A model generated the notes under the pieces. That model was not told the origin of the DNA. It was given only the letters and a program-made list of their open reading frames with translations, and made no database searches. This document shows, in pieces, positions 1-55,857 of a stretch of DNA of 55,857 nucleotides. The position numbers and the translations under genes are program-made. Source of the stretch: a virus; IMG/VR virus record IMGVR_UViG_3300049491_001100, positions 1 to 55,857 of that record; one strand, 5' to 3'. The first letter of the stretch is position 1. Every line of letters begins with the position of its first letter.

Positions 1-1
1 C

Positions 2-184
2 TACGAGTTCACCGTCCTTCTGTTTATGATCCTCTTCTGCTACTTGGAGATGGCGAAGCTCTCCACGCCCAAGGTGTCGGCGCTGCCGGGTTGGTACTTG
101 GCAGGGTTCTTCGTCTTGGCCGGCGCCTCGATCGCAAGCCTCGTCGGCCTCATCTACACCCTCGCACCACACGGAGTCTACTAA
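2..184 (+). CDS. Membrane protein, C-terminal part (cut by window start)
   Basis: Open from the window edge in the frame starting at base 2 and ending with TAA at 182-184, giving the last 60 residues. Two hydrophobic stretches are visible, one at the start (FTVLLFMILFCYL) and one in the middle (LAGFFVLAGASIASLVGLIYTL), so at least two membrane segments are likely. The stop overlaps the ATG of the next gene (TAATG), which suggests translational coupling. Its product and full length cannot be judged. The next gene also begins with a membrane helix, so the pair may form a small membrane unit. Confidence 0.55.
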   Translation, partial: YEFTVLLFMILFCYLEMAKLSTPKVSALPGWYLAGFFVLAGASIASLVGLIYTLAPHGVY

Positions 185-708
185 TGTTCAACGTACTGCC
201 TTTCGTTCTCATGCTGTCGCTCGTCGGCGGGACCGTCGGTCTCGTCTACCTCGTTGCCTCCATCTACTTCCGCTTCAAGGCGGCGCATTGGGAGGCCGCC
301 ATGGAAGCCATGTCCAGCGCCCCGCCCACCGAGGAAGAGGAGGCGATCGGAGACGAGTGGAATGGCGATGGCTTCCCCCCTCCCCAACGAGAAGCTGGTC
401 AAGGTTCTCAAGGGCGAGCTGGCAGTCGGCATCGACGTCAGCGAAGACGAGGTCCGCAAGCTGAAGAAGGAGTACGACGATCGCGTCGCCGTACACGATC
501 GCTTCCTGAAAGAGGCCGGCAAGCCGAGAGCGGTGAAGAACCCGGAAGCGAAGCCGATGCCCAAGGCCAGGGACATGGTCGGCATCACCTACCAGCAGGC
601 GTACGAGAACGATCGTCACGACAAGGAAGTCCTCAACATCGAAGAGAGCGAGGACGTCACCTGTATCATCTGCGGTGCTTCCGCCGAGCACTTTCACAGT
701 GGCGGTGA
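184..708 (+). CDS. Small membrane protein; real 3' end uncertain
   Basis: ATG at 184 overlaps the upstream stop. The first 60 or so residues look real: an N-terminal hydrophobic helix (VLPFVLMLSLVGGTVGLVYLVASIYF) followed by an acidic stretch (TEEEEAIGDEW). After about base 370 the frame turns into Arg/Gln-rich sequence that looks like a shadow of the gene starting at 362, and no in-frame stop occurs until 708. At 373-380 there is a run of six C. Removing one C would fuse this frame directly to the 362 gene, giving a membrane-anchored version of that protein. A sequencing indel, a programmed frameshift or an unusually long overlap are all possible. Confidence 0.4.
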   Translation: MFNVLPFVLMLSLVGGTVGLVYLVASIYFRFKAAHWEAAMEAMSSAPPTEEEEAIGDEWNGDGFPPPQREAGQGSQGRAGSRHRRQRRRGPQAEEGVRRSRRRTRSLPERGRQAESGEEPGSEADAQGQGHGRHHLPAGVRERSSRQGSPQHRRERGRHLYHLRCFRRALSQWR

Positions 709-1129
709 GGTTGCAGCCTATGTCAATGACCAGGTTCGCATCTCCTTCGCCCGCGCCATCGAGACCATGGACATCACGCTGCTGGACAAGATCGACATCG
801 ACAAGCTCTACGTCCGGTGCAATGCCGTCGTCCACAACCACGCCGACATCAAGGCTCTGCTCAAGCTCGACCAGGTCTACTTCAAGGCCCTCCAGATCCT
901 CAGGGAAGAGGAAGAGGATGAGGCCTTCTACCAGCAGACGCTGGCTGAGGCAGCCAGGGGCCCGCAGCAGGTAGCGACTCCATCGGACCAGGACGTGCTC
1001 GATCTCGCTCCCGATGATCTTCTCAGGATCTTCGACCTCGAAGAGGGTGACGTCGAGTTCAAGGAGCCCAAGGCCAAGAAGCCGCGCAAAAAGGCCAAGA
1101 AGGTGGCGAAGAAGCCGCGTCGCCGCTAG
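362..1129 (+). CDS. Unknown protein with Cys/His cluster and Lys-rich tail
   Basis: Begins at ATG 362 (MAMASPLPNEKL) with GGAGA about 8 nt upstream; 255 aa. Not recognised as a named family. The N-terminal third is charged and helical. A CIICG...HFH cluster near residue 100 and RCNAVVHNH near residue 155 could bind a metal. The last 20 residues are a strongly basic KKPRKKAKK-type tail resembling histone H1-like DNA-binding tails. That tail makes nucleic-acid binding a reasonable guess. It may be fused to the upstream membrane segment by frameshift (see findings). Confidence 0.7.
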   Translation: MAMASPLPNEKLVKVLKGELAVGIDVSEDEVRKLKKEYDDRVAVHDRFLKEAGKPRAVKNPEAKPMPKARDMVGITYQQAYENDRHDKEVLNIEESEDVTCIICGASAEHFHSGGEVAAYVNDQVRISFARAIETMDITLLDKIDIDKLYVRCNAVVHNHADIKALLKLDQVYFKALQILREEEEDEAFYQQTLAEAARGPQQVATPSDQDVLDLAPDDLLRIFDLEEGDVEFKEPKAKKPRKKAKKVAKKPRRR

Positions 1130-1130
1130 C

Positions 1131-1382
1131 ATGCCCCTGTACTATTTCAAGTGCGCCAGTGCCTGCGGCCGTGAGGTTAGGTTGATCCTGACCCCGGCCC
1201 AGGCAGGCGCAGAAAACATCTGCCCTGACTGCAAGAACGTCCTCAAGCGGGCGCCAAAGCCCCCCACGGCCAACGTCGTCGAAACTCTTGACAATGGCCA
1301 TATGCCACGTCGCGTCGAGCGCCCCGCCGACGTCGAGCGACTGATCGCCGATCGAACGCGCAAAGCGTCGACGGAGAGCTGA
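1131..1382 (+). CDS. Small zinc-ribbon protein (FmdB-like start)
   Basis: 83 aa, ATG one base after the previous TAG. The start (MPLYYFKC) followed by a CxxxC knuckle and a CPDC knuckle resembles the zinc ribbon of FmdB-type regulatory proteins, although the spacing of the first pair is not classical. It ends with TGA at 1380-1382, two bases before the ATTCGCTATA element that precedes the SbcC-like gene. It is the first of about a dozen short Cys-knuckle proteins in this window. Function unknown; metal binding is inferred from the four cysteines. Confidence 0.65.
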   Translation: MPLYYFKCASACGREVRLILTPAQAGAENICPDCKNVLKRAPKPPTANVVETLDNGHMPRRVERPADVERLIADRTRKASTES

Positions 1383-1383
1383 T

Positions 1384-1393
1384 ATTCGCTATA
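1384..1393 (+). promoter_or_regulatory. Phage promoter motif copy (ATTCGCTATA)
   Basis: Perfect copy of the repeated 10-mer. The spacer GGTAGGGC (8 nt) separates it from ATG 1402 of the SbcC-like gene. The spacer carries a purine-rich, Shine-Dalgarno-like AGGG. Promoter function is inferred from recurrence and position. Confidence 0.75.
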
Positions 1394-1401
1394 GGTAGGG
1401 C

Positions 1402-3375
1402 ATGGGTCGAGTAGCCCTCCGCAAGATCGTCCTCAGCAACTTCAGGTCCTTCAAGGGCTTGCACGTTGTCGATCTACCCGTTGAGGGTCTGGTCATCATC
1501 AAGGGCCAGAATAAGGACACGAGAGGCGACTCAGGCGCCGGCAAGACCAACATCCTCCTGGCCATCGCCTACATCTTCGGTTACTGCCCGTACGCTGCCA
1601 CCGCCCTCCAGTGCTGGTACAGCGATGACCCGATGTACGTCGAAGCTACCCTAGAGACCGATGCTGGCACCGTTGTTGTTCGGCGCGGCGTCAAAGGTCT
1701 CGCCATCGGCAAGGTCAAGGGTAAGGCGGCCGAAGAGTTGCTGACGAAGACGTGTGGGGTGGACAGCTACCTGCGTCAAGCCCTCACTTACCGCGACCAA
1801 GTCAAGCCCATGCGCTTCTTGGACATGCGCGATGGCAAGATGAAGGAGTTCTTGATCGAGGTCTTGGGGCTCCAGGGCCTGGAAAAAGAGATCGACATCG
1901 CCCTCAACCGTCTCAACCAGAAGACGGTTGAGCTGGACCGAGCCAAGAAGGCCCTGGTAGATCGCCAGACGCTCCTGGAAGCCCTCCAGGCGCAGGCAGT
2001 CCCTTTCACACCCGAAGACACCACCGGCTTGGAAAGTGAGCTGGCGCAAGCCCAGAGCGAACTGGCGCAAATCAAGATGACACACCTGGCGGCTCGCTCC
2101 AGGGTGACCAAGGCCGAGGCCGACGAAGAGGCTGCCGCGACCGCTACCGAGCGCGCTGTCATGGCCAAGGGCGCAGCCCTTGCCGACAAGGTCCACGAAT
2201 GCGATGGGCACATCGCCACCTTCACCGAGGCCATGCAAAAGGCGAGAGCTGCCTACGACGCCGAGACCGAGGCCATGAGGAAGGAGGCCAGGAGCCTCCA
2301 CAACGAACTGGCGCGATCCTCTGGCTTGATGCTGGACATCGAGCGCATCCAGCGCGAAATCGAACACTTGCAGAAGAGTGTTTGCCCCACTTGCGATCGT
2401 ACCTGGGCTAACGCGGAGGCGGCTCTAGCGGATCATGAAGCCGTTCTGGTTCAAGCAGAAGCCAAGCTGGCAGCAACCAAGGCCCACCAACCCCGCGTCC
2501 ACGAGCTGGATGAAGCCATCGCCAGCCGCAGGTTCCAGCCAGACTCGCGCCTAGAAAAGCTGAAGCTCGTTCGCGTCAACCTAGCCCAACAATTAGCCGT
2601 CATCTCGGCAGAGGCCCACACGGCCAGGCGTGCCTTCTTGGGCGGCGATCGGGCGTCAAGCCAGCTCCGCAAACAAGAGTCGCTGGCAATGGAAGACCTG
2701 ATCAGCGCTCAGACGAAGACGACGGCACTGGAGGCCCAGCTCGGGTTTGCGAGACAGTCGAATCGTCAGGGCCAAGCAGCCTGGGATGCGCACCAGCTCA
2801 AGACAAAGGGTATGGCAAGGGGATTGGTGGAGCTGGCCCTGGCCGTTACGGCGGCAGAGTCGGGATATGGGGTCGAGGAAGACTACGTGAGCTTGCTCAA
2901 GGGATTCCGCAACAAAATCTTCGACGAGGTCTTGGCCGCGATCGGTGCTGAAGCCACCAACATCATCGCAACCCTGCCCAACGCCCAACACATCGCCATC
3001 GAGTTCCGTAGTGAACACGTGACGCAGAAGGATACCGTTCAGGAAAAGATCTCGGCCGTCACCACGGTCCACGGTCACGAGCGTGTACTGGCGGAATCGG
3101 TCAGTGGCGGCCAGCTCACCAGCATCAACCTCGCCGTCGACCTCGCCGTGGCTCGCGTCATCAGCGCACGCCTGGGCTGTAACTTGAACTGGATCATCCT
3201 CGACGAGTCCTTCAACGGGCACGACAACATTACCAAGGGTTCGTGCTTGGAGATGTTGCAGAAGTACGCAGCCGACAAGCTGGTGATCGTCGTCGACCAC
3301 ACGTCCGAGTTCAAGGAGATGTTCACCCAGACCATCGTGGTCAACTACCACGAGAAAGAGTCGAGCCTAGCATGA
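1402..3375 (+). CDS. SbcC/Rad50-like recombination ATPase (T4 gp46-like)
   Basis: 657 aa SMC-type ATPase. The N-terminal Walker A spans residues 35-50 (GQN...GDSGAGKTN). Two long coiled-coil arms flank a zinc hook, CPTC, near residue 328. The C-terminal lobe has the ABC signature SVSGGQ, Walker B WIILDES and a downstream VVDH. The order head-coil-hook-coil-head matches Rad50/SbcC and phage gp46, which with an Mre11/gp47 nuclease process DNA ends for recombination-dependent replication. No nuclease gene lies directly beside it; the metallophosphoesterase at 8634 is a candidate partner. It is the first gene behind its own promoter motif and overlaps the next gene by ATGA-type coupling. Confidence 0.93.
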   Translation: MGRVALRKIVLSNFRSFKGLHVVDLPVEGLVIIKGQNKDTRGDSGAGKTNILLAIAYIFGYCPYAATALQCWYSDDPMYVEATLETDAGTVVVRRGVKGLAIGKVKGKAAEELLTKTCGVDSYLRQALTYRDQVKPMRFLDMRDGKMKEFLIEVLGLQGLEKEIDIALNRLNQKTVELDRAKKALVDRQTLLEALQAQAVPFTPEDTTGLESELAQAQSELAQIKMTHLAARSRVTKAEADEEAAATATERAVMAKGAALADKVHECDGHIATFTEAMQKARAAYDAETEAMRKEARSLHNELARSSGLMLDIERIQREIEHLQKSVCPTCDRTWANAEAALADHEAVLVQAEAKLAATKAHQPRVHELDEAIASRRFQPDSRLEKLKLVRVNLAQQLAVISAEAHTARRAFLGGDRASSQLRKQESLAMEDLISAQTKTTALEAQLGFARQSNRQGQAAWDAHQLKTKGMARGLVELALAVTAAESGYGVEEDYVSLLKGFRNKIFDEVLAAIGAEATNIIATLPNAQHIAIEFRSEHVTQKDTVQEKISAVTTVHGHERVLAESVSGGQLTSINLAVDLAVARVISARLGCNLNWIILDESFNGHDNITKGSCLEMLQKYAADKLVIVVDHTSEFKEMFTQTIVVNYHEKESSLA

Positions 3376-3611
3376 GCAAACCAGCCCGCTTTATCACCCA
3401 CCACGACATCCTCAAGATCCAGGGCTGGGCCAAGGAGAACTTGATCGCCATGCCCGGGGATGCCACCATGCTCAACCTGGGACGCCCCATGAACCAGGGT
3501 GAGCGCCTGGCTGTGGCCTATGTCGGCGCCGTGCTCTCGCTGCTCGGGGAAGATACCATCCACGTCAAGGTTCAAGAAGGGCGACCGCCAGACAGCGAGC
3601 CCCTCGAATGA
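3372..3611 (+). CDS. Unknown small protein
   Basis: 79 aa, starting at ATG 3372 inside the last codons of the SbcC-like gene and ending in ATGA overlap with the next gene. Soluble, with a mixed helical composition (MNQGERLAVAYVGAVLSLLG in the middle) and no motif I recognise. Tight coupling to the SbcC-like gene suggests co-expression and possibly a role in DNA metabolism. Confidence 0.65.
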   Translation: MSKPARFITHHDILKIQGWAKENLIAMPGDATMLNLGRPMNQGERLAVAYVGAVLSLLGEDTIHVKVQEGRPPDSEPLE

Positions 3612-3979
3612 CCTCTCAGAGCCTACTGGAGAACTTCTACTCAAACGCTGGCGAGTTTTTTATCATCATCAGGTCGGACGGGATCATCGTGGTTGAGGAT
3701 CCGAGATCGATTGATCGGCCAGGTCCGCCAGAGGCTCTGTTGCGACTGTTCCCGCGTGCCCGCGATGCCGTAAGGTTCTTGAAAGAGACAGGAGACGATA
3801 CCGACACCCGTGTCATGAAGACGACGCTGGTGGGGTTGTGGACGATCCTCGGCAACATCGACAGCCTCAGCAGGAAGTGGTTCAACGCCCCCGTCAGGGT
3901 GGAAGTGGCAGCCTTCTCCGACGCTGGCGAAGTGATCACGGTTGACACGCTCAGAAGTTACTACTCCCTGCCCTGCTGA
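3608..3979 (+). CDS. Unknown protein, 123 aa
   Basis: ATG 3608 overlaps the previous TGA. The protein is soluble with alternating strands and helices (FFIIIRSDGIIVVEDP near residue 20). No family recognised. Its TGA stop (3977-3979) shares its last base with the next promoter motif, which is the typical gene-end layout in this genome. Confidence 0.65.
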   Translation: MTSQSLLENFYSNAGEFFIIIRSDGIIVVEDPRSIDRPGPPEALLRLFPRARDAVRFLKETGDDTDTRVMKTTLVGLWTILGNIDSLSRKWFNAPVRVEVAAFSDAGEVITVDTLRSYYSLPC

Positions 3980-3988
3980 TTCGCTATA
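3979..3988 (+). promoter_or_regulatory. Phage promoter motif copy (ATTCGCTATA)
   Basis: Perfect copy overlapping the upstream TGA. It is followed by CAGGTAG and lies 29 nt before ATG 4018, which has its own AAGGAG ribosome-binding site. Confidence 0.8.
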
Positions 3989-4017
3989 CAGGTAGTGAAC
4001 CCCAAGGAGACGACAAA

Positions 4018-4440
4018 ATGGGCAAGGGCAAGGGTCGAGTTCCAAAGAAGGAAAAGGACAAGTTCGACGGTCTCAGCCAGGAGTTCAGGGGCGCCATCGA
4101 CGGCTCCAGCACTGAGGAGATTCGCAAGCGAGTCTCCGAGGTCGCACTCCTGGATGCAACCGAGAAGCAGGTGCTCAAGAACGACCCCGACGTCGTTTCT
4201 GCCCGCGAGGTTCTGAAGAACCTGATGGAGCCCTACCGCGAGAACTTCAAGTCGTACAAGCTCCAGATCGAGTACTGCCGACAGGCGCTCGATGGCAGCG
4301 GCAAGGACACCACGACCACGGCGACCGCCAAGGCAATCGAAGGCATCCTCAACCCCGATGGCACGGGGCGCACCACGGTCTCTCACAAGCCGATCGGGTC
4401 CAAGGAGTCGACGGTCCTGCGGCAGGGAACCGACACGTAG
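4018..4440 (+). CDS. Unknown charged protein, 140 aa
   Basis: Starts at ATG 4018 with AAGGAG 9 nt upstream. The N-terminus is Lys/Gly-rich (GKGKGRVPKKEKDK), followed by a helical, charged body and a Thr-rich segment (KDTTTTATAKA). No family recognised. It is a single-gene unit bounded upstream by the promoter motif and downstream by a strong hairpin, which suggests it may be produced at higher level than its neighbours. Confidence 0.7.
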   Translation: MGKGKGRVPKKEKDKFDGLSQEFRGAIDGSSTEEIRKRVSEVALLDATEKQVLKNDPDVVSAREVLKNLMEPYRENFKSYKLQIEYCRQALDGSGKDTTTTATAKAIEGILNPDGTGRTTVSHKPIGSKESTVLRQGTDT

Positions 4441-4447
4441 TTCACCC

Positions 4448-4502
4448 GACCACCCCGTCAAGCCCGTCGCCTCCTCTCCCCTTGACGGGGTGGTCACTTT
4501 CT
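4448..4502 (+). terminator. Hairpin terminator
   Basis: A perfect 15-bp inverted repeat pairs 4448-4462 (GACCACCCCGTCAAG) with 4481-4495 around an 18-nt loop. It is followed by a short pyrimidine tract (ACTTTCTTCC). It lies in the gap between 4440 and 4506. The weak T-run means termination may be partial, allowing read-through into the RuvC-like and RNR genes, which have no visible promoter motif of their own. Confidence 0.75.
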
Positions 4503-4505
4503 TCC

Positions 4506-5132
4506 ATGCGAATCCTAACGCTAGATCTCTCAACTCACGCCGGCTACGCCATCATGGACGGGGAGCCCGGTACGAAGCCGCAGCTAGTCTTCCACGGCAC
4601 CATCGACATCGACAAGAGCTTGCACGAGTTTGGGAAGTACCCAGACTGCTACCGCAAGGCCGCACGACACATGGCGGCCCTCATCCATTTTAACGTCACC
4701 AACATCGACAAATTTGAGGTGATCGTGATCGAGGAGATCAACCTCGGTCGCAATCGCTATACACAGAAGCTGCTGGAGAACATCCACACGGCAATGCTCG
4801 ATCAGATCGAGAGCTTCTGGCCGCACGCCAAGGTGGTCTACCTCGACTCAAGCGAGTGGCGCCACAATCTCGGTCTGAAGATGACGAAGGAGCAGAAGAA
4901 GCTCAACGCCAAGCTGTCCAAGGCGAAGAAGCTAGCCGCTCAGACCAACATCAAGCTCGACAAGAAGAAGCTCGGCATCAAGGGCAAGGTCAACGCCAAG
5001 CACCTGGCAGTGGCCCATGCCAACACAATTTTTGGCTTGCAGTTGAAGATGAAGCAGAACGATGCCGCAGATGCGATCTGCATCGGTCTCGCCTTCTTCA
5101 ACGGCGCAACGCCATGCGATGGAGTTCAGTGA
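4506..5132 (+). CDS. RuvC-like Holliday-junction resolvase or RNase H-fold nuclease
   Basis: 208 aa from ATG 4506. An upstream TTG would run into the terminator stem, so the ATG is preferred. Features of the RuvC/RNase H fold: first strand MRILTLDLSTHAGYAI with the catalytic Asp, a second acidic pair in VIVIEEINLGRN, and a C-terminal NDAADAICIGLAF with the final Asp. A basic insertion rich in Lys lies at about 120-165. In phages such proteins resolve branched recombination intermediates before packaging. The TGA stop overlaps the ATG of the RNR gene. It is one of two candidate resolvases here, the other being endonuclease VII-like. Confidence 0.75.
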   Translation: MRILTLDLSTHAGYAIMDGEPGTKPQLVFHGTIDIDKSLHEFGKYPDCYRKAARHMAALIHFNVTNIDKFEVIVIEEINLGRNRYTQKLLENIHTAMLDQIESFWPHAKVVYLDSSEWRHNLGLKMTKEQKKLNAKLSKAKKLAAQTNIKLDKKKLGIKGKVNAKHLAVAHANTIFGLQLKMKQNDAADAICIGLAFFNGATPCDGVQ

Positions 5133-7009
5133 TGGGTAAGGAATGGAGCACCCTGGCCAAGGTGGTGTTCAAGAGGACGTATGCACGCAAGCTCTTCCAA
5201 GGCACTTCGCTGGAGCGCCTGGAGAGCTACGCCGAGACCGTGGATCGCGCCATCATGGGCAACGTCCGCAATCACAATGTCAGTGATGCCGAGATTGCGC
5301 GTCTCAAGTACTTCATGAACGAGCGCAAGGCAGGCCCCGCCGGTCGTGGCCTCTGGTTCAGTGGCACCGAGGCCCACTACAAGATCGGGGGCGTCGCTCT
5401 CAACAACTGCTGGTTCGTTACCAGCGCCGACTGGCTCTCGTTCGCCATCGCCTGCGATCTCCTCATGCTCGGTGGCGGTGTCGGCATCAGCGTCGAACAC
5501 AAGTACACGTCGAAGCTACCCAAGATCAAGAAGGGCGTCGTCATCGCTCACAAGGGAACCAAGGATGCGGACTTCATTGTCCCCGACAGCCGCGAGGGCT
5601 GGTGCGAGCTGCTACGCCGTGTCCTGGAGGCGTTCTTCGTCACCGGCAAGGGGTTCACGTACTCGACGGTGTGTGTTCGTGGCTATGGTGAAGCCATCGC
5701 CGGCTTCGGTGGGACTGCCAGCGGCCCCATCCCCCTCATCGAGCTGATCACCAACCTCTGCGGCATCATCATCGCCCGCGAGGGCAAGGCCGTGCGTCCG
5801 ATCGACGCCGCCGACGTCCTCTGTGCCATCGGCGACATGGTTGTCGCTGGCAACGTCCGCCGTTCGGCTATCATCATCATCGGCGATGCCTACGACAAGG
5901 AATACCTGAAGGCAAAGCGCTGGGACCTGGGCACGCTGCCGAAGTACCGCAGCTCTGCCAACTGGTCCATCAACGTCGAGGACATCGAAGACGTCCACCC
6001 GACCTTCTGGAAAACGTACGAGCACGGCGAGCCCTTCGGCATCGTCAACATGACCAACATCCGCAAGTACGGTCGCATGGGCGAGCTGCGAAAGGACACG
6101 GCAGAAGGCGTCAATCCCTGCGGCGAGGCCACGCTGGAGCCCTACGAGCCATGCAACCTACAAGACATCGACCTCCCCAACCTCGACGGTGAGGCAGAGT
6201 TCTTCGAGGCCTGCCGCCTCATGCAGCGCTGGGGCAAGCGAGTCACGTTGGAGCGCTACCACATCCCGCAGGTGGCTGAGGTCATCGAGCGCAACCGCCG
6301 CATCGGGACCAGCATCACCGGCTGCTTGCAGTCGCCCCTGTTCAACCCCCACACGCTCGACCGCGCCTATGCCGAGATCCGCAAGGCCGACACCGAGTAC
6401 TCGAAGGAGTTGGGCATCAATGAGTCCATCCGCAACACGACACTGAAGCCATCGGGTACGAAGTCAAAGATGGACGATGTCGATGGTGAGGGCATCCACG
6501 CCGGCTACAGCCGCTACGCCATCCAGCGCGTTCGCTTCGCCTCAAACGACAAGCTGCTCCCAATTCTCCGGGAAGCTGGCCACCACATGGAGCCGGTCAT
6601 CAACCTGGACGGAACCCTCAACCACGGCACCCAGGTCGTCGATTTCTACAAGAAGGCCCCCGAGAACCTGCCCTGCGCCGACGAGGGCTTCGACACCTGG
6701 AAGCAGCTCGATGCCCTCGTTGTAGCTCAGCGTCACTGGAGCGACCAAGCCGTCTCCGTGACCGTTTACTACAAGCGTGAGGAGATCCCGCAGATCAAGG
6801 CTTGGCTGGGCCAGAACCTGAAGTCGCTGAAGTCTATCTCCTTCCTCTGTCACTCGGAGCACGGCTTCAAGCAGGCCCCGAAAGAAGCTATCTCTCGGGA
6901 AGAGTTCGAGAAGTTGAGCGCGAAGATCAAGCCCATCGACGTCGATGGCATCGGTGAGGGCGATCTCGACAGCCTCGAATGCGCTGGCGGGGTCTGTCCT
7001 GTCAAGTAG
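5132..7009 (+). CDS. nrdJ: Class II (adenosylcobalamin-dependent) ribonucleotide reductase
   Basis: 625 aa, start ATG 5132 coupled to the previous stop with GGAG upstream. It converts ribonucleotides to deoxyribonucleotides. The opening VVFKRTYAR...ETVDRAI and the central NPCGEATLEPYEPCNL (radical-site Cys and catalytic Glu) match the monomeric class II enzymes typified by Lactobacillus RTPR. NNCWFV supplies the first redox cysteine (Cys93). The C-terminal CAGGVC is the CxxxxC redox shuttle. There is no glycyl-radical motif and no separate small subunit gene, consistent with a B12-dependent enzyme. It is shorter than the roughly 739-aa RTPR. Host cobalamin would be needed. Confidence 0.92.
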   Translation: MGKEWSTLAKVVFKRTYARKLFQGTSLERLESYAETVDRAIMGNVRNHNVSDAEIARLKYFMNERKAGPAGRGLWFSGTEAHYKIGGVALNNCWFVTSADWLSFAIACDLLMLGGGVGISVEHKYTSKLPKIKKGVVIAHKGTKDADFIVPDSREGWCELLRRVLEAFFVTGKGFTYSTVCVRGYGEAIAGFGGTASGPIPLIELITNLCGIIIAREGKAVRPIDAADVLCAIGDMVVAGNVRRSAIIIIGDAYDKEYLKAKRWDLGTLPKYRSSANWSINVEDIEDVHPTFWKTYEHGEPFGIVNMTNIRKYGRMGELRKDTAEGVNPCGEATLEPYEPCNLQDIDLPNLDGEAEFFEACRLMQRWGKRVTLERYHIPQVAEVIERNRRIGTSITGCLQSPLFNPHTLDRAYAEIRKADTEYSKELGINESIRNTTLKPSGTKSKMDDVDGEGIHAGYSRYAIQRVRFASNDKLLPILREAGHHMEPVINLDGTLNHGTQVVDFYKKAPENLPCADEGFDTWKQLDALVVAQRHWSDQAVSVTVYYKREEIPQIKAWLGQNLKSLKSISFLCHSEHGFKQAPKEAISREEFEKLSAKIKPIDVDGIGEGDLDSLECAGGVCPVK

Positions 7010-7019
7010 ATTCGCTATA
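7010..7019 (+). promoter_or_regulatory. Phage promoter motif copy (ATTCGCTATA)
   Basis: Perfect copy immediately after the RNR TAG stop. Only 7 nt (CAGTAGC) separate it from ATG 7027, too few for a normal leader if it were a sigma-type -10 box. Confidence 0.8.
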
Positions 7020-7026
7020 CAGTAGC

Positions 7027-7938
7027 ATGGCTGGTATGATGGACGAGTTTGCCGCCTCATTTGGTGGCGGGAACCAGGAAGACGAATCCGAAGAGGATGT
7101 CGTTGACCAGGTCGTTCAAGAACTTGACGACGACGAGATCGACGACGAACTTCGCGAGGCCGAAAAGCGCCTATCGAAGGCGGCCTACTACAAGCAGATC
7201 GCGCTGAACGGAGTCATTGAAGACGACGGCTCGCCAGAGGCGTCAGAGATCAATGCTGAGTCCAGGCTCTGGGCCAGACAGCGCATGCTGGTTTTGCTCA
7301 AGGGGGAGCCAGTCATTGCGGCGCCGGTCGTGGCTGAGTCCCAGTTCAACGACAAGGAAGTCTTTGCCCTGAAGAAGGTGGCAGAGAAGATCCTGCTGTC
7401 CATGGGTGAGAAGCCTGTAGACCCTGTCGTCAAGAAGGTTCAGACGACTCCGGTCAAGCCAACCGTACCCACGGTCAGGAAGATCCAGACAACGGTCAAG
7501 AAGCCAGGCGGCTCGACTCCACCCAAGAAGCCCCCGACGCAAGCTCCTCCGGCAGCAAGCGCAGCAGCAAAGCCGAAGAAGCCGTTGAAGCCGAAGAAGG
7601 ATGCCGACGGAGAAGTCGACTACGAAGCAATCCCGTCTGGCACCGTCTTCACCGACACCGACGGCCAGCTTTACCGCTTCCTCGACAACCCCAACTTCAA
7701 CCCAGAGAACCCCCGGTCGAAGCCGCGCACTAAGATGAAGGTGACGACTCAGGTGAAGACCCCGGGCTCGATCCCGATGCCATCACCGTCACAGATGTCG
7801 GGCATCACAGCGGCTCAGTCGATGGAAGCCGTCAACATCGGTACCTCAGCAAGTGCAAGTAGTCCGTTTGGAGCTGACAAGGATGCCAGCCCAAACCTTT
7901 TCATCGCCGCAGCAGCCGGCGCACTCATCAAGGAATAG
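7027..7938 (+). CDS. Unknown acidic/Pro-Lys-rich protein, 303 aa
   Basis: The N-terminal third is very acidic (DESEEDVVDQVVQELDDDEIDDEL) and helical. Residues about 130-200 are a low-complexity Pro/Lys/Thr/Ala linker with repeated VKKVQTT, VRKIQTT and VKKPG units. A short folded segment follows (GTVFTDTDGQLYRFLDNPNFNPENPRS), then a Ser/Ala tail. No family recognised. The layout of acidic head, basic flexible linker and small domain suggests an adaptor or scaffold protein. It is the first gene of an operon with the next three genes. Confidence 0.7.
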   Translation: MAGMMDEFAASFGGGNQEDESEEDVVDQVVQELDDDEIDDELREAEKRLSKAAYYKQIALNGVIEDDGSPEASEINAESRLWARQRMLVLLKGEPVIAAPVVAESQFNDKEVFALKKVAEKILLSMGEKPVDPVVKKVQTTPVKPTVPTVRKIQTTVKKPGGSTPPKKPPTQAPPAASAAAKPKKPLKPKKDADGEVDYEAIPSGTVFTDTDGQLYRFLDNPNFNPENPRSKPRTKMKVTTQVKTPGSIPMPSPSQMSGITAAQSMEAVNIGTSASASSPFGADKDASPNLFIAAAAGALIKE

Positions 7939-7950
7939 GAGAACAAGGAA

Positions 7951-8610
7951 ATGAGCAATGGAGTCGTGAAGCAGGGGCTGCGTCAGCAGCAGAAGGGGCT
8001 TTCAGAGCGCGTCAGCGGTCTGGAGCAGAGCGTCGCTCGGATGCTGTTCGGCATCAATCAGCGCTTTCAGGGGACCGACCAGCGCCTGAGCGCGCTGGAG
8101 GAGAACTCGGAAGCGCTCATCGAGCTGAACGGAGCCGAGGACATCTCCCGCATCGTTCAGGAGAAGCGTGTCGAGCGCGCTCGTGCTCAGGCAGAGCAGG
8201 AGAAGGCGAGCCTGGACGAGGGCGTCAAGGACGGCTACGTCAATGCGACCCAGGCCGTCGGCGAGAAGTCGATCATCGTCGTTCGTTACACGGACAAGGA
8301 CGGCAAGGTCATCGAGCCGGGTCGTGCCCAGCTCGTGATCCCGGGCGTTCAACCCAAGTTCAAGGACCAGCTCCTCGGTAAGGCCGTTGGCCTGAAGATG
8401 AAGCTCGACGACGGCGGTGAGTGCGAGCTGCTGGAGATCTACGACGTCGACGAGGACAAGGCTCGCGAGGTCATGGAGGCCAAGCAGAAGGCGGCGACCG
8501 AGGCTGCCATGGCTGCTGCTGCCGAAGCCGCGAAGGCGGATGAGAAGAAGGACGACGGCCAGCCGGCGGTGGAAACCGCTCCCGCTGAAGCGCCGCCGGC
8601 ACAGCAGTAA
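7951..8610 (+). CDS. Coiled-coil protein, 219 aa, unknown
   Basis: ATG 7951 with AGGAG 12-16 nt upstream and AAGGAA nearer. The first 90 residues form heptad-like helices (LRQQQKGLSERVSGLEQSVARM, then LSALEENSEALIELN). A compact middle domain follows (IIVVRYTDKDGKVIEPGRAQLVIPG), and the C-terminal 50 residues are Ala/Glu/Pro low complexity. No family recognised. The coil suggests oligomerisation. It shares a transcription unit with the acidic protein upstream and the phosphoesterase downstream. Confidence 0.7.
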   Translation: MSNGVVKQGLRQQQKGLSERVSGLEQSVARMLFGINQRFQGTDQRLSALEENSEALIELNGAEDISRIVQEKRVERARAQAEQEKASLDEGVKDGYVNATQAVGEKSIIVVRYTDKDGKVIEPGRAQLVIPGVQPKFKDQLLGKAVGLKMKLDDGGECELLEIYDVDEDKAREVMEAKQKAATEAAMAAAAEAAKADEKKDDGQPAVETAPAEAPPAQQ

Positions 8611-8633
8611 AACCAAGACGGAGGGAGACCGCT

Positions 8634-9758
8634 ATGGCGAAGGGCGACCGAGAGGCAAAGAAGGCTAATGAAAGGTCCGTGCTGGACTACCTCCAGCAGC
8701 GCGGCCTAGAGGACGAGACCAGAGTTCGCGTACGGCGCAACTCCGCTGCCACGGCTGCCGTGGGCAGGGAGGCATTGTTCTCGGACCAGCTCAAAGACGC
8801 CCTCTCGGAAGTCTTCACCGAGCGCGTGATCCCAAAGTTCAAGCCGGGCAAGTCCAAGGGGAAGACACAGAGGATCCTGAACGTGATCTTCTCCGACACC
8901 CACTACGGCAGCGACCTCGATCCGCGAGAGCTGGGGCACAAGTACGGGCCCGTCGAGGAGGCTCGCCGCACGGCAGCGGTCTGTCGTGAGGTGGCGCAGT
9001 ACAAGCTGCACTACCGAAGCGAGACCGAGCTGTACGTTCACATCCTGGGCGACATCATCCAGGGTCAGCTCCACGACCAGCGAGACGGCAAGCCGCTCGC
9101 CGAGCAGGCGTCAGCAGCAATCCGCATCTTCGTCAACGCCATCACCTACCTCGCTCAAGCATTCCCCAAGGGCGTGACCGTGCTCTGCACCCCAGGCAAT
9201 CACGGCCGCAACTCCGCTCGTCATCGTGAGCGCGCAGTCAATCAGAAGTGGGACAGCATCGAGACGATCATCTACACCGCCATCAAAGAGGCGGTTCGCA
9301 ATATCTCGAACGTCAAGGTACTCGTCGACTACCCGGCCGAGTACGAGTTCGAGTCCTTCGACAACGTGGGCTATGCAACCCACGGTGACACTCACTTCAA
9401 CCCGGGCTACCCCGGTAAGAATGTGGATGCCGGTGGCTTGAAGCGCCAGATGGACTCCAAAAACAATGCTCGCGTTCTCGCTGGCAAGAAGCCATACAGC
9501 CTCTTCATCGTGGGCCACGTCCACGTCGGGACTATGCTCCACCTCCCCGGCGGGGCAATCGCTCTCACGAACGGCTGTCTTCTGCCGCCAGACGCATATG
9601 CCAAGACCATCGGCATCGACACCACGTCCTGCGGTCAGTGGATGTGGGAGTCGGTCAAGGGCCACATCGTCGGAGACGCACGGTTCATCACCGTCGACTT
9701 CGACACCGACAAAGATGACTCCCTCGATGGGATCATCCAGCCCGTGCTGAGGTTGTAG
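8634..9758 (+). CDS. Calcineurin-like metallophosphoesterase
   Basis: 374 aa, ATG 8634 with a GGAGGGAG site. The dimetal motifs appear in order: FSDTHYG (D-x-H), LGDIIQG (GD), TPGNHGR (GNH), ATHGDTH, and GHVHVGT (GHxH). This is the Mre11/SbcD, lambda phosphatase and calcineurin fold. The N-terminal 80 residues, before the first motif, are basic and helical. It could be the nuclease partner of the SbcC-like ATPase, but it sits 5 kb away and lacks an obvious capping domain, so a stand-alone nuclease or phosphatase is equally possible. Confidence 0.85.
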   Translation: MAKGDREAKKANERSVLDYLQQRGLEDETRVRVRRNSAATAAVGREALFSDQLKDALSEVFTERVIPKFKPGKSKGKTQRILNVIFSDTHYGSDLDPRELGHKYGPVEEARRTAAVCREVAQYKLHYRSETELYVHILGDIIQGQLHDQRDGKPLAEQASAAIRIFVNAITYLAQAFPKGVTVLCTPGNHGRNSARHRERAVNQKWDSIETIIYTAIKEAVRNISNVKVLVDYPAEYEFESFDNVGYATHGDTHFNPGYPGKNVDAGGLKRQMDSKNNARVLAGKKPYSLFIVGHVHVGTMLHLPGGAIALTNGCLLPPDAYAKTIGIDTTSCGQWMWESVKGHIVGDARFITVDFDTDKDDSLDGIIQPVLRL

Positions 9759-9762
9759 GCCA

Positions 9763-9781
9763 GCGCGCCCACGGGGCGCGC
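9763..9781 (+). other. GC hairpin between genes
   Basis: GCGCGCCC (9763-9770) pairs with GGGCGCGC (9774-9781) around a 3-nt loop just after the phosphoesterase stop. No T tract follows, so it is more likely an mRNA-stabilising or attenuating hairpin than an intrinsic terminator. Confidence 0.5.
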
Positions 9782-9794
9782 AGAAGACACAGGA

Positions 9795-10010
9795 ATGACA
9801 ACGGCTCAAGCTAAAGCTCTCATCGAGAGCGATCCCGACTTCATCTACAGCAAGCGCTTCAATTACAGCCTCAAGGAACTGCAACTGCGGTACCCTGACG
9901 GCTGTCCAGATCGCATCATCGCCGCCGTCCTCATGATCACCGAGGACGACGTCGAGGCCGTGTATCAGAAGATCGTGCTCAAGCTCCGCAACTGCATGGG
10001 CCTCGGTTGA
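9795..10010 (+). CDS. Small helix-turn-helix protein, sigma region 4-like (tentative)
   Basis: 71 aa. The segment SLKELQLRYPDGCPDRIIAAVLMITEDDV then YQKIVLKLR has the spacing of a sigma-70 region 4 helix-turn-helix (Leu-rich helix, RYPDG turn, second helix, recognition helix, KLR end). This is resemblance by eye and not proof. A small DNA-binding protein is the safest reading. Its TGA stop shares its last base with the following promoter motif. Confidence 0.5.
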   Translation: MTTAQAKALIESDPDFIYSKRFNYSLKELQLRYPDGCPDRIIAAVLMITEDDVEAVYQKIVLKLRNCMGLG

Positions 10011-10019
10011 TTCGCTATA
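10010..10019 (+). promoter_or_regulatory. Phage promoter motif copy (ATTCGCTATA)
   Basis: Perfect copy overlapping the upstream TGA, 19 nt before ATG 10039. A strong GAGGAGG site lies in the spacer. Confidence 0.8.
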
Positions 10020-10038
10020 CGAATTGAGGAGGTTGGCG

Positions 10039-10260
10039 ATGAAGAATGAGACTCGGAAGTCCACCCTGGACGAGCTGTCACACGCCGTCGGGGAGTACAA
10101 CCACGCCAGAGGTAAGTGGCAAGAAGCTACGCGCATGGTCGAAGCCAAGCGCAAGGAAATGGAATCGTTCATGCGAGACGAGGCCAAGACCAAGGCAGAG
10201 ATGGATCGCTTTGCCGCCACCCTCTACCGTATCGCCAACGACCTGGAGAAAATGCCGTGA
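10039..10260 (+). CDS. Small coiled-coil protein, 73 aa
   Basis: ATG 10039 follows GAGGAGG by about 7 nt. The sequence is almost entirely charged helix (YNHARGKWQEATRMVEAKRK and onward), typical of a short coiled coil. No function recognised. The stop TGA lies inside a GTGA overlap with the next gene. Confidence 0.65.
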   Translation: MKNETRKSTLDELSHAVGEYNHARGKWQEATRMVEAKRKEMESFMRDEAKTKAEMDRFAATLYRIANDLEKMP

Positions 10261-10610
10261 ACCAAGCTAAAACCCTGGAGAAGCTGCTCAAAGATCTCGA
10301 AGAGGCCTCACCAGCCGCTTTCTCGCCGGTTGCTGACGCAGCTCCCGGCCCCTTCCAGTTCAGCGATGCCCTGGACAAGAACAAGATCCGCGTCCAGAGC
10401 CCCAGCTACGTCAAGAAGAACTGTAACCACTGCTACGGCAAGGGCTTCGAGACCTACCTGATCGGGGGCGGTTACTTTCCCAAGGCTCCTGGGCACGTCA
10501 GCGAGCGCATTCCACGCCAAGCCCGCAGCCTCCGCGCCTGCCGCTGTGTGACTCGCGGCTACATCAGGGCTGCCATGGCCTTCATGAGAGCGAAGAAGGC
10601 GGACGAGTAG
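10257..10610 (+). CDS. Small Cys-cluster protein, 117 aa
   Basis: GTG start in GTGA overlap with the previous gene. Cysteines occur as CNHCYGKG (a CxxCxGxG knuckle like those of DnaJ-type zinc fingers) and CRC about 40 residues later, so a single zinc site is plausible. The rest is an Ala/Pro-rich N-terminus and a basic helical tail. Function unknown. Confidence 0.6.
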   Translation: MNQAKTLEKLLKDLEEASPAAFSPVADAAPGPFQFSDALDKNKIRVQSPSYVKKNCNHCYGKGFETYLIGGGYFPKAPGHVSERIPRQARSLRACRCVTRGYIRAAMAFMRAKKADE

Positions 10611-10615
10611 TAGCC

Positions 10616-10831
10616 GTGTGCAAGCACGATCACGTCCGCTTTGAGGATGGAACCCTACACCTGGTCTGCATCGACTGCGGACAGGTGTGGGCTGCCCTCG
10701 ATCGCAAGGGCGGAATGATCAATCACATGCTGACCTACGAAAACCGCATGTATTCGCCAGATACCCGTCACAGCCGTTGGGAAGTACCCCGCCTCACCCC
10801 GCTCACCCCGCCCAAAAGTAGCCGCCACTGA
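10616..10831 (+). CDS. Small zinc-ribbon protein, 71 aa
   Basis: GTG start at 10616. CKHDH near the start and CIDCG at residue 18 resemble a C-H/CxxC zinc ribbon. The C-terminal half is Pro/Arg-rich. The TGA stop overlaps the DnaE promoter motif. No function recognised. Confidence 0.6.
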   Translation: MCKHDHVRFEDGTLHLVCIDCGQVWAALDRKGGMINHMLTYENRMYSPDTRHSRWEVPRLTPLTPPKSSRH

Positions 10832-10840
10832 TTCGCTATA
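10831..10840 (+). promoter_or_regulatory. Phage promoter motif copy (ATTCGCTATA)
   Basis: Perfect copy overlapping the upstream TGA, 9 nt before ATG 10850 of dnaE. No Shine-Dalgarno site stronger than GTGG is visible in the spacer, so translation may be leaderless or near-leaderless. Confidence 0.8.
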
Positions 10841-10849
10841 CAGTGGTGA

Positions 10850-13800
10850 ATGCGCAACTTCGCGACGCCACACTGCCACGTACAGTCGCTAGATAGCGCC
10901 AGCACGCCCCAGGCCTTCGCTGAGCGCGAGTTGGAGTTGGACACCGGTGTCATCACGGTGACCGACCACGGCTCTCTGGCGGCCTGCCAGGCCGTCTACG
11001 AGCTGGCTCGCGAGAAGAAGCTGACCCCAGTCCTCGGCCTTGAGGGCTACTTCCGCGACGACAACTGCCCCATCCTCCTCAATCAGGGTGTGTCTAGGGT
11101 CAACGGTAAGTTCGACAACTTCATCAAGTACCACCACTTCACCACCCACTTCCTCGATCAGGCTGCGTTCCAGGTGGGTGTCAAGCTCCTGTCACGAGCG
11201 CCCATCGAGAAGCACGGGTCTGAATCCAAGCCGCTCTTCAACTGGAGCGACATGGAAGAGCTGGGGGCAGCCAACACCACGATCACCACCGGTTGCCTCA
11301 TCGGCATGGTGCAGCGCTTCCTCCTCGACAAGCAAAGCCCAGAACTGGCGATCAAGTATTACGAGCGGCTGCGGGCCCTGGTCAAGCCGGGGAACATGTA
11401 CGTTGAGGTCTTCCCCCACATCTGCTCCCACAACTGGGTCGACGGCGTCTTCCTCACTCTCAAGGAGGGTGACGGTGCGGAGTTCAAGCTCCGCTTCTAT
11501 TCTGGCAAGACACTCAAGACCAATGCGGGCGAGATCAAGGCCTCTGACCTGGCGACTGAGTTCAACCGCAAGGGCAACAAGCACGATACCTTGCTCGCGG
11601 TCAAGGACTACCACACCTGGAACGATCGCACCCCAGCCACCATCGTCGACGTTCAGGAGGTTGTGGACGAGCACGGCAACAAGGGCGCGTTCATCCAAAA
11701 CGAGTGCCGCCCCTTTGCTCCCGATGGCGACGTCCAGCTCGGTGCCAATCAGTTCATGTTGGAGATGGCGCAGAAGTACGGCGACCCCATTCTCGTCAGT
11801 GATGACAGTCACTACGCCCACCCCGAGGAGAAGATCGTCCAGGACGTGCGGCTGGCGCAGTCGGGGTCGTGGCGCTTCTACGGCAGCTATCACCGCCAGT
11901 CTAGCGCCGAGGCCTTCGAGTACTTCAAGAACAAGCTCAACGTCAGCGAGAAGCAGTTCGAGGGCTGGGTGGAGAACAGCCACGCCTGGGCGTCCCGCTT
12001 CAAGGACTTCAGGCTGGAAGCAAAGCCGAGTTTGCCGACGAAGTTCTACGAGGAGAAGTATGCAGCGGTTGGCGCAACCAACAGCCTGGAGTACACGCTC
12101 CACCTCATCAAGAAGCGCGGTCGCTTCGTCGAGAAGCCGGAGTATCGGGCTCGGCTGAATCAGGAAATCAAGCTCCTCTACGCCAATGGCGTCATCGATC
12201 TCCTCCCCTACTTCTTCATCGACGAAGAGGTCTGCGATCTCTACACCCGCAACAACATGTTGACGGGTCCCGGGCGAGGTTCGGCCGCTGGCCTCCTCCT
12301 CACCTACTACCTCGGCATCACCCACGTCGACCCCATCCGCTACGGCCTCAGCCTGGACCGCTTCCTCACCCTGGACCGCATCAAGTCGGGTAAGCTACCC
12401 GACATCGACCAGGACTTGCCCTCGCGAGATCTGCTCGTAGGCCCCGACGGCAAGCACGGCTGGCTCCACGAACGCTTTGGTGATCACGTGGCGCAGATCT
12501 CGACCGTGATGACGCTGCGCCTCCGCAACGCCGTCCTCGATGTCACCCGCTTTACCTTGGGCAAGGTGCCGCCGGTGGTGTCGGACCTCACGCGCAAGTT
12601 CCTGATGCCGCCTCAGGGGCTCGACGACCACAAGTTCGTCTTCGGCTATGAGGACAGCGGGGCCTGGGTCGACGGCTCTATCGTCCACGACACGGCTCTC
12701 CAAGAGTACGTCAGACTGTACCCGAACCAGTGGAAGATCGTGCAGAAGTGTCTGGGACTAGGTCGTGGCGTTAGTCGCCACGCCTGTGCCTACGTTATCG
12801 CTAACAAGCCCATTGTCGAGATGGGAATCCCGCTGACCAAGATCAGCGACGTCACTTGCACCGCATTCACGGCCAGTGCCGTCGAGGCCATGGGCGGGCT
12901 GAAGATGGACTTCCTCGTCATCAACAGCCTCAACGACATCGCCGCCGCCATCAAGATGATTCAAGACCGATCTGGTCTGACCGTCCCCGAAGACGGCACG
13001 AAAGTCGATGGTCGGTGGGTTCCTAGCGTCCAGCTCGTGCCGTACAAGGGCAAGCTCGTCGACATCTGGGATTTGCCACCGGCTCAAGAGGTCTTCGCTG
13101 ACATCGCCACCAGCAAGACTGAGACCGTGTTCCAGTTCAACACCCACGGCGCCCAGCAGTGGCTGAGAAATTTCGCCTTCAAGAAGGACAACGGCAACTA
13201 TACCATCGACAGCGTCGATGAGATGGCGGCGTTCACCGCCCTCGATCGCCCAGGCCCGCTCGACGCCGCCGTCACAACTCCTGGCCAGAAGAGGCAGGAA
13301 GAGTGGGAGAAGAGAAAGCGTCGTCCATCGCCGTGGAGTGACACCATCACAGGCGGTGTTGGTCTGTCGCCCGGCGCCCCCATCCCAGGCTTCGAGCCCG
13401 ATCGTTACGAGGATGAAAAGGATGGCAAGGTCCACAACATGCTCGTCGAGTACGCTCGGCGCGCTCGCGGGCTGGCGCCGTCGCCCGACATCTTCGCCGT
13501 CTTCGATAAGCTCTTCCCAGAGACCCACGGCGTCATGGTCTATCAGGAACAGCTCCAGCGCCTCTACCAGGAGGTGACCGGCTGTTCTGGTGCTGAGGCC
13601 GAGGAGTTCCGAAGCAACGTCGCCAAGAAGAAGAAGGAAAAGATCATCGAGGCCTACCCCAAGTTCATTGAGGGTGGCACCAAGAGCATGGGCTCGAAGG
13701 CGGCGGCGGAATCGGTGTGGCAGTTCATCCAGAGCTGGGCCGCATACGGCTTCAACAAGTCGCACGCTGTCTGCTACAGCGTTGTCGGCTACGCCTGCGC

Positions 13801-14935
13801 CTTCCTCAAGCACTTTTACCCGCTGGAGTGGTGGACAGCCGTCCTCCGCAACGCGACCAAGGAAGAGATCAACGAGAGCTTCTGGCGCCACTGCGGACAC
13901 CTGATCAACCTCCCCGATGTGACCAGGGCCCACAACAACTTCGCCATCGTTGGTGATCGCATTCAGGCCCCGCTGTCACTGCTCCAGGGCGTGGGTGAGG
14001 TCGCCCACCAAGAGCTGGTTGCTGGCGCACCCTATACCAGCATGGCAGACCTCGTGGCCAAGATCGAGCAGAAGAAGATCGATGGCACGAGACCGGGCAA
14101 GGTCAAGAAGACGGTGAAGGAGAAGGACCCCAACACCGGAGAGGAGACCAAGAAGAGGGTTGAGGTCGATGGTACCATCAAGGGCCGCAGTGCCCTCAAT
14201 CGAGGTATCGTCTACAAGCTCATCATCTCCGGCGCCATGGACAAGCTCTTCGATGAGGAGTTGACCACGAACGAGATGTTGGCTGCGTACGAGAAGGCTT
14301 GCTTCGACTACGAGCAGGCAGCCCGCGTCCTCGCCGGCAAGAAGCCGTCGAAGAAGGCGGCCCCACCACCAGTCGACAAGCGCTTCACTGGCCTCAACCA
14401 GTACACGCGCTACCAGCTCCGCAAGGAGATCTTGCCCGCGTACAGCGAGTCCGTGTTGAAGTCGTTGGTCGAGCGCAAGCACGAGCGCATCTTCCTGGGT
14501 TCACGCGGCTACGTCTACAAGTGGAGCAAGGCCGTCTCCTTCGGCGATCCCGAAGCTATCGCCAGGCTGTCGGCCGTCGAGTTCTCGGAGAAGGGGCAGG
14601 GGATCCGCGTCGCCGTGGCCGCCTATGTCTCCGACGTTCGCATCTTCCGCTACGGCGACAAGAAGCAGTTCGCGGCCTGTGATCTCAGCGTGGACGTTGA
14701 CGGAGAACGCATGAAGTTTGTGCGCTGGCCGACCCGCGAAACCGATGAGGACGGAGAAGAGATCCAGTTCCTCGACCACCGCTTTACGCCGGAGCTGAAA
14801 GGGGCGCTGGTAATCCTCGTCCTCGGACGATTCAAGACAGGTCGCCAATTCAGCATCGACGACATCGAAGTTATTCAGCCGGCGTATGTAGCAAAGACCG
14901 AAGAAGAAACCGAAGCAGAGGAGAGCAAAGAATGA
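10850..14935 (+). CDS. dnaE: DNA polymerase III alpha subunit (DnaE-type replicase)
   Basis: 1361 aa family C replicative polymerase. The N-terminal PHP domain starts with HCHVQSLDS and continues with TDHGSL. The palm domain carries the catalytic PDIDQD at about residues 517-522 with GPGRGSAAG just upstream. The region KSHAVCYSVVGY is the conserved thumb/fingers segment. After about residue 1080 a charged linker and an OB-like C-terminal part are seen. Phages with DnaE-type replicases are a minority compared with family A or B polymerases. No separate clamp, clamp loader or epsilon exonuclease gene is visible in this window. The stop overlaps the next ATG (ATGA). Confidence 0.95.
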   Translation: MRNFATPHCHVQSLDSASTPQAFAERELELDTGVITVTDHGSLAACQAVYELAREKKLTPVLGLEGYFRDDNCPILLNQGVSRVNGKFDNFIKYHHFTTHFLDQAAFQVGVKLLSRAPIEKHGSESKPLFNWSDMEELGAANTTITTGCLIGMVQRFLLDKQSPELAIKYYERLRALVKPGNMYVEVFPHICSHNWVDGVFLTLKEGDGAEFKLRFYSGKTLKTNAGEIKASDLATEFNRKGNKHDTLLAVKDYHTWNDRTPATIVDVQEVVDEHGNKGAFIQNECRPFAPDGDVQLGANQFMLEMAQKYGDPILVSDDSHYAHPEEKIVQDVRLAQSGSWRFYGSYHRQSSAEAFEYFKNKLNVSEKQFEGWVENSHAWASRFKDFRLEAKPSLPTKFYEEKYAAVGATNSLEYTLHLIKKRGRFVEKPEYRARLNQEIKLLYANGVIDLLPYFFIDEEVCDLYTRNNMLTGPGRGSAAGLLLTYYLGITHVDPIRYGLSLDRFLTLDRIKSGKLPDIDQDLPSRDLLVGPDGKHGWLHERFGDHVAQISTVMTLRLRNAVLDVTRFTLGKVPPVVSDLTRKFLMPPQGLDDHKFVFGYEDSGAWVDGSIVHDTALQEYVRLYPNQWKIVQKCLGLGRGVSRHACAYVIANKPIVEMGIPLTKISDVTCTAFTASAVEAMGGLKMDFLVINSLNDIAAAIKMIQDRSGLTVPEDGTKVDGRWVPSVQLVPYKGKLVDIWDLPPAQEVFADIATSKTETVFQFNTHGAQQWLRNFAFKKDNGNYTIDSVDEMAAFTALDRPGPLDAAVTTPGQKRQEEWEKRKRRPSPWSDTITGGVGLSPGAPIPGFEPDRYEDEKDGKVHNMLVEYARRARGLAPSPDIFAVFDKLFPETHGVMVYQEQLQRLYQEVTGCSGAEAEEFRSNVAKKKKEKIIEAYPKFIEGGTKSMGSKAAAESVWQFIQSWAAYGFNKSHAVCYSVVGYACAFLKHFYPLEWWTAVLRNATKEEINESFWRHCGHLINLPDVTRAHNNFAIVGDRIQAPLSLLQGVGEVAHQELVAGAPYTSMADLVAKIEQKKIDGTRPGKVKKTVKEKDPNTGEETKKRVEVDGTIKGRSALNRGIVYKLIISGAMDKLFDEELTTNEMLAAYEKACFDYEQAARVLAGKKPSKKAAPPPVDKRFTGLNQYTRYQLRKEILPAYSESVLKSLVERKHERIFLGSRGYVYKWSKAVSFGDPEAIARLSAVEFSEKGQGIRVAVAAYVSDVRIFRYGDKKQFAACDLSVDVDGERMKFVRWPTRETDEDGEEIQFLDHRFTPELKGALVILVLGRFKTGRQFSIDDIEVIQPAYVAKTEEETEAEESKE

Positions 14936-15672
14936 CCACCCAGAATCTGGCAACACTGAGCACCGCCATCGAGAACGCCGCCGCCGTCGCCAACAAGCGA
15001 TTGGAGGACCTACCGTCGTCGGTTCAGGGCGGATGGGCCACCGCAATCGCCGAAGCCAAGACCAAGCTGAAGACGCTGAAGGGCGAGTACAAGAGCGCTT
15101 TGCTGCGCAATGGCGTAGCAATCTTGCTAGAGGGCGATGCCCTCAAGATCAGCGAGTTCGTCAAGCTGGTCCGAGACGAAGGAGAAGGCCTCGCAGTCGA
15201 TGCGGGCGCCCTCTACCGACGCCTCGCCGAGGGGGTCGAGCCCACGTTCTCTGACAGCCGACAGTGGGGTGTGCAACAGACGTACAAGCTCACGCTCGAA
15301 CTCAAGGACGTGATGGAAGGCATCGGTCTGACCGAGCTGCCGATGGTGGATCGCAAGGTGATGCCAGTCTTGCCGACGACAGAAGACGTCGCCAACCACA
15401 TCCGAACCATCGTTCGTGAGGTCGCAGGCGATGAGCTGAACCGACTCTACATCGAGGAGATGGCCCTCAAGGAAGCGTTCGAGATTCGCTATACAGGTAC
15501 TTTGGCTCCTGTGCTGATCTTGAACGCAAATGCAGATGAAGCCGCCAATCTGGCCAAGTCATTTACTCAGGGTACCACCAGGGTAACCCTCAAGGAGGAA
15601 GACGAGATCAACAAGAAGTTCTTGTACAACGCATTCAAAGAAGCAAACAAGTCAATTCGCACCAAGAAGTAA
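14932..15672 (+). CDS. Unknown protein between replicase and SSB, 246 aa
   Basis: ATG 14932 is in ATGA overlap with dnaE. The protein is soluble and mostly helical, with an N-terminal coiled-coil tendency and a C-terminal Lys-rich end. No family recognised. Position between the replicase and SSB suggests a replication accessory factor. Its coding sequence contains a perfect ATTCGCTATA element at 15484 (encoding IRYTG), possibly the promoter of the SSB gene. Confidence 0.75.
   Translation: MTTQNLATLSTAIENAAAVANKRLEDLPSSVQGGWATAIAEAKTKLKTLKGEYKSALLRNGVAILLEGDALKISEFVKLVRDEGEGLAVDAGALYRRLAEGVEPTFSDSRQWGVQQTYKLTLELKDVMEGIGLTELPMVDRKVMPVLPTTEDVANHIRTIVREVAGDELNRLYIEEMALKEAFEIRYTGTLAPVLILNANADEAANLAKSFTQGTTRVTLKEEDEINKKFLYNAFKEANKSIRTKK
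15484..15493 (+). promoter_or_regulatory. Promoter motif copy inside a gene, upstream of SSB
   Basis: ATTCGCTATA followed by CAGGTA, the same downstream bases as the 3979 copy. It lies inside the 14932 gene, 226 nt before the SSB start. It could give SSB an extra transcript, or be a chance match in codons for IRYTG. Confidence 0.5.
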
Positions 15673-15719
15673 ACGCTCATAGAGCATTCGACCAACTCGC
15701 CCAATTAGGAGACACGCAA

Positions 15720-16889
15720 ATGGCAAAGGGATTTGGCAAGGCAAACCTCGACAACACCTACGAAGGCTTCAAGTACTTCAAGCTCCGCACCCCCGACCAG
15801 CGCAAGGGCGAAGAGTCGACGGAGCTGGTCCTCCGACTGCTGCCGGCGATGCACTCGTACGAGGACACCAGCGACTGGAAGTTCTACTACGGGCAGCACT
15901 ACGGCTACTTCGGGAACAACCCCCGCAACCCCGAGAAGCCCCGCTCGCGCCCGTTCGGCTGCATCCAGAAGAAGAACAAGAACAAGGAGATCGTCATCTC
16001 CTGCCCGAAGTGCGTCGAGATCGAGGGCGTTCGCGCTCTCCAGAAGAAGCGCGAGCAAGAGGTCGAGGCGGCTCACCCCAGCGCCGGTGACAAGGAGCTG
16101 CGCGAGATCAAGCGCGCCGACGACAAGCTCGCAGCCCTCGGCAAGTGGCTCTCCAACCACAACTGCGACAAGAAGTTCTGGATCAACTGCATGAACATGC
16201 AGAACGAGTTCGGCGTCCTCCAGCTCTCCTACAAGACCACGCAGGAGATCTTGATCCCGCTCCTCAAGAAGCTGCGCGACGAGGAGAAGATCGACGCCTT
16301 CGACGCGACCGCAGGCGTCTGGCTCAAGTTCACCCGCACTGGCGTCCGCCCCAGCGTCACCGACCGCATCGAGGTCTTCACCGAGACCGTCGACATCGGC
16401 CAGGGCCGCAAGGCGAAGATCAACAAGGTGGCGCCGCTCACGGACGAGCTGATCGAGAAGGCGCTCAAGATCTGCCCCGATCTCAAGACCAGCGTCGTCA
16501 AGTTCATCCCCGTCGAGACCATCCAGGCTCTCGTCGACTGCTCCGGCGACCCCGATGAAGTCGATCGCATCTGGCCGCAGGAAGCCGCCAAGACCGCGAC
16601 TCCGGCGGCGGCTGCCACGACCACGGTCATCGAGACCAAGACCGTGGTGAAGGAGCCAGTGGGACTCAGCGCCACCGTCGATGACGACGAGGACGGCCCC
16701 GTGGACGACGAGGAAGTGACTTCGGCTCCGGCTCAGGCGGCTTCGACTGCGCTCACGGAGGAGGAGCAGTTGGAGGCGCAATTGGCCGCCATCCGCGCCA
16801 AGAAGGCCACGCAAGCGGCCCCGGCGGCATCCGCTGCCCCCGCAGGCGATCCGGCCGTCGACGACTTCCTCTCGAAGTTCTCGGCGTAG
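15720..16889 (+). CDS. Single-stranded DNA-binding protein (T4 gp32-like)
   Basis: 389 aa, ATG 15720 with TTAGGAG upstream. Basic, aromatic-rich core (FYYGQHYGYF, then SRPFGCI) with four cysteines (GCI, CPKC, then C-D-KKFWINC), as in the zinc-containing OB fold of gp32-type proteins. The C-terminal 100 residues are Ala/Thr/Val-rich and acidic and end in VDDFLSKFSA. Such an acidic tail with a short hydrophobic tip is the protein-interaction module of SSBs. Neighbours DnaE, UvsX and primase support the call. A strong terminator follows directly, consistent with high expression. Confidence 0.78.
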   Translation: MAKGFGKANLDNTYEGFKYFKLRTPDQRKGEESTELVLRLLPAMHSYEDTSDWKFYYGQHYGYFGNNPRNPEKPRSRPFGCIQKKNKNKEIVISCPKCVEIEGVRALQKKREQEVEAAHPSAGDKELREIKRADDKLAALGKWLSNHNCDKKFWINCMNMQNEFGVLQLSYKTTQEILIPLLKKLRDEEKIDAFDATAGVWLKFTRTGVRPSVTDRIEVFTETVDIGQGRKAKINKVAPLTDELIEKALKICPDLKTSVVKFIPVETIQALVDCSGDPDEVDRIWPQEAAKTATPAAAATTTVIETKTVVKEPVGLSATVDDDEDGPVDDEEVTSAPAQAASTALTEEEQLEAQLAAIRAKKATQAAPAASAAPAGDPAVDDFLSKFSA

Positions 16890-16898
16890 TCCAGACCT

Positions 16899-16946
16899 AA
16901 GCAGTGAGGGCGGTTCACCCCGCCCTCACTGCTTTTCTTTTTTTTT
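16899..16946 (+). terminator. Strong intrinsic terminator after SSB
   Basis: A 15-bp perfect stem pairs 16899-16913 (AAGCAGTGAGGGCGG) with 16920-16934 around a 6-nt loop. It is followed by a T-rich tract with only one interrupting C (16935-16946). This is a textbook Rho-independent terminator and the strongest in the window. Confidence 0.93.
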
Positions 16947-16956
16947 GGAGGATGTC

Positions 16957-17577
16957 ATGGCCGAGCTACTGCTGAGCGCTGACGCGCTCGTGGTTCCGTC
17001 GAGTACGGGAAGACCACACACTTTCGACATGCGCAAGATCCACAAGGCAGAGTCCCGCCTGGTGGAGATGAACGGCATCACCAAGGCCAAGGCGGGCGAA
17101 CTGCTCTACACCGTCATCGACGCCTTTGGCGACGCCAAGGACTACCACGCCACGCTCAAGGGCGAGTTCGGACGCTGCAAGCAGAAGCTCCGCAGCGTCA
17201 GGGGCGTGATCGTTCTCGACAAGGCACCAGACGAGCTGAAGGCCAAGGGGTTGTCAAGCGCCCGCTCACCCGCAGGCAGTGAAGACCTCCGCGACAGCGT
17301 CGTCAACACCAACACCGACTACATGTTCTGGGCAGACGTTCTGGCTCAGGTGGAGGTCGCCTCCGATCGCATGGAGGCGAAGGTAGAGAAGCTGAAGATG
17401 GCCTACTACGCCATCAGCGACCTCATCAAGGGGCCCGATGTCCGCCGCGACACCAGCGGTGGCGTTGGAGACGATGCCCCAGGCTCCCTCAGCCGATCCG
17501 AGCAGACACAGCAGTTCGTCGAGGAGCAGGCAACGAAGAAGAACTACCCGAAGGGATTCGGCGCAGCAAAGCTCTAA
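16957..17577 (+). CDS. Possible UvsY-like recombination mediator
   Basis: 206 aa. ATG 16957 is chosen because GGAGG lies 5 nt upstream; a TTG at 16945 would put the ribosome site inside the gene. The protein is helical. A central DYMFWADVLAQVEVASDRME helix after a basic region, and location between SSB and UvsX, recall T4 UvsY, which loads UvsX onto gp32-coated DNA. Sequence similarity is faint, it is longer than T4 UvsY (137 aa), and the call rests mostly on context. Confidence 0.5.
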   Translation: MAELLLSADALVVPSSTGRPHTFDMRKIHKAESRLVEMNGITKAKAGELLYTVIDAFGDAKDYHATLKGEFGRCKQKLRSVRGVIVLDKAPDELKAKGLSSARSPAGSEDLRDSVVNTNTDYMFWADVLAQVEVASDRMEAKVEKLKMAYYAISDLIKGPDVRRDTSGGVGDDAPGSLSRSEQTQQFVEEQATKKNYPKGFGAAKL

Positions 17578-17592
17578 GAAGTCAACAACTAC

Positions 17593-17602
17593 ATTCGCTA
17601 TA
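17593..17602 (+). promoter_or_regulatory. Phage promoter motif copy (ATTCGCTATA)
   Basis: Perfect copy in the gap before uvsX, 22 nt from ATG 17625. GAGGAG lies in the spacer. Confidence 0.8.
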
Positions 17603-17624
17603 GCACAACTGAGGAGTACGCACA

Positions 17625-18734
17625 ATGGCCAACAAATGGATGCAGAAGCTTCAGAAGATGGAAGGCGTCGTCACGGAGCGCAAGGACCGCTTCGCGAAGA
17701 CCATCAACACCAACTCACCGTCCGTCAACTTCATCTTCGGGAAGAGCCACGGCCTCCCGCTCGGATACACCGCCGTCCTCTACGGACCCCCGAAGGGCGG
17801 CAAGTCGGTCCTCAGCCACATGATGGCGGGATGGCTCCACCAGAGCGATCCCGATGCCATCGTGGTCAAGTTCGACACTGAGTATCGACTCGACGGCCAG
17901 CTCGACGATGAGTCGATGCGGGTCTTCGGCATCGACACCGACCGCTTGCTCCCGATCATGACCAACAGCCCGATGACCATCTTCGACCAAATCGAGAAGG
18001 ACATCGCCGCCAACTGTCAGGCTGGGGCACCGATCAAGATGATCATCATCGACTCTGTCTCCGGCATCCAGGGCCGCCGCGAGATGCAGAACGAGTCTGT
18101 GGAGAAGCAGACCATCGGCGACCACGCCCAGACGATCCAGATCGGGCTCAAGCGCATCCTGCCCGTCATCCGCGAGCACGACATCGCTCTCGTCCTCATC
18201 GCTCAGGTCCGGGCCGAGATGGACAGCACCGAGCAGATGCGAGGCAACAAGTTCAAGATGAACGCCGGCTTCGGTCTCCAGCACATGGCCGAGTACTTTA
18301 TCATCGTCGAGCCCAACAGGAACGTGGCTGGCCGCAAGGACATGCTCGGGCGCGAGTTCGTGAACGAGGACGTCAAGGACTTGGCCGGCAAGGGCGAGTC
18401 CACGGCGATGAAGATCCGGGTCAAGATGAAGGACAGCTCCATGGGGCCCAAGGGGCGCATGGGCGAGTTCACCTTCGACTTCCACAAGGGCGTCACGAAC
18501 CAGTGGGAAGAGATCGTCCGCCTCGGCAAGGGCTACGGCATCATCGAGAACCCGAAGCAGGGCTACTACAGCTTCGGTGGCCAGACCTGGCACGGCGAGG
18601 AGAAGATGATCAAGGCCATCGCCGACGATGCCGCGCTCCAGAACGGGATCGTGGAAGAACTGCGGCGCCGAGACGCGGGCGGCGCCTTCGAGAAGTTCGA
18701 CAAGACCACCGACGAGGAGGTCAGCGCCGAATAG
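17625..18734 (+). CDS. uvsX: UvsX/RecA-like recombinase
   Basis: 369 aa strand-exchange ATPase. Walker A GPPKGGKS at residues 54-61, followed by DTEYRLD, and Walker B IIIDSVSG near residue 140. A helix NESVEKQTIGDHAQTIQIGL matches the region after L1 of RecA/UvsX, and ALVLIAQVRAEM holds the conserved Gln of the RecA core. The C-terminus is acidic (TTDEEVSAE), typical of the regulatory tail. It catalyses homologous pairing for recombination-dependent replication, with SSB and perhaps the 16957 product as partners. It has its own promoter motif. Confidence 0.93.
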   Translation: MANKWMQKLQKMEGVVTERKDRFAKTINTNSPSVNFIFGKSHGLPLGYTAVLYGPPKGGKSVLSHMMAGWLHQSDPDAIVVKFDTEYRLDGQLDDESMRVFGIDTDRLLPIMTNSPMTIFDQIEKDIAANCQAGAPIKMIIIDSVSGIQGRREMQNESVEKQTIGDHAQTIQIGLKRILPVIREHDIALVLIAQVRAEMDSTEQMRGNKFKMNAGFGLQHMAEYFIIVEPNRNVAGRKDMLGREFVNEDVKDLAGKGESTAMKIRVKMKDSSMGPKGRMGEFTFDFHKGVTNQWEEIVRLGKGYGIIENPKQGYYSFGGQTWHGEEKMIKAIADDAALQNGIVEELRRRDAGGAFEKFDKTTDEEVSAE

Positions 18735-18741
18735 CTTTAAC

Positions 18742-18807
18742 CCGACCGGCCCAGCGCGCATAGAGGGCAGTCCCTTTGGGAAAGTGGATGCGATCTCCAC
18801 CGGTCGG
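18742..18807 (+). other. Possible structured RNA between uvsX and primase genes
   Basis: CCGACCG (18742-18748) can pair with CGGTCGG (18801-18807), enclosing two smaller hairpins: TCCC-TTT-GGGA (18771-18781) and GTGGA with TCCAC (18784-18788 with 18796-18800). The right arm ends 3 nt before the primase promoter motif. It may be a terminator-like or regulatory fold. There is no T-run, so simple intrinsic termination is unlikely. Confidence 0.4.
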
Positions 18808-18810
18808 CCC

Positions 18811-18820
18811 ATTCGCTATG
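18811..18820 (+). promoter_or_regulatory. Promoter motif variant (ATTCGCTATG)
   Basis: Nine of ten bases match. It lies 12 nt before ATG 18833, with GAAGG in the spacer. It directly follows the structured element at 18742-18807. Confidence 0.7.
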
Positions 18821-18832
18821 TAGAAGGTGCAG

Positions 18833-19858
18833 ATGTACCACTTCAAGGGAGCAGATCCAGCAGTACTACTCCAGATCTTGAAGGAGTCGCGCCTCAAGTA
18901 CGATCAGACCTCGGTCTCGTACGTCTTCACATGCCCCAGGTGTCAGGGCAAGAAGAAGCTCTATATCCGCAAGGCAGACGGCCGCTTCGTTTGCTGGAAG
19001 TGTAAGGAGACGGAGTCGTACCAGGGTCGGCCAGAGTTTGCCCTCGCCGATCTCCTCAGTCAGCCCGTCAAGCAGGTTCAGTCGCGTCTGTATGGCGGCG
19101 AGCACATTCCTGTCAGTCTCTACCTCGACGTCAAAGTCAAGGACTTCTTCGGCGATGATGACGACGTAGACGACGACGCCGTCGAGATCGCTACCACGTT
19201 CTGGCCCCTGGAGTACCTGCCCATCGATCACGTCCACGCCGCCCGTGGCGCCGAGTACCTGCACGGACGCGGGATCCCGCTCTGGATGGCGAAGAAGTAC
19301 GACATCCGCTACTGCCCACAGAAGCGCCGAGTTGTGTTTCCTGTTAACTCTGGCCCGGCGCTGTATGGTTGGCAGGAGCGTATCGTCATCCCGAACAAGT
19401 TCATCGACGAAGACGGGAACGAGCGAGAAATCCCCAAGATCCTGTCATCGACCGGGATCCCCAGGGACAGGACGGTCATGTTCGCGGACAGGCTGCAAGG
19501 CGTCGACCACGCCATCCTGTGCGAGGGCCCCGTCGATGCCTTGAAGGCCCACTTCTGCAAGGGGAACGTGGCCGCCATGGGCAAGGCCGTGTCCAGGGAG
19601 CAGGTGCGCTTGCTCGTCAACGCCGGCATCAAGAAGCTCTACCTCGCCCTCGACCCAGACGCCGCCGATGAAATCCAGCGCCTGGTACGGAACAACTACG
19701 ACGACTTCGAGATGTACGAGATGATCGCGCCAGCTAAGACCGGTCGCGACAAGTACGACTTGGGGGCGATGGAGTTTGCGGAAGTGGACGACCTCTTTCG
19801 TTCAGCCGCCCGGATCGGACCCGGGCGGCTATTCATCCACCTCAGCTACAAGTACTAG
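18833..19858 (+). CDS. DnaG-like primase (zinc ribbon plus TOPRIM)
   Basis: 341 aa from ATG 18833; a GTG six bases earlier is also possible. N-terminal zinc ribbon: CPRC about 30 residues in, then CWKC. The TOPRIM core contains ILCEGPVDALKAH (acidic Glu) and LYLALDPDAADEI (DxD-like). This is the layout of bacterial and T7-type primases, which lay RNA primers for lagging-strand synthesis. No helicase domain is attached. Its stop overlaps, tail to tail, the end of the - strand gene. A DnaB-like replicative helicase was not seen in the window. Confidence 0.88.
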   Translation: MYHFKGADPAVLLQILKESRLKYDQTSVSYVFTCPRCQGKKKLYIRKADGRFVCWKCKETESYQGRPEFALADLLSQPVKQVQSRLYGGEHIPVSLYLDVKVKDFFGDDDDVDDDAVEIATTFWPLEYLPIDHVHAARGAEYLHGRGIPLWMAKKYDIRYCPQKRRVVFPVNSGPALYGWQERIVIPNKFIDEDGNEREIPKILSSTGIPRDRTVMFADRLQGVDHAILCEGPVDALKAHFCKGNVAAMGKAVSREQVRLLVNAGIKKLYLALDPDAADEIQRLVRNNYDDFEMYEMIAPAKTGRDKYDLGAMEFAEVDDLFRSAARIGPGRLFIHLSYKY

Positions 19859-21387
19859 AGCCCGATCGAGCGCTTCCAGTTGTTGAAGGTGCCGACGCGG
19901 TGCTTGGCCGTCGAGACCGACAGCTTCTGTCCCTTGTGGGCACCGGACTTGACCTCGAAGTTCTCCATCACGAACTTGAGCAGCTTGGCCGGCGACGCCT
20001 CGCCATCCTCGAAGTACCAGGAGAAGAGGCTGAGTTCGCTGGAGCCGAGGACAGCCGCCCGGAACACGGCCTTCTCCTCATCGGAGCCTGGAGTGGTCTG
20101 AGCCAACTCCTGTCCCGTGGCCGTGACCACACCACCACCGACGAACCCGAGCATAACCGCAGCCCGCTGGTAGTAGCGGACCTGACGCTGGTCGACGCCC
20201 ATGGCCTCGATGAGTTCGGCCACGGTCGTGAGTCCATTCTTCATACCCGTGACCACGGCCCGAACCAGGTCGAGCTGGGCCGCCTGCGGGATGATGGCGG
20301 CGTCGAAGAGAACGGTCTTGACTTCCTTGGGGGTGCAGATGTCACACCCCTCCTGGTGTGTGCGCAGGCGTCGGTTGGCCTCCTTGCGGGCGCTGAAGTC
20401 GACGTTGGCGTTGGTGGTGGTGCTGGTGAGGATGTCCACCATCCGATCGTGCGGCATCGACTCCAGGAGTTGTCCCAGCTTTTCCGATGCCGAGGCCTTG
20501 CGAGCTGCCTGCGACGACAGGTCCAACTGGCAGTTCCTGGCGATGTAGTCGTAGTCGATCTCCTCGATCTCGTCCTCATCTTCGTTGAGCCGATCCATCT
20601 TGGCGACCAGGATGGACTCGGGATTGGGCGAAGATTCCAGGTCGGCACCGGGGTCGCTGAAGAGAGCCACTGCCACGGCCTCTTCGTTGGGGAGGACTGA
20701 CCGCTCCTGCTTCAGGAGCAGGGGCTGGAGGTCGCAGTGGAACCGCTGCTGGAGATAGCGGTAGAGCTTGCGCTCGTTGTCGAAGTGGGTCGGATTCGCG
20801 GTCTCGTAGCGGGTGCAGAAGTTCACGATCCAGCAGCGGGCGTACTGGAAGAGGTCGTTGATGTCGAGGCCGTTCCGCTTGCAGAGGTGATCGTTGAGGC
20901 GGAAGAAGCCCCAGGCCACGCGCTCCATCGTGGGCTTGTACTGGGCCCAGACGTGTGCGGGCGGGTTCACGGAGCGGCGGAACTCGGTGTGACGGATGGC
21001 GACGTCGAAGGCGTTGTCCCGGTAGTGGAGCTTGCGCGGGTTGCCCTTGTCGTTGGCCTCGGGCTCGGCGCCCCGGCTGATGGGTTGGAGGCGTTCGTAG
21101 CCCGCTGCGTCCGTGACCTTCCAGAAGCCCTCCAGGGCCTCGGAGAGCTTCTTGCCGGTCAGGACACCGGCCAGCACCTGGACATCGCCTGCGGGGTCCT
21201 GGGCTGCATCCAGAGCCACCTGGACCTGCATCAGGGTTCCGTCTTCCTTGGTCACGACCAAGTCGCACCCAGCAGCCTTTGAGGGCTGAACATCGATCCC
21301 CACCGCCCGCAGCCACGACCGCAGCGTGTTCACGGCGGTGCTGTTGCGTCCCTGAGCCGTGAATGGAGCCTTCTTCGCGTTGGACAT
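19855..21387 (-). CDS. Possible sigma-like / winged-helix regulator
   Basis: 510 aa, starting at ATG 21387 with AGGAGGA just upstream. A longer frame to 21513 is rejected because it would cover the promoter motif. The segment RLNDHLCKRNGLDINDLFQYARCWIVNFCTRYE then LYRYLQQRF resembles sigma-70 region 2 (DL-Q-A pattern and following helix). The part AELIEAMGVDQRQVRYYQRAAVMLGFV is a winged-helix-type HTH. The end (KHRVGTFNNWKRSI) looks DNA-related. It is the only - strand gene of the first 42 kb and has its own motif copy. A role in transcription or replication control is inferred. An origin-binding or restriction-like protein is the alternative. Confidence 0.5.
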   Translation of the reverse strand: MSNAKKAPFTAQGRNSTAVNTLRSWLRAVGIDVQPSKAAGCDLVVTKEDGTLMQVQVALDAAQDPAGDVQVLAGVLTGKKLSEALEGFWKVTDAAGYERLQPISRGAEPEANDKGNPRKLHYRDNAFDVAIRHTEFRRSVNPPAHVWAQYKPTMERVAWGFFRLNDHLCKRNGLDINDLFQYARCWIVNFCTRYETANPTHFDNERKLYRYLQQRFHCDLQPLLLKQERSVLPNEEAVAVALFSDPGADLESSPNPESILVAKMDRLNEDEDEIEEIDYDYIARNCQLDLSSQAARKASASEKLGQLLESMPHDRMVDILTSTTTNANVDFSARKEANRRLRTHQEGCDICTPKEVKTVLFDAAIIPQAAQLDLVRAVVTGMKNGLTTVAELIEAMGVDQRQVRYYQRAAVMLGFVGGGVVTATGQELAQTTPGSDEEKAVFRAAVLGSSELSLFSWYFEDGEASPAKLLKFVMENFEVKSGAHKGQKLSVSTAKHRVGTFNNWKRSIGL

Positions 21388-21414
21388 GAATCCTCCTCGA
21401 TCCGGTGTGGATCC

Positions 21415-21424
21415 TATAGCGAAT
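21415..21424 (-). promoter_or_regulatory. Phage promoter motif copy, minus strand
   Basis: Perfect ATTCGCTATA on the - strand, 27 nt before the only - strand gene of this arm. That the motif flips with the gene is the strongest single argument that it is a promoter. Confidence 0.82.
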
Positions 21425-21546
21425 CTACAACAGCTTTCTGGAGCATATTTTGCCCCAGCAAGAGCCAGCGTACGCGAGATCGCTCGACCTGTCAACAGGA
21501 TATGGCCATTCACGTACTTTCAGACACTTAGCTACAACAGTCGGAG

Positions 21547-21556
21547 ATTCGCTATA
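21547..21556 (+). promoter_or_regulatory. Phage promoter motif copy (ATTCGCTATA)
   Basis: Perfect copy, 20 nt before ATG 21577 of the ClpP-like gene. It starts the operon that runs to 24674. Confidence 0.8.
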
Positions 21557-21576
21557 TCCCGACGAGGACTTACTGC

Positions 21577-22188
21577 ATGACCATGCCGACCCCGGAACAG
21601 AATGTCATCAACAAGGTCGAGTCCTGCGTCTCCTTCGAGAAGCGGACGCTGTACGTTATGGGAGACGTCGACGACGATCTCGCCTACCAGGTCCAGGTGG
21701 CACTTGAGGCCCTGGACTCAACGGATGGCGACATCCGCATTGTCCTCAACAGCGAGGGCGGGGAAGAGCAGCCCGGGTACGCCATCTACGACGCCATCAC
21801 CATGTGCCGCAACAAGGTGATCATCGAAGCCTATGGCAGTGTCATGTCCATTGCCGCCGCCATCTTCCAGGCCGCTGATGTGAGGCGCATCTCCCCCAAC
21901 GCCGTCTTCATGATCCACAACGGCAGCGTCGATACCGAGGGCAACGTCCAGCAGGATGCCGTCCTGGACCTGGCGGAACAGATCAAGAAGGGCGCCCAGC
22001 GCTACTACGACATCCTCATGCGCGGCTCCGGCCAACCCCAAGACCTCATCGAGCAATGGTGTCGCGATGAGACCTTCTTCAGCGCTGATGAAACTGTGTC
22101 GGCGTGCTTTGCCGACGAAGTCATCAAGCCGGTCAAGGTCAAGGCACCGGTCAAGCTCAAGAAAAGAAAGAGAAAGGCTAACTCATGA
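21577..22188 (+). CDS. ClpP-like serine protease
   Basis: 203 aa. Conserved ClpP-fold motifs: IRIVLNSEGGEEQPGYAIYDAI (the glycine-rich oxyanion strand), AYGSVMSIAAAIFQAAD with the nucleophile Ser91, and NAVFMIHNGS with His114. The third residue is probably the Asp in the CRDETFFSADE segment. Phage ClpP-like proteins often act as capsid-maturation proteases, but no capsid or portal gene is nearby. Here it heads an operon with a membrane protein, an aminotransferase and a CYTH protein. No ClpX/ClpA unfoldase gene was seen. It may therefore act on a small set of targets or with a host ATPase. Confidence 0.85.
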   Translation: MTMPTPEQNVINKVESCVSFEKRTLYVMGDVDDDLAYQVQVALEALDSTDGDIRIVLNSEGGEEQPGYAIYDAITMCRNKVIIEAYGSVMSIAAAIFQAADVRRISPNAVFMIHNGSVDTEGNVQQDAVLDLAEQIKKGAQRYYDILMRGSGQPQDLIEQWCRDETFFSADETVSACFADEVIKPVKVKAPVKLKKRKRKANS

Positions 22189-22823
22189 ACCCGTTCAAGA
22201 ACCTCGGCCCTAAGGCTCAGCAGTTGCTGGGCGACAACAAGCACTGGCTCTCACTCATCCTCATCGCTGTCGCCCTCTTCGGTGGCGGTATGGCAGTCGG
22301 CCGCTACACGCTCCCGGCCAAGGTCGTGACCACGGAGAAGGTCCACGAGGTCGTCAAGGATCGCATCGTAGAAGTGGTCAAGACCGAGGTCCGAGTCGTC
22401 GAGGTCAAGATCCACGACTCCAAGCAGGCAGAGAAGGTCCACCGCGTGACCGTGGAAGGGATCGATCCACCCGGCTGCAAGAGCAAGACCGTCACCGAGG
22501 ACATCAACATCGACACCGTCGTCCACGACAACACCAACACCAACTCGACCGAGATCAAGTACGTGGATCGCGTCGTCGAGAAGTGGCAGGATCGCATCGT
22601 GGAAAAGACCAAGACCGTGCTCAACCAGCCCAACTGGCGCGTGGCAGCAGGGGCTGGCGTGGCCATCCCCTACTTCCTAGGTCAGGGCAGCCCAGGCGTC
22701 CCCGGGCTCCAGGGCGCTGTCATCAACGTCGAAGCCGACCGCCGGATCATCGGCCCCTTCTGGCTCGGCATCCACGGCAACACCCAGGGCGTGGTCGGCC
22801 TCAACCTGTCGGGTGTGTTCTGA
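22185..22823 (+). CDS. Membrane-anchored coiled-coil protein, 212 aa
   Basis: ATG 22185 overlaps the ClpP-like stop. One membrane helix (WLSLILIAVALFGGGMAVG) lies at about 21-39. A Val/Glu/Lys-rich extended segment with repeated DRIVEVVK and DRIVEKTK units follows. The C-terminal 60 residues are Gly/hydrophobic (NWRVAAGAGVAIPYFLGQG). The layout resembles phage proteins anchored in the inner membrane and reaching into the periplasm. A spanin-like or envelope role is possible but not shown. Confidence 0.7.
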   Translation: MNPFKNLGPKAQQLLGDNKHWLSLILIAVALFGGGMAVGRYTLPAKVVTTEKVHEVVKDRIVEVVKTEVRVVEVKIHDSKQAEKVHRVTVEGIDPPGCKSKTVTEDINIDTVVHDNTNTNSTEIKYVDRVVEKWQDRIVEKTKTVLNQPNWRVAAGAGVAIPYFLGQGSPGVPGLQGAVINVEADRRIIGPFWLGIHGNTQGVVGLNLSGVF

Positions 22824-23095
22824 TGGTCAAGCTCAAGAACTGGGCCGTCGTCGATCGTGGTGGCGGTCTGCCATGCCTCAAGGGTGAGGTCTACGGACAC
22901 CCCAAGCACGACGACGGCATAGAGATCGTGACCAGCCCCATCGTCAGCACCAGCGGTCGCGTCGTCACCACCAGCAATCGCGAGTACGAGCTGGACGGGC
23001 CGCCGGAACCGGGGTACATTGCGTACATGTCCAGCATCGGCCACGTCCTCGACGAAGCCCAACCAGTCAAGATCATCAACCCCAACGTGAACTGA
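22823..23095 (+). CDS. Unknown small protein, 90 aa
   Basis: Start and stop both overlap neighbours by ATGA (22823 and 23095), so it is translationally locked between the membrane protein and the aminotransferase. The predicted protein is beta-rich, with a Gly-rich start (VVDRGGGLPCLKGEVYG) and Ser/Thr-rich middle, and could be a small SH3-like barrel. No family recognised. Confidence 0.65.
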   Translation: MVKLKNWAVVDRGGGLPCLKGEVYGHPKHDDGIEIVTSPIVSTSGRVVTTSNREYELDGPPEPGYIAYMSSIGHVLDEAQPVKIINPNVN

Positions 23096-24078
23096 TGAAC
23101 GACCTCCAGATGGCGCGTGGTGCAGTGGAAGGCGGCTACAACCTAGCCGTTGGCGAGCCCGTTGTCTTGCAACAGGCCCTGTCGCTGCCACACGCCCACG
23201 TCCTGGGGCCGTTCGAGTACCCAACCATCGACGGCGACCCCAGACTCAGGGCTGAGCTGGAGGCGTTGCACCCCGGCCACCACATCGTCATCACCAACGG
23301 CGCCAAGCAGGCTCTGGCAGCCGCCTTCTACGCCTACCGCGAAGTCGAGGGCGCAAGCATCGTCCAACACAACCCACCCTACTGGCCCAGCTACCCAACC
23401 CTCGCCAACATGGCCAGGATGACATTTGGCGATAGCGACTGGAAGGAGAAGGTCCGGTGCATCACGGCCCCCAACAACCCCGATGGTTCCGAGCTGTCGC
23501 CGTCGTACATCGGCAATCCATTCCAGATCTGGGACTCGGTGTATGCGCACTGGGTTTGGGGTTGGAACGGGAAGGAGCCACCGCACGAGGTCAGAGTGTG
23601 CTCGGCGTCCAAGATCTTGGGCTTGTCCGGGGTCAGGGTGGGCTGGCTCGCCACCAAGAACAAGCGCCTGGCTGACGCTGCTGCACGTTTTGTTGAGTTC
23701 ACGACGTCCGGGGTCGGGCTCCTGGCCCAGCGCTACGTCGCCGACATCATGGAGCTGCTGGCCAGGGTCGACTCCACCGGCGCCTATCGCCAGGCTCGCA
23801 CGTCCCTGCTCACCAACAGTGGCCGCTTCAACTACTACATCTACGACATGTGCCAAGTCGTCGAAGGCGTGCCAGCCCACGGCACCGGCATGTTCGCCTT
23901 CTTCCAGATCTCCCCACCCCTGCGCGACCGCTTCCGGGATGCGCTGGTCAAGGCCAAGGTGGCACTGGTTACCGGCGCCGCCTGCGGCGTCAGGGAGCCG
24001 GACTGGTACCGCATGAATCTCGCTCACGACAACCAGTACACCGAGGAAGCGCTGAAGGCGCTGAGGGAGGCCCTGTGA
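23095..24078 (+). CDS. PLP-dependent fold-type I aminotransferase
   Basis: 327 aa. It has the signature residues of class I/II aminotransferases: a LAVGEP start, VITNGAKQAL (phosphate-binding turn), NNPDG at 127-131, Asp147 and Tyr150 in WDSVYAHW (ring stacking and pyridine nitrogen), SASKILGLSGVRVGW with the PLP lysine Lys173, and a C-terminal RMNLAH with the carboxylate-binding Arg. All catalytic residues appear intact. It is shorter than usual (about 380-400 aa), mainly at the N-terminus. Such enzymes are rare in phages. The substrate could be an amino acid, a modified-base precursor or a sugar nucleotide. It is coupled by overlap to the CYTH gene. Confidence 0.88.
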   Translation: MNDLQMARGAVEGGYNLAVGEPVVLQQALSLPHAHVLGPFEYPTIDGDPRLRAELEALHPGHHIVITNGAKQALAAAFYAYREVEGASIVQHNPPYWPSYPTLANMARMTFGDSDWKEKVRCITAPNNPDGSELSPSYIGNPFQIWDSVYAHWVWGWNGKEPPHEVRVCSASKILGLSGVRVGWLATKNKRLADAAARFVEFTTSGVGLLAQRYVADIMELLARVDSTGAYRQARTSLLTNSGRFNYYIYDMCQVVEGVPAHGTGMFAFFQISPPLRDRFRDALVKAKVALVTGAACGVREPDWYRMNLAHDNQYTEEALKALREAL

Positions 24079-24674
24079 TCAGTCAACACGATGAGATCGA
24101 AGCCAAGATGTCAGCAGACGGCGTCGCCGTTGCCGACTTCAAGGCGTACATGAATAAGGAGTTCGACGTCGTCCGGTACGAGTTTGTACAGGGCCCCGAC
24201 CGCTACTACGAGAGCGGCCCCAATGTGGTCCGGCACCGAATCAAGCACAACGTCAAGGGCCACGAGCTGACGGTGAAGCGGCGCAAAAGCACCGGCTCTA
24301 CCCGCGACCGGCAGGAGATCGACCTCCACTTCAGCAAGAAGACCGAAGCCCGCGACGTCGAGGTCTTTCTGTCCGCGACCGGCTTCGTCAAGGTCTTCAG
24401 CCTGTGGAAGAAGGCTCACATCTTCTGGGTGCAGCTCACGCCGCGCCTGGAAGCCACTTTCGTCATCTACGACGTCGAGATCGAGGGCGATCCGACGTCG
24501 AGCAAGCGTTTTATCGAGATCGAGGCCGAGAAGGGAAGCGCCGTCACGCCCGAGACCGCCAAGCGCCACGTCAACGCCTGTGTCGCTGACCTGCGACGCA
24601 GCTTCAACCTGGCCGAGGCCCTGAACGACAGCCTCTACGAGATCTACTCGGGGAAGCGCTACCAGACCGTCTGA
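24075..24674 (+). CDS. CYTH / triphosphate tunnel phosphohydrolase-like protein
   Basis: 199 aa, GTG start in GTGA overlap with GGGAGG 4 nt upstream. The pattern DRYYESG, VVRHRIK, HELTVKRRK, RQEIDLHF, a long mid-helix, FVIYDVEIEGD and RFIEIEAEKGS follows the strand order of CYTH proteins, which bind triphosphates in an eight-strand tunnel. The usual N-terminal ExExK motif is degenerate (RYEFVQG). Family members include thiamine triphosphatases, class IV adenylate cyclases, inorganic triphosphatases and RNA 5'-triphosphatases, so substrate cannot be assigned. Confidence 0.72.
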   Translation: MISQHDEIEAKMSADGVAVADFKAYMNKEFDVVRYEFVQGPDRYYESGPNVVRHRIKHNVKGHELTVKRRKSTGSTRDRQEIDLHFSKKTEARDVEVFLSATGFVKVFSLWKKAHIFWVQLTPRLEATFVIYDVEIEGDPTSSKRFIEIEAEKGSAVTPETAKRHVNACVADLRRSFNLAEALNDSLYEIYSGKRYQTV

Positions 24675-24683
24675 TTCGCTATT
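24674..24683 (+). promoter_or_regulatory. Promoter motif variant (ATTCGCTATT)
   Basis: Nine of ten bases match. It overlaps the TGA of the CYTH gene and lies 39 nt before ATG 24723. Confidence 0.72.
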
Positions 24684-24722
24684 AGGTTGGTTGAGCCCAA
24701 CACCCCTCACGGAGACCGAGCA

Positions 24723-24899
24723 ATGATCTTGAAGAGCGCACTGAAGTCCACCATCGATGAGGTTTTGGAGGAGCACGAGGTCGAGGATGACGGACTCGCA
24801 TCCGACCTCCTGGATCGGCTCGTACAGGACTTCGGCGACGAGGTCCACGACGATGACGACGATCCCGGGTTCCTCGGGGGTGACAGCGTCGAGGAATAG
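24723..24899 (+). CDS. Small acidic protein, 58 aa
   Basis: ATG 24723 with GGAGA 7 nt upstream is preferred over an upstream TTG. The protein is very acidic, ending in a run of Asp (EVHDDDDDPGFLGG). Small acidic phage proteins often act as inhibitors or DNA mimics of host factors, but no specific similarity is seen. Its TAG overlaps the GTG of the next gene. Confidence 0.65.
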   Translation: MILKSALKSTIDEVLEEHEVEDDGLASDLLDRLVQDFGDEVHDDDDDPGFLGGDSVEE

Positions 24900-25483
24900 T
24901 GGGCAGCTTCGATCTAAAGACGGAAGCTCTGTGCTGGCTTCGCTTCGGCAAGAAACTGGAGCTGGTTTGCACTGAAGGTGGTTGTTGGGCCGCTGACGTT
25001 CTTGGCATATCCGACAAGTTCTCTGTCGAGGTAGAGGTCAAGGTCAGCAAAGCTGACCTTCGGCGCGAGTTCTCGACGAAGAGAAGCAAGCACTACCTGT
25101 ACAACAACGTGGCAGCAGAAGCAGCGCCGCCACGACAGGTACCCAACTACTTTTACTTCTACGTCCCTCCCGAGCTAGAACAGGAGGCGCTGAAGCTGAT
25201 CGAGGAGCACTCGCCCAAGGCAGGGCTTGCCGTCTTCGATCCCGAAGCGAAGGTAGACGGCAAGAGGACTCGGGTCGTGAGGAAGCCGACGCGGCTTCAC
25301 GACAAGGAACCGAGTCAGCAGTTCAAGCGTACCGTGCTTCTCCGAATGGGTTCAGAGCTGTGCGGGCGCTACGTGGTCTGGAGGGACCACATCGACAAGG
25401 TTCACGAGGCCCTGATCCATCTGGATCAGACAATCGTGGACACGGTGAAGAAGGCGTTCGAGACACCAGACGCCGAGGAGTGA
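24899..25483 (+). CDS. PD-(D/E)XK nuclease-like protein (MmcB-type)
   Basis: 194 aa, GTG start overlapping the previous TAG. The segment AADVLGIS (Asp), then SVEVEVKVSKADLRREFSTK (E-x-K core) and NYFYFYVPPEL follows the order of MmcB-like PD-(D/E)XK nucleases, where the acidic strand and ExK motif bind metal and a Y-F-VP strand follows. About 100 extra residues at the C-terminus are helical. Likely DNA repair or end-processing; alternatively an inactive fold. Confidence 0.6.
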   Translation: MGSFDLKTEALCWLRFGKKLELVCTEGGCWAADVLGISDKFSVEVEVKVSKADLRREFSTKRSKHYLYNNVAAEAAPPRQVPNYFYFYVPPELEQEALKLIEEHSPKAGLAVFDPEAKVDGKRTRVVRKPTRLHDKEPSQQFKRTVLLRMGSELCGRYVVWRDHIDKVHEALIHLDQTIVDTVKKAFETPDAEE

Positions 25484-25486
25484 CAC

Positions 25487-25741
25487 ATGATCGAAAAGAC
25501 AGTCAGACGATCGCAGGTTGGACCTGGCAGGGTTCGCTACCGCGTCGTCATCACGGGGGAGCCGTGTACCCCAAAGACTCATGAATCCAGGCAGCACCAG
25601 TACTTGTTCCTGCACTGGATCGCTGACAATCAGCACATGCTGGAGTGTGGGTATAACGTCCCCGACAAGGTCAGCGTCACCCACAACGGCACATCGTGGC
25701 AGGCTGAAGCAGAGGCAGAGGTTGACGAGGAGACAGCATAG
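25487..25741 (+). CDS. Unknown small protein, 84 aa
   Basis: ATG 25487, three bases after the previous TGA. A beta-strand-rich start (VRYRVVITGEPC), a His/Trp-rich middle and an acidic tail. No family recognised. Confidence 0.6.
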   Translation: MIEKTVRRSQVGPGRVRYRVVITGEPCTPKTHESRQHQYLFLHWIADNQHMLECGYNVPDKVSVTHNGTSWQAEAEAEVDEETA

Positions 25742-25743
25742 CC

Positions 25744-26043
25744 ATGAGCAATCGCCGAGTGACCCAACACCGGCAGCAACGAGACACCAGCAACCAGGAG
25801 AACGCGGAACTCAAAAAGGAAAACACAAAACTCAAGCGTCAGGTGGCTCGACTTAGGAAGGAGCTGGAGAAGCAGCCAGCAGAAGACGACACCGACGAAG
25901 GGGAGCCAAACCAGGAGGAGGGCAAGATCTCGCTGGCCTGCCCCAAGTGCTCTAGCACGAACCTGGGCGAGATCTCGACGCCGAACGGTAAGACGGTTTT
26001 GTCATGCCGCAACTGCAAGAAGTGGAGGTCAAAAGCGGCCTGA
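25744..26043 (+). CDS. Coiled-coil plus zinc-ribbon protein, 99 aa
   Basis: The first half is a charged coiled coil (ENAELKKENTKLKRQVARLR), the second half a zinc ribbon with CPKC and CRNC knuckles 23 residues apart and a basic end (KKWRSKAA). This combination suggests a dimeric nucleic-acid-binding protein. Its TGA overlaps the next, slightly degenerate promoter motif. Confidence 0.7.
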   Translation: MSNRRVTQHRQQRDTSNQENAELKKENTKLKRQVARLRKELEKQPAEDDTDEGEPNQEEGKISLACPKCSSTNLGEISTPNGKTVLSCRNCKKWRSKAA

Positions 26044-26052
26044 TTTGCTATA
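26043..26052 (+). promoter_or_regulatory. Promoter motif variant (ATTTGCTATA)
   Basis: One mismatch. It overlaps the upstream TGA and is 7 nt from a GTG start at 26060, the same geometry as the perfect copies. Confidence 0.62.
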
Positions 26053-26059
26053 AAGAATA

Positions 26060-26203
26060 GTGAGTCCTCGTGTGTGCGCAGTTATCGCGGTGTGGAGACC
26101 TGCGCCTGAGGGCTCTTCATGGGACCAGATCAACCATGCCTGGCGCGTGCTCTTCGCCCTTATTGACGAAGCATTGCGACTAGACAGACTGGAGCGATCA
26201 TGA
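26060..26203 (+). CDS. Small unannotated protein, 47 aa
   Basis: GTG 26060 opens a 48-codon frame, ending in ATGA overlap with the ATG at 26200. The translation (VSPRVCAVIAVWRPAPEGSS at the start, then DQINHAWRVLFALIDEALRL) has a helical second half. Motif spacing upstream and stop-start overlap downstream support it as a real gene despite its size. Function unknown. Confidence 0.55.
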   Translation: MSPRVCAVIAVWRPAPEGSSWDQINHAWRVLFALIDEALRLDRLERS

Positions 26204-26409
26204 AGTGTCCGTCGTCTGATGACGGTTCCTGCCCCTCAACCGACCCCCTGGAGGTACACCACACCGACGAGTACTCCACCTACTACTGCCAGACCTGCGG
26301 CCACGAAGAGAAAATCGTTTGGGAGACGCCCAAGGACTCCCCCAAGAACAAGGAGCGGACACGTCTGGAGCCCAGCCCACCCAAGAAGAAGTTGAAGAGG
26401 GGAAAGTGA
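26200..26409 (+). CDS. Small zinc-ribbon protein, 69 aa
   Basis: ATG 26200 with GGAG 5 nt upstream. CPSSDDGSC near the start and CQTCGHEE give a four-Cys ribbon. The C-terminal third is basic (KKKLKRGK), as in nucleic-acid-binding proteins. GTGA overlap with the next gene. Confidence 0.65.
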   Translation: MKCPSSDDGSCPSTDPLEVHHTDEYSTYYCQTCGHEEKIVWETPKDSPKNKERTRLEPSPPKKKLKRGK

Positions 26410-26726
26410 AGGATTTTCCAGGTACCTACGCCGTCGTCTTCCCGGAGCTGAAGCTGAAGCTGCCGGATGTCGACGACTTCATCGGGAAACCGCTGACGCC
26501 CAAGCTCGTAGCTCATGCCCGAGACGTGATCGCAGGCCTGCGTAAGGCGGCTGAGAACTACAACGAACACGAGCTGCTGCTGGTGGACGGGGTCTGGATC
26601 ACAAACTGGCTCAGGCGCAGCCTCGACTGCATGGAGCGGGCTCAGCGCATCGAGAAGTTGGTTGATGACAATCTGGCCCTGCTGCCAAGCCCACGCTGTC
26701 GGCACTGCGGCCACAGCCTCACCTGA
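26406..26726 (+). CDS. Unknown protein with C-terminal CxxC, 106 aa
   Basis: GTG start in GTGA overlap with an AGGGGA site upstream. Helical protein ending in a CRHCGHSLT zinc-knuckle half site, so metal binding may need a dimer or the His. Its TGA overlaps the next promoter motif. Confidence 0.6.
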   Translation: MKDFPGTYAVVFPELKLKLPDVDDFIGKPLTPKLVAHARDVIAGLRKAAENYNEHELLLVDGVWITNWLRRSLDCMERAQRIEKLVDDNLALLPSPRCRHCGHSLT

Positions 26727-26735
26727 TTCGCTATA
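26726..26735 (+). promoter_or_regulatory. Phage promoter motif copy (ATTCGCTATA)
   Basis: Perfect copy overlapping TGA; the 8-nt spacer GGCAGGTC leads to ATG 26744. It starts the unit carrying Nudix, RNA ligase, HAD and dUTPase genes. Confidence 0.8.
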
Positions 26736-26743
26736 GGCAGGTC

Positions 26744-26953
26744 ATGGACGAGCCCGTCATCTGCAACGAGTGTCTTGCCGAACCCGGCGACGAAGGCTCC
26801 TCTCAGGAGGAGCTGGAGGGCGAGGGCTGGGACTTCGGCGGCGAGTTCGGGCCCCGATGCCCCGAATGCGTGGTCAAGAACGAAGCCCCGGCCCAGACCG
26901 AAGGCCTGGGTGGTGTTGTCGAAGCCCTCGGCGCAACCAAGAAGGAGCCCTAG
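26744..26953 (+). CDS. Small zinc-ribbon protein, 69 aa
   Basis: CNEC near residue 7 and CPEC near residue 40, with an acidic Gly/Glu-rich loop between and an Ala/Gly tail. First gene of the RNA-repair unit. The TAG is followed immediately by the Nudix ATG. Function unknown. Confidence 0.65.
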   Translation: MDEPVICNECLAEPGDEGSSQEELEGEGWDFGGEFGPRCPECVVKNEAPAQTEGLGGVVEALGATKKEP

Positions 26954-27397
26954 ATGGCACCACCGTTCCCCACCGTTCCCGTCACCGTCGACATCCTCAT
27001 CGAGAACCTGGCCGGGGACCAGCTCGTGCTGATCCAGCGCCGAGATGAGCCGCCCGGCTACGCCATCCCCGGTGGCTTCGTCGAGCCCGGTGAGAGCGCG
27101 GCTCAGGCCGCCATCCGCGAGGCCAAGGAAGAGACCGGCCTCGACGTCGAGCTGATCGAGCAGTTCCACGCCTACTCAAAGTCGGGTCGTGATCCCCGGG
27201 GCCCAGTTTGCTCGATTGTGTTCATCGCCAAGGCCATCGGAACCCCACGGGGCGGCGACGACGCCAAGACGGCGGCCTGGTTCGACTTCAAGAGCGGGAT
27301 GCCGATGCCGATCGAGATGGCGTTTGATCACGCCAACATCCTCGCCGACTACAAGACCTACAAGGTGTGCGCGATCAAGCCGCACCCCCACAGATAG
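26954..27397 (+). CDS. Nudix hydrolase
   Basis: 147 aa. A complete Nudix box runs from Gly41 through Glu47, Arg55-Glu56 and Glu59-Glu60 to Gly62 (GGFVEPGES...REAKEETGL), which binds magnesium and cleaves nucleoside diphosphate linkages. The N-terminal VDILIEN...LVLIQRRDEPPGYAIPGG is typical of ADP-ribose or nucleotide-sugar pyrophosphatases. Lying just before RNA ligase, it could remove ADP-ribose or NAD-type caps, or act on nicotinamide nucleotides. Substrate is not decided by sequence. Confidence 0.9.
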   Translation: MAPPFPTVPVTVDILIENLAGDQLVLIQRRDEPPGYAIPGGFVEPGESAAQAAIREAKEETGLDVELIEQFHAYSKSGRDPRGPVCSIVFIAKAIGTPRGGDDAKTAAWFDFKSGMPMPIEMAFDHANILADYKTYKVCAIKPHPHR

Positions 27398-27405
27398 GAG
27401 CTGCT

Positions 27406-28275
27406 ATGGGCTATATGCACATCAACAACCTCTACAAGGACCAGCGCATGCTCATGTTCAAGCGCTGCTACGCCCTGGAGAAGGTCCACGGCACGTCAGC
27501 TCACGTCACCTACAAGGAAGGCTTCATCACCTACTTCAGCGGTGGTGAGAAGCACGAGAACTTCATCAAGCTCTTCGACGACGCCGCACTCAAGGAGGCC
27601 TTCGACAAGCTCGGCTACCCCGAGGTCACCGTCTACGGTGAGGCCTACGGCGGCAAGTGTCAGGGCATGAAAGACACCTACGGCCCCGAGCTGAAGTTCA
27701 TCGCCTTCGACGTCATGGTCGGCGAGACCTGGCTCTCGGTTCCAGACATGGATCAGGTGGCTACAGGCCTCGGCTTTGAGGTCGTGCCCTGGGAGGAGAC
27801 CGACACCGACCTCGCCACGCTCGACCACCTCCGCGACCGCCCGAGTCAGGTCGCGATCAGACGCGGCTGTGCCAACGACGCCCCCAGGCTCAGCGAGGGT
27901 GTTGTTCTCCGGCCCCTGATCGAGCTACGCACCAGCAACGGCGAGCGCGTCATGTGCAAGCACAAGGGCGCCGCCTTCGAGGAGACTCGTACTCCACGCA
28001 AGGTCGCCGACCCCTCGAAGCTCGAAGTTCTGGCTCAGGCCGACGCCATCGCCCAGGAGTGGGTGACGCCGATGCGCCTCAGCCACGTCATCGACAAGCT
28101 CCTCCGCGACGAGAAGCCGGGTATGGAGCACACCGGCGTCGTCATCAAGGCCATGGTCGAGGATGTCTATCGCGAGGCTGCTGGCGAGATCGTCGAGTCC
28201 AAGGAGGCGAAGCAGGCCATCGGCAAGCGCGCCGCCGCCCTATTCAAGGCCCGCATCACGGTTGTGCCGGCGTGA
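27406..28275 (+). CDS. RNA ligase, Rnl2-like
   Basis: 289 aa, ATG 27406 with AGGAG 5 nt upstream. Nucleotidyltransferase motifs: I EKVHG with the AMP-accepting Lys26, III TVYGEAYGG, IIIa FIAFDVMVG, IV SEGVVLRP near 164-171 and V VMCKHKG near 182-188. The C-terminal about 80 helical residues match the Rnl2-type extra domain. It seals 3'-OH/5'-phosphate RNA ends, typically repairing tRNAs cut by host defence nucleases. Followed by an overlapping HAD phosphatase gene. Confidence 0.92.
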   Translation: MGYMHINNLYKDQRMLMFKRCYALEKVHGTSAHVTYKEGFITYFSGGEKHENFIKLFDDAALKEAFDKLGYPEVTVYGEAYGGKCQGMKDTYGPELKFIAFDVMVGETWLSVPDMDQVATGLGFEVVPWEETDTDLATLDHLRDRPSQVAIRRGCANDAPRLSEGVVLRPLIELRTSNGERVMCKHKGAAFEETRTPRKVADPSKLEVLAQADAIAQEWVTPMRLSHVIDKLLRDEKPGMEHTGVVIKAMVEDVYREAAGEIVESKEAKQAIGKRAAALFKARITVVPA

Positions 28276-28706
28276 GCGACGACCAGTACAAGAAGTCCAT
28301 CGCCGCCTGGAAGCGGCAGATGAGCAAGGGCTGGATCGGAGTCGACCTCGACGGCACCCTGGCCGAGTACACGACCTGGCTCGGCCCCTACCACATCGGC
28401 AAGCCCATCGAGCCCATGTTGGCCCGCATCAAGGCCTGGCGTGAAGCCGGCATCGAGGTCAAGATCTTCACCGCCCGAGCCAGCAGTAACGACCCAACCG
28501 CCATCACCGCCATCAAGAACTGGTGTAAGGTCCACGTCGGTGAAGAGTTGGAAGTCACCTGCACCAAGGACTACCAGATGATCGAGCTGTGGGATGACCG
28601 CGCCGTCCAGGTCATTCCCAACACCGGCCACCGCGCCGACGGCGAAGCCGACGCCTGCTGCTACACTGGTACCTGCCCCACCTGCGATCCAACCCAGGAG
28701 AAGTAG
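28272..28706 (+). CDS. HAD-superfamily phosphatase
   Basis: 144 aa, GTG start in GTGA overlap with the ligase gene. HAD motif I is [11 protein letters not shown] (nucleophile Asp and acid Asp), motif II the Thr in KIFTARASS, and motif [22 protein letters not shown]. It lacks a large cap. In phages such proteins include the 3'-phosphatase half of polynucleotide kinase. Next to RNA ligase, a 3'-end-healing role is a reasonable inference, but no kinase domain is present. Confidence 0.85.
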
Positions 28707-28707
28707 G

Positions 28708-29145
28708 ATGAAACCCACGGTCAAGTTCAAGAAGCTGCACGCCGACGCCAAGCTGCCGACGTACGCGACCTCCGGCGCTGCCGGCATGGACCTCTACGCC
28801 TGCAACGATGAGCCGATCCAGGTCTGGCCGGGGGCCGAGGCCGTACTCATCCCCACCGGGCTCGCGATGGAACTGCCACCCGGCTACGAGGCCCAGATCC
28901 GACCCCGATCCGGGCTCTCGGTCAAGGGCATCGCTGTCGCCAACAGCCCCGGCACTGTCGACGAGGACTATCGGGGCGAGGTCAAGGTCATCATCCGCAA
29001 CCACGGCCACATGCTCGTCGTCCACAAGGGCGACCGCATCGCCCAGATGGTGATTGCGCCCGTGACCCAGGTCGATGTCGTGGACGTCGATGTCCTGACC
29101 GAAACCGAGCGCGCAGGCGGTGGCTTCGGTTCAACTGGCACTTGA
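28708..29145 (+). CDS. dut: dUTPase
   Basis: 145 aa trimeric dUTP pyrophosphatase. All five motifs are present: [30 protein letters not shown] with the catalytic Asp, KGDRIAQMV and the flexible C-terminal GGFGSTG. It hydrolyses dUTP to dUMP, keeping uracil out of DNA and feeding dTMP synthesis, and complements the RNR upstream. ATG 28708 follows AGGAG by 9 nt. The stop overlaps a host-like promoter -35 box. Confidence 0.95.
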
Positions 29146-29170
29146 CACGGCCGTAGGCCTCTGGCACACT
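29142..29170 (+). promoter_or_regulatory. Host sigma70-like promoter (tentative)
   Basis: TTGACA (29142-29147), 17-bp spacer, CACACT (29165-29170), then GGAGG and ATG 29189. The -10 box is weak (3 of 6). The -35 overlaps the dUTPase stop. Confidence 0.4.
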
Positions 29171-29188
29171 TCGACTTGGAGGTGTTGC

Positions 29189-29416
29189 ATGGGCAGATGG
29201 CTGATTGTTCGAGAAGACCAGGTCCGCGTCTTCTACGTGAATCTCCAGACCCAGGTCCACTGGCCACTGGGCGAGCTTTCGCTCAAGGTACCGGACGAAG
29301 AAGTTGTGGCCTGGGTCTTCAGTCACGGCGAACCCGCGCTCGGGGACGAGATCAGGATGAGTGACGGCACCAGGGTTTTTGTTCAGCAGCAGAAACAGGT
29401 TCGAGCACTGGCTTAG
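29189..29416 (+). CDS. Unknown small protein, 75 aa
   Basis: ATG 29189 with TTGGAGG upstream. Beta-rich (RWLIVREDQVRVFYVNLQ) with no Cys cluster. No family recognised. Ends with TAG directly before the next promoter motif. Confidence 0.6.
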   Translation: MGRWLIVREDQVRVFYVNLQTQVHWPLGELSLKVPDEEVVAWVFSHGEPALGDEIRMSDGTRVFVQQQKQVRALA

Positions 29417-29426
29417 ATTCGCTATA
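29417..29426 (+). promoter_or_regulatory. Phage promoter motif copy (ATTCGCTATA)
   Basis: Perfect copy right after TAG. The 47-nt spacer to ATG 29474 is the longest of the set and holds a small hairpin (CCGGA with TCCGG) before the GGAGG site. Confidence 0.8.
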
Positions 29427-29473
29427 GCCCTTTCAACCAGCCGGATGGGAGTCCGGTAACAATGGAGGTAGTT

Positions 29474-30004
29474 ATGAACGTATCGGACACATCTACCAAG
29501 TCCTACAAAAAGCTCGCAAAATCCGGTGGAATCGAAGACCGGAAAGCGCGACTCATGGAGTTTTTTCGCGAGATGGGCGGCGAAGGCACAGCCTTCGACA
29601 TGATTCGTCACATCCAGTCGAGTGTCAACTTTGCTGACGACGAGGCGCGCTTTCGCTTTGTACAGAACGTACACGCAACGGTGTCGGACCTCGCCAAAGA
29701 GGGTGTCCTCAAGTGTACGGGAGTTCGTGTAAATCCTCCCACCGGCGCAGAAGTCAAGTTTTACGAGATCAACGAAGGCGATGTGGTACCCGTGGAGACC
29801 GTAGAAAAGGGGTACAAGAAGCGCTTCGAGGCATTGCAGGTCGAGTTGGTCGCTCTCACAAAGCGTCTGGCGACTGCTGAGTCTGAGTTGTCGGTCTACA
29901 AGAACGACTCGATCAAGAAGGACTGTCTGGCAGATGTCTACTACGAGGCACGGTCCAAGGTGGATTGGAACATGATTCTGAACCTGTTCGCCAAGCAAAC
30001 CTAG
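29474..30004 (+). CDS. Possible winged-helix protein, 176 aa
   Basis: ATG 29474 is preferred over ATG 29462 because GGAGGT (29464-29469) would then be upstream. The first 90 residues (RKARLMEFFREMGGEGTAFD, then ATVSDLAKEGVLKCTGVRV) look like a winged helix. The second half is coiled coil (RFEALQVELVALTKRLATAE). A DNA-binding regulator is inferred. Codons are somewhat more AT-rich than in flanking genes. Confidence 0.6.
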   Translation: MNVSDTSTKSYKKLAKSGGIEDRKARLMEFFREMGGEGTAFDMIRHIQSSVNFADDEARFRFVQNVHATVSDLAKEGVLKCTGVRVNPPTGAEVKFYEINEGDVVPVETVEKGYKKRFEALQVELVALTKRLATAESELSVYKNDSIKKDCLADVYYEARSKVDWNMILNLFAKQT

Positions 30005-30649
30005 ATGCCCGGACTGACCAAAGACCAAGCCACCCAGGCCATCAGCGCTGGGTGGCAGCGTGACGCCCTCCTCGTGCTGAACCAGTGCATGAAGGACGGC
30101 GACGACTATTTCAAGGAGTTTGTCGGCGACTACGGCCTCTTGACCGAGGCCGGGCTCCTCATCTACACCAGCTACACCATCCACGACATCGAGCGTGCCT
30201 ATACACCGCCCGCAGACCAGCGTCAAGAGGCTCAGGCCTACACCGACGGCTCCGGCACCACCATGGACAAGCCAGCGGGCGTGGGCGTGGCCTTGTACAG
30301 ACCAGGCTGCGCCCTGGAGCTGATCGCCGAGAACATTGGCCCAGGCACCAACAACCGCGCCGAACTGGTGGCGATCTGGCGGGCCCTGCGAGGCGTCCCA
30401 GACGTCAATCAGCGCCTGGTCGTCCGCAGCGATAGTGAGTACGCCATCGGATCCTGCACCAAGGACTGGAACCCGACAGCGAACCGGGACCTGATCAAGG
30501 CCATCCGATCCGACCTCGCCGTCAGACACGACAGCGTTCGCTTCGAGCACGTTCCAGGTCACCGTAACGTGGAGGGCAATGAGATCGCGGATAGGCTCGC
30601 CAACATCGGCCGTAAGCTCATCACGAAGGTTTCGCTATACACGCTGTGA
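30005..30649 (+). CDS. rnhA: Ribonuclease HI
   Basis: 214 aa. The RNase HI core begins near residue 78: YTDGSG with catalytic Asp, NNRAEL with Glu, VVRSDSEYAI with Asp, and GNEIADRLA with the final Asp. About 75 helical residues precede it and may be a substrate-binding or partner-binding extension. It degrades RNA in RNA-DNA hybrids, removing primers made by the phage primase. The TGA overlaps the next ATG, and a promoter motif variant lies inside its last codons. Confidence 0.92.
   Translation: MPGLTKDQATQAISAGWQRDALLVLNQCMKDGDDYFKEFVGDYGLLTEAGLLIYTSYTIHDIERAYTPPADQRQEAQAYTDGSGTTMDKPAGVGVALYRPGCALELIAENIGPGTNNRAELVAIWRALRGVPDVNQRLVVRSDSEYAIGSCTKDWNPTANRDLIKAIRSDLAVRHDSVRFEHVPGHRNVEGNEIADRLANIGRKLITKVSLYTL
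30630..30639 (+). promoter_or_regulatory. Promoter motif variant (TTTCGCTATA)
   Basis: One mismatch at the first base. It lies inside the last codons of RNase HI, 9 nt before ATG 30649. Confidence 0.6.
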
Positions 30650-30819
30650 TGCGTAAGAACGCTGAGGTGGTCGCCAAGCGGATCGCAGAGGTCTACGACG
30701 CAGAGACAAGCGTTGTCGAGGTTGACGGTACCTTCTACGTTGTGGTAGTTGGCGCCGAGAACAAGGTGATCCCGAGCATGATCGGGGGTATTTGGATCAG
30801 GAGGGCTCCGTGGCCGTAA
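30649..30819 (+). CDS. Unknown small protein, 56 aa
   Basis: ATG 30649 is in ATGA overlap with RNase HI and opens 56 codons to TAA 30817-30819. The translation (VAKRIAEVYDAETSVVEVDG, then TFYVVVVGAENKVIPSMIGG) has a helix then two strands and looks protein-like. Motif upstream and overlap with both neighbours support it. No family recognised. Confidence 0.6.
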   Translation: MRKNAEVVAKRIAEVYDAETSVVEVDGTFYVVVVGAENKVIPSMIGGIWIRRAPWP

Positions 30820-31076
30820 ACAGAGAACTACCAGGTCCCAAGGCGCCCAGGATCTACCCTGACGACAGCTACCGCCTGGGCTGGACCAAGGTAGCCACGC
30901 CCAAGCCCTGGGGTGACTACTGGGTCGTGACCTACAAGGGCCGCCACGTCGCCGATCTCTACCACGGCAAGTGGGGATACATCGCCGTTGTCTTCGGCAA
31001 GGGCTCCTTCGTTAGGGGTAAGCTGCGCGAAGCCACGTTGCACATCGCTGGCCTTGTCATCAACGTGGGCAACTAA
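30810..31076 (+). CDS. Unknown protein, 88 aa
   Basis: GTG 30810 with AGGAGGG 6 nt upstream; a TTG further upstream would place the ribosome site inside the gene. It overlaps the previous gene by 10 nt. Trp/Tyr/Gly-rich beta protein (PWGDYWVVTYKGRHVADLYH). No family recognised. Confidence 0.6.
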   Translation: MAVNRELPGPKAPRIYPDDSYRLGWTKVATPKPWGDYWVVTYKGRHVADLYHGKWGYIAVVFGKGSFVRGKLREATLHIAGLVINVGN

Positions 31077-31077
31077 G

Positions 31078-31087
31078 ATTCGCTATG
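31078..31087 (+). promoter_or_regulatory. Promoter motif variant (ATTCGCTATG)
   Basis: Nine of ten match; the spacer TGGAGGGC (8 nt) leads to ATG 31096. Almost identical, including spacer and start, to the element at 35452 inside the ParB-like gene. Confidence 0.75.
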
Positions 31088-31095
31088 TGGAGGGC

Positions 31096-31356
31096 ATGAT
31101 GACGACGCTGATGACCATACTCGGATTCGTTCTTGGAGTTGTGGCCTTCTACCTGCACCGCGCCTACCTCCTCCACATCTCCTACATCGAGGGGCGTCGG
31201 TCTGGGCTCAAGGACGCCATCAAGCTGGCTCGCGAGCGAGGCGACGTCGCCCTGTACCTGGCGCCAGCAGGCGAGATGCGCACGGGCTTGATCAGGGCCC
31301 AGATCGCCCACAACATCGAGCTGGAGTTATGCACACTGCTCAAGGACGTGCGGTAA
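31096..31356 (+). CDS. Small membrane protein, 86 aa
   Basis: N-terminal membrane helix (LMTILGFVLGVVAFYLHRAYLL) followed by a charged helical cytoplasmic part. It ends in TAATG overlap with the next gene. Function unknown. Confidence 0.65.
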   Translation: MMTTLMTILGFVLGVVAFYLHRAYLLHISYIEGRRSGLKDAIKLARERGDVALYLAPAGEMRTGLIRAQIAHNIELELCTLLKDVR

Positions 31357-31577
31357 TGACTGACCTCGCCTGTCTTGCTTGCGGTGCCGTACACGACTTC
31401 GATCTAGGTCCCGACGACGGCACCTGCATCGTCTGTGGTGGCAAGCTGGCCGAGGACGAGAGCGAGCGTGAGCTGGTTCAGGGCAAAGGCTTGGCCGAGG
31501 CCGTGGTCGACTCCGTCAACGATGGCATCGCCAAGATGGCACTCGCCCGGGGGAAGGCTCCACGTGGCACAAATTGA
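31356..31577 (+). CDS. Small zinc-ribbon protein, 73 aa
   Basis: CLACG near residue 6 and CIVCGG about 20 residues later form a CxxC/CxxC ribbon, followed by an acidic helix. ATG 31356 overlaps the upstream TAA. Function unknown. Confidence 0.65.
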   Translation: MTDLACLACGAVHDFDLGPDDGTCIVCGGKLAEDESERELVQGKGLAEAVVDSVNDGIAKMALARGKAPRGTN

Positions 31578-31779
31578 CCTCAACGTCGCACACAAGACGA
31601 GGAAGGACTTGGGGCCGCCCGAGGTCCCGCCCGTCGAGGTCATGATCCGGCAGCAGCTCGTGATCAGTGCCTTCGCCTTCCACAAGTCGATGGAAGCTGC
31701 CTATGCCGTTCACCACGCCCTGGAGCTGTACGATGCCTGGCTGAGGGAGCGATATGACGTCGTCGACAAATACAAGTAG
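31564..31779 (+). CDS. Unknown small helical protein, 71 aa
   Basis: GTG 31564 within the end of the previous gene, preceded by a GGGGGAAGG purine tract. Helical (FAFHKSMEAAYAVHHALELY). No family recognised. It overlaps the next gene by 26 nt. Confidence 0.5.
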   Translation: MAQIDLNVAHKTRKDLGPPEVPPVEVMIRQQLVISAFAFHKSMEAAYAVHHALELYDAWLRERYDVVDKYK

Positions 31780-31939
31780 CGACGTCATGATCAAGCGCAA
31801 GGTGTTCTGCACCTGTCGGCGCCTGCACGAGTTCGAGGGAGGACCGGGGCTCTACTGGAAGGGCTGCCCCTGCGGTCGCAAGGTCACGATGCTCATCAAG
31901 CCCTTCACCAGGTTTTCTCTGTTGGAGGTTGACCCATGA
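31754..31939 (+). CDS. Small Cys-rich protein, 61 aa
   Basis: ATG 31754 with GGGAG 5 nt upstream. Cysteines in CTC and CPCGRK suggest a small zinc or knuckle fold. Short overlap with the cREC gene. A later ATG (31787) is possible. Confidence 0.5.
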   Translation: MTSSTNTSSDVMIKRKVFCTCRRLHEFEGGPGLYWKGCPCGRKVTMLIKPFTRFSLLEVDP

Positions 31940-32304
31940 ACTGGAAGCGACGTCTGCGACGATGGTGGAACAATATCGGGCTCCTCAGCAGCGAGAACGG
32001 AGTCTTTCTCTGGCTCGACGATCTTCGGCCCGCACCCAAGGGCTGGTATCATGCCATGACTGCCGAGGAGGCGCAAGACGTGCTCCTGTCTTGCATGGTG
32101 TGGAGGCTCAGTCTTGACCACGACCTCGGTCAGAAGAGGACTGGGTACGACGTCGTGCTCTGGCTGGCGCGCATGAACGAAGAGCAGGGAATCAACCTCT
32201 GGCCCTATAACGAGCCCACGATCCACAGCGACAACCCCGTCGGCCGCGACAACATGCAGGCCGTGATCGACCGCTACGGCGGGTACAACAGTCCTCTCAA
32301 CTAA
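31936..32304 (+). CDS. cREC-like cyclic-phosphate-processing receiver-domain protein
   Basis: 122 aa. The features VFLWLDDLRPAPKGW near the start, SLDHDLG in the middle, TGYDVVLWLA, and a late HSDNPVGRDNM fit the cREC family, a receiver-like domain whose acidic and His residues were proposed in comparative work on RNA repair to open or remove 2',3'-cyclic phosphate ends. In this window it fits with RNA ligase, HAD phosphatase and CCA-adding enzyme. The biochemical activity is inferred from the family. Confidence 0.75.
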   Translation: MNWKRRLRRWWNNIGLLSSENGVFLWLDDLRPAPKGWYHAMTAEEAQDVLLSCMVWRLSLDHDLGQKRTGYDVVLWLARMNEEQGINLWPYNEPTIHSDNPVGRDNMQAVIDRYGGYNSPLN

Positions 32305-32305
32305 A

Positions 32306-32315
32306 ATCCGCTATA
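32306..32315 (+). promoter_or_regulatory. Promoter motif variant (ATCCGCTATA)
   Basis: One mismatch. It lies just after the cREC stop and 19 nt before ATG 32335, with CAAGGAG in the spacer. Confidence 0.68.
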
Positions 32316-32334
32316 GAGCCCCCAAGGAGACGAC

Positions 32335-32622
32335 ATGAACACGGCAAACTTCCCCCGCAACAAGGCCCGCAAGCAGGCCGAAGCCGTGGCCCGCAAGGCC
32401 GTCACGGACGCCCTGACGCTACCGCAGCGCCTGGCTCGGCTCGACACCCTCTTCGGGCCGGGTCTCGGTGCCAAGCGCGAGCGCGCTCGCATCCAGACCA
32501 AGATCGAGAAGGCGGCAACCAAGCCCGTCGTCGAGACCGCGCTCATCGCGGCTCCGGCAGAGCCGGGCACTCGCCCCGAGCGCCCCCGCCGCAAGGAGCG
32601 GGGTCAGAAGCGAGGCGCGTGA
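32335..32622 (+). CDS. Basic small protein, 95 aa
   Basis: ATG 32335 with AAGGAG upstream. Arg/Lys/Ala-rich throughout (NKARKQAEAVARKAVTDALT) and a basic Pro tail (RPERPRRKERGQKRG). Likely nucleic-acid binding, by composition only. ATGA overlap with the next gene. Confidence 0.6.
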   Translation: MNTANFPRNKARKQAEAVARKAVTDALTLPQRLARLDTLFGPGLGAKRERARIQTKIEKAATKPVVETALIAAPAEPGTRPERPRRKERGQKRGA

Positions 32623-32978
32623 TGGCGTCGCAGTTCAACCTCAAGCTCAGCCGAGACACCGAGCGCCGCCTGGCTCAAATGGCCCACGAGGCCAAAGTGT
32701 CCGCCGACGAGATCGTCGAGGGCATTCTGGAGCTGTGGCTGAAGGGGAATCGCCCAGAAACCCAGAGCGACCTCCAGGGCTTCGTCGATGTCGTCGTCGA
32801 TGCCGTGCGCAAGTTCGGGATCTCTTCGACGAAGCAGAAGTCGGGGCGTCGGTCGAGTCTGAATCCGCAGCAGCGAGCCGAGGCGTTGAAGATGCGGGCC
32901 CGGGGCGTGAGCCTGACCACCATCGCCAAGCGCTTTGGCGTCAGCAAATCCGCAGCCTTCCGCTCGACTACGCCATAG
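32622..32978 (+). CDS. DNA-binding protein with ribbon-helix-helix and HTH features
   Basis: 118 aa. The N-terminus (FNLKLSRDTERRLAQMAHEA) resembles a ribbon-helix-helix or Arc-like dimer unit. The C-terminus (LNPQQRAEALKMRARGVSLT, then TIAKRFGVSKSAAFR) is a resolvase/invertase-type helix-turn-helix. A transcription regulator is likely. A host-like promoter region follows directly. Confidence 0.7.
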   Translation: MASQFNLKLSRDTERRLAQMAHEAKVSADEIVEGILELWLKGNRPETQSDLQGFVDVVVDAVRKFGISSTKQKSGRRSSLNPQQRAEALKMRARGVSLTTIAKRFGVSKSAAFRSTTP

Positions 32979-32980
32979 CT

Positions 32981-33031
32981 CAAAAATAAATAAAAAGACT
33001 GTTGACGCGGGACCGGGTTTCATGAGAGGAT
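32981..33031 (+). promoter_or_regulatory. Host-like promoter with AT-rich upstream element
   Basis: An A/T-only-rich stretch (32982-32997) precedes TTGACG (33002-33007). At 17-18 bp lies AGAGGAT, weak as a -10 and equally readable as a Shine-Dalgarno site for ATG 33038. The AT tract looks like an UP element. No ATTCGCTATA copy is present here. Confidence 0.5.
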
Positions 33032-33037
33032 CTTCTC

Positions 33038-34513
33038 ATGTCGAACAAGACCTGGTCGGATCAGCAAGTCGCGATCTTCAACTGGTTCGCCCTCGCCGTG
33101 GGCTGCCTCATCGTTCGCGCCCGCGCCGGCACCGGCAAGACCACCACCATCATCGAGGCCATTCGTCACGCCCCCGAGACCAAGATCCTCCTCTGCGCCT
33201 TCAACAAGCGCATCGCCGTCGAGCTGACGGAGAAGCTGAACGACCCCCGCGCCGAGGCCAAGACCCTCCACGCCCTCGGCTTCGCCTTCATCCGCCGCGA
33301 GTGGAAGAACGTCAAGCTCGACAACAACGTCGAGTTCGACCGCGCCACCCGCGCCTGCCCCGGGGCCTCGGACGAGGTCATTGGCGCCGTCAAGAAGCTC
33401 GCGGGCCTGGCCAAGAACTGCGCCCCCTTCGCCACCGTCGACCAGCTCGTCGACCTCTGTGACGACTGGTCTATCGAGGTCGAGGAGCAGGGCTGGAACA
33501 CGGTCGCCCTGGCCCAGGCCGCCAAGCGCGTCCTCGACTTCTCCAAGGTCCCGGAGCGCGACGGCCGCATTAGCTTCGACGACATGCTCTACATCCCCGT
33601 CGCCTGCAACCTCATCCGCCCCTGGTACCAGATGGTGGTGGTCGACGAGGCCCAGGACATGAACGCCTGCCAGCTCATCATCGCCCAGAAGGCGTGCAAG
33701 CGCGGTGGTCGCATCGTTGTCGTCGGCGACGACCGCCAGGCCATCTACGGCTTCCGGGGCGCTGACTCGGGCTCGCTCGACCGCCTCAAGACGGAGCTGA
33801 AGGCGACGGAGCTGGGTCTCAACACCACCTACCGCTGCGGCCAGAACATCGTCGCCCTGGCCAAGGTTCTCGTCCCCGACTACCAGGCGGCTCCGACGGC
33901 CCCGATGGGCGTCGTCGATCACCTCGGCTACGACCAGATCTTCCAGGCCGCCAAGCCCGGCGACTTCATCCTCAGCCGCAAGAACGCACCGCTGATGGTC
34001 ACCTGCCTCCGCTTCCTCCGCGCCGGCATCCCCTGCCGCGTCGAGGGTCGTGACGTCGGCGCCGGGCTCGCCGCCGTCATCAAGAAGTTCCGCGCCCGCT
34101 CGGTCCCGGACTTCGTCAAGCGCCTCGACTCCTGGAAGGAGAAGGAGTTCAAGAAGGCTGCCCGCCGCAAGGACCCGGAGGCCGCGCGCCAGGTCGCCGC
34201 CGATCAGTACGAGACCCTGCTCGCCCTCAGTGAGGGTGCTGCCAACGTCCAGGAGATCACCAACCGCTGCTTCGCCCTCTTCGAGGACAGCATCGACGCC
34301 CAGACCGGCAAGCGCAACCTGAAGCCGGCCGTGGTCTGCTCCAGCGTCCACAAGGCGAAGGGGCTGGAGGCCGAGCACGTCTTCATCCTGGAGGACACCC
34401 TCCTCCGCAAGCGCCCGGACATGGAGGAGCGCAACATCGAGTACGTCGCCATCACCCGCGCCAAGGCCCACCTGACCTGGGTCAAGGGCCTGGCCAACGA
34501 CAAGGGCGAATAG
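33038..34513 (+). CDS. UvrD/Rep-like superfamily 1A helicase
   Basis: 491 aa. Helicase motifs in order: Q-like SDQQVAIFNWF, Walker A AGTGKTT at 30-36, AFNKRIAVEL (Ia), TLHALG, VVVDEAQDMN (II), VGDDRQAIYGFRG (III), NTTYRCGQNI (IV), SSVHKAKGLEAEHVFIL (V) and YVAITRAKAHL (VI). It is shorter than UvrD and lacks most 1B/2B subdomain insertions. It would unwind DNA during repair or recombination. Third-position C bias is stronger than in neighbours, which together with the host-like promoter hints at later acquisition. Confidence 0.93.
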   Translation: MSNKTWSDQQVAIFNWFALAVGCLIVRARAGTGKTTTIIEAIRHAPETKILLCAFNKRIAVELTEKLNDPRAEAKTLHALGFAFIRREWKNVKLDNNVEFDRATRACPGASDEVIGAVKKLAGLAKNCAPFATVDQLVDLCDDWSIEVEEQGWNTVALAQAAKRVLDFSKVPERDGRISFDDMLYIPVACNLIRPWYQMVVVDEAQDMNACQLIIAQKACKRGGRIVVVGDDRQAIYGFRGADSGSLDRLKTELKATELGLNTTYRCGQNIVALAKVLVPDYQAAPTAPMGVVDHLGYDQIFQAAKPGDFILSRKNAPLMVTCLRFLRAGIPCRVEGRDVGAGLAAVIKKFRARSVPDFVKRLDSWKEKEFKKAARRKDPEAARQVAADQYETLLALSEGAANVQEITNRCFALFEDSIDAQTGKRNLKPAVVCSSVHKAKGLEAEHVFILEDTLLRKRPDMEERNIEYVAITRAKAHLTWVKGLANDKGE

Positions 34514-34516
34514 CCC

Positions 34517-34545
34517 TTGACGGGCGGGGGCGGATCGAATACAAC
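34517..34545 (+). promoter_or_regulatory. Host sigma70-like promoter
   Basis: TTGACG (34517-34522), 17-bp spacer, TACAAC (34540-34545), then GGAGG and ATG 34565. The -35 box lies in the loop of a GCCC/GGGC inverted repeat (34513-34525). Confidence 0.55.
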
Positions 34546-34564
34546 TCAGAGCTGGAGGTGACGC

Positions 34565-34954
34565 ATGGGTAGCCGATACGTCGAAGTAGGTCGCAAGGCC
34601 ATGGTCGAAGCTCTTGTGGGTGCCGGTTTCACTCTCGGCGTTCAGGGTCGTGAACTGACGGCCACCCGCAAGCACCACCTGGACCCGACGATGTCGATCA
34701 AGATCTACACCAGCCTGCCGGCGGATGTCGGCGATGTCCGTGCCTGCGGCGAGGACGCGATCCGGGCCCTCCTTCTCTTCGAGAACACGCGCACGGAGGC
34801 CTCTGGCTGCCTCTACAAGGCGCCTCGGGTCTACCGGACGGGTTCCGAGCAGGCCGTGGTCGAGCGCACCCTAGAGCGCGCCCGAGAGTGCTACGCGGAG
34901 GCCAACAAGCGGCACCGCGCTCGACTCGCTGCGCCCGGCTCCCGGGGCTACTAG
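34565..34954 (+). CDS. Unknown protein, 129 aa
   Basis: ATG 34565 with GGAGG 7 nt upstream. Mixed alpha/beta, with a middle strand-rich part (MSIKIYTSLPADVGDVRACG) and a basic helical C-terminus. No family recognised. Directly followed by a GTG-start gene. Confidence 0.6.
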   Translation: MGSRYVEVGRKAMVEALVGAGFTLGVQGRELTATRKHHLDPTMSIKIYTSLPADVGDVRACGEDAIRALLLFENTRTEASGCLYKAPRVYRTGSEQAVVERTLERARECYAEANKRHRARLAAPGSRGY

Positions 34955-35158
34955 GTGGACCGGCTCACCCGCTTCGTCCTGTGGCTGCTCGGCTGGCGCG
35001 CCTGCCTGGGGCGCGACGCGCGCGGCGAGCGCTACGAGGCCTGGGTGCGCCGGGGCTCGTACTTCCACGTGTACCACGAGCGCGTCGCGTGGGAAAACGT
35101 CATCCGCCCAAATACCCCGTTGACACCCCAACGGGGTGCGCGTAGGATGAACCCATGA
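34955..35158 (+). CDS. Unknown basic small protein, 67 aa
   Basis: GTG immediately after the previous TAG. Arg/Trp-rich with a hydrophobic start (LTRFVLWLLGWRACLG), possibly membrane-associated. Its last third carries the promoter and inverted repeat for the next gene, so codons there are constrained. ATGA overlap with the ParB-like gene. Confidence 0.5.
   Translation: MDRLTRFVLWLLGWRACLGRDARGERYEAWVRRGSYFHVYHERVAWENVIRPNTPLTPQRGARRMNP
35115..35148 (+). promoter_or_regulatory. Promoter with overlapping inverted-repeat operator candidate
   Basis: TTGACA (35120-35125), 17-bp spacer, TAGGAT (35143-35148), then 6 nt to ATG 35155. CCCCGTTG (35115-35122) and CAACGGGG (35129-35136) form a perfect 8-bp inverted repeat across the -35 box. 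With start-site rules for sigma70, the transcript would begin at or near the ATG, giving a leaderless mRNA. Confidence 0.6.
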
Positions 35159-35808
35159 GCACCTACACGCACTACACCGCCGAAGACGACCGCGAGTGGG
35201 ACCTGGAAATCACCGGGTTCGAGCCGTACCATGCCGGCAGCTACTGGGATCCGCCCGAGGGCGGCTTCGTCTACATCGAGGGGGACGTCGTCGAAAGCCT
35301 CCCGCGCGGCCACCAGGGCCCGCCCGAGTGCCTCGACCTCGACGCCTGGCGCGCCCGCTACGGCATCACCGACAAGGCGTTCGCCGACATCGAGGACAAG
35401 GCCTACCAGGCCATCGTCGACGCCCAGGACGAGGGGCCGGACCCCGACGAGATTCGCTATTTGGAGGGCATGGCCAAGTTGCGCCTCCAGATACCCAACC
35501 AGCCCGACCGCCGCCACCTCTTGGAAGTCAAGGACGAGATGCGGCGCCGGGGCTCCCCGCGCATCCGCGCCGTGCGTACCAAGAAAGGCTGGGTCGCCCT
35601 CGAAGGCTCCCACCGGGTCACCGCCGCTCAGAAGCTCGGCATCCCCATCATCCTCATCGAGAAGAAGCCCGACGACCGGATGACACACGACATCTGGACC
35701 GGCTACGGCCGGCCAGAGCTTCCAATCCGCGCCACCGTGGCGCGGATCCTGGAAGAGTTCGAGTATTGGGGTCGGCCGGTCCGACGCACCGTCCTCGTCA
35801 TCCGCTGA
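35155..35808 (+). CDS. ParB/Srx-fold-like protein with internal start
   Basis: 217 aa. The C-terminal half (residues about 106-190) has a ParB/sulfiredoxin-like core: RIRAVRTKKGWVALEGSHRV then TAAQKLGIPIILIEKK. The N-terminal half is acidic and aromatic-rich, of unknown fold. A promoter motif with TGGAGGGC spacer and ATG (35470) lies exactly between the halves, so a second, ParB-domain-only product (112 aa) is likely. Roles of such domains include DNA binding, CTP-dependent switching and nuclease or kinase activity; none can be assigned here. Confidence 0.7.
   Translation: MSTYTHYTAEDDREWDLEITGFEPYHAGSYWDPPEGGFVYIEGDVVESLPRGHQGPPECLDLDAWRARYGITDKAFADIEDKAYQAIVDAQDEGPDPDEIRYLEGMAKLRLQIPNQPDRRHLLEVKDEMRRRGSPRIRAVRTKKGWVALEGSHRVTAAQKLGIPIILIEKKPDDRMTHDIWTGYGRPELPIRATVARILEEFEYWGRPVRRTVLVIR
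35452..35461 (+). promoter_or_regulatory. Internal promoter motif (ATTCGCTATT) with start module
   Basis: Inside the ParB-like gene. The spacer TGGAGGGC then ATG 35470 in frame match the 31078 element at every position but one. Strong candidate for an internal promoter and start. Confidence 0.65.
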
Positions 35809-35817
35809 TTCGCTATC
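35808..35817 (+). promoter_or_regulatory. Promoter motif variant (ATTCGCTATC)
   Basis: Overlaps the TGA of the ParB-like gene; the spacer TGGTAGGT leads, 8 nt on, to GTG 35826. Confidence 0.74.
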
Positions 35818-35825
35818 TGGTAGGT

Positions 35826-36269
35826 GTGAAGGCTTGTACAAAATGCAGCGGCAAGAAGCCGCTGAAGGAGTTCAACAAAAGCTCCAAGGCCAAGGACGGG
35901 CGCAAGGCGCGTTGTCGATCGTGTCAACACGATGACTACATGGACGAGCGCCCAGCGGCATTCGCTCGCGCCGAGAAGTGGCGCCTGGCCAATCTCGACA
36001 AGGTGCGCATTCAACAAGACCGGTACAACCTCCGGGTGAAGTACGGAATCACCCCGGAGGAGTACGACCGGTTCATGGTGCAACAGAACGGCCGATGCGC
36101 TATCTGCGAGAAGCCTCCGACGAAACTTCGTCTGGATGTCGACCACGATCACGTGACCAAGAAAGTGCGCGGCCTGCTGCACAACCACTGCAATCGCGCC
36201 CTCGGCTATTTCGGAGACGATCCCGATGTCTTGGACAGCGCTGCCGCCTATCTACGGAGGAACAAGTGA
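35826..36269 (+). CDS. Endonuclease VII-like recombination nuclease
   Basis: 147 aa, GTG 35826. Two zinc knuckles at the N-terminus (CTKC and CRSC), a linker, then GITPEEYDRFMVQQNGRCAI with CEKP, and the His-Me core LDVDHDHVTKKVRGLLHNHC followed by CNRALG-type residues. This is the endonuclease VII (T4 gp49) layout, which cuts Holliday junctions and mismatched branches before packaging. The HNH-like DHDH residues are intact. GTGA overlap with the CCA gene. Confidence 0.88.
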   Translation: MKACTKCSGKKPLKEFNKSSKAKDGRKARCRSCQHDDYMDERPAAFARAEKWRLANLDKVRIQQDRYNLRVKYGITPEEYDRFMVQQNGRCAICEKPPTKLRLDVDHDHVTKKVRGLLHNHCNRALGYFGDDPDVLDSAAAYLRRNK

Positions 36270-37579
36270 GCTACTACCGCGTCGGTGGCTGGGTGCGAGA
36301 CACGCTCTTGGGCTACGAACCTCACGATAATGATTTTGTCGTGGTCGGCAAGACCGTCGCCGAGTTCATGGCCGATTGGTCGGGCGACCACGACATCCAG
36401 GCCATCGGCAAGAGCTTCCCCGTTTTTCTGGTCAAGCACAAGAACGGTTGGCAAGGCGAGTTCGCCTTCGCGCGTCGCGAGCGCAAGACGGGCCCAGGCC
36501 ACAACGCCTTCGAGGTCGTGGCTGATCCCTCGGTGACGCTGGAGGAGGATCTGCTCCGACGCGACCTCACCATCAACGCCATCGCCCTGCCCCACGTTCA
36601 CCGCAACAACGTACCGCTGGAGACCCAGGTCATCGACCCCTTCGGCGGCGTCGCCGACATCAAGGCGGGTGTGCTCAGGCACGTCAGCGCTGCCTTCGCC
36701 GAGGACCCGCTGCGCGTGTATCGCCTCGCCCGATTCGCGGCGACGCTGGGCTTCAGCATCCACCCCGAGACGGCTCAGCTAGCCGGCTACCTCAGCTCCG
36801 AGCTGTACAGCCTCAGCGGGGAGCGCGTAGCCGAAGAGACTCGGAAGGCGATGTTGAGCAAGAACCCGCGCCGCTACTTCGAGGTGCTGCTGGACGTGTT
36901 CGCGCTGGAGCCATGGTTCCCGGAGCTGATCAAGCTCGTGGGCGTGCCAGCCGGCCCCTACGACTACCACGCCGAGCGCGATGCCTTCGAGCACACGATG
37001 ATGGTGCTGGATCGAGCGTGCTGGGTGCCGGAAGAGAACAGTCCCGACATCGACACCGAACTCGTGCGATGGGCCGCCCTCTCCCACGACCTGGGCAAGG
37101 GCATCACGCCCAAGGAAGAGCTGCCGCGACACCGCATGCACGAAGAGCGGGGCGTCTTCTTGGTGGAGAAGTTCTACGACCGCCTCAAGATGCCGACCCA
37201 CTTCAAGGACGCGGCTGTCCTCGCTTGCGCGGAGCACCTGAAGGTTCACAACTTCCTGGAGATGAAGAAGGGGAAGATGGTGGACATGATCCGCCGCGCC
37301 GACCGCACCAAGCTCAAGGCAGAGGGCCTGGCCGTCGTCAGCCTGTGCGACAGCCTGGGCCGCACCACCAAGGGCATCAAGGACACGTCTGGCCCAAGGG
37401 CTCTCCTGGCCTGTGCCGATGCCGCCCGCGAGGAGACCGGCCACCCCATCCCAGATTCGCTATCTGGAGCTGACATCGGCCTCTACATCCGCAACAGGAA
37501 GGGGACGGCAGTGCGCCGACTCCTCAAGGAGAAGGGGTTCATCGGCCAGGACAACGCCGTCAAGGTCAAGGAGAACTGA
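36266..37579 (+). CDS. cca: CCA-adding tRNA nucleotidyltransferase with HD domain
   Basis: 437 aa, GTG 36266 with GGAGG 5 nt upstream. Head domain: VGGWVRDTLLG then PHDNDFVVVG (the metal-binding D-x-D), RRDLTINAIA (motif B), and the DPLRVYRLARFAATLGF neck helix. The C-terminal half carries an HD phosphohydrolase motif (LSHDLGKG with upstream EHTMMVL), as in E. coli-type enzymes that also have phosphatase or cyclic phosphodiesterase activity. It repairs the 3' CCA of tRNA. No tRNA gene was found in the window, so host tRNAs are probable substrates. Confidence 0.92.
   Translation: MSYYRVGGWVRDTLLGYEPHDNDFVVVGKTVAEFMADWSGDHDIQAIGKSFPVFLVKHKNGWQGEFAFARRERKTGPGHNAFEVVADPSVTLEEDLLRRDLTINAIALPHVHRNNVPLETQVIDPFGGVADIKAGVLRHVSAAFAEDPLRVYRLARFAATLGFSIHPETAQLAGYLSSELYSLSGERVAEETRKAMLSKNPRRYFEVLLDVFALEPWFPELIKLVGVPAGPYDYHAERDAFEHTMMVLDRACWVPEENSPDIDTELVRWAALSHDLGKGITPKEELPRHRMHEERGVFLVEKFYDRLKMPTHFKDAAVLACAEHLKVHNFLEMKKGKMVDMIRRADRTKLKAEGLAVVSLCDSLGRTTKGIKDTSGPRALLACADAAREETGHPIPDSLSGADIGLYIRNRKGTAVRRLLKEKGFIGQDNAVKVKEN
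37455..37464 (+). promoter_or_regulatory. Promoter motif variant inside the CCA gene
   Basis: ATTCGCTATC followed by TGGAGC, close to the 35808 copy, but in codons for DSLSG. It is 115 nt upstream of the 37579 gene and the Dda-like helicase. May be real or chance. Confidence 0.42.
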
Positions 37580-37839
37580 TGGGGCTCTTCGACAGCATCT
37601 ACTTGAAGTGCCCAGGCTGCGGCGTCGAGCTGGAAGTTCAGACCAAGGCCGGTGAGTGCATGATGGCGCGCTACTACGAGAGCAGCGTTCCAATCCACCT
37701 CGCCCTCCACATCAAGGACGAAGAGGTCGAGTGTGGGGGTTGGTACGTTCGCTACGGCGAGAAGGGCTGCGGCAAGAAGTGGCGGGTCGAGGTTCCTGAA
37801 GTCGTCTCCTACGTCCCGGTCAAGCTGGTCAGCCTATGA
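37579..37839 (+). CDS. Small Cys-rich protein, 86 aa
   Basis: ATG 37579 overlaps the CCA stop. CPGCG near residue 11, then further Cys in GECM, ECGG and KGCGKKW, suggesting one or two zinc sites. Similar small zinc proteins sit beside many enzymes in this genome. ATGA overlap with the helicase gene. Confidence 0.65.
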   Translation: MGLFDSIYLKCPGCGVELEVQTKAGECMMARYYESSVPIHLALHIKDEEVECGGWYVRYGEKGCGKKWRVEVPEVVSYVPVKLVSL

Positions 37840-39092
37840 CGCTGGAGCTGACGCCGGGCCAAGAACAAGCCCGGCAGATGGTCAAGGCCCTACGCAAGAT
37901 CGAGGGTCCAGCCTTCGGCATCATCTGCGGCTTTGCCGGTACCGGCAAGACGACCATGCTCCGCGTCCTCGCCGAGGAACACGGGGCCCCGATCGTGCTC
38001 ACGCCTACGGGCAAGGCAGCGCTCCGCGTAGCCGAGGCCTCGGGCCTCGAAGCCCTCACCATCCACCGCTGGATGTATGCACCGGCCGAGAACCCGGAGA
38101 CGGGCGAAGTCCGCTTCGACAAGAAGCCGATCGACACCATCGCGATCCCGAGCAACCACCTGGTCGTGATCGACGAGGCCTCGATGGTCTCGGAGGAGAT
38201 GTGGAACGACATCTGGGGCCTCTGCCACAGCATCGGCCTCAAGGTTCTGCTCGTCGGCGACAAGTTCCAGCTCCCGCCCGTGTACAAGAAGGACGGCGAG
38301 TGGAAGAGCTTCAGCACCCTCGTCGACCTCAAGACCGAGCATCGCGTCGACCTGACCGAGGTCGTGCGCCAGGCCCTGGACAGCCCCATCATCCGGGCCT
38401 CGATGATGATCAGGACCAGCGAGCGCAAGGCGATGGAGGCCGTAATGAGCCACATCGACACCATACCCAGGCACAAGTTGGTTGAGACGTTCTCGGCCAT
38501 GAACGAGGACAGCAGGGCCCTGATCGCGCACATGAACGTGACCAGGCAACAGCTCAACATCGACATCCGCAACGCCCTCGGCTACGACGAGAACGCGCTG
38601 AAGGTGGGCGAGCCCTTGCTCGTGCTCGCGAACTCGTACAAGGCCGAGCGCTGGAACGGGGAGGTCGTCCGCTTCGATGGCTGGACCATCGCGCCAGGTC
38701 GAGCAGAAGCCGTCAGGGATCGCTACAAGAACACAGCCGCCATGATGACCTTCGGCCTCGCCAACGTCGAGGGCGCTGGCGTCATGCTGTCCCAGGAGGA
38801 GGTCTTCGCCCAGACCCAGGGCGTGGGCATGCCCGTCATTGCCCGCTTCGCCAAGGAGCACTCGGTGATGACCTGGGGCTACGAGCGCAAGCAGACCCCA
38901 GCCTACCTCAACGCCAACCTCGGCCACTGCCTGACCTGCCACAAGAGCCAGGGCTCAGAGTGGAAGGACGTGCTCGTGTACGCCGAGCGCTCGATCGGGG
39001 GCAAGCCAGGACTCTACGGCTACGAGGGCAGGCGCTGGCTCTACACCGCCATCACCAGAGCCCGTCAGAACCTCATCCTCTGCGTCGATTGA
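37836..39092 (+). CDS. Dda/RecD-like superfamily 1B helicase
   Basis: 418 aa. Walker A GFAGTGKTT at 32-40, Ia VLTPTGKAAL, VVIDEASMVS (II), LLVGDKFQLPPV (III), LTCHKSQGSEWKDVLVY (V) and WLYTAITRARQNL (VI). The length and motif spacing fit T4 Dda, a 5'-3' helicase that clears proteins and helps initiate replication. Its TGA overlaps the next promoter motif. Confidence 0.92.
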   Translation: MTLELTPGQEQARQMVKALRKIEGPAFGIICGFAGTGKTTMLRVLAEEHGAPIVLTPTGKAALRVAEASGLEALTIHRWMYAPAENPETGEVRFDKKPIDTIAIPSNHLVVIDEASMVSEEMWNDIWGLCHSIGLKVLLVGDKFQLPPVYKKDGEWKSFSTLVDLKTEHRVDLTEVVRQALDSPIIRASMMIRTSERKAMEAVMSHIDTIPRHKLVETFSAMNEDSRALIAHMNVTRQQLNIDIRNALGYDENALKVGEPLLVLANSYKAERWNGEVVRFDGWTIAPGRAEAVRDRYKNTAAMMTFGLANVEGAGVMLSQEEVFAQTQGVGMPVIARFAKEHSVMTWGYERKQTPAYLNANLGHCLTCHKSQGSEWKDVLVYAERSIGGKPGLYGYEGRRWLYTAITRARQNLILCVD

Positions 39093-39101
39093 TTCGCTAT
39101 A
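39092..39101 (+). promoter_or_regulatory. Phage promoter motif copy with T7-like extension
   Basis: Perfect ATTCGCTATA followed by GGGAGAT, giving CTATAGGGAGA, identical to the initiation part of the T7 class III promoter. It is 12 nt before ATG 39114. Confidence 0.82.
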
Positions 39102-39113
39102 GGGAGATGTACA

Positions 39114-39404
39114 ATGAGCCAAGTCTTCATCAAGCTGAAGGTCTACGAGATTGAGGACGAGGACGTTCTCAACACCTTCTTCGGCGAAAACCAGAAGCCA
39201 CACCCGATCGCGGACATCGCCAAGGACCACGCCACCAAGATCTACGACAACCAGGTTCTGGCGGTTCCTGACGGCAACGGCAACGACGTCATTGTCATCA
39301 ACGGCGACGAGTATGTCGTCATCGTCCGCGCCTTCGACGTTGACACCGACGTCGTGACTGTGCTCGTCCACAAACGCCTCTACGTCGAGATCGAGCTGTC
39401 GTGA
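39114..39404 (+). CDS. Unknown small protein, 96 aa
   Basis: ATG 39114. Acidic, beta-rich (VIVINGDEYVVIVRAFDVDT) with no Cys. No family recognised. GTGA overlap with the deformylase gene. Confidence 0.65.
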   Translation: MSQVFIKLKVYEIEDEDVLNTFFGENQKPHPIADIAKDHATKIYDNQVLAVPDGNGNDVIVINGDEYVVIVRAFDVDTDVVTVLVHKRLYVEIELS

Positions 39405-39901
39405 TCCGCTCCATCCTCAAATGGCCCCAGGACGGGAGGCGACTCCACGAGAAGAGCGTGCCCGTGCCCGGGGACGAGTTCGAGGACATCAAGGAGCTGG
39501 TCCAGGACATGTTCGAGACCATGTACGATGCCGGTGGCATCGGCCTGGCCGGGATCCAGATCGGGGTCGCGCTCAGGATCTTCGTCATGGACAACCACGA
39601 GCAGAGGGTGTTTGTCAACCCCGTCATCACCGCCTTCTTCGGCAAGAAGGAGCTGAAGAATGAGGGCTGCCTGTCTTTGCCCGGCATCGTGGAGATGGTC
39701 GAGCGTCACGAAGAAGTTGACGTCGAGTACCAAGACCACGTGACGGCGGCAAAGAAGAAGATCAGGCTCAAGGGCATCGAGGCCCAGTGCGCTCAGCACG
39801 AAATTGACCATCTTGACGGCATCACAATTCCTGATAAGATGAGTCCATTGGACAGAACCAGACTCGCCTCCAAGCTGAGCAAGAAAGGGATTGGAATCTG
39901 A
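39401..39901 (+). CDS. def: Peptide deformylase
   Basis: 166 aa metalloenzyme removing formyl groups from new proteins. Motif 1 GIGLAGIQ (47-54), motif 2 EGCLS (88-92) with the metal Cys, motif 3 QHEIDHLDG (132-140). All catalytic residues are intact. Phage deformylases are known from marine phages, where they may favour turnover or folding of host or phage proteins. GTG start overlapping the previous TGA. Confidence 0.95.
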   Translation: MIRSILKWPQDGRRLHEKSVPVPGDEFEDIKELVQDMFETMYDAGGIGLAGIQIGVALRIFVMDNHEQRVFVNPVITAFFGKKELKNEGCLSLPGIVEMVERHEEVDVEYQDHVTAAKKKIRLKGIEAQCAQHEIDHLDGITIPDKMSPLDRTRLASKLSKKGIGI

Positions 39902-40005
39902 TGGGTGAAGTCGGTGGCTTTGTCGTGGGCTTTCTCATCGCCGTCGTCGGCGGGCCCTTCCTCATCTTCGGCCTGACCAAGCTCTTCTTCGGAGAGAAGC
40001 AATGA
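39901..40005 (+). CDS. Tiny membrane protein, 34 aa
   Basis: ATG 39901 overlaps the deformylase TGA and the stop overlaps the next ATG. Nearly all of it is one hydrophobic helix (GGFVVGFLIAVVGGPFLIFG) with a short charged end (GEKQ). Overlaps at both ends argue it is real. Function unknown; holin-like activity cannot be excluded. Confidence 0.6.
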   Translation: MGEVGGFVVGFLIAVVGGPFLIFGLTKLFFGEKQ

Positions 40006-40424
40006 AGATCGGATTCACAGGCACTCGCGAGGGCATGACCGATGCCCAGTTGAGCACGGTCGAGAACCTGTTCAAAATTTTCGTCGTCAGTGAGTTCCAC
40101 CACGGCGACTGCTGTGGTGCTGACGCCGAGGCCCACGAGATGGCGCAGGAGCTGGGAGCAAAGGTTCACGCCCACCCACCCCTGAACGAGGCCATGCGCG
40201 CCTTCATGAAGGCTGACGTTGTCCACCCCGCCCGCGACTACCTGCCCCGGAACCGCGATGTTGTCGACGCCACTTTCCTCCTCATCGGGGCCTCGATGTC
40301 GGCGGCGCCCGAGACCTTCGGTGGCACCTGGTACACGATCGACTACGCCATCAAGACCGGCCGACGCACGATCGTGGTCTGGCCCGATGGCAGCATCCGA
40401 ACCTTCAACTGGTGGTCGCTGTGA
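40002..40424 (+). CDS. SLOG-superfamily-like nucleotide-binding protein
   Basis: 140 aa. The start MKIGFTGTREGMTDAQL, then HHGDCCGADAEAHEMA, VHAHPP and YLPRNRDVVDATFLLIG follow the Rossmann-like SLOG (LOG/DprA-related) pattern. SLOG proteins bind nucleotides or nucleotide-derived signals and occur in both DNA uptake and defence systems. Here it is coupled on both sides by start-stop overlaps, with a phosphoesterase downstream. Confidence 0.72.
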   Translation: MKIGFTGTREGMTDAQLSTVENLFKIFVVSEFHHGDCCGADAEAHEMAQELGAKVHAHPPLNEAMRAFMKADVVHPARDYLPRNRDVVDATFLLIGASMSAAPETFGGTWYTIDYAIKTGRRTIVVWPDGSIRTFNWWSL

Positions 40425-41173
40425 AGCTGCACCTGATGAGCGACATCCACCTCGATCACTACAGTGACAGGGGTGCCTCACTCCTACGCGACCTCGACCC
40501 CGAGGACGCAACTGTGGTCGTAGTCGCTGGCGATGTCGCCGACGGCCGCTTCCCAGATCAGTACCACACCCTGTTCAAGCGCCTGCGCGAGCTGTACGAG
40601 CACGCGATCATTGTTACCGGCAACCATGACTACTACAAGTCGACGCCGGCCCTGACCCACAACAGCCTCAAGGTCGCTGCCGAGAACCTGACCAACATCC
40701 ACTTTCTCAACAAGTCGTCGGTGACCATTGACGGCAAGACCATTCACGGCGCCACGATGTGGTTCCGAGACGACCCCCTGAACCAGCTCTACGAGGGTTG
40801 GATCAATGACTTTCGCCTCATCGGGAAGGAGCACAACGACAGCTCGTTGGCGCCAGGGCCATGGATGTACGAGGAGCAGGGCCTGTTCGAGCACTACATC
40901 GAAGGCAACTGCCATGAGGGCGACATCGTTGTCACCCACCACCTGCCGTCGAAGCGCAGCGTAGATCCGCTATACAAGACCAGCGAGTTGAACCGCTTCT
41001 TCGTCTGCGAGATGGATGACTTCATCAAGAAGCGGAAGCCGGCGCTCTGGCTCCACGGCCACACGCACAAGGCTTGTGATTACAGGCTCGGCAAGACCCG
41101 TGTCGTCTGCAACCCCAGGGGCTATCCCAGGGAGAACGCTTCCTACAAGCCCAAGCTCATCGAGGTCCCGTGA
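40421..41173 (+). CDS. Calcineurin-like metallophosphoesterase (second copy)
   Basis: 250 aa, GTG start in GTGA overlap. Motifs: MSDIHLD (DxH), VVAGDVADG (GD), TGNHDYYK (GNHD), VVTHHLPSKR and LHGHTHKA (GHTH). It is more typical of single-domain phosphoesterases than the 8634 protein. The partner may be the SLOG-like protein just upstream. Substrate unknown: nucleotide, cyclic nucleotide or RNA/DNA end. Confidence 0.87.
   Translation: MKLHLMSDIHLDHYSDRGASLLRDLDPEDATVVVVAGDVADGRFPDQYHTLFKRLRELYEHAIIVTGNHDYYKSTPALTHNSLKVAAENLTNIHFLNKSSVTIDGKTIHGATMWFRDDPLNQLYEGWINDFRLIGKEHNDSSLAPGPWMYEEQGLFEHYIEGNCHEGDIVVTHHLPSKRSVDPLYKTSELNRFFVCEMDDFIKKRKPALWLHGHTHKACDYRLGKTRVVCNPRGYPRENASYKPKLIEVP
40965..40974 (+). 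promoter_or_regulatory. Promoter motif variant inside phosphoesterase gene
   Basis: ATCCGCTATA (one mismatch) followed by CAAG, in codons for DPLYK, 195 nt before the 41170 gene. Weak candidate. Confidence 0.35.
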
Positions 41174-41382
41174 ACAAGTGCATGTACTGTGGGCACCCCA
41201 CCACGGATACGGGCACGGTCACTGCTGAGGGCATCGGCTATGCCCCAAATTGTGGAGGCCTCTCCTGCAACGACAAGGCCGAGTATGGTGCCATAAGGCA
41301 GCGTGCGACCATGGCCGCACACGACACGCCAATGCCAGAGCGCTGGATCGAGTTCAAGATGCCAAAGAAGAGGAGCCCATGA
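41170..41382 (+). CDS. Small zinc-knuckle protein, 70 aa
   Basis: GTG start in GTGA overlap. CMYCGHP near the start, then CGGLSC in the middle, a possible single zinc site. Basic C-terminus (MPKKRSP). ATGA overlap with the next gene. Confidence 0.6.
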   Translation: MNKCMYCGHPTTDTGTVTAEGIGYAPNCGGLSCNDKAEYGAIRQRATMAAHDTPMPERWIEFKMPKKRSP

Positions 41383-41576
41383 ACAAGCGCAACCCAATCA
41401 GCTTCAAGCTGGTGAAGGCGGGCAAGGTGCTGATCGACTTCGGCTACCTCTACTGGCCGTGGCCGGTGAGGAAGGTTGTCGACAATGGCGGCATCCTCGT
41501 CGAGATCCACGACGCCCGCAACGTCTCCGTCGTCAGCCTCGACGACATCACCCTCGCAGACCTGGAGCACTCATGA
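41379..41576 (+). CDS. Unknown small beta-rich protein, 65 aa
   Basis: ATG 41379 overlaps the previous TGA. Strand-rich, with aromatic centre (FGYLYWPWPVRKVVDNGGIL). ATGA overlap with the next gene. No family recognised. Confidence 0.58.
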   Translation: MNKRNPISFKLVKAGKVLIDFGYLYWPWPVRKVVDNGGILVEIHDARNVSVVSLDDITLADLEHS

Positions 41577-41977
41577 CTGAAGTTGAGAAGCTGAAGGCCA
41601 AGCTCAAGAGGCAGCAGGAGAAGCACCTCGACGCCATGCGCAAGCAGGACGAGGAGGCGCAAGAGATCTACGAGGAGCTGAGGAAGGATTTTGAAGACGT
41701 CAAGGACGATGTCAACTACTTCAGGACGAAGGCTGAGGACTACGAGCACGCCCTCATCAACATCGCCAAGCTCGCTGGCGTGAGCTGGGACGGGGACCGC
41801 GTCTGTCACGACCAGGGCCACGTGGCTCACCTGATCCTGAACAGGTGGCAGTCAGAGCTGTGGGAACAGGTCCGAGACCTACCCTACAACGCCGTCGAAG
41901 TCGATCGAGAGAGTGGGCAAGTGTCCGTGGACAAGCGCGCCCTCGCAGCCTACAAGAAGCTGCGGAAGAAGGCCTAG
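41573..41977 (+). CDS. Coiled-coil protein, 134 aa, last gene of the + arm
   Basis: ATG 41573. N-terminal coiled coil (VEKLKAKLKRQQEKHLDAMR) then a helical domain with GDRVCHDQGHVAHLIL. It ends with TAG 41975-41977, overlapping by four bases the stop of the convergent - strand gene. No terminator hairpin is evident between the two arms. Confidence 0.65.
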   Translation: MTEVEKLKAKLKRQQEKHLDAMRKQDEEAQEIYEELRKDFEDVKDDVNYFRTKAEDYEHALINIAKLAGVSWDGDRVCHDQGHVAHLILNRWQSELWEQVRDLPYNAVEVDRESGQVSVDKRALAAYKKLRKKA

Positions 41978-42318
41978 ACGTTCAGGGCCTTGCGGACGTT
42001 CTGGATCTCGACCTTGGCCAACTGGGCCGGCATGCTGATTTTGGAGGCGAGGGCAGTGGTCCAGCCCGTGAGGTCGGACGGAGCCCCGTAGCGCTGCTGG
42101 ATCTGCTGGCCCTCGTTGTCGTCGGCGATGATGCGGACTTGGACGTGGGTGGCATCGGGGATGGCCACGATCATGACGCGGGCACCGGCATCGTTGCGCC
42201 AGAGGTATCCGATGCAGCCGACGTAGAAGCCGCTGCTGTCAGCGACCTGGATGGATCCGCTGGCGCTGCCGTTGGCGGCGAAGGCTTGGGAGTAGCTGGA
42301 AACGTCAATGCTGGGCAT
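41974..42318 (-). CDS. Tail-associated small protein, 114 aa
   Basis: Last gene of the - strand structural block. Ser/Ala-rich start (IDVSSYSQAFAANGSASGSI) and a beta-rich body (FYVGCIGYLWRNDAGARVMI). The style fits a small virion surface or tail protein. No family recognised. A candidate late motif lies in the gap just upstream (42336-42342). Confidence 0.55.
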   Translation of the reverse strand: MPSIDVSSYSQAFAANGSASGSIQVADSSGFYVGCIGYLWRNDAGARVMIVAIPDATHVQVRIIADDNEGQQIQQRYGAPSDLTGWTTALASKISMPAQLAKVEIQNVRKALNV

Positions 42319-42335
42319 GGTCTTCTCTCGCGTCT

Positions 42336-42342
42336 AAGATTG
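42336..42342 (-). promoter_or_regulatory. Possible late motif (CAATCTT)
   Basis: CAATCTT on the - strand, 17 nt before ATG 42318. It is one of three copies found in the few real gaps of the tail arm. Confidence 0.4.
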
Positions 42343-42345
42343 TGG

Positions 42346-42855
42346 CTACCAGGGGCCGTGGGCGTCGAGCTGCTTCACGACCTCGGCCTGGCCGCCCTTG
42401 GCGTACCAGTCCCTGAGCATGGCCCAAGTCAAGCCCTTGGCCTTGAGCGGGAGCTGAACGTGTGGTGTGTCCTTGATCGAGGTCCAGGCCCCGCCCCATT
42501 CCAGGCCCAGCTTGGCCGCTTCCTCGCCAAGGATGGTGTTGGCGCTGTCCCTGTAGTCGGGATCTAGCTTGCCTTCATAGGTAGCACCCTTGTGCCGGCA
42601 GAAGTCGACGGCCACGGCGAAGTTGTGGGGGCTGTAGCCGCCACGGGCGTTGGTCACCACACCCCCTGGAGCCGTTCTGCCCTTCGCGTAGAGCGCGTTT
42701 TGCTGGTCGAAGGTGCGGAGACCGCTGGTGGCGACATAGATCGCTCCACGGGCCTGGCAGGCAAGGACAAGCGCATTCAGCTTCTCCAGGAAGGGTTGGT
42801 ACATGGCCAGGGTGTCAATCCGGCCCAGAAGGTCTTTCTTTTGATCATCGGTCAT
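42346..42855 (-). CDS. M15-family peptidase endolysin (VanY/L-Ala-D-Glu type)
   Basis: 169 aa. TSGLRTFDQQNALYAKGRT leads into SPHNFAVAVDF, giving His77 and Asp84 of the zinc site, and WTSIKDTPHVQL supplies the last His. This is the M15C peptidase pattern of phage endolysins that cut the peptide part of peptidoglycan. Its position in the tail arm suggests late expression. No holin with clear multiple membrane segments lies beside it. Confidence 0.9.
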   Translation of the reverse strand: MTDDQKKDLLGRIDTLAMYQPFLEKLNALVLACQARGAIYVATSGLRTFDQQNALYAKGRTAPGGVVTNARGGYSPHNFAVAVDFCRHKGATYEGKLDPDYRDSANTILGEEAAKLGLEWGGAWTSIKDTPHVQLPLKAKGLTWAMLRDWYAKGGQAEVVKQLDAHGPW

Positions 42856-42858
42856 GGC

Positions 42859-43857
42859 CTAGAACTCCCACTTGTAGATACGGCCCGTAGCTCCAGTGCC
42901 ACCGTACTTGGCGGATCCGGCGAAGTTGATCGGGGTCCCGGTTACGCCGCCGCCGACATCGAGGACGATGGTAGGGTCGATGTACGAGTATCCGATGAGG
43001 ATGACGCCGCCACCACCACCGCCGCCGGGACCTGGGTTGGTGGTGCCGCCGCCGTTGGCGCTGCCACCATTGCCACCCTTGGCTTCGATGCGAGGTGCAG
43101 TACCGCCGCCACTGCGGACGATGTTGTTGGCCATGATGCGGACAACGCCACCGCCGGCTCCACCACCACCGCCACCCGTGTTGCCGAGGAAGGTGTCTTG
43201 TCCGCCACCGCCGGCTCCACCACCACCATAGATCGGGTAGAAGGTGCCGAGGAGATGGATGCCGCCGTTGATGAGAGCGCTGATGGGCAGCATGTCGCCG
43301 AAGGCGGTGACAGCAGACGACGCCTGGTTATAGAAGCCGGCAAGGCCTCCGTTGCCACCGTTGGGGTCGCCACCGGGATTGCCCTGGCCGCCGCCCGAAG
43401 AGCCGCCGAGGCCACCGAAGCCGCCGTAGTTGACGTTGTAGCCGGCAGCGCCACCACCACCACCACCACCGCACATGAGGCCGATGCTGGCCGTGATCGA
43501 AGTTGAGCTGGCACCGTTACCAGATGTGGCCACGGTGAAGCTGCCGCCGACGGTGCCGGCAGGACGAGTGGTACCACCGCCGCCAGGTGTGGCACCGCTG
43601 TTGGCGCCGCCGTCACCGGCTGTCAGGGGGCGGATAACAACGCTGTCGCCGATAGTGAGCGTACCCCTGACGAAGATGCCGAAGCCGTTCATCTGGACGA
43701 TGATGCTGCTGTTGATGGTGAGGTTTTCGTAGTAGACGTCGTTGGTCAAGCTCTGGTTCGTTGACCACGTAGTTGTGCCGGTGCCGTAGCCCGTCGGGCC
43801 CGGGATCGGGAAGCAAACATTGAAGGCGTCGATGCCGCCCGCGCCGCGAAGTGGCAT
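42859..43857 (-). CDS. Gly-rich virion/tail-tip protein, 332 aa
   Basis: Begins MPLRGAGGIDAFNVCFPIPG and contains long Gly-rich tracts (GGGGGGGAAG, GGAGGGGQD, GGGGGGAGGG) separated by short beta segments such as LTIGDSVVIRPLTAGD. Gly-rich tracts of this kind are typical of phage receptor-binding tips made of polyglycine II helices. No catalytic motif is seen. Confidence 0.7.
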   Translation of the reverse strand: MPLRGAGGIDAFNVCFPIPGPTGYGTGTTTWSTNQSLTNDVYYENLTINSSIIVQMNGFGIFVRGTLTIGDSVVIRPLTAGDGGANSGATPGGGGTTRPAGTVGGSFTVATSGNGASSTSITASIGLMCGGGGGGGAAGYNVNYGGFGGLGGSSGGGQGNPGGDPNGGNGGLAGFYNQASSAVTAFGDMLPISALINGGIHLLGTFYPIYGGGGAGGGGQDTFLGNTGGGGGGAGGGVVRIMANNIVRSGGGTAPRIEAKGGNGGSANGGGTTNPGPGGGGGGGVILIGYSYIDPTIVLDVGGGVTGTPINFAGSAKYGGTGATGRIYKWEF

Positions 43858-43859
43858 GA

Positions 43860-44096
43860 TTATTCCGTCCTGTTGTAGGGAGGGATCCAGTCCGCCGGCA
43901 GAACTGGAGCGCCCTCAGGAGGTGGAGTGGGCGTCATGACACCCTCAGGAAGAGGGAGATGCGCAGGCACAATCGCGTCGAAGCAGGTCGGGCACAAGTT
44001 TGGGCTCTTGAGCGGTTGCTCGACTTCGGCATCGTCTTCAAACGACGCCGTACCGAGAACATTGGAGCAGTTTTTGCATTCGAGATTGATTTCCAT
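43860..44096 (-). CDS. Small zinc-ribbon protein, 78 aa
   Basis: ATG 44096 is chosen because AGGA lies 6 nt upstream; ATG 44102 would touch it. CKNC near residue 7 and CPTC about 25 residues on form a zinc ribbon, with a Pro-rich tail. It may be a small virion or assembly protein. Confidence 0.55.
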   Translation of the reverse strand: MEINLECKNCSNVLGTASFEDDAEVEQPLKSPNLCPTCFDAIVPAHLPLPEGVMTPTPPPEGAPVLPADWIPPYNRTE

Positions 44097-44104
44097 GGTC
44101 ATTC

Positions 44105-45934
44105 CTAGAAGGCCGGGCTTTCAGCGATAACGCTGATCGTGTTGTCCTGCCACTTGATGACGAGTTGCTGGCGGGTATTGGGGGTGCTCAGTCCATTGCG
44201 GCGAATGTACAACATAGCCGAGTTGCTCGACGCGGGCAGGTTACCTGGCTCGGAGCCACCCGACACTGTCTTGACGTCGCGCAAGATCAGGCCGCCGCGA
44301 TTGGTGATGCCAGCCACCTGCTGCGGGCCAGCCCGGAACCAGCGCTGGAGGTAGCCGTCGGTGGTTGCTCCGGCGCCTGGCTCGTAGACCTCAAACGCCG
44401 AGGCGCCATAGCTGTTGATGGCTGTTGACGAAGGCAAGCCAGTGACATAGACGTAGCCGGCGGCGGCTTGGAGGGCGATGCTAAGACTGCCCGTGCCGCC
44501 CGTGGAACCGATGTTGATGGCGGTGGTGGAGCCGGCGGTGTTGGTGCCGATGTTGATGGTGGTTGTGTTGGTGTTGGTGCCGATGTCCATCACGCCAACG
44601 GTATCGCGCTGGAGACCGGTGCCGATTACCTGTCGCGTTCCGTCGAGACCAGCGATCTTGTTGGCGATGTTGCGGCTGCCGCTGGTATAGACGAGGGGGT
44701 TTGACCCAGAAAGCGTGGCTGTGGCATCGAGCTGGACGACGCCGGCAGAAACTGTGGTGGCAACGACGAAGCTGGCATTGACAGGGAACTGGGCATCCCT
44801 GGTCATGATGCACTGGCTGCCGCTGCCCTTGCGCCAGGCCAGGACCATGCGTGAGCCCGGGATCGTGGGGTAGCTCAGAGTCGTGAGCTGGGCCTTGACG
44901 GGCTGGAGGGCGCTGCCACCAGTGCGGTTCTGGGTGCGATCGAGGTCGACGTAGATGCACTCGCCGTCGGCGAGGTTAGTCAGGCCAGAGCTGTCAGTAA
45001 GCTGGTCCTTGACGTCGTTGTAGGTGCCGGTGCTGTTGTCGAAGACGATGGTCAGGTTCTTCCAGTGGAGGTTGGTGCTATCCCACTCGAACCAGTCGCC
45101 GTTGGTGAAGGTTGAGCCCGTGCGCACGAGCTTGACGTTGCGGTCTGCTGTTGCCGAGTACCAGAACTCGCCACCACCAAGCTCCCAGAGCCTGGTCATG
45201 ACCGAGTCCATCCACTCCTTGAAGCTGGTGATGACTTTGTCACCGACGGCGAAGTCGGTGTTTAGGCCCGTCTCTCCGCGCCCGCCGGGCCATGTGTAGG
45301 CGTTCTTGGCGTTGGTGACGGTGCCACCGGTGCCGAGCCTGAACTGGAAGTTGCGGGCGTCTTCGATCGCGGCCGAGACCGAGGCCACGTTGTTGAAGGC
45401 GTCGGTCGTGACCTTGGCCAGGGGGGCAACGCCAGGCGTCGACGAGAAGTCCTGGGTCGAGATGACGATGAAGTAGTCGAGGGTGCGACCAAGAGGAACC
45501 GTCTTCGGCTTCTCCAGGTTAGTGTTGGGGTCGAGGAACTGGACCAAGTCGGCCGTGGTGGAATCAGCACTGCGCCTGAGGTCGATGCCGATGTAGTTGA
45601 CAGCGGAAGCCGTGAAACCGCCCTGGACCCGGGCGTTGGCCGCGTTCAGGGTCTCGGGGGCACGGTCGGCAGGAACCTGGAAGATAGTGCCGTTCTCAGA
45701 GGCCTCGGGGTGGAGGATAACGGAGCCAGCGACCTCGATCTGGAGGCTGGAGGTTGGGGTGCCGGCAGAAACCGAAATCAGCTTGAAGCCGGAGATGACG
45801 AGCGGGTTCTTGCCGGCCATGATCTGGCCCGCGAGCAGGTCGAAATCGGCAGCAACCGACGACTCGATGGCGCGAATGTGTGGAACGTCCACCCTTTGCT
45901 GGCCGAGGATATTTGCCTGTCGTGCGACGCTCAT
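44105..45934 (-). CDS. Tail fibre or baseplate-type protein, 609 aa
   Basis: Predicted beta-rich, with Asn/Thr-rich repeats toward the C-terminus (repeated TNTTTINIGTN and STTAINIGSTG units) and a final part ending in VIAESPAF. The N-terminus (SVARQANILGQQRVDVPHIR) is likely the attachment domain. Similar Thr/Asn repeats in other fibres form beta-helices. Specific role not assigned. A possible late motif lies upstream (45955-45961). Confidence 0.7.
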   Translation of the reverse strand: MSVARQANILGQQRVDVPHIRAIESSVAADFDLLAGQIMAGKNPLVISGFKLISVSAGTPTSSLQIEVAGSVILHPEASENGTIFQVPADRAPETLNAANARVQGGFTASAVNYIGIDLRRSADSTTADLVQFLDPNTNLEKPKTVPLGRTLDYFIVISTQDFSSTPGVAPLAKVTTDAFNNVASVSAAIEDARNFQFRLGTGGTVTNAKNAYTWPGGRGETGLNTDFAVGDKVITSFKEWMDSVMTRLWELGGGEFWYSATADRNVKLVRTGSTFTNGDWFEWDSTNLHWKNLTIVFDNSTGTYNDVKDQLTDSSGLTNLADGECIYVDLDRTQNRTGGSALQPVKAQLTTLSYPTIPGSRMVLAWRKGSGSQCIMTRDAQFPVNASFVVATTVSAGVVQLDATATLSGSNPLVYTSGSRNIANKIAGLDGTRQVIGTGLQRDTVGVMDIGTNTNTTTINIGTNTAGSTTAINIGSTGGTGSLSIALQAAAGYVYVTGLPSSTAINSYGASAFEVYEPGAGATTDGYLQRWFRAGPQQVAGITNRGGLILRDVKTVSGGSEPGNLPASSNSAMLYIRRNGLSTPNTRQQLVIKWQDNTISVIAESPAF

Positions 45935-45954
45935 GTTGTCCTTGGGATGTGTAG

Positions 45955-45961
45955 AAGATTG
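45955..45961 (-). promoter_or_regulatory. Possible late motif (CAATCTT)
   Basis: CAATCTT on the - strand in the gap between the 45968 and 45934 genes, 20 nt before ATG 45934. Confidence 0.42.
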
Positions 45962-45967
45962 CGGCGC

Positions 45968-46396
45968 TTACTGCGTGCTCGCCTCATTGGTCCAGATGAT
46001 GCCGGAACCAGAGACTTGACCCGACATCAACGACTTGGCAGAGATCTGCCAGGACTCGGAGTCGGTGGCGCAGTAGTCAGCCTTGAAGAGGGTGAGGTTG
46101 GAAGTGCGCTCGACGAGGAGAATGGTGAAGTATTTCTCCCTCGACAGCAGGGCCTGGTCGGCGACAACACCAGCACCCTGCATGCCGCCGTCGCCAATAC
46201 TGCGGAGCACGCCCATGGTCCAAGTGACCTCGGTAATGGTAGCTGCCAGCTCGACCGGGTAAGGGATGTCGATGGTGTGGATCTTCTTCCTGGGGGTGAT
46301 CGAGTTCCACTGGAAGCTGACGACACGGCCGAAGAGCTTGCCGTTGATGTAGACCAAGACCTTGGCCGCGCTGACTAGTTTTGGACGATGTGCCAT
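45968..46396 (-). CDS. Possible tail tube-like protein, 142 aa
   Basis: VLVYINGKLFGRVVSFQWNS then PRKKIHTIDIPYPVEL and a long strand-rich body recall tail tube or tube-completion proteins. Compact size and a beta-barrel-like pattern agree. Similarity is by pattern only, so a baseplate protein is equally possible. Confidence 0.45.
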   Translation of the reverse strand: MAHRPKLVSAAKVLVYINGKLFGRVVSFQWNSITPRKKIHTIDIPYPVELAATITEVTWTMGVLRSIGDGGMQGAGVVADQALLSREKYFTILLVERTSNLTLFKADYCATDSESWQISAKSLMSGQVSGSGIIWTNEASTQ

Positions 46397-46399
46397 GGC

Positions 46400-49300
46400 C
46401 TATTCCTCTCTCGCCGCTGCCAAGTCGGCATCGACGTCGTCCGAGCCCCAGACCGCGACCTTGTCCGAGAGCTTGTTGGACCCGGACGCGGGCAAGCCCT
46501 CGCCGGCCAGGCCTCTGTCGCCGGGGAAGACAACGGCACTGTTGACGGTGATGCCGGCGCCAACCGCTGCTTCGATCGCCTGCTGAGCCGCGACGCGACC
46601 TGCTGGCGACGCCGTGATGTAGAAGGAGCCGACGTCCTCGGGGGCATCTGGCACGAATGGCCCCTTGTGGGCGAGGGCGGTGACGTTGGTGCCAGACTTG
46701 ACCGTGGCCGGAAACTTGAAGCCGTAGTCGAGGCTGAGGCTGGTGGCGCTGAGCCTGCCAAAGTACTTGACAGGAGCTACTTGGTTGTCGTAGCCGAAGC
46801 TGAAGACGAGCCAACCCTCTTCATCTGGGAATTGGGTCGCGTCTGCCACCTCGACGCTGGCGTAGCGCTGGCCCTTGTTGAGGTCTTGGGCTGTGGTTGA
46901 CTGATTGCTGGTGACGGCGACGCCATCGTCTGGACTGAAGATGTAGGGGCCTGGGATTGCGCTGGCAACAGCCTTGACCGGCGTCGCGATGCCGTCGCTG
47001 CTGCCGTTGAGCGTGTACTGGGTCTCGTTGGTCTCATACGTGAACGTGGTCGCTGTCACCGGCGCCACGACTTGGAAGATGCCGTTGAGGCCACCGCCAA
47101 GGAACTTGTCGGCGTTGGGCACATACAGAGACAGGCTCGATGCCGAGTTGCCGGTGGCGGGGTTGTAGCCGCCGACGATGGCGATGAGGTCGTCGCCTGC
47201 AATCGCGGAAGCCGCGCCGGCCCTGCGCGTGGCCAGGGTAGCAGATCCAACCGTCCACTTCATGCGGACGGGGTCAAAGAGTTCGGTCTTGAAGCCACCG
47301 ACGACGTCGCTGCCTCCAGCAACCACGACCTGGTTGCGGCTGCTCAGGTACTCGGCAACGACAGTGTCACGACCCCAATTCAACTTGCCCGCAGGCTGCC
47401 AGGCGCCTGTGGTCGGGTTCCAGATCTCGGCGTCGAGGACGTCGATAGGGTCCGTCGTTGGCTGCGTCGGGTTGAAGCCGATGCCGCCAACCACGAGCAC
47501 GCGCCCATCGTTCAGGAGCAGGGCGCGGTGCCCGAAGCGGGCGTTGGCGAGGCGGCCGGTATAGGCCCAGGTGTTCGGGGCCTGTCCATTGATGGTGACT
47601 GACCACGGATTGTAGATCTCGCAGGTACCGGAGATAGCACCAATCTCAGAGCGAACGCTCCAGTAGAACTTTGACCCAGTGCCAAGGCTTCGGCCGCCAA
47701 TGACTAGGACACGACCGTCCTGGAGAACAACGGCCTGGTGCTGAACGCGAGCTTCTGCCATAGACGCCATGGCGACGAAGTTGTTGCCGAGGCCTTCGAC
47801 AGCGCTGTAGCGCTCGCATGAGCTGAGAGCGGTGGGGTTGATGGCATCGCCACCTACGTTGAGCCCACCCATGGCGAAGAAGCCGCCGTGTTGAGTGGTT
47901 CCAGGCACATTGAGAGTAACCTGAGCGTGGGCTGCGCGCTTGGTGACGAGGACGGTGGTGCCGTTGGCGTAGGTGCCTGGTGTAGACGAGCCCGAGATCG
48001 TGGGCGTGAACACGCCCGTAGTCGTGACGACGTCGCGGCCCCCGAACAAGCTCTCGCCACCGCTGACAAAGACCTGGCCGTAGTACCAGCTCGGGTTGAT
48101 GCCGAGGCTGGCACCGGGGTAGTTGAGGGCATGTGGGACTGCGTTCGAGCCACCGCCCTGATCGGTCTCAATGAACGCGACCTGAATGCTGCCGTTGGCG
48201 AGTCGGGTCTGACCCGTGATCATGAGGCCATTGAAGAAGGTGATGCTGTCGTTGATGCTGCCGCTGACGAGGGCGTAGCCGAAGCCGTGAAAGATGCGGC
48301 CGTCGAGGAGGCGGACGGCGACGCCGCCTGCGGCTCCATTGGCGTGGACGGTGCCAGCCGTGGCCGACCAGATCGAGCCCTTGCTCAGGTCGCTGGTGGA
48401 TGCGACTAGGGGCCCGGGGTAGCTGCCGGCGACAGTGCCTGGGATGGTGGTAGCGCCAAAGACGCCATCGATCATGACCTGGTCGCCGATGGCGAGGCCG
48501 TGGTTGGTGGCGGTGGTGACGGAGACAATGCCTTCGATGCGTTCGAGGGACGTGATGGCGCTGCCGGCATTGAGCTGGCCGTAGCTAGCCTTGGTCTTTG
48601 AGCGGCCGACAGCCTGAGACGTTGCCGGCAGCACGATGTCGACTTCGTCGGGGAGCGAGGACACGACCACAGCTCGTTCCCGCGAGGTGTGGATGGTCTT
48701 CCGCGTCGGCCTGAAGAAGATCATGGACTCGATCTCGACCTGGGTCACGGACTGGGCCGTCCCATTCACGTTCTCGATCTCGAAGTACTCGGTCAGGACG
48801 CCGGCTGGGTAGGCAATGTAGACGTCGACGATGGCGAAGCTGCCACGGTTTGCGGGCAAGAACTCAATGCCATAGATGTTGACGTAGTCGCCGATGCGGA
48901 CCTGGTTTAGGTCTGGATTGAGGACGCCGCCCACGGTCTTGGCGAAGCGAATCCTGTTCGTGAGCAGGTTCTTGGTGATGGTCCAGGTAGGGAGCAAGGC
49001 CAGTCCATCCCAGGTAGGGAGCAGGTCCGCGAACTGGAGCGAGTTCTGGGCCTTGCCACCACTGACACGGGCGCTGCTGCTGAGGCCAAGGGCGCCGCTG
49101 TAGATGCGGACCTTGGTAGTACCGTCCTGGGGGTCGGTGACAGCAACGGCAAAGGCGCGGCTGTCGTTGAAGCGGAAGCTGCGGGTGAGGGCGGCTGCGA
49201 CCTCGGCGGCGTTGGCGATGCCGGCAATCGCAAAGTCGTCCTCCATGAAGACGGTGGAGATGGTCTTGTTCTCGTCGAGGACGACGACAAGATCATCACC

Positions 49301-50050
49301 CTCTTCCATGAAGAAGGGCTCGGAGAGGCCGCTGTCGACATGGGCGCGGACGCTGTCGGCGCCGTAGAAGACTTCAAGGATGTCGAGGAGCGAGCCCTCG
49401 ACGAGCTTACCCGTCGTGTTCTTGATCGCGTACTGACGGAAGAGTTCATCGGGCATGCCGATGTTCTTCGGCTTCTGGAGGCCATCGTCAGCAGCTTTGC
49501 GTTCGAGGTAGATGCCGGATGCGCTGATCTTGAAGAGCTGATCGAAGGCGGTCTTGGCGGCGTCGAGATTTTTCTGGTCACCGGTGGCGATGGCGGCGAT
49601 CAGCGCATCCCAGGCGTCTCCCTTGAGGGCTGGGTTGAGGTGCTTGCGCAGGATCTCGGCGGGGCCGTCGGTGACAGCGCCCTTGGCCACAGGCTCCTGG
49701 GCCGAGAGCAGGGTGACGGTAAAGCTGCCACTGCGTGGGTTCGAGATTGTGGTCGCGTCCGTCATCTGGACGTTCGTAGCTACGGTAATGGTCCAGGTGC
49801 CTGCTACGAGGGGCCCGGCCAGGAAGAGGTCGATGGCCTGGGGATCGCTGAAGACGGGGGCGGCGCTGGAGATGGCGTTGAGGCCAGGGCCAGAGAGGAC
49901 GTAGTTGAAGGGATTGGTGGCGTCGTTGGCGCCAGAGCTGGAGACAGCGAGCGGGTCCTGGGTGAAGCGCAGGCGAATGGTCGCAAGCGCGATCTGAGTC
50001 ACGCTTTGGAGGCTGAAGCCTGAGCCTGTGAATGTAACGAGAGAGGACAT
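46400..50050 (-). CDS. Large virion protein with kelch-like beta-propeller
   Basis: 1216 aa. The first 550 residues are mixed tail-like domains, with an early Ig-like strand segment (GTWTITVATNVQM). From roughly 560 to 960 several kelch-like blades recur, with the pattern R-HQAVVLQDGRVLVIGG, R-GHRALLLNDGRVLVVGG, and V-GG-followed-by-E(I/L)-NP/FDP-W. Kelch propellers bind proteins or sugars and are unusual in phage tails. The final 250 residues are another beta domain. A receptor-binding or baseplate role is inferred. Confidence 0.75.
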   Translation of the reverse strand: MSSLVTFTGSGFSLQSVTQIALATIRLRFTQDPLAVSSSGANDATNPFNYVLSGPGLNAISSAAPVFSDPQAIDLFLAGPLVAGTWTITVATNVQMTDATTISNPRSGSFTVTLLSAQEPVAKGAVTDGPAEILRKHLNPALKGDAWDALIAAIATGDQKNLDAAKTAFDQLFKISASGIYLERKAADDGLQKPKNIGMPDELFRQYAIKNTTGKLVEGSLLDILEVFYGADSVRAHVDSGLSEPFFMEEGDDLVVVLDENKTISTVFMEDDFAIAGIANAAEVAAALTRSFRFNDSRAFAVAVTDPQDGTTKVRIYSGALGLSSSARVSGGKAQNSLQFADLLPTWDGLALLPTWTITKNLLTNRIRFAKTVGGVLNPDLNQVRIGDYVNIYGIEFLPANRGSFAIVDVYIAYPAGVLTEYFEIENVNGTAQSVTQVEIESMIFFRPTRKTIHTSRERAVVVSSLPDEVDIVLPATSQAVGRSKTKASYGQLNAGSAITSLERIEGIVSVTTATNHGLAIGDQVMIDGVFGATTIPGTVAGSYPGPLVASTSDLSKGSIWSATAGTVHANGAAGGVAVRLLDGRIFHGFGYALVSGSINDSITFFNGLMITGQTRLANGSIQVAFIETDQGGGSNAVPHALNYPGASLGINPSWYYGQVFVSGGESLFGGRDVVTTTGVFTPTISGSSTPGTYANGTTVLVTKRAAHAQVTLNVPGTTQHGGFFAMGGLNVGGDAINPTALSSCERYSAVEGLGNNFVAMASMAEARVQHQAVVLQDGRVLVIGGRSLGTGSKFYWSVRSEIGAISGTCEIYNPWSVTINGQAPNTWAYTGRLANARFGHRALLLNDGRVLVVGGIGFNPTQPTTDPIDVLDAEIWNPTTGAWQPAGKLNWGRDTVVAEYLSSRNQVVVAGGSDVVGGFKTELFDPVRMKWTVGSATLATRRAGAASAIAGDDLIAIVGGYNPATGNSASSLSLYVPNADKFLGGGLNGIFQVVAPVTATTFTYETNETQYTLNGSSDGIATPVKAVASAIPGPYIFSPDDGVAVTSNQSTTAQDLNKGQRYASVEVADATQFPDEEGWLVFSFGYDNQVAPVKYFGRLSATSLSLDYGFKFPATVKSGTNVTALAHKGPFVPDAPEDVGSFYITASPAGRVAAQQAIEAAVGAGITVNSAVVFPGDRGLAGEGLPASGSNKLSDKVAVWGSDDVDADLAAAREE

Positions 50051-50054
50051 GATC

Positions 50055-50714
50055 TTAGATCAAGTTGCCGCTGATGTCGTGGATGCCGGATACGGTCACG
50101 GTGTAGAGCTGGGCCCTGGTCTGACGCGAGGTGACGAGGCGCATGATGGTGGGCGAGACCACGGTCACGCTGACCACGGTCAGGGGCGGACTGATGCTGT
50201 AGTTGGCGGCGATAACAGCTTCGGCTTCATTGACGGGCTCGTCGAAGACAACTTCCATGAGTCGGGCGTCGATGCTGCGGGCCAGGAGCGCCTGCGGGTT
50301 GTTGCCGGCGCCGACGTAGTCGATGCTGAAGAGGCCATCGAAGGGGTTGAGAAACTGGTCCACGAGGCCAATGTGCTGGATCGTGACTCGGTAGAGCTTG
50401 CCGGTCGTGTGCTCGGTCGTGTAGAGACGGAGTCTGTTGGTGACGGGGACGACGGCGGTGACGGTGACGGCTCGGCCACCGTTGAGGCTGGTAATAACCC
50501 ATTGCGTCGGATCAGCACTAGGGCCAGATACCGAGGGCAGATTGTTGAAGACGACGTCGATGTAGGTCGAGGTCACGTCGACGTCGAGGGCCTGAAAAGC
50601 CTTGCAGGCGACGTAGACGGCCGTACCCGGGCTGCCAAGCCCCTGCGTCGAGAGCAAGGTGCTGTTGGATCCGTCTCCGAGACTGCCAAGTCCTCGCGTA
50701 ATCAGGAGCGGCAT
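50055..50714 (-). CDS. Tandem Ig-like (SbsA-type) tail protein, 219 aa
   Basis: Two similar Ig-like units: STYIDVVFNNLPSVSGPSAD, then RLYTTEHTTGKLYRVTIQHI, and ARLMEVVFDEPVNEAEAVIA then TRAQLYTVTVSGIHDISGN. The T-x-x-x-LYxVT and DxxGN pattern matches SbsA Ig-like (Big_5) domains found on surface and phage proteins that bind carbohydrates. Overlaps tightly with neighbours. Confidence 0.72.
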   Translation of the reverse strand: MPLLITRGLGSLGDGSNSTLLSTQGLGSPGTAVYVACKAFQALDVDVTSTYIDVVFNNLPSVSGPSADPTQWVITSLNGGRAVTVTAVVPVTNRLRLYTTEHTTGKLYRVTIQHIGLVDQFLNPFDGLFSIDYVGAGNNPQALLARSIDARLMEVVFDEPVNEAEAVIAANYSISPPLTVVSVTVVSPTIMRLVTSRQTRAQLYTVTVSGIHDISGNLI

Positions 50715-50716
50715 CG

Positions 50717-51244
50717 TTAGACCGGGGTGCGGGCGTAGGGGTTGGTAGAGGTCGGGAGACCGTTCTGGTCGAGGAGGTCGACTTTGAGGATTGGGGTCAC
50801 GTCATCGTCATCATAGAAGATCATGCGATTGGCGTCGGGGCCAGTGACCTTGATCTCCCACTTATTGGTCTGGAGCTTCTTGATGAGGGTGAGGTCGGTC
50901 TGGGCCGTGGCCAGGGCCGTGAGAACGTTGCCGACTGCCGTGGCAACACTGGACGTGGTGGCGTCGGCGTTGTCGATGTTGAAGTCTTCAGGGCGCAGGT
51001 AGCCGCTGACGTAGGCGGGGTTGGCGCCGGTGGCGATCATGAAGGCGATGCCACGGTTGGCGGTGAAGACGGGGAGGAAGTAGTAGATGCCGCTGCTGCC
51101 GATCTCGACGAAGCTGGGCTGGGTCAGGTTCGCGCCCGTGTCATCCTTGTAAGATGCAAAGACCAGCGACCCGGCTAGCCCCGACTGTGGGACTCCGGTC
51201 GTCGTGTTGAACACGGCGAATGTGAGAATCTTTGGACTGGCCAT
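50717..51244 (-). CDS. Unknown virion-type protein, 175 aa
   Basis: ATG 51244. A beta-rich first half (LTFAVFNTTTGVPQSGLAGS) and a helical segment with LTALATAQTDLTLIKKLQTN, followed by a second beta part. The style fits a tail adaptor or collar protein. A possible late motif precedes it. No family recognised. Confidence 0.6.
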   Translation of the reverse strand: MASPKILTFAVFNTTTGVPQSGLAGSLVFASYKDDTGANLTQPSFVEIGSSGIYYFLPVFTANRGIAFMIATGANPAYVSGYLRPEDFNIDNADATTSSVATAVGNVLTALATAQTDLTLIKKLQTNKWEIKVTGPDANRMIFYDDDDVTPILKVDLLDQNGLPTSTNPYARTPV

Positions 51245-51256
51245 TGCGGTACCTAC

Positions 51257-51263
51257 AAGATTG
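51257..51263 (-). promoter_or_regulatory. Possible late motif (CAATCTT)
   Basis: CAATCTT on the - strand in the 51-nt gap between the 51296 and 51244 genes, 12 nt before ATG 51244. Confidence 0.42.
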
Positions 51264-51295
51264 CTACGGGGACGCCCGCCGACCCCGAGGCTTGG

Positions 51296-51529
51296 TTAGA
51301 GGGCGGCGGCGCAGGCGGGGCAGTAGACCTTGAACGGGGCCTCGCTGCCATCGGCCTGGACCTCGACCATGCGGATCCAGCCCTCGGGCAGGCGGGAGCT
51401 GGTGCAGACCATGTTGCCGGAGCCATTGATGCTGGCGCTGGTGGGGACCATGTCGGTCGGGTCTTCGGTGCATCCCGGCTTCTGACAGGTGACGACTGGG
51501 ACTACGAGTGAAACTTCTACGTTTGCCAT
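51296..51529 (-). CDS. Small Cys-containing protein, 77 aa
   Basis: ATG 51529 with AAAGGAAAGG upstream. Contains CQKPGC near residue 15 and CPAC near the end, a possible single zinc site. Lies between the large fibre gene and the 51244 gene. Function unknown. Confidence 0.58.
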   Translation of the reverse strand: MANVEVSLVVPVVTCQKPGCTEDPTDMVPTSASINGSGNMVCTSSRLPEGWIRMVEVQADGSEAPFKVYCPACAAAL

Positions 51530-51541
51530 GATACCTTTCCT

Positions 51542-54500
51542 TTAGGTGTTGCCTGAGACGGCCTGGTACTTGATCGTTGCCACCCAGTTGAAGGTGGTCG
51601 CCGCGAGACCGGTTACGGAGACGCGGACGTTGTTGCCGGAGACGGTGAAGGTTACGTCGATGCCGGCACTGGTCTCGACGTCGGCGTGGACATCCTGAAC
51701 AGTGCCCTGGATGGTCGCGCCGCCGCCCTCGCGGTAGACAAGTACCTTCTTGCCGTACATGGCGCGCTCGGTACCAGCCGTGTCGCGGCCGATGACAGAG
51801 ACCTCGACCCAGTACAGGGTGGTATCGGCAAGGGCCTTGCTCCAGAGCGTGGTCTGAGTGGCGTCAGTGGTCTGGATCGCGGCCGTGGTCTCATTGACCT
51901 CGGAGCCGGCGTAGGCAGCGTGCGCCTTCTTTCTCGTGGCAATGCGCTCCTTGCCTGTGTTGGTGCCGAGGCCGACGTCAATGTTGAGGCCGATGAGGGT
52001 GCCGGTGATGCTGGTGCTGTCAGTGCTCTCCAGCTTGTAAGAGCTGTCGACGATGCCATTGGAACCAGTAGTTGCGGCGTGGGTGTGGACCTGCTTGATG
52101 CCGGAGCGATAGGTGGAGTCTGCGCCCTGAACCTTGGTGCCAAACAAGATTGACTTACTGTCACTGCCGTCATTGGTGGCGTTGATTCTGATCTCGGATG
52201 GCGCCGCCGTGTACAGCCTGAGGTCTTGTCCGCCGGTGTACCAGCTCGTGAACTGGCCCGTGGTGTAGATATTGCTGACCTCGAAGCCCCAGTTCGTGGC
52301 GCTGACGCCGAGCTGGCTGCCATCGATGCAGTAGAGATAGTGAGTAACTGTGGAGGTCGGGGAAGCGTTGTCGTAGAAGCGGAGCTTGCGGACGCGGAGG
52401 TCGGCGCCCGTGGTCGTGTTCGTGCCCTGGGTGAGACGGACGATGTCGGAGGCTTCGTTCGTGAGCCGGCCGCCGGTGCCGAAGATGATGTCGGTGGCGC
52501 CAGCGCTGCGGCCGATGGTGACGGAGGCTGCGTTGGAGGCACCAAGGGCGAGAGCGCCACCGGTGCCTGTACCAGACTTGGCACCTGCATCGAGAGTGAG
52601 ATCGCCACCGTTGGCGTTGCCAGTGCCACCGGTGCCGGCATCGCCTGCCTTGACGACGGTGTGACCGCCACGGCCGGGGTTGAAGGCGCCGGTGCCGTTG
52701 CCGCCGCTGCCAGCGATGAAGTTGAGGAGGCCGCCATTGCCTGCGTTTGCCGCCGAGGCGTTGCCGCCGTAGCCGCTGCTGATGCTGAACTGGTTCGAGC
52801 TGGTGTCGGCACCGGCCTGGGCCACACTGATGCTGCCGAAGTTTTGGTTACCCGCAAGTGCTGTGGTCGCGGTGCCCGTGAAATAGATGAGGTCGCCGCT
52901 GGTGTCACCGAGTTCGATGTTACCGTAGAGCTGGGTGGGTCCGTTGGAGAGAAGGGTTCCGCTGACTGCGGTCGTGATGCCGGCGCGGCCGATATTGATG
53001 GCGCTGGCGCTGGAGGTGCCAATGCTGATGACACCGCTTGTGCCAGTGCCGACCTTTGCCCCAGCATCCAGAGTGAGAGCGCCACCGTTGGCGTTGCCGC
53101 TGGTGGCGTTGCCTGCGAGCAGGCTGAGGGCGCCGCCAGCTACGTTCGAGCCCGTGCTGTTGGCAACGGCGATGGTGTGAGCCGACTCCTTCTTGAAGGA
53201 GAGGTTGCCCGCGACCGATGCCGTGATGGTGAGATCGGTCGTGGCGACGTTGCCGAGCGCGATCGTGGTCGCGTTCGCGTTGCCGATGTTGATCGTGGTC
53301 GTGTTGACGCTGAAGGTCTTGTTGACGCCGCTGATGATGACGTCGTAGTAGGCGCCGCCGCCATCGGTTCCGACGTATACGGAACCATTGATGCCGGAGC
53401 CGGTGCCGTTGCCTGCGGCCAAGTAGGTACCGCCGCCGCTACCGCCGACGCCACCACCAGCCGCGCCCGCGTTACCGCCGCCAAGGACAATGAAGCCGCC
53501 ATCGCCGGCTGCGGCTGTAGCGTTACCACTACCGCCCTGGTAGCAGTTGATGTAGATGTTGCCGCTGGCGCCGCCTGGGCTGGTTCCGTTGGCGTTCGAG
53601 CCCTGGTGAGAACGAATGCGAACGTAGCCGCCAGTGGCCGAGCCGAAGCCGGTGTTGGTGCCACCGCTGCCAGACTGCATGTCGATGGGGCCGCCAGGGC
53701 CTGCCGTGCCGCCGCCTGCTCCACCACCGCCACCACCCGCGCCCACGGCCACGGTGAAGTAGCCGCCACTGGCTCCTGGTTGGGAGCTGCTGCCGTTGCC
53801 GCCGGTACCAGTGCCAATGTTGGTGTAGCCACCATAGCCCGCGATCGAAGACGCACCACCACTGTTGCCACCGGTGGCGTTGCCGCCGAGGTTGATGGTG
53901 CCGCCATTCTGGCCGTTGCTGGTCGCGGTGCCGTTGCGGCCGATGCCGGGCTGGATGCCGATGTTGCCGCTGGCGCCGCCGCCAAAGCCGCCGTCGCTTC
54001 CGCCCGTGGCCGTGCTGATGGTGATGGCGCCGCTGTTGCCGCCGACAGCAGACGCCGTGCCCGCACCACCAGAAGTTGTTGCGATGGTGATGGCACCGCC
54101 GTTACCGCCAGCAGTACCACCGCTACCGCCTGCGCCCTGACCGCCCTGAACCGTGGCCGCGCCTGCATTGGCACCGGTACCGTTGCCGTTGCCGCCAACG
54201 ATGGAGACGCTGGTGCCTGGGGCCCCGGCCGCGCCCACGAACTGGGTCGTGGTACCAGACAAGCTGACGTTGACGTAGTTGGTGGTCGAGTTGGCCTGGA
54301 TGGCAATACCCGAACTGCCAGATCTGATGAAGGTCTGGCTGTTGCCGGTGTCTCCAAAGACGCTCTGGCCACCGTTGGTGCTGATGGCGAGGATGCCAGC
54401 AACAGAAAGCTGGGCCAGGGTGTCGACGGTGCTGATCAAGTTCTCAGCACGCAGGTTCAGGTTGCCGGTGGCGTTGCCGACGGTGATGTTGCCGGCGCCG

Positions 54501-55303
54501 TCCATGTTGAAGAGACGGAGGCTGCTAACCTGGGCTTCGATCGTGGACGAGATCTGGGACAGGACCAGGGCCGGAGCCGCAGAGGGCGTCAGTGTGATCG
54601 TGGAGCCATTCAGTGACGTCGGGGCTCCTGCACGACCGAGCGTGGTCGCGGAAGCGTTGTTGGCGCCAATGGCGATGGCGCCATTAGTGCCAGCGCCAGT
54701 GGCAATGCCAGCGTCAATGGCAATGGCGCCGCCATTGTTACCGCCTGAACCACCATTGGCCCCGGCGTCGCCAGCACGCAGTTCAACCAATCCGCCAGCG
54801 CCGGCAATGAACGAGCCCGAGCCGGCGCCGCCGGTGGCACCCTGAACAACAATACGACCGCCGGTGCCGCCAGGCCCAGTCGATGCTGCACCGCCAATGC
54901 CAGACACGAGAGAAAGTTCACGGCCTGGTTGATTGCTGGCCGAGGACAGGACAATGATGGCGTGATTGGAGACACCGCTGAGGTAGATGGCGTCATAGTC
55001 GATGGAGATGGTGTGGCCGGCAGTGCCAAGGATAGCATTGCCGCCATCGACGTTGAGACGCATGGTACCATAGCCGCTGGTGCCCGATCCAGTCTGGAGC
55101 TTGATCTGACCGCCGAAGCCGGCTGTGGCAACACCGCCAAAGATGCGGACACCGATACCATCGGTGGTTGAGGAGGGCTGAACATGGACTTCACCAGTGC
55201 CACTGAGGAAGCCGATGTCGACAAGGCGCGTGACATCGAGATCGCTCTGGATAGCGATCGACGTCGATGTCGTAGACCCCTTGGGGAGAAGATACTTGCT
55301 CAT
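51542..55303 (-). CDS. Giant Gly-rich tail fibre with repeated modules, 1253 aa
   Basis: N-terminus SKYLLPKGSTTSTSIAIQSD, then very long Gly/Ala/Thr tracts. A module of about 45 residues recurs at least three times: NGGALTLDAGAKVGTGTSG, GGDLTLDAGAKSGTGTGG, and NNGGAIAIDAGIATGAGTNG, each followed by AI.IG..NASA.T.GRAG. The C-terminal 300 residues are a distinct beta domain (WVEVSVIGRDTAGTERAMYG). Such Gly-rich fibres bind host surfaces and often vary between related phages. Confidence 0.75.
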   Translation of the reverse strand: MSKYLLPKGSTTSTSIAIQSDLDVTRLVDIGFLSGTGEVHVQPSSTTDGIGVRIFGGVATAGFGGQIKLQTGSGTSGYGTMRLNVDGGNAILGTAGHTISIDYDAIYLSGVSNHAIIVLSSASNQPGRELSLVSGIGGAASTGPGGTGGRIVVQGATGGAGSGSFIAGAGGLVELRAGDAGANGGSGGNNGGAIAIDAGIATGAGTNGAIAIGANNASATTLGRAGAPTSLNGSTITLTPSAAPALVLSQISSTIEAQVSSLRLFNMDGAGNITVGNATGNLNLRAENLISTVDTLAQLSVAGILAISTNGGQSVFGDTGNSQTFIRSGSSGIAIQANSTTNYVNVSLSGTTTQFVGAAGAPGTSVSIVGGNGNGTGANAGAATVQGGQGAGGSGGTAGGNGGAITIATTSGGAGTASAVGGNSGAITISTATGGSDGGFGGGASGNIGIQPGIGRNGTATSNGQNGGTINLGGNATGGNSGGASSIAGYGGYTNIGTGTGGNGSSSQPGASGGYFTVAVGAGGGGGGAGGGTAGPGGPIDMQSGSGGTNTGFGSATGGYVRIRSHQGSNANGTSPGGASGNIYINCYQGGSGNATAAAGDGGFIVLGGGNAGAAGGGVGGSGGGTYLAAGNGTGSGINGSVYVGTDGGGAYYDVIISGVNKTFSVNTTTINIGNANATTIALGNVATTDLTITASVAGNLSFKKESAHTIAVANSTGSNVAGGALSLLAGNATSGNANGGALTLDAGAKVGTGTSGVISIGTSSASAINIGRAGITTAVSGTLLSNGPTQLYGNIELGDTSGDLIYFTGTATTALAGNQNFGSISVAQAGADTSSNQFSISSGYGGNASAANAGNGGLLNFIAGSGGNGTGAFNPGRGGHTVVKAGDAGTGGTGNANGGDLTLDAGAKSGTGTGGALALGASNAASVTIGRSAGATDIIFGTGGRLTNEASDIVRLTQGTNTTTGADLRVRKLRFYDNASPTSTVTHYLYCIDGSQLGVSATNWGFEVSNIYTTGQFTSWYTGGQDLRLYTAAPSEIRINATNDGSDSKSILFGTKVQGADSTYRSGIKQVHTHAATTGSNGIVDSSYKLESTDSTSITGTLIGLNIDVGLGTNTGKERIATRKKAHAAYAGSEVNETTAAIQTTDATQTTLWSKALADTTLYWVEVSVIGRDTAGTERAMYGKKVLVYREGGGATIQGTVQDVHADVETSAGIDVTFTVSGNNVRVSVTGLAATTFNWVATIKYQAVSGNT

Positions 55304-55857
55304 TTATGCGCTCTCGATTGTTGCGCTGACGTAGACGCGGTTCGCGGTGCCGGCAGTTGCGGAGACCGAGATTGCTGCGGCCGTGGCATTGATAAAGACC
55401 AAGGGTACGACGTAGCTGCCAACGGCCTGGGCCGCCACGCTGAGAATGGTCTCGGTCTGGGCACCGCTGCCGTCGGTGTAAGTCACAGACAAGCTGAGAT
55501 TGGTTGTGCCAGTGACGACGCGATAGTAGATGAAGACCTTGTGGTTGCCCTGGACCGAGGGCGTGAACGTGGCCACGGTGGTTGCGCCAGTCGTTGTGAG
55601 GAGGCTGTCGCTGACACTGACCTTGTCGCCGAGGACCACGCGCTGGTAGGCGCCCCCGTTCTCGCTGGCCTCAAGGTGTTGGGCCGTGCTGTTGTAGCGG
55701 AATCTGCCGGTCGAGGCCGGGGACACGGCAGCACTACTGTTGCCGATCTCGATGGCTTCGTTGAGCCTGATGGCGCCGGCCTCTACGAGGAGGGCGTAGG
55801 CGTTGGTGATGGTGACGCCAGCGTTTGCTGTGGGGGCGCCGGAGATGGCAATGGTAG
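55304..55857 (-). CDS. Fibre-type protein, C-terminal part (cut by window end)
   Basis: Open across the window edge on the - strand, 183 residues visible. The upstream part reads TIAISGAPTANAGVTITNAY then EAGAIRLNEAIEIGNSS, followed by FRYNSTAQHLEASENGGAYQ, which is the common phage-fibre 'F-N-T-LE-S-NG' phrase. An internal GTG at 55726 is therefore not the true start. The stop TAA touches the ATG of the large fibre gene. Confidence 0.7.
   Translation of the reverse strand, partial: TIAISGAPTANAGVTITNAYALLVEAGAIRLNEAIEIGNSSAAVSPASTGRFRYNSTAQHLEASENGGAYQRVVLGDKVSVSDSLLTTTGATTVATFTPSVQGNHKVFIYYRVVTGTTNLSLSVTYTDGSGAQTETILSVAAQAVGSYVVPLVFINATAAAISVSATAGTANRVYVSATIESA

Follow-up and report, generated by a model that had tools for sequence, protein, structure and literature searches.

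The region analysed lies in the virus record IMGVR_UViG_3300049491_001100, whose 55,857 bases were considered as a whole (the window), and consists of five genes on the + strand. The first (21577..22188) codes for a ClpP-like serine protease of 203 aa (PF00574, E=5e-27; head-maturation-protease families were also matched), and the second (22185..22823) for a membrane-anchored protein of 212 aa with a single N-terminal transmembrane segment, as judged by eye, for which Pfam and PHROG profile searches gave no family assignment. They are followed by a 90-aa protein (22823..23095), which has weak PHROG matches (best E=0.0097) and gave no tblastn match against the first five relatives fetched. The last two genes code for a fold-type I PLP enzyme of 327 aa, annotated as a class I/II aminotransferase and carrying its PLP lysine at K173 (AT, 23095..24078), and for a CYTH/triphosphate-tunnel enzyme of 199 aa (CYTH, 24075..24674), whose GTG start overlaps the AT stop codon. 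All four junctions overlap, by 4, 1, 1 and 4 nt in order, and the operon with start-stop overlaps described in a previous sequence-only reading of this DNA is therefore present as described, including the overlap of 4 nt coupling AT to CYTH.

The five genes are bracketed by consecutive copies of a promoter-like motif, ATTCGCTAT, on the + strand. One copy (21547..21555) is located about 22 nt upstream of the ClpP-like gene, where it may act as promoter, and the other (24674..24682) overlaps the CYTH stop codon, closing this unit and opening the next. The window contains 25 matches to the motif with at most one mismatch, compared with 3.8 expected by chance, and none of 100 shuffles reached this number. 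Exact copies account for 17 of these matches on the + strand and for one on the – strand, the latter preceding the reverse gene at 19855-21513. The copies are mostly intergenic and oriented along the direction of transcription. In a variant form, GTTCGCTATA, the motif is found again in the related contig L030. A search for a sigma-70-like promoter upstream of the operon found none; the single promoter proposed earlier is a putative one, for which ATTCGCTAT is a candidate.

The AT sequence matches PF00155 (E=2e-20, 73.5 bits against a cut-off of 19.7) as well as PF04864 (Alliinase_C, E=6e-13), and both families are matched by all 24 AT members collected in this study. In the alignment of these 24 sequences, residues K173, S170, D147, Y150, R181 and R306 are invariant and N128 is kept in more than 90%, which bears out the claim that the catalytic residues, Lys173 included, are intact. 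The predicted structure is confident (pLDDT 93.6) and was matched by Foldseek to many aminotransferases. The nearest solved structure is that of TAA1 from Arabidopsis (PDB ID: 3bwn; profile E=8e-36, in agreement with the fold search), and the next-closest solved enzymes are alliinase and GntC. While all PLP residues of the TAA1/alliinase/GntC-VioD group are kept in the AT, the latter is shorter and has 17-18% identity to them in the fold alignment. No NCBIfam cut-off is reached, and an assignment as GntC cyclodehydratase was rejected (53 bits against an equivalog cut-off of 415). Amongst predicted viral structures, nothing close to the AT was found (best 18%). An AspAT-type residue set is that of PLP catalysis on a substrate bearing an alpha-carboxylate, and amongst the relatives of the AT are both lyases (alliinase) and a cyclodehydratase (GntC). 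The AT is thus predicted from its residues to be a PLP enzyme for an alpha-carboxylate substrate, a description which a transaminase, a lyase and a cyclase would fit alike. Since R306, the equivalent of Arg386, is the arginine binding the alpha-carboxylate, its invariance points to a free alpha-amino acid as substrate rather than a nucleotide, and speaks against the earlier suggestion that the AT aminates a nucleotide-linked compound.

For the CYTH protein of the window, the match to PF01928 lies just under the gathering cut-off (E=1e-4, 22.6 bits against 23.2), and 8 of the 21 CYTH members match this family at E<=0.01 (best 1e-10). The tunnel is predicted confidently (pLDDT 95.1), and Foldseek matches the model to archaeal CYTH proteins, amongst them solved enzymes of the triphosphate tunnel metalloenzyme (TTM) type such as PH1819 (PDB ID: 2een, E=2e-8) and the triphosphate-bound SaTTM (PDB ID: 7nsf); the tunnel had been recognised correctly from the sequence. 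The phage family shares with SaTTM and the archaeal CYTH triphosphatases the tunnel fold and the ExExK, DxY, RxR, LTxK and ExE motifs. The first of these is conserved at E7 (19/21), E9 (21/21) and K11 (20/21), while the Asp of DxY, R53 and R55 (RxR), K68, K112, and E148 and E150 (ExE) are invariant in all 21 sequences. According to the rules published with the SaTTM study, which separate TTM phosphohydrolases from cyclases and thiamine triphosphatases by their motifs, class IV adenylyl cyclases are marked by HF before ExExK, by Ala in place of the second Glu of ExE and by replacement of the first Arg of RxR, and thiamine triphosphatases by a W or Y two residues ahead of that Arg (PMC8233210). 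A cyclase was rejected, as HF is found in none of the 21 members and both E150 and R53 are kept, and so was a thiamine triphosphatase, the diagnostic position being occupied by V (14), K (3), A (2), T (1) or I (1). Lacking HF and an aromatic residue ahead of RxR, but retaining the second ExE Glu, the CYTH protein is predicted to be a TTM-type phosphohydrolase.

The family also has features of its own. A C-terminal S-[LI]-[YFW]-E motif is conserved amongst the phage sequences, unlike in SaTTM and the archaeal triphosphatases, and the arginine of the KxR motif, which stabilises the triphosphate in SaTTM (R112, two residues after K110) and is carried by the solved CYTH relatives in the same alignment, is absent from all 21 members, where it is replaced by C (7), S (6), A (5), F (2) or D (1). 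This uniform change suggests that the substrate differs, and would then lie outside the known TTM set, or that it is bound in another way; the protein could also bind a phosphate chain without hydrolysing it.

Relatives of CYTH turned up in five viral contigs in an initial search. Two of them have the ClpP-like and membrane genes followed by AT and then CYTH, and a third has the order ClpP-CYTH-x-AT. With alignment-based profile scans the collection grew to 24 AT and 21 CYTH sequences, the most distant of them sharing about 25-30% identity; such pattern-based searches are not exhaustive. AT is directly followed by CYTH in 12 contigs (the window, L007-L012, L014, L015, L017, L020 and L038), and CYTH begins no later than the last base of the AT stop codon in 11 of the 12. 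As a rough comparison, since the contigs are related, about 29% of same-strand neighbours overlap in a stretch of the genome of Myxococcus phage Mx1. The two genes lie a short distance apart with CYTH before AT in L024 and L032, and far apart on one contig in L018 and L034. Nine contigs have AT without CYTH and six have CYTH without AT (L036/L037 counted once), some of the contigs being fragments. The pair, proposed from a single genome, therefore co-occurs in many divergent phages, and the initial observation proves to be correct and stronger than was stated, as not only the pair but also its overlap is conserved.

Amongst 50,697 phage records, tblastn with the AT and CYTH sequences of several members found no relative; the AT of L010 gave weak partial matches to Listeria phages at 28% and nothing else. 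In a genome collection, one phage-like contig was matched, in an Elusimicrobia MAG, while no match was found in 119 other genomes of the same phylum. Phage CYTH proteins as such are known from jumbo phages, where they have been suggested to clear unmodified NTPs (PMC7824862), and from the T4-like phages Aeh1 and RB49 (PMC1524935). Like the CYTH protein of the window they are phage-encoded domains of putative role, but neither publication mentions an aminotransferase partner, and a search of open-licence papers found no report of an AT-CYTH pair in phages. That CYTH proteins are already found in other phages qualifies the earlier interpretation.

The AT-CYTH site is fixed within the replication region of these large phages, flanked by the ClpP/membrane genes on one side and a PD-(D/E)XK-like gene on the other. 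The RecA-primase-DnaB-ClpP-membrane block is syntenic across relatives, with the ClpP-like gene itself syntenic in most of them, and homologues of the membrane protein (family F9) were found at 12 other loci. Replication-region synteny could by itself keep AT and CYTH adjacent. A cultured relative is available in Mx1 (OR576727.2, 169,621 bp), a virulent myovirus of Myxococcus (PMC6070905), whose capsid protein is 60% identical to that of the L014 contig and whose PolIII alpha is 46% identical to that of the window. Its genes are arranged as PolIII-x-SSB-x-RecA-primase-(reverse gene)-DnaB-ClpP-membrane, the membrane protein having 32% identity to its counterpart in the window. Two unrelated small genes come next, in place of AT and CYTH, and are followed by homologues of the window genes 24899-25483 and 25487-25741, so that the two genomes share the whole PolIII-SSB-RecA-primase-DnaB-ClpP-membrane block plus the genes downstream. 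Neither AT nor CYTH was found in the complete Mx1 genome, and a test of whether the 200-aa gene in the place of CYTH is a hidden CYTH was negative. Mx1 being virulent without them, a basic lytic cycle in this group does not require the module, and the existence of contigs with only one of the two genes further indicates that the unit is optional and separable.

The pairwise distances of AT and CYTH are correlated with each other (Mantel r=0.74) and with those of ClpP, DnaB, RecA and primase (Mantel r 0.65-0.93). This divergence in step with the replication genes indicates that the pair is old in this phage group and that AT was not recently acquired from a host. Of the two outcomes that the sequence-only reading had named as refuting it, a recent host-derived AT and a pair that never co-occurs elsewhere, neither was obtained. 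We built a tree from four backbone proteins, in which the pair is present on both sides of the deepest split, while contigs with AT only, CYTH only or neither are scattered; the tree is a quick, midpoint-rooted one with several weak forks and long branches. An ancestral pair followed by separate losses is the simplest reading, although gain of the pair by exchange between phages is not excluded.

The genome content bears on the proposal, also made in the sequence-only reading, that the pair produces a modified base. The window encodes PolIII alpha, a class II RNR, SbcCD-like nuclease proteins, UvsX/RecA, dUTPase, RNase H, a CCA/polyA-type polymerase, RNA ligase and helicases. The 34 mostly non-structural proteins scanned from a 165-kb relative of L014 include ThyX, dNMP kinase, IMPDH/GMPR, UDG, RtcB, RNA ligase and a class II RNR. 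No known base-modifying enzyme was found in either set of scanned proteins, which for the window agrees with what had been noted before. ThyA occurs in 1 of 16 contigs, and a divergent ThyX in several relatives. A DNA-base hypermodification module could be read from a PLP enzyme adjoining a triphosphatase, from the divergent ThyX and from the role proposed for the jumbo-phage CYTH proteins (PMC7824862). Against it, the scanned proteins of the window and of this relative (G025) include no base-modification enzyme, the AT has an invariant alpha-carboxylate arginine, and the presence of ThyX, dUTPase and UDG points to ordinary T-DNA; we therefore regard it as highly improbable. The earlier interpretation was half right in that the association is real, whereas base modification is unlikely; the predicted amino-acid enzyme and triphosphatase may have linked or parallel activities.

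The reading we favour, with evenly balanced confidence, is that AT and CYTH form an optional, old accessory module with coupled translation, which acts on small molecules of the host, most likely on separate substrates. The overlap of the CYTH start with the AT stop would cause the two proteins to be made together. The AT would hold PLP on K173 and process an alpha-amino acid, either transaminating it or carrying out an elimination like its alliinase and GntC relatives, while the CYTH tunnel would bind a phosphate chain and hydrolyse it through two-metal TTM catalysis, its substrate being one for which the usual KxR arginine can be dispensed with. Together they may adjust host small-molecule pools during infection, presumably to the benefit of the phage. 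The nine AT-only and six CYTH-only contigs indicate that neither enzyme needs the other. This also speaks against a two-step pathway, in which CYTH would dephosphorylate an intermediate made or consumed by AT, or clear its phosphorylated form, so that one signalling or protective compound is built or destroyed: single-gene phages occur in several lineages, and no third pathway enzyme was seen to co-vary with the pair. RNA ligase, which looked associated near CYTH before whole contigs were counted, was dropped as a link (10/20 CYTH-positive against 2/7 CYTH-negative contigs). The two-step reading is nonetheless consistent with the overlap being conserved, at protein identities of about 35%, in 11 of the 12 pairs, and with both genes being retained where they have moved apart (L018, L034) or changed order (L024, L032), and we consider it rather unlikely. 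The association proposed earlier is real, while a joint pathway is possible but unproven, given the AT-only and CYTH-only phages and an Mx1 with neither.

A module that is optional at a fixed site and missing from Mx1 would also suit counter-defence or alarmone clearance, with CYTH hydrolysing or sequestering a defence second messenger or a (p)ppGpp-like signal and AT altering an amino acid tied to starvation signalling. In G003, a small RelA/SpoT-HD-like hydrolase (TIGR00691, E=2e-13) is encoded two genes ahead of the displaced CYTH, but this neighbour is found in one contig only and provides no direct link, and PADLOC matches neither AT nor CYTH; we consider this explanation unlikely. Yet another possibility is that there is no functional link, and that unrelated accessory genes stand side by side through conserved genome order. 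The synteny of the whole RecA-primase-DnaB-ClpP-membrane block and the occurrence of single-gene losses agree with this, but the overlap has been maintained and highly divergent phages still carry the pair, whereas other genes at the site (the 90-aa protein, the Mx1 genes) turn over, and we judge it very unlikely. A dedicated phage pathway combining amino-acid PLP chemistry with an altered-tunnel TTM hydrolysing a non-standard phosphorylated compound is a rather improbable prospect; if true, a signalling or protective molecule so far undescribed would be its product or its target, and a pathway shared by AT and CYTH would represent new viral small-molecule chemistry. Two enzyme families are in any case defined here, conserved in a wide and mostly uncultured phage group related to Mx1, and as Mx1 lacks both, phages with and without a metabolic module can be cleanly compared.

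The motif ATTCGCTAT is found at 17 exact sites on the + strand of the window (for example at 1384, 7010, 10831, 18811, 21547, 24674 and 39092), where it often overlaps a stop codon, with the next gene starting just after it. It probably serves this phage as a promoter or processing signal of its own. The related locus L030 carries a variant of the motif, GTTCGCTATA.

In the cultured Myxococcus phage Mx1, the site occupied in the window by the aminotransferase (AT) and triphosphate-tunnel (CYTH) genes holds two unrelated hypothetical genes (25526-26466 of the Mx1 stretch, L054; 143156-144096 of the Mx1 record), so that this site is possibly an accessory-gene hot spot. In related phages, HNH/zinc-ribbon-like sequence lengthens the CYTH and AT reading frames (L024 4320-5537, L036 6004-7197 and L009 5596-6963), an arrangement suggestive of homing-endonuclease insertion at the two genes.

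The surroundings of CYTH include a Nudix hydrolase gene, located 2.3 kb downstream in the window (26954-27397) and directly downstream in L001 (6600-7043, identified by eye). In one phage, L014, CYTH is followed at a distance of about 2 kb by a gene for IMP dehydrogenase/GMP reductase (9447-10436), and L043 contains a small RelA/SpoT-type HD hydrolase gene (325-876), possibly coding for an alarmone hydrolase, with a displaced CYTH gene two genes downstream.

Both Mx1 and the window phage have a ribonucleotide reductase gene in a similar position, upstream of PolIII alpha, although the enzyme is of class II (B12-type) in the window (4856-7009) and annotated as class Ia in Mx1 (L054 6203-8877). 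A GroEL-like chaperonin is shared by Mx1 (L054 737-2509, annotated) and the L014 contig (L051 2338-4107, recognized by eye). The contigs of L010, L011, L013, L014, L018 and L032 encode highly divergent ThyX-like proteins scoring 32-49 bits against PF02511, with a match that leaves out the N-terminal part; their function may differ from that of ThyX.

A contig of the window-phage type with approximately full phage length (L038, JAGWUP010000007.1, 164,949 bp) is included in an Elusimicrobia MAG bin, possibly as a hint to the host or through misbinning.
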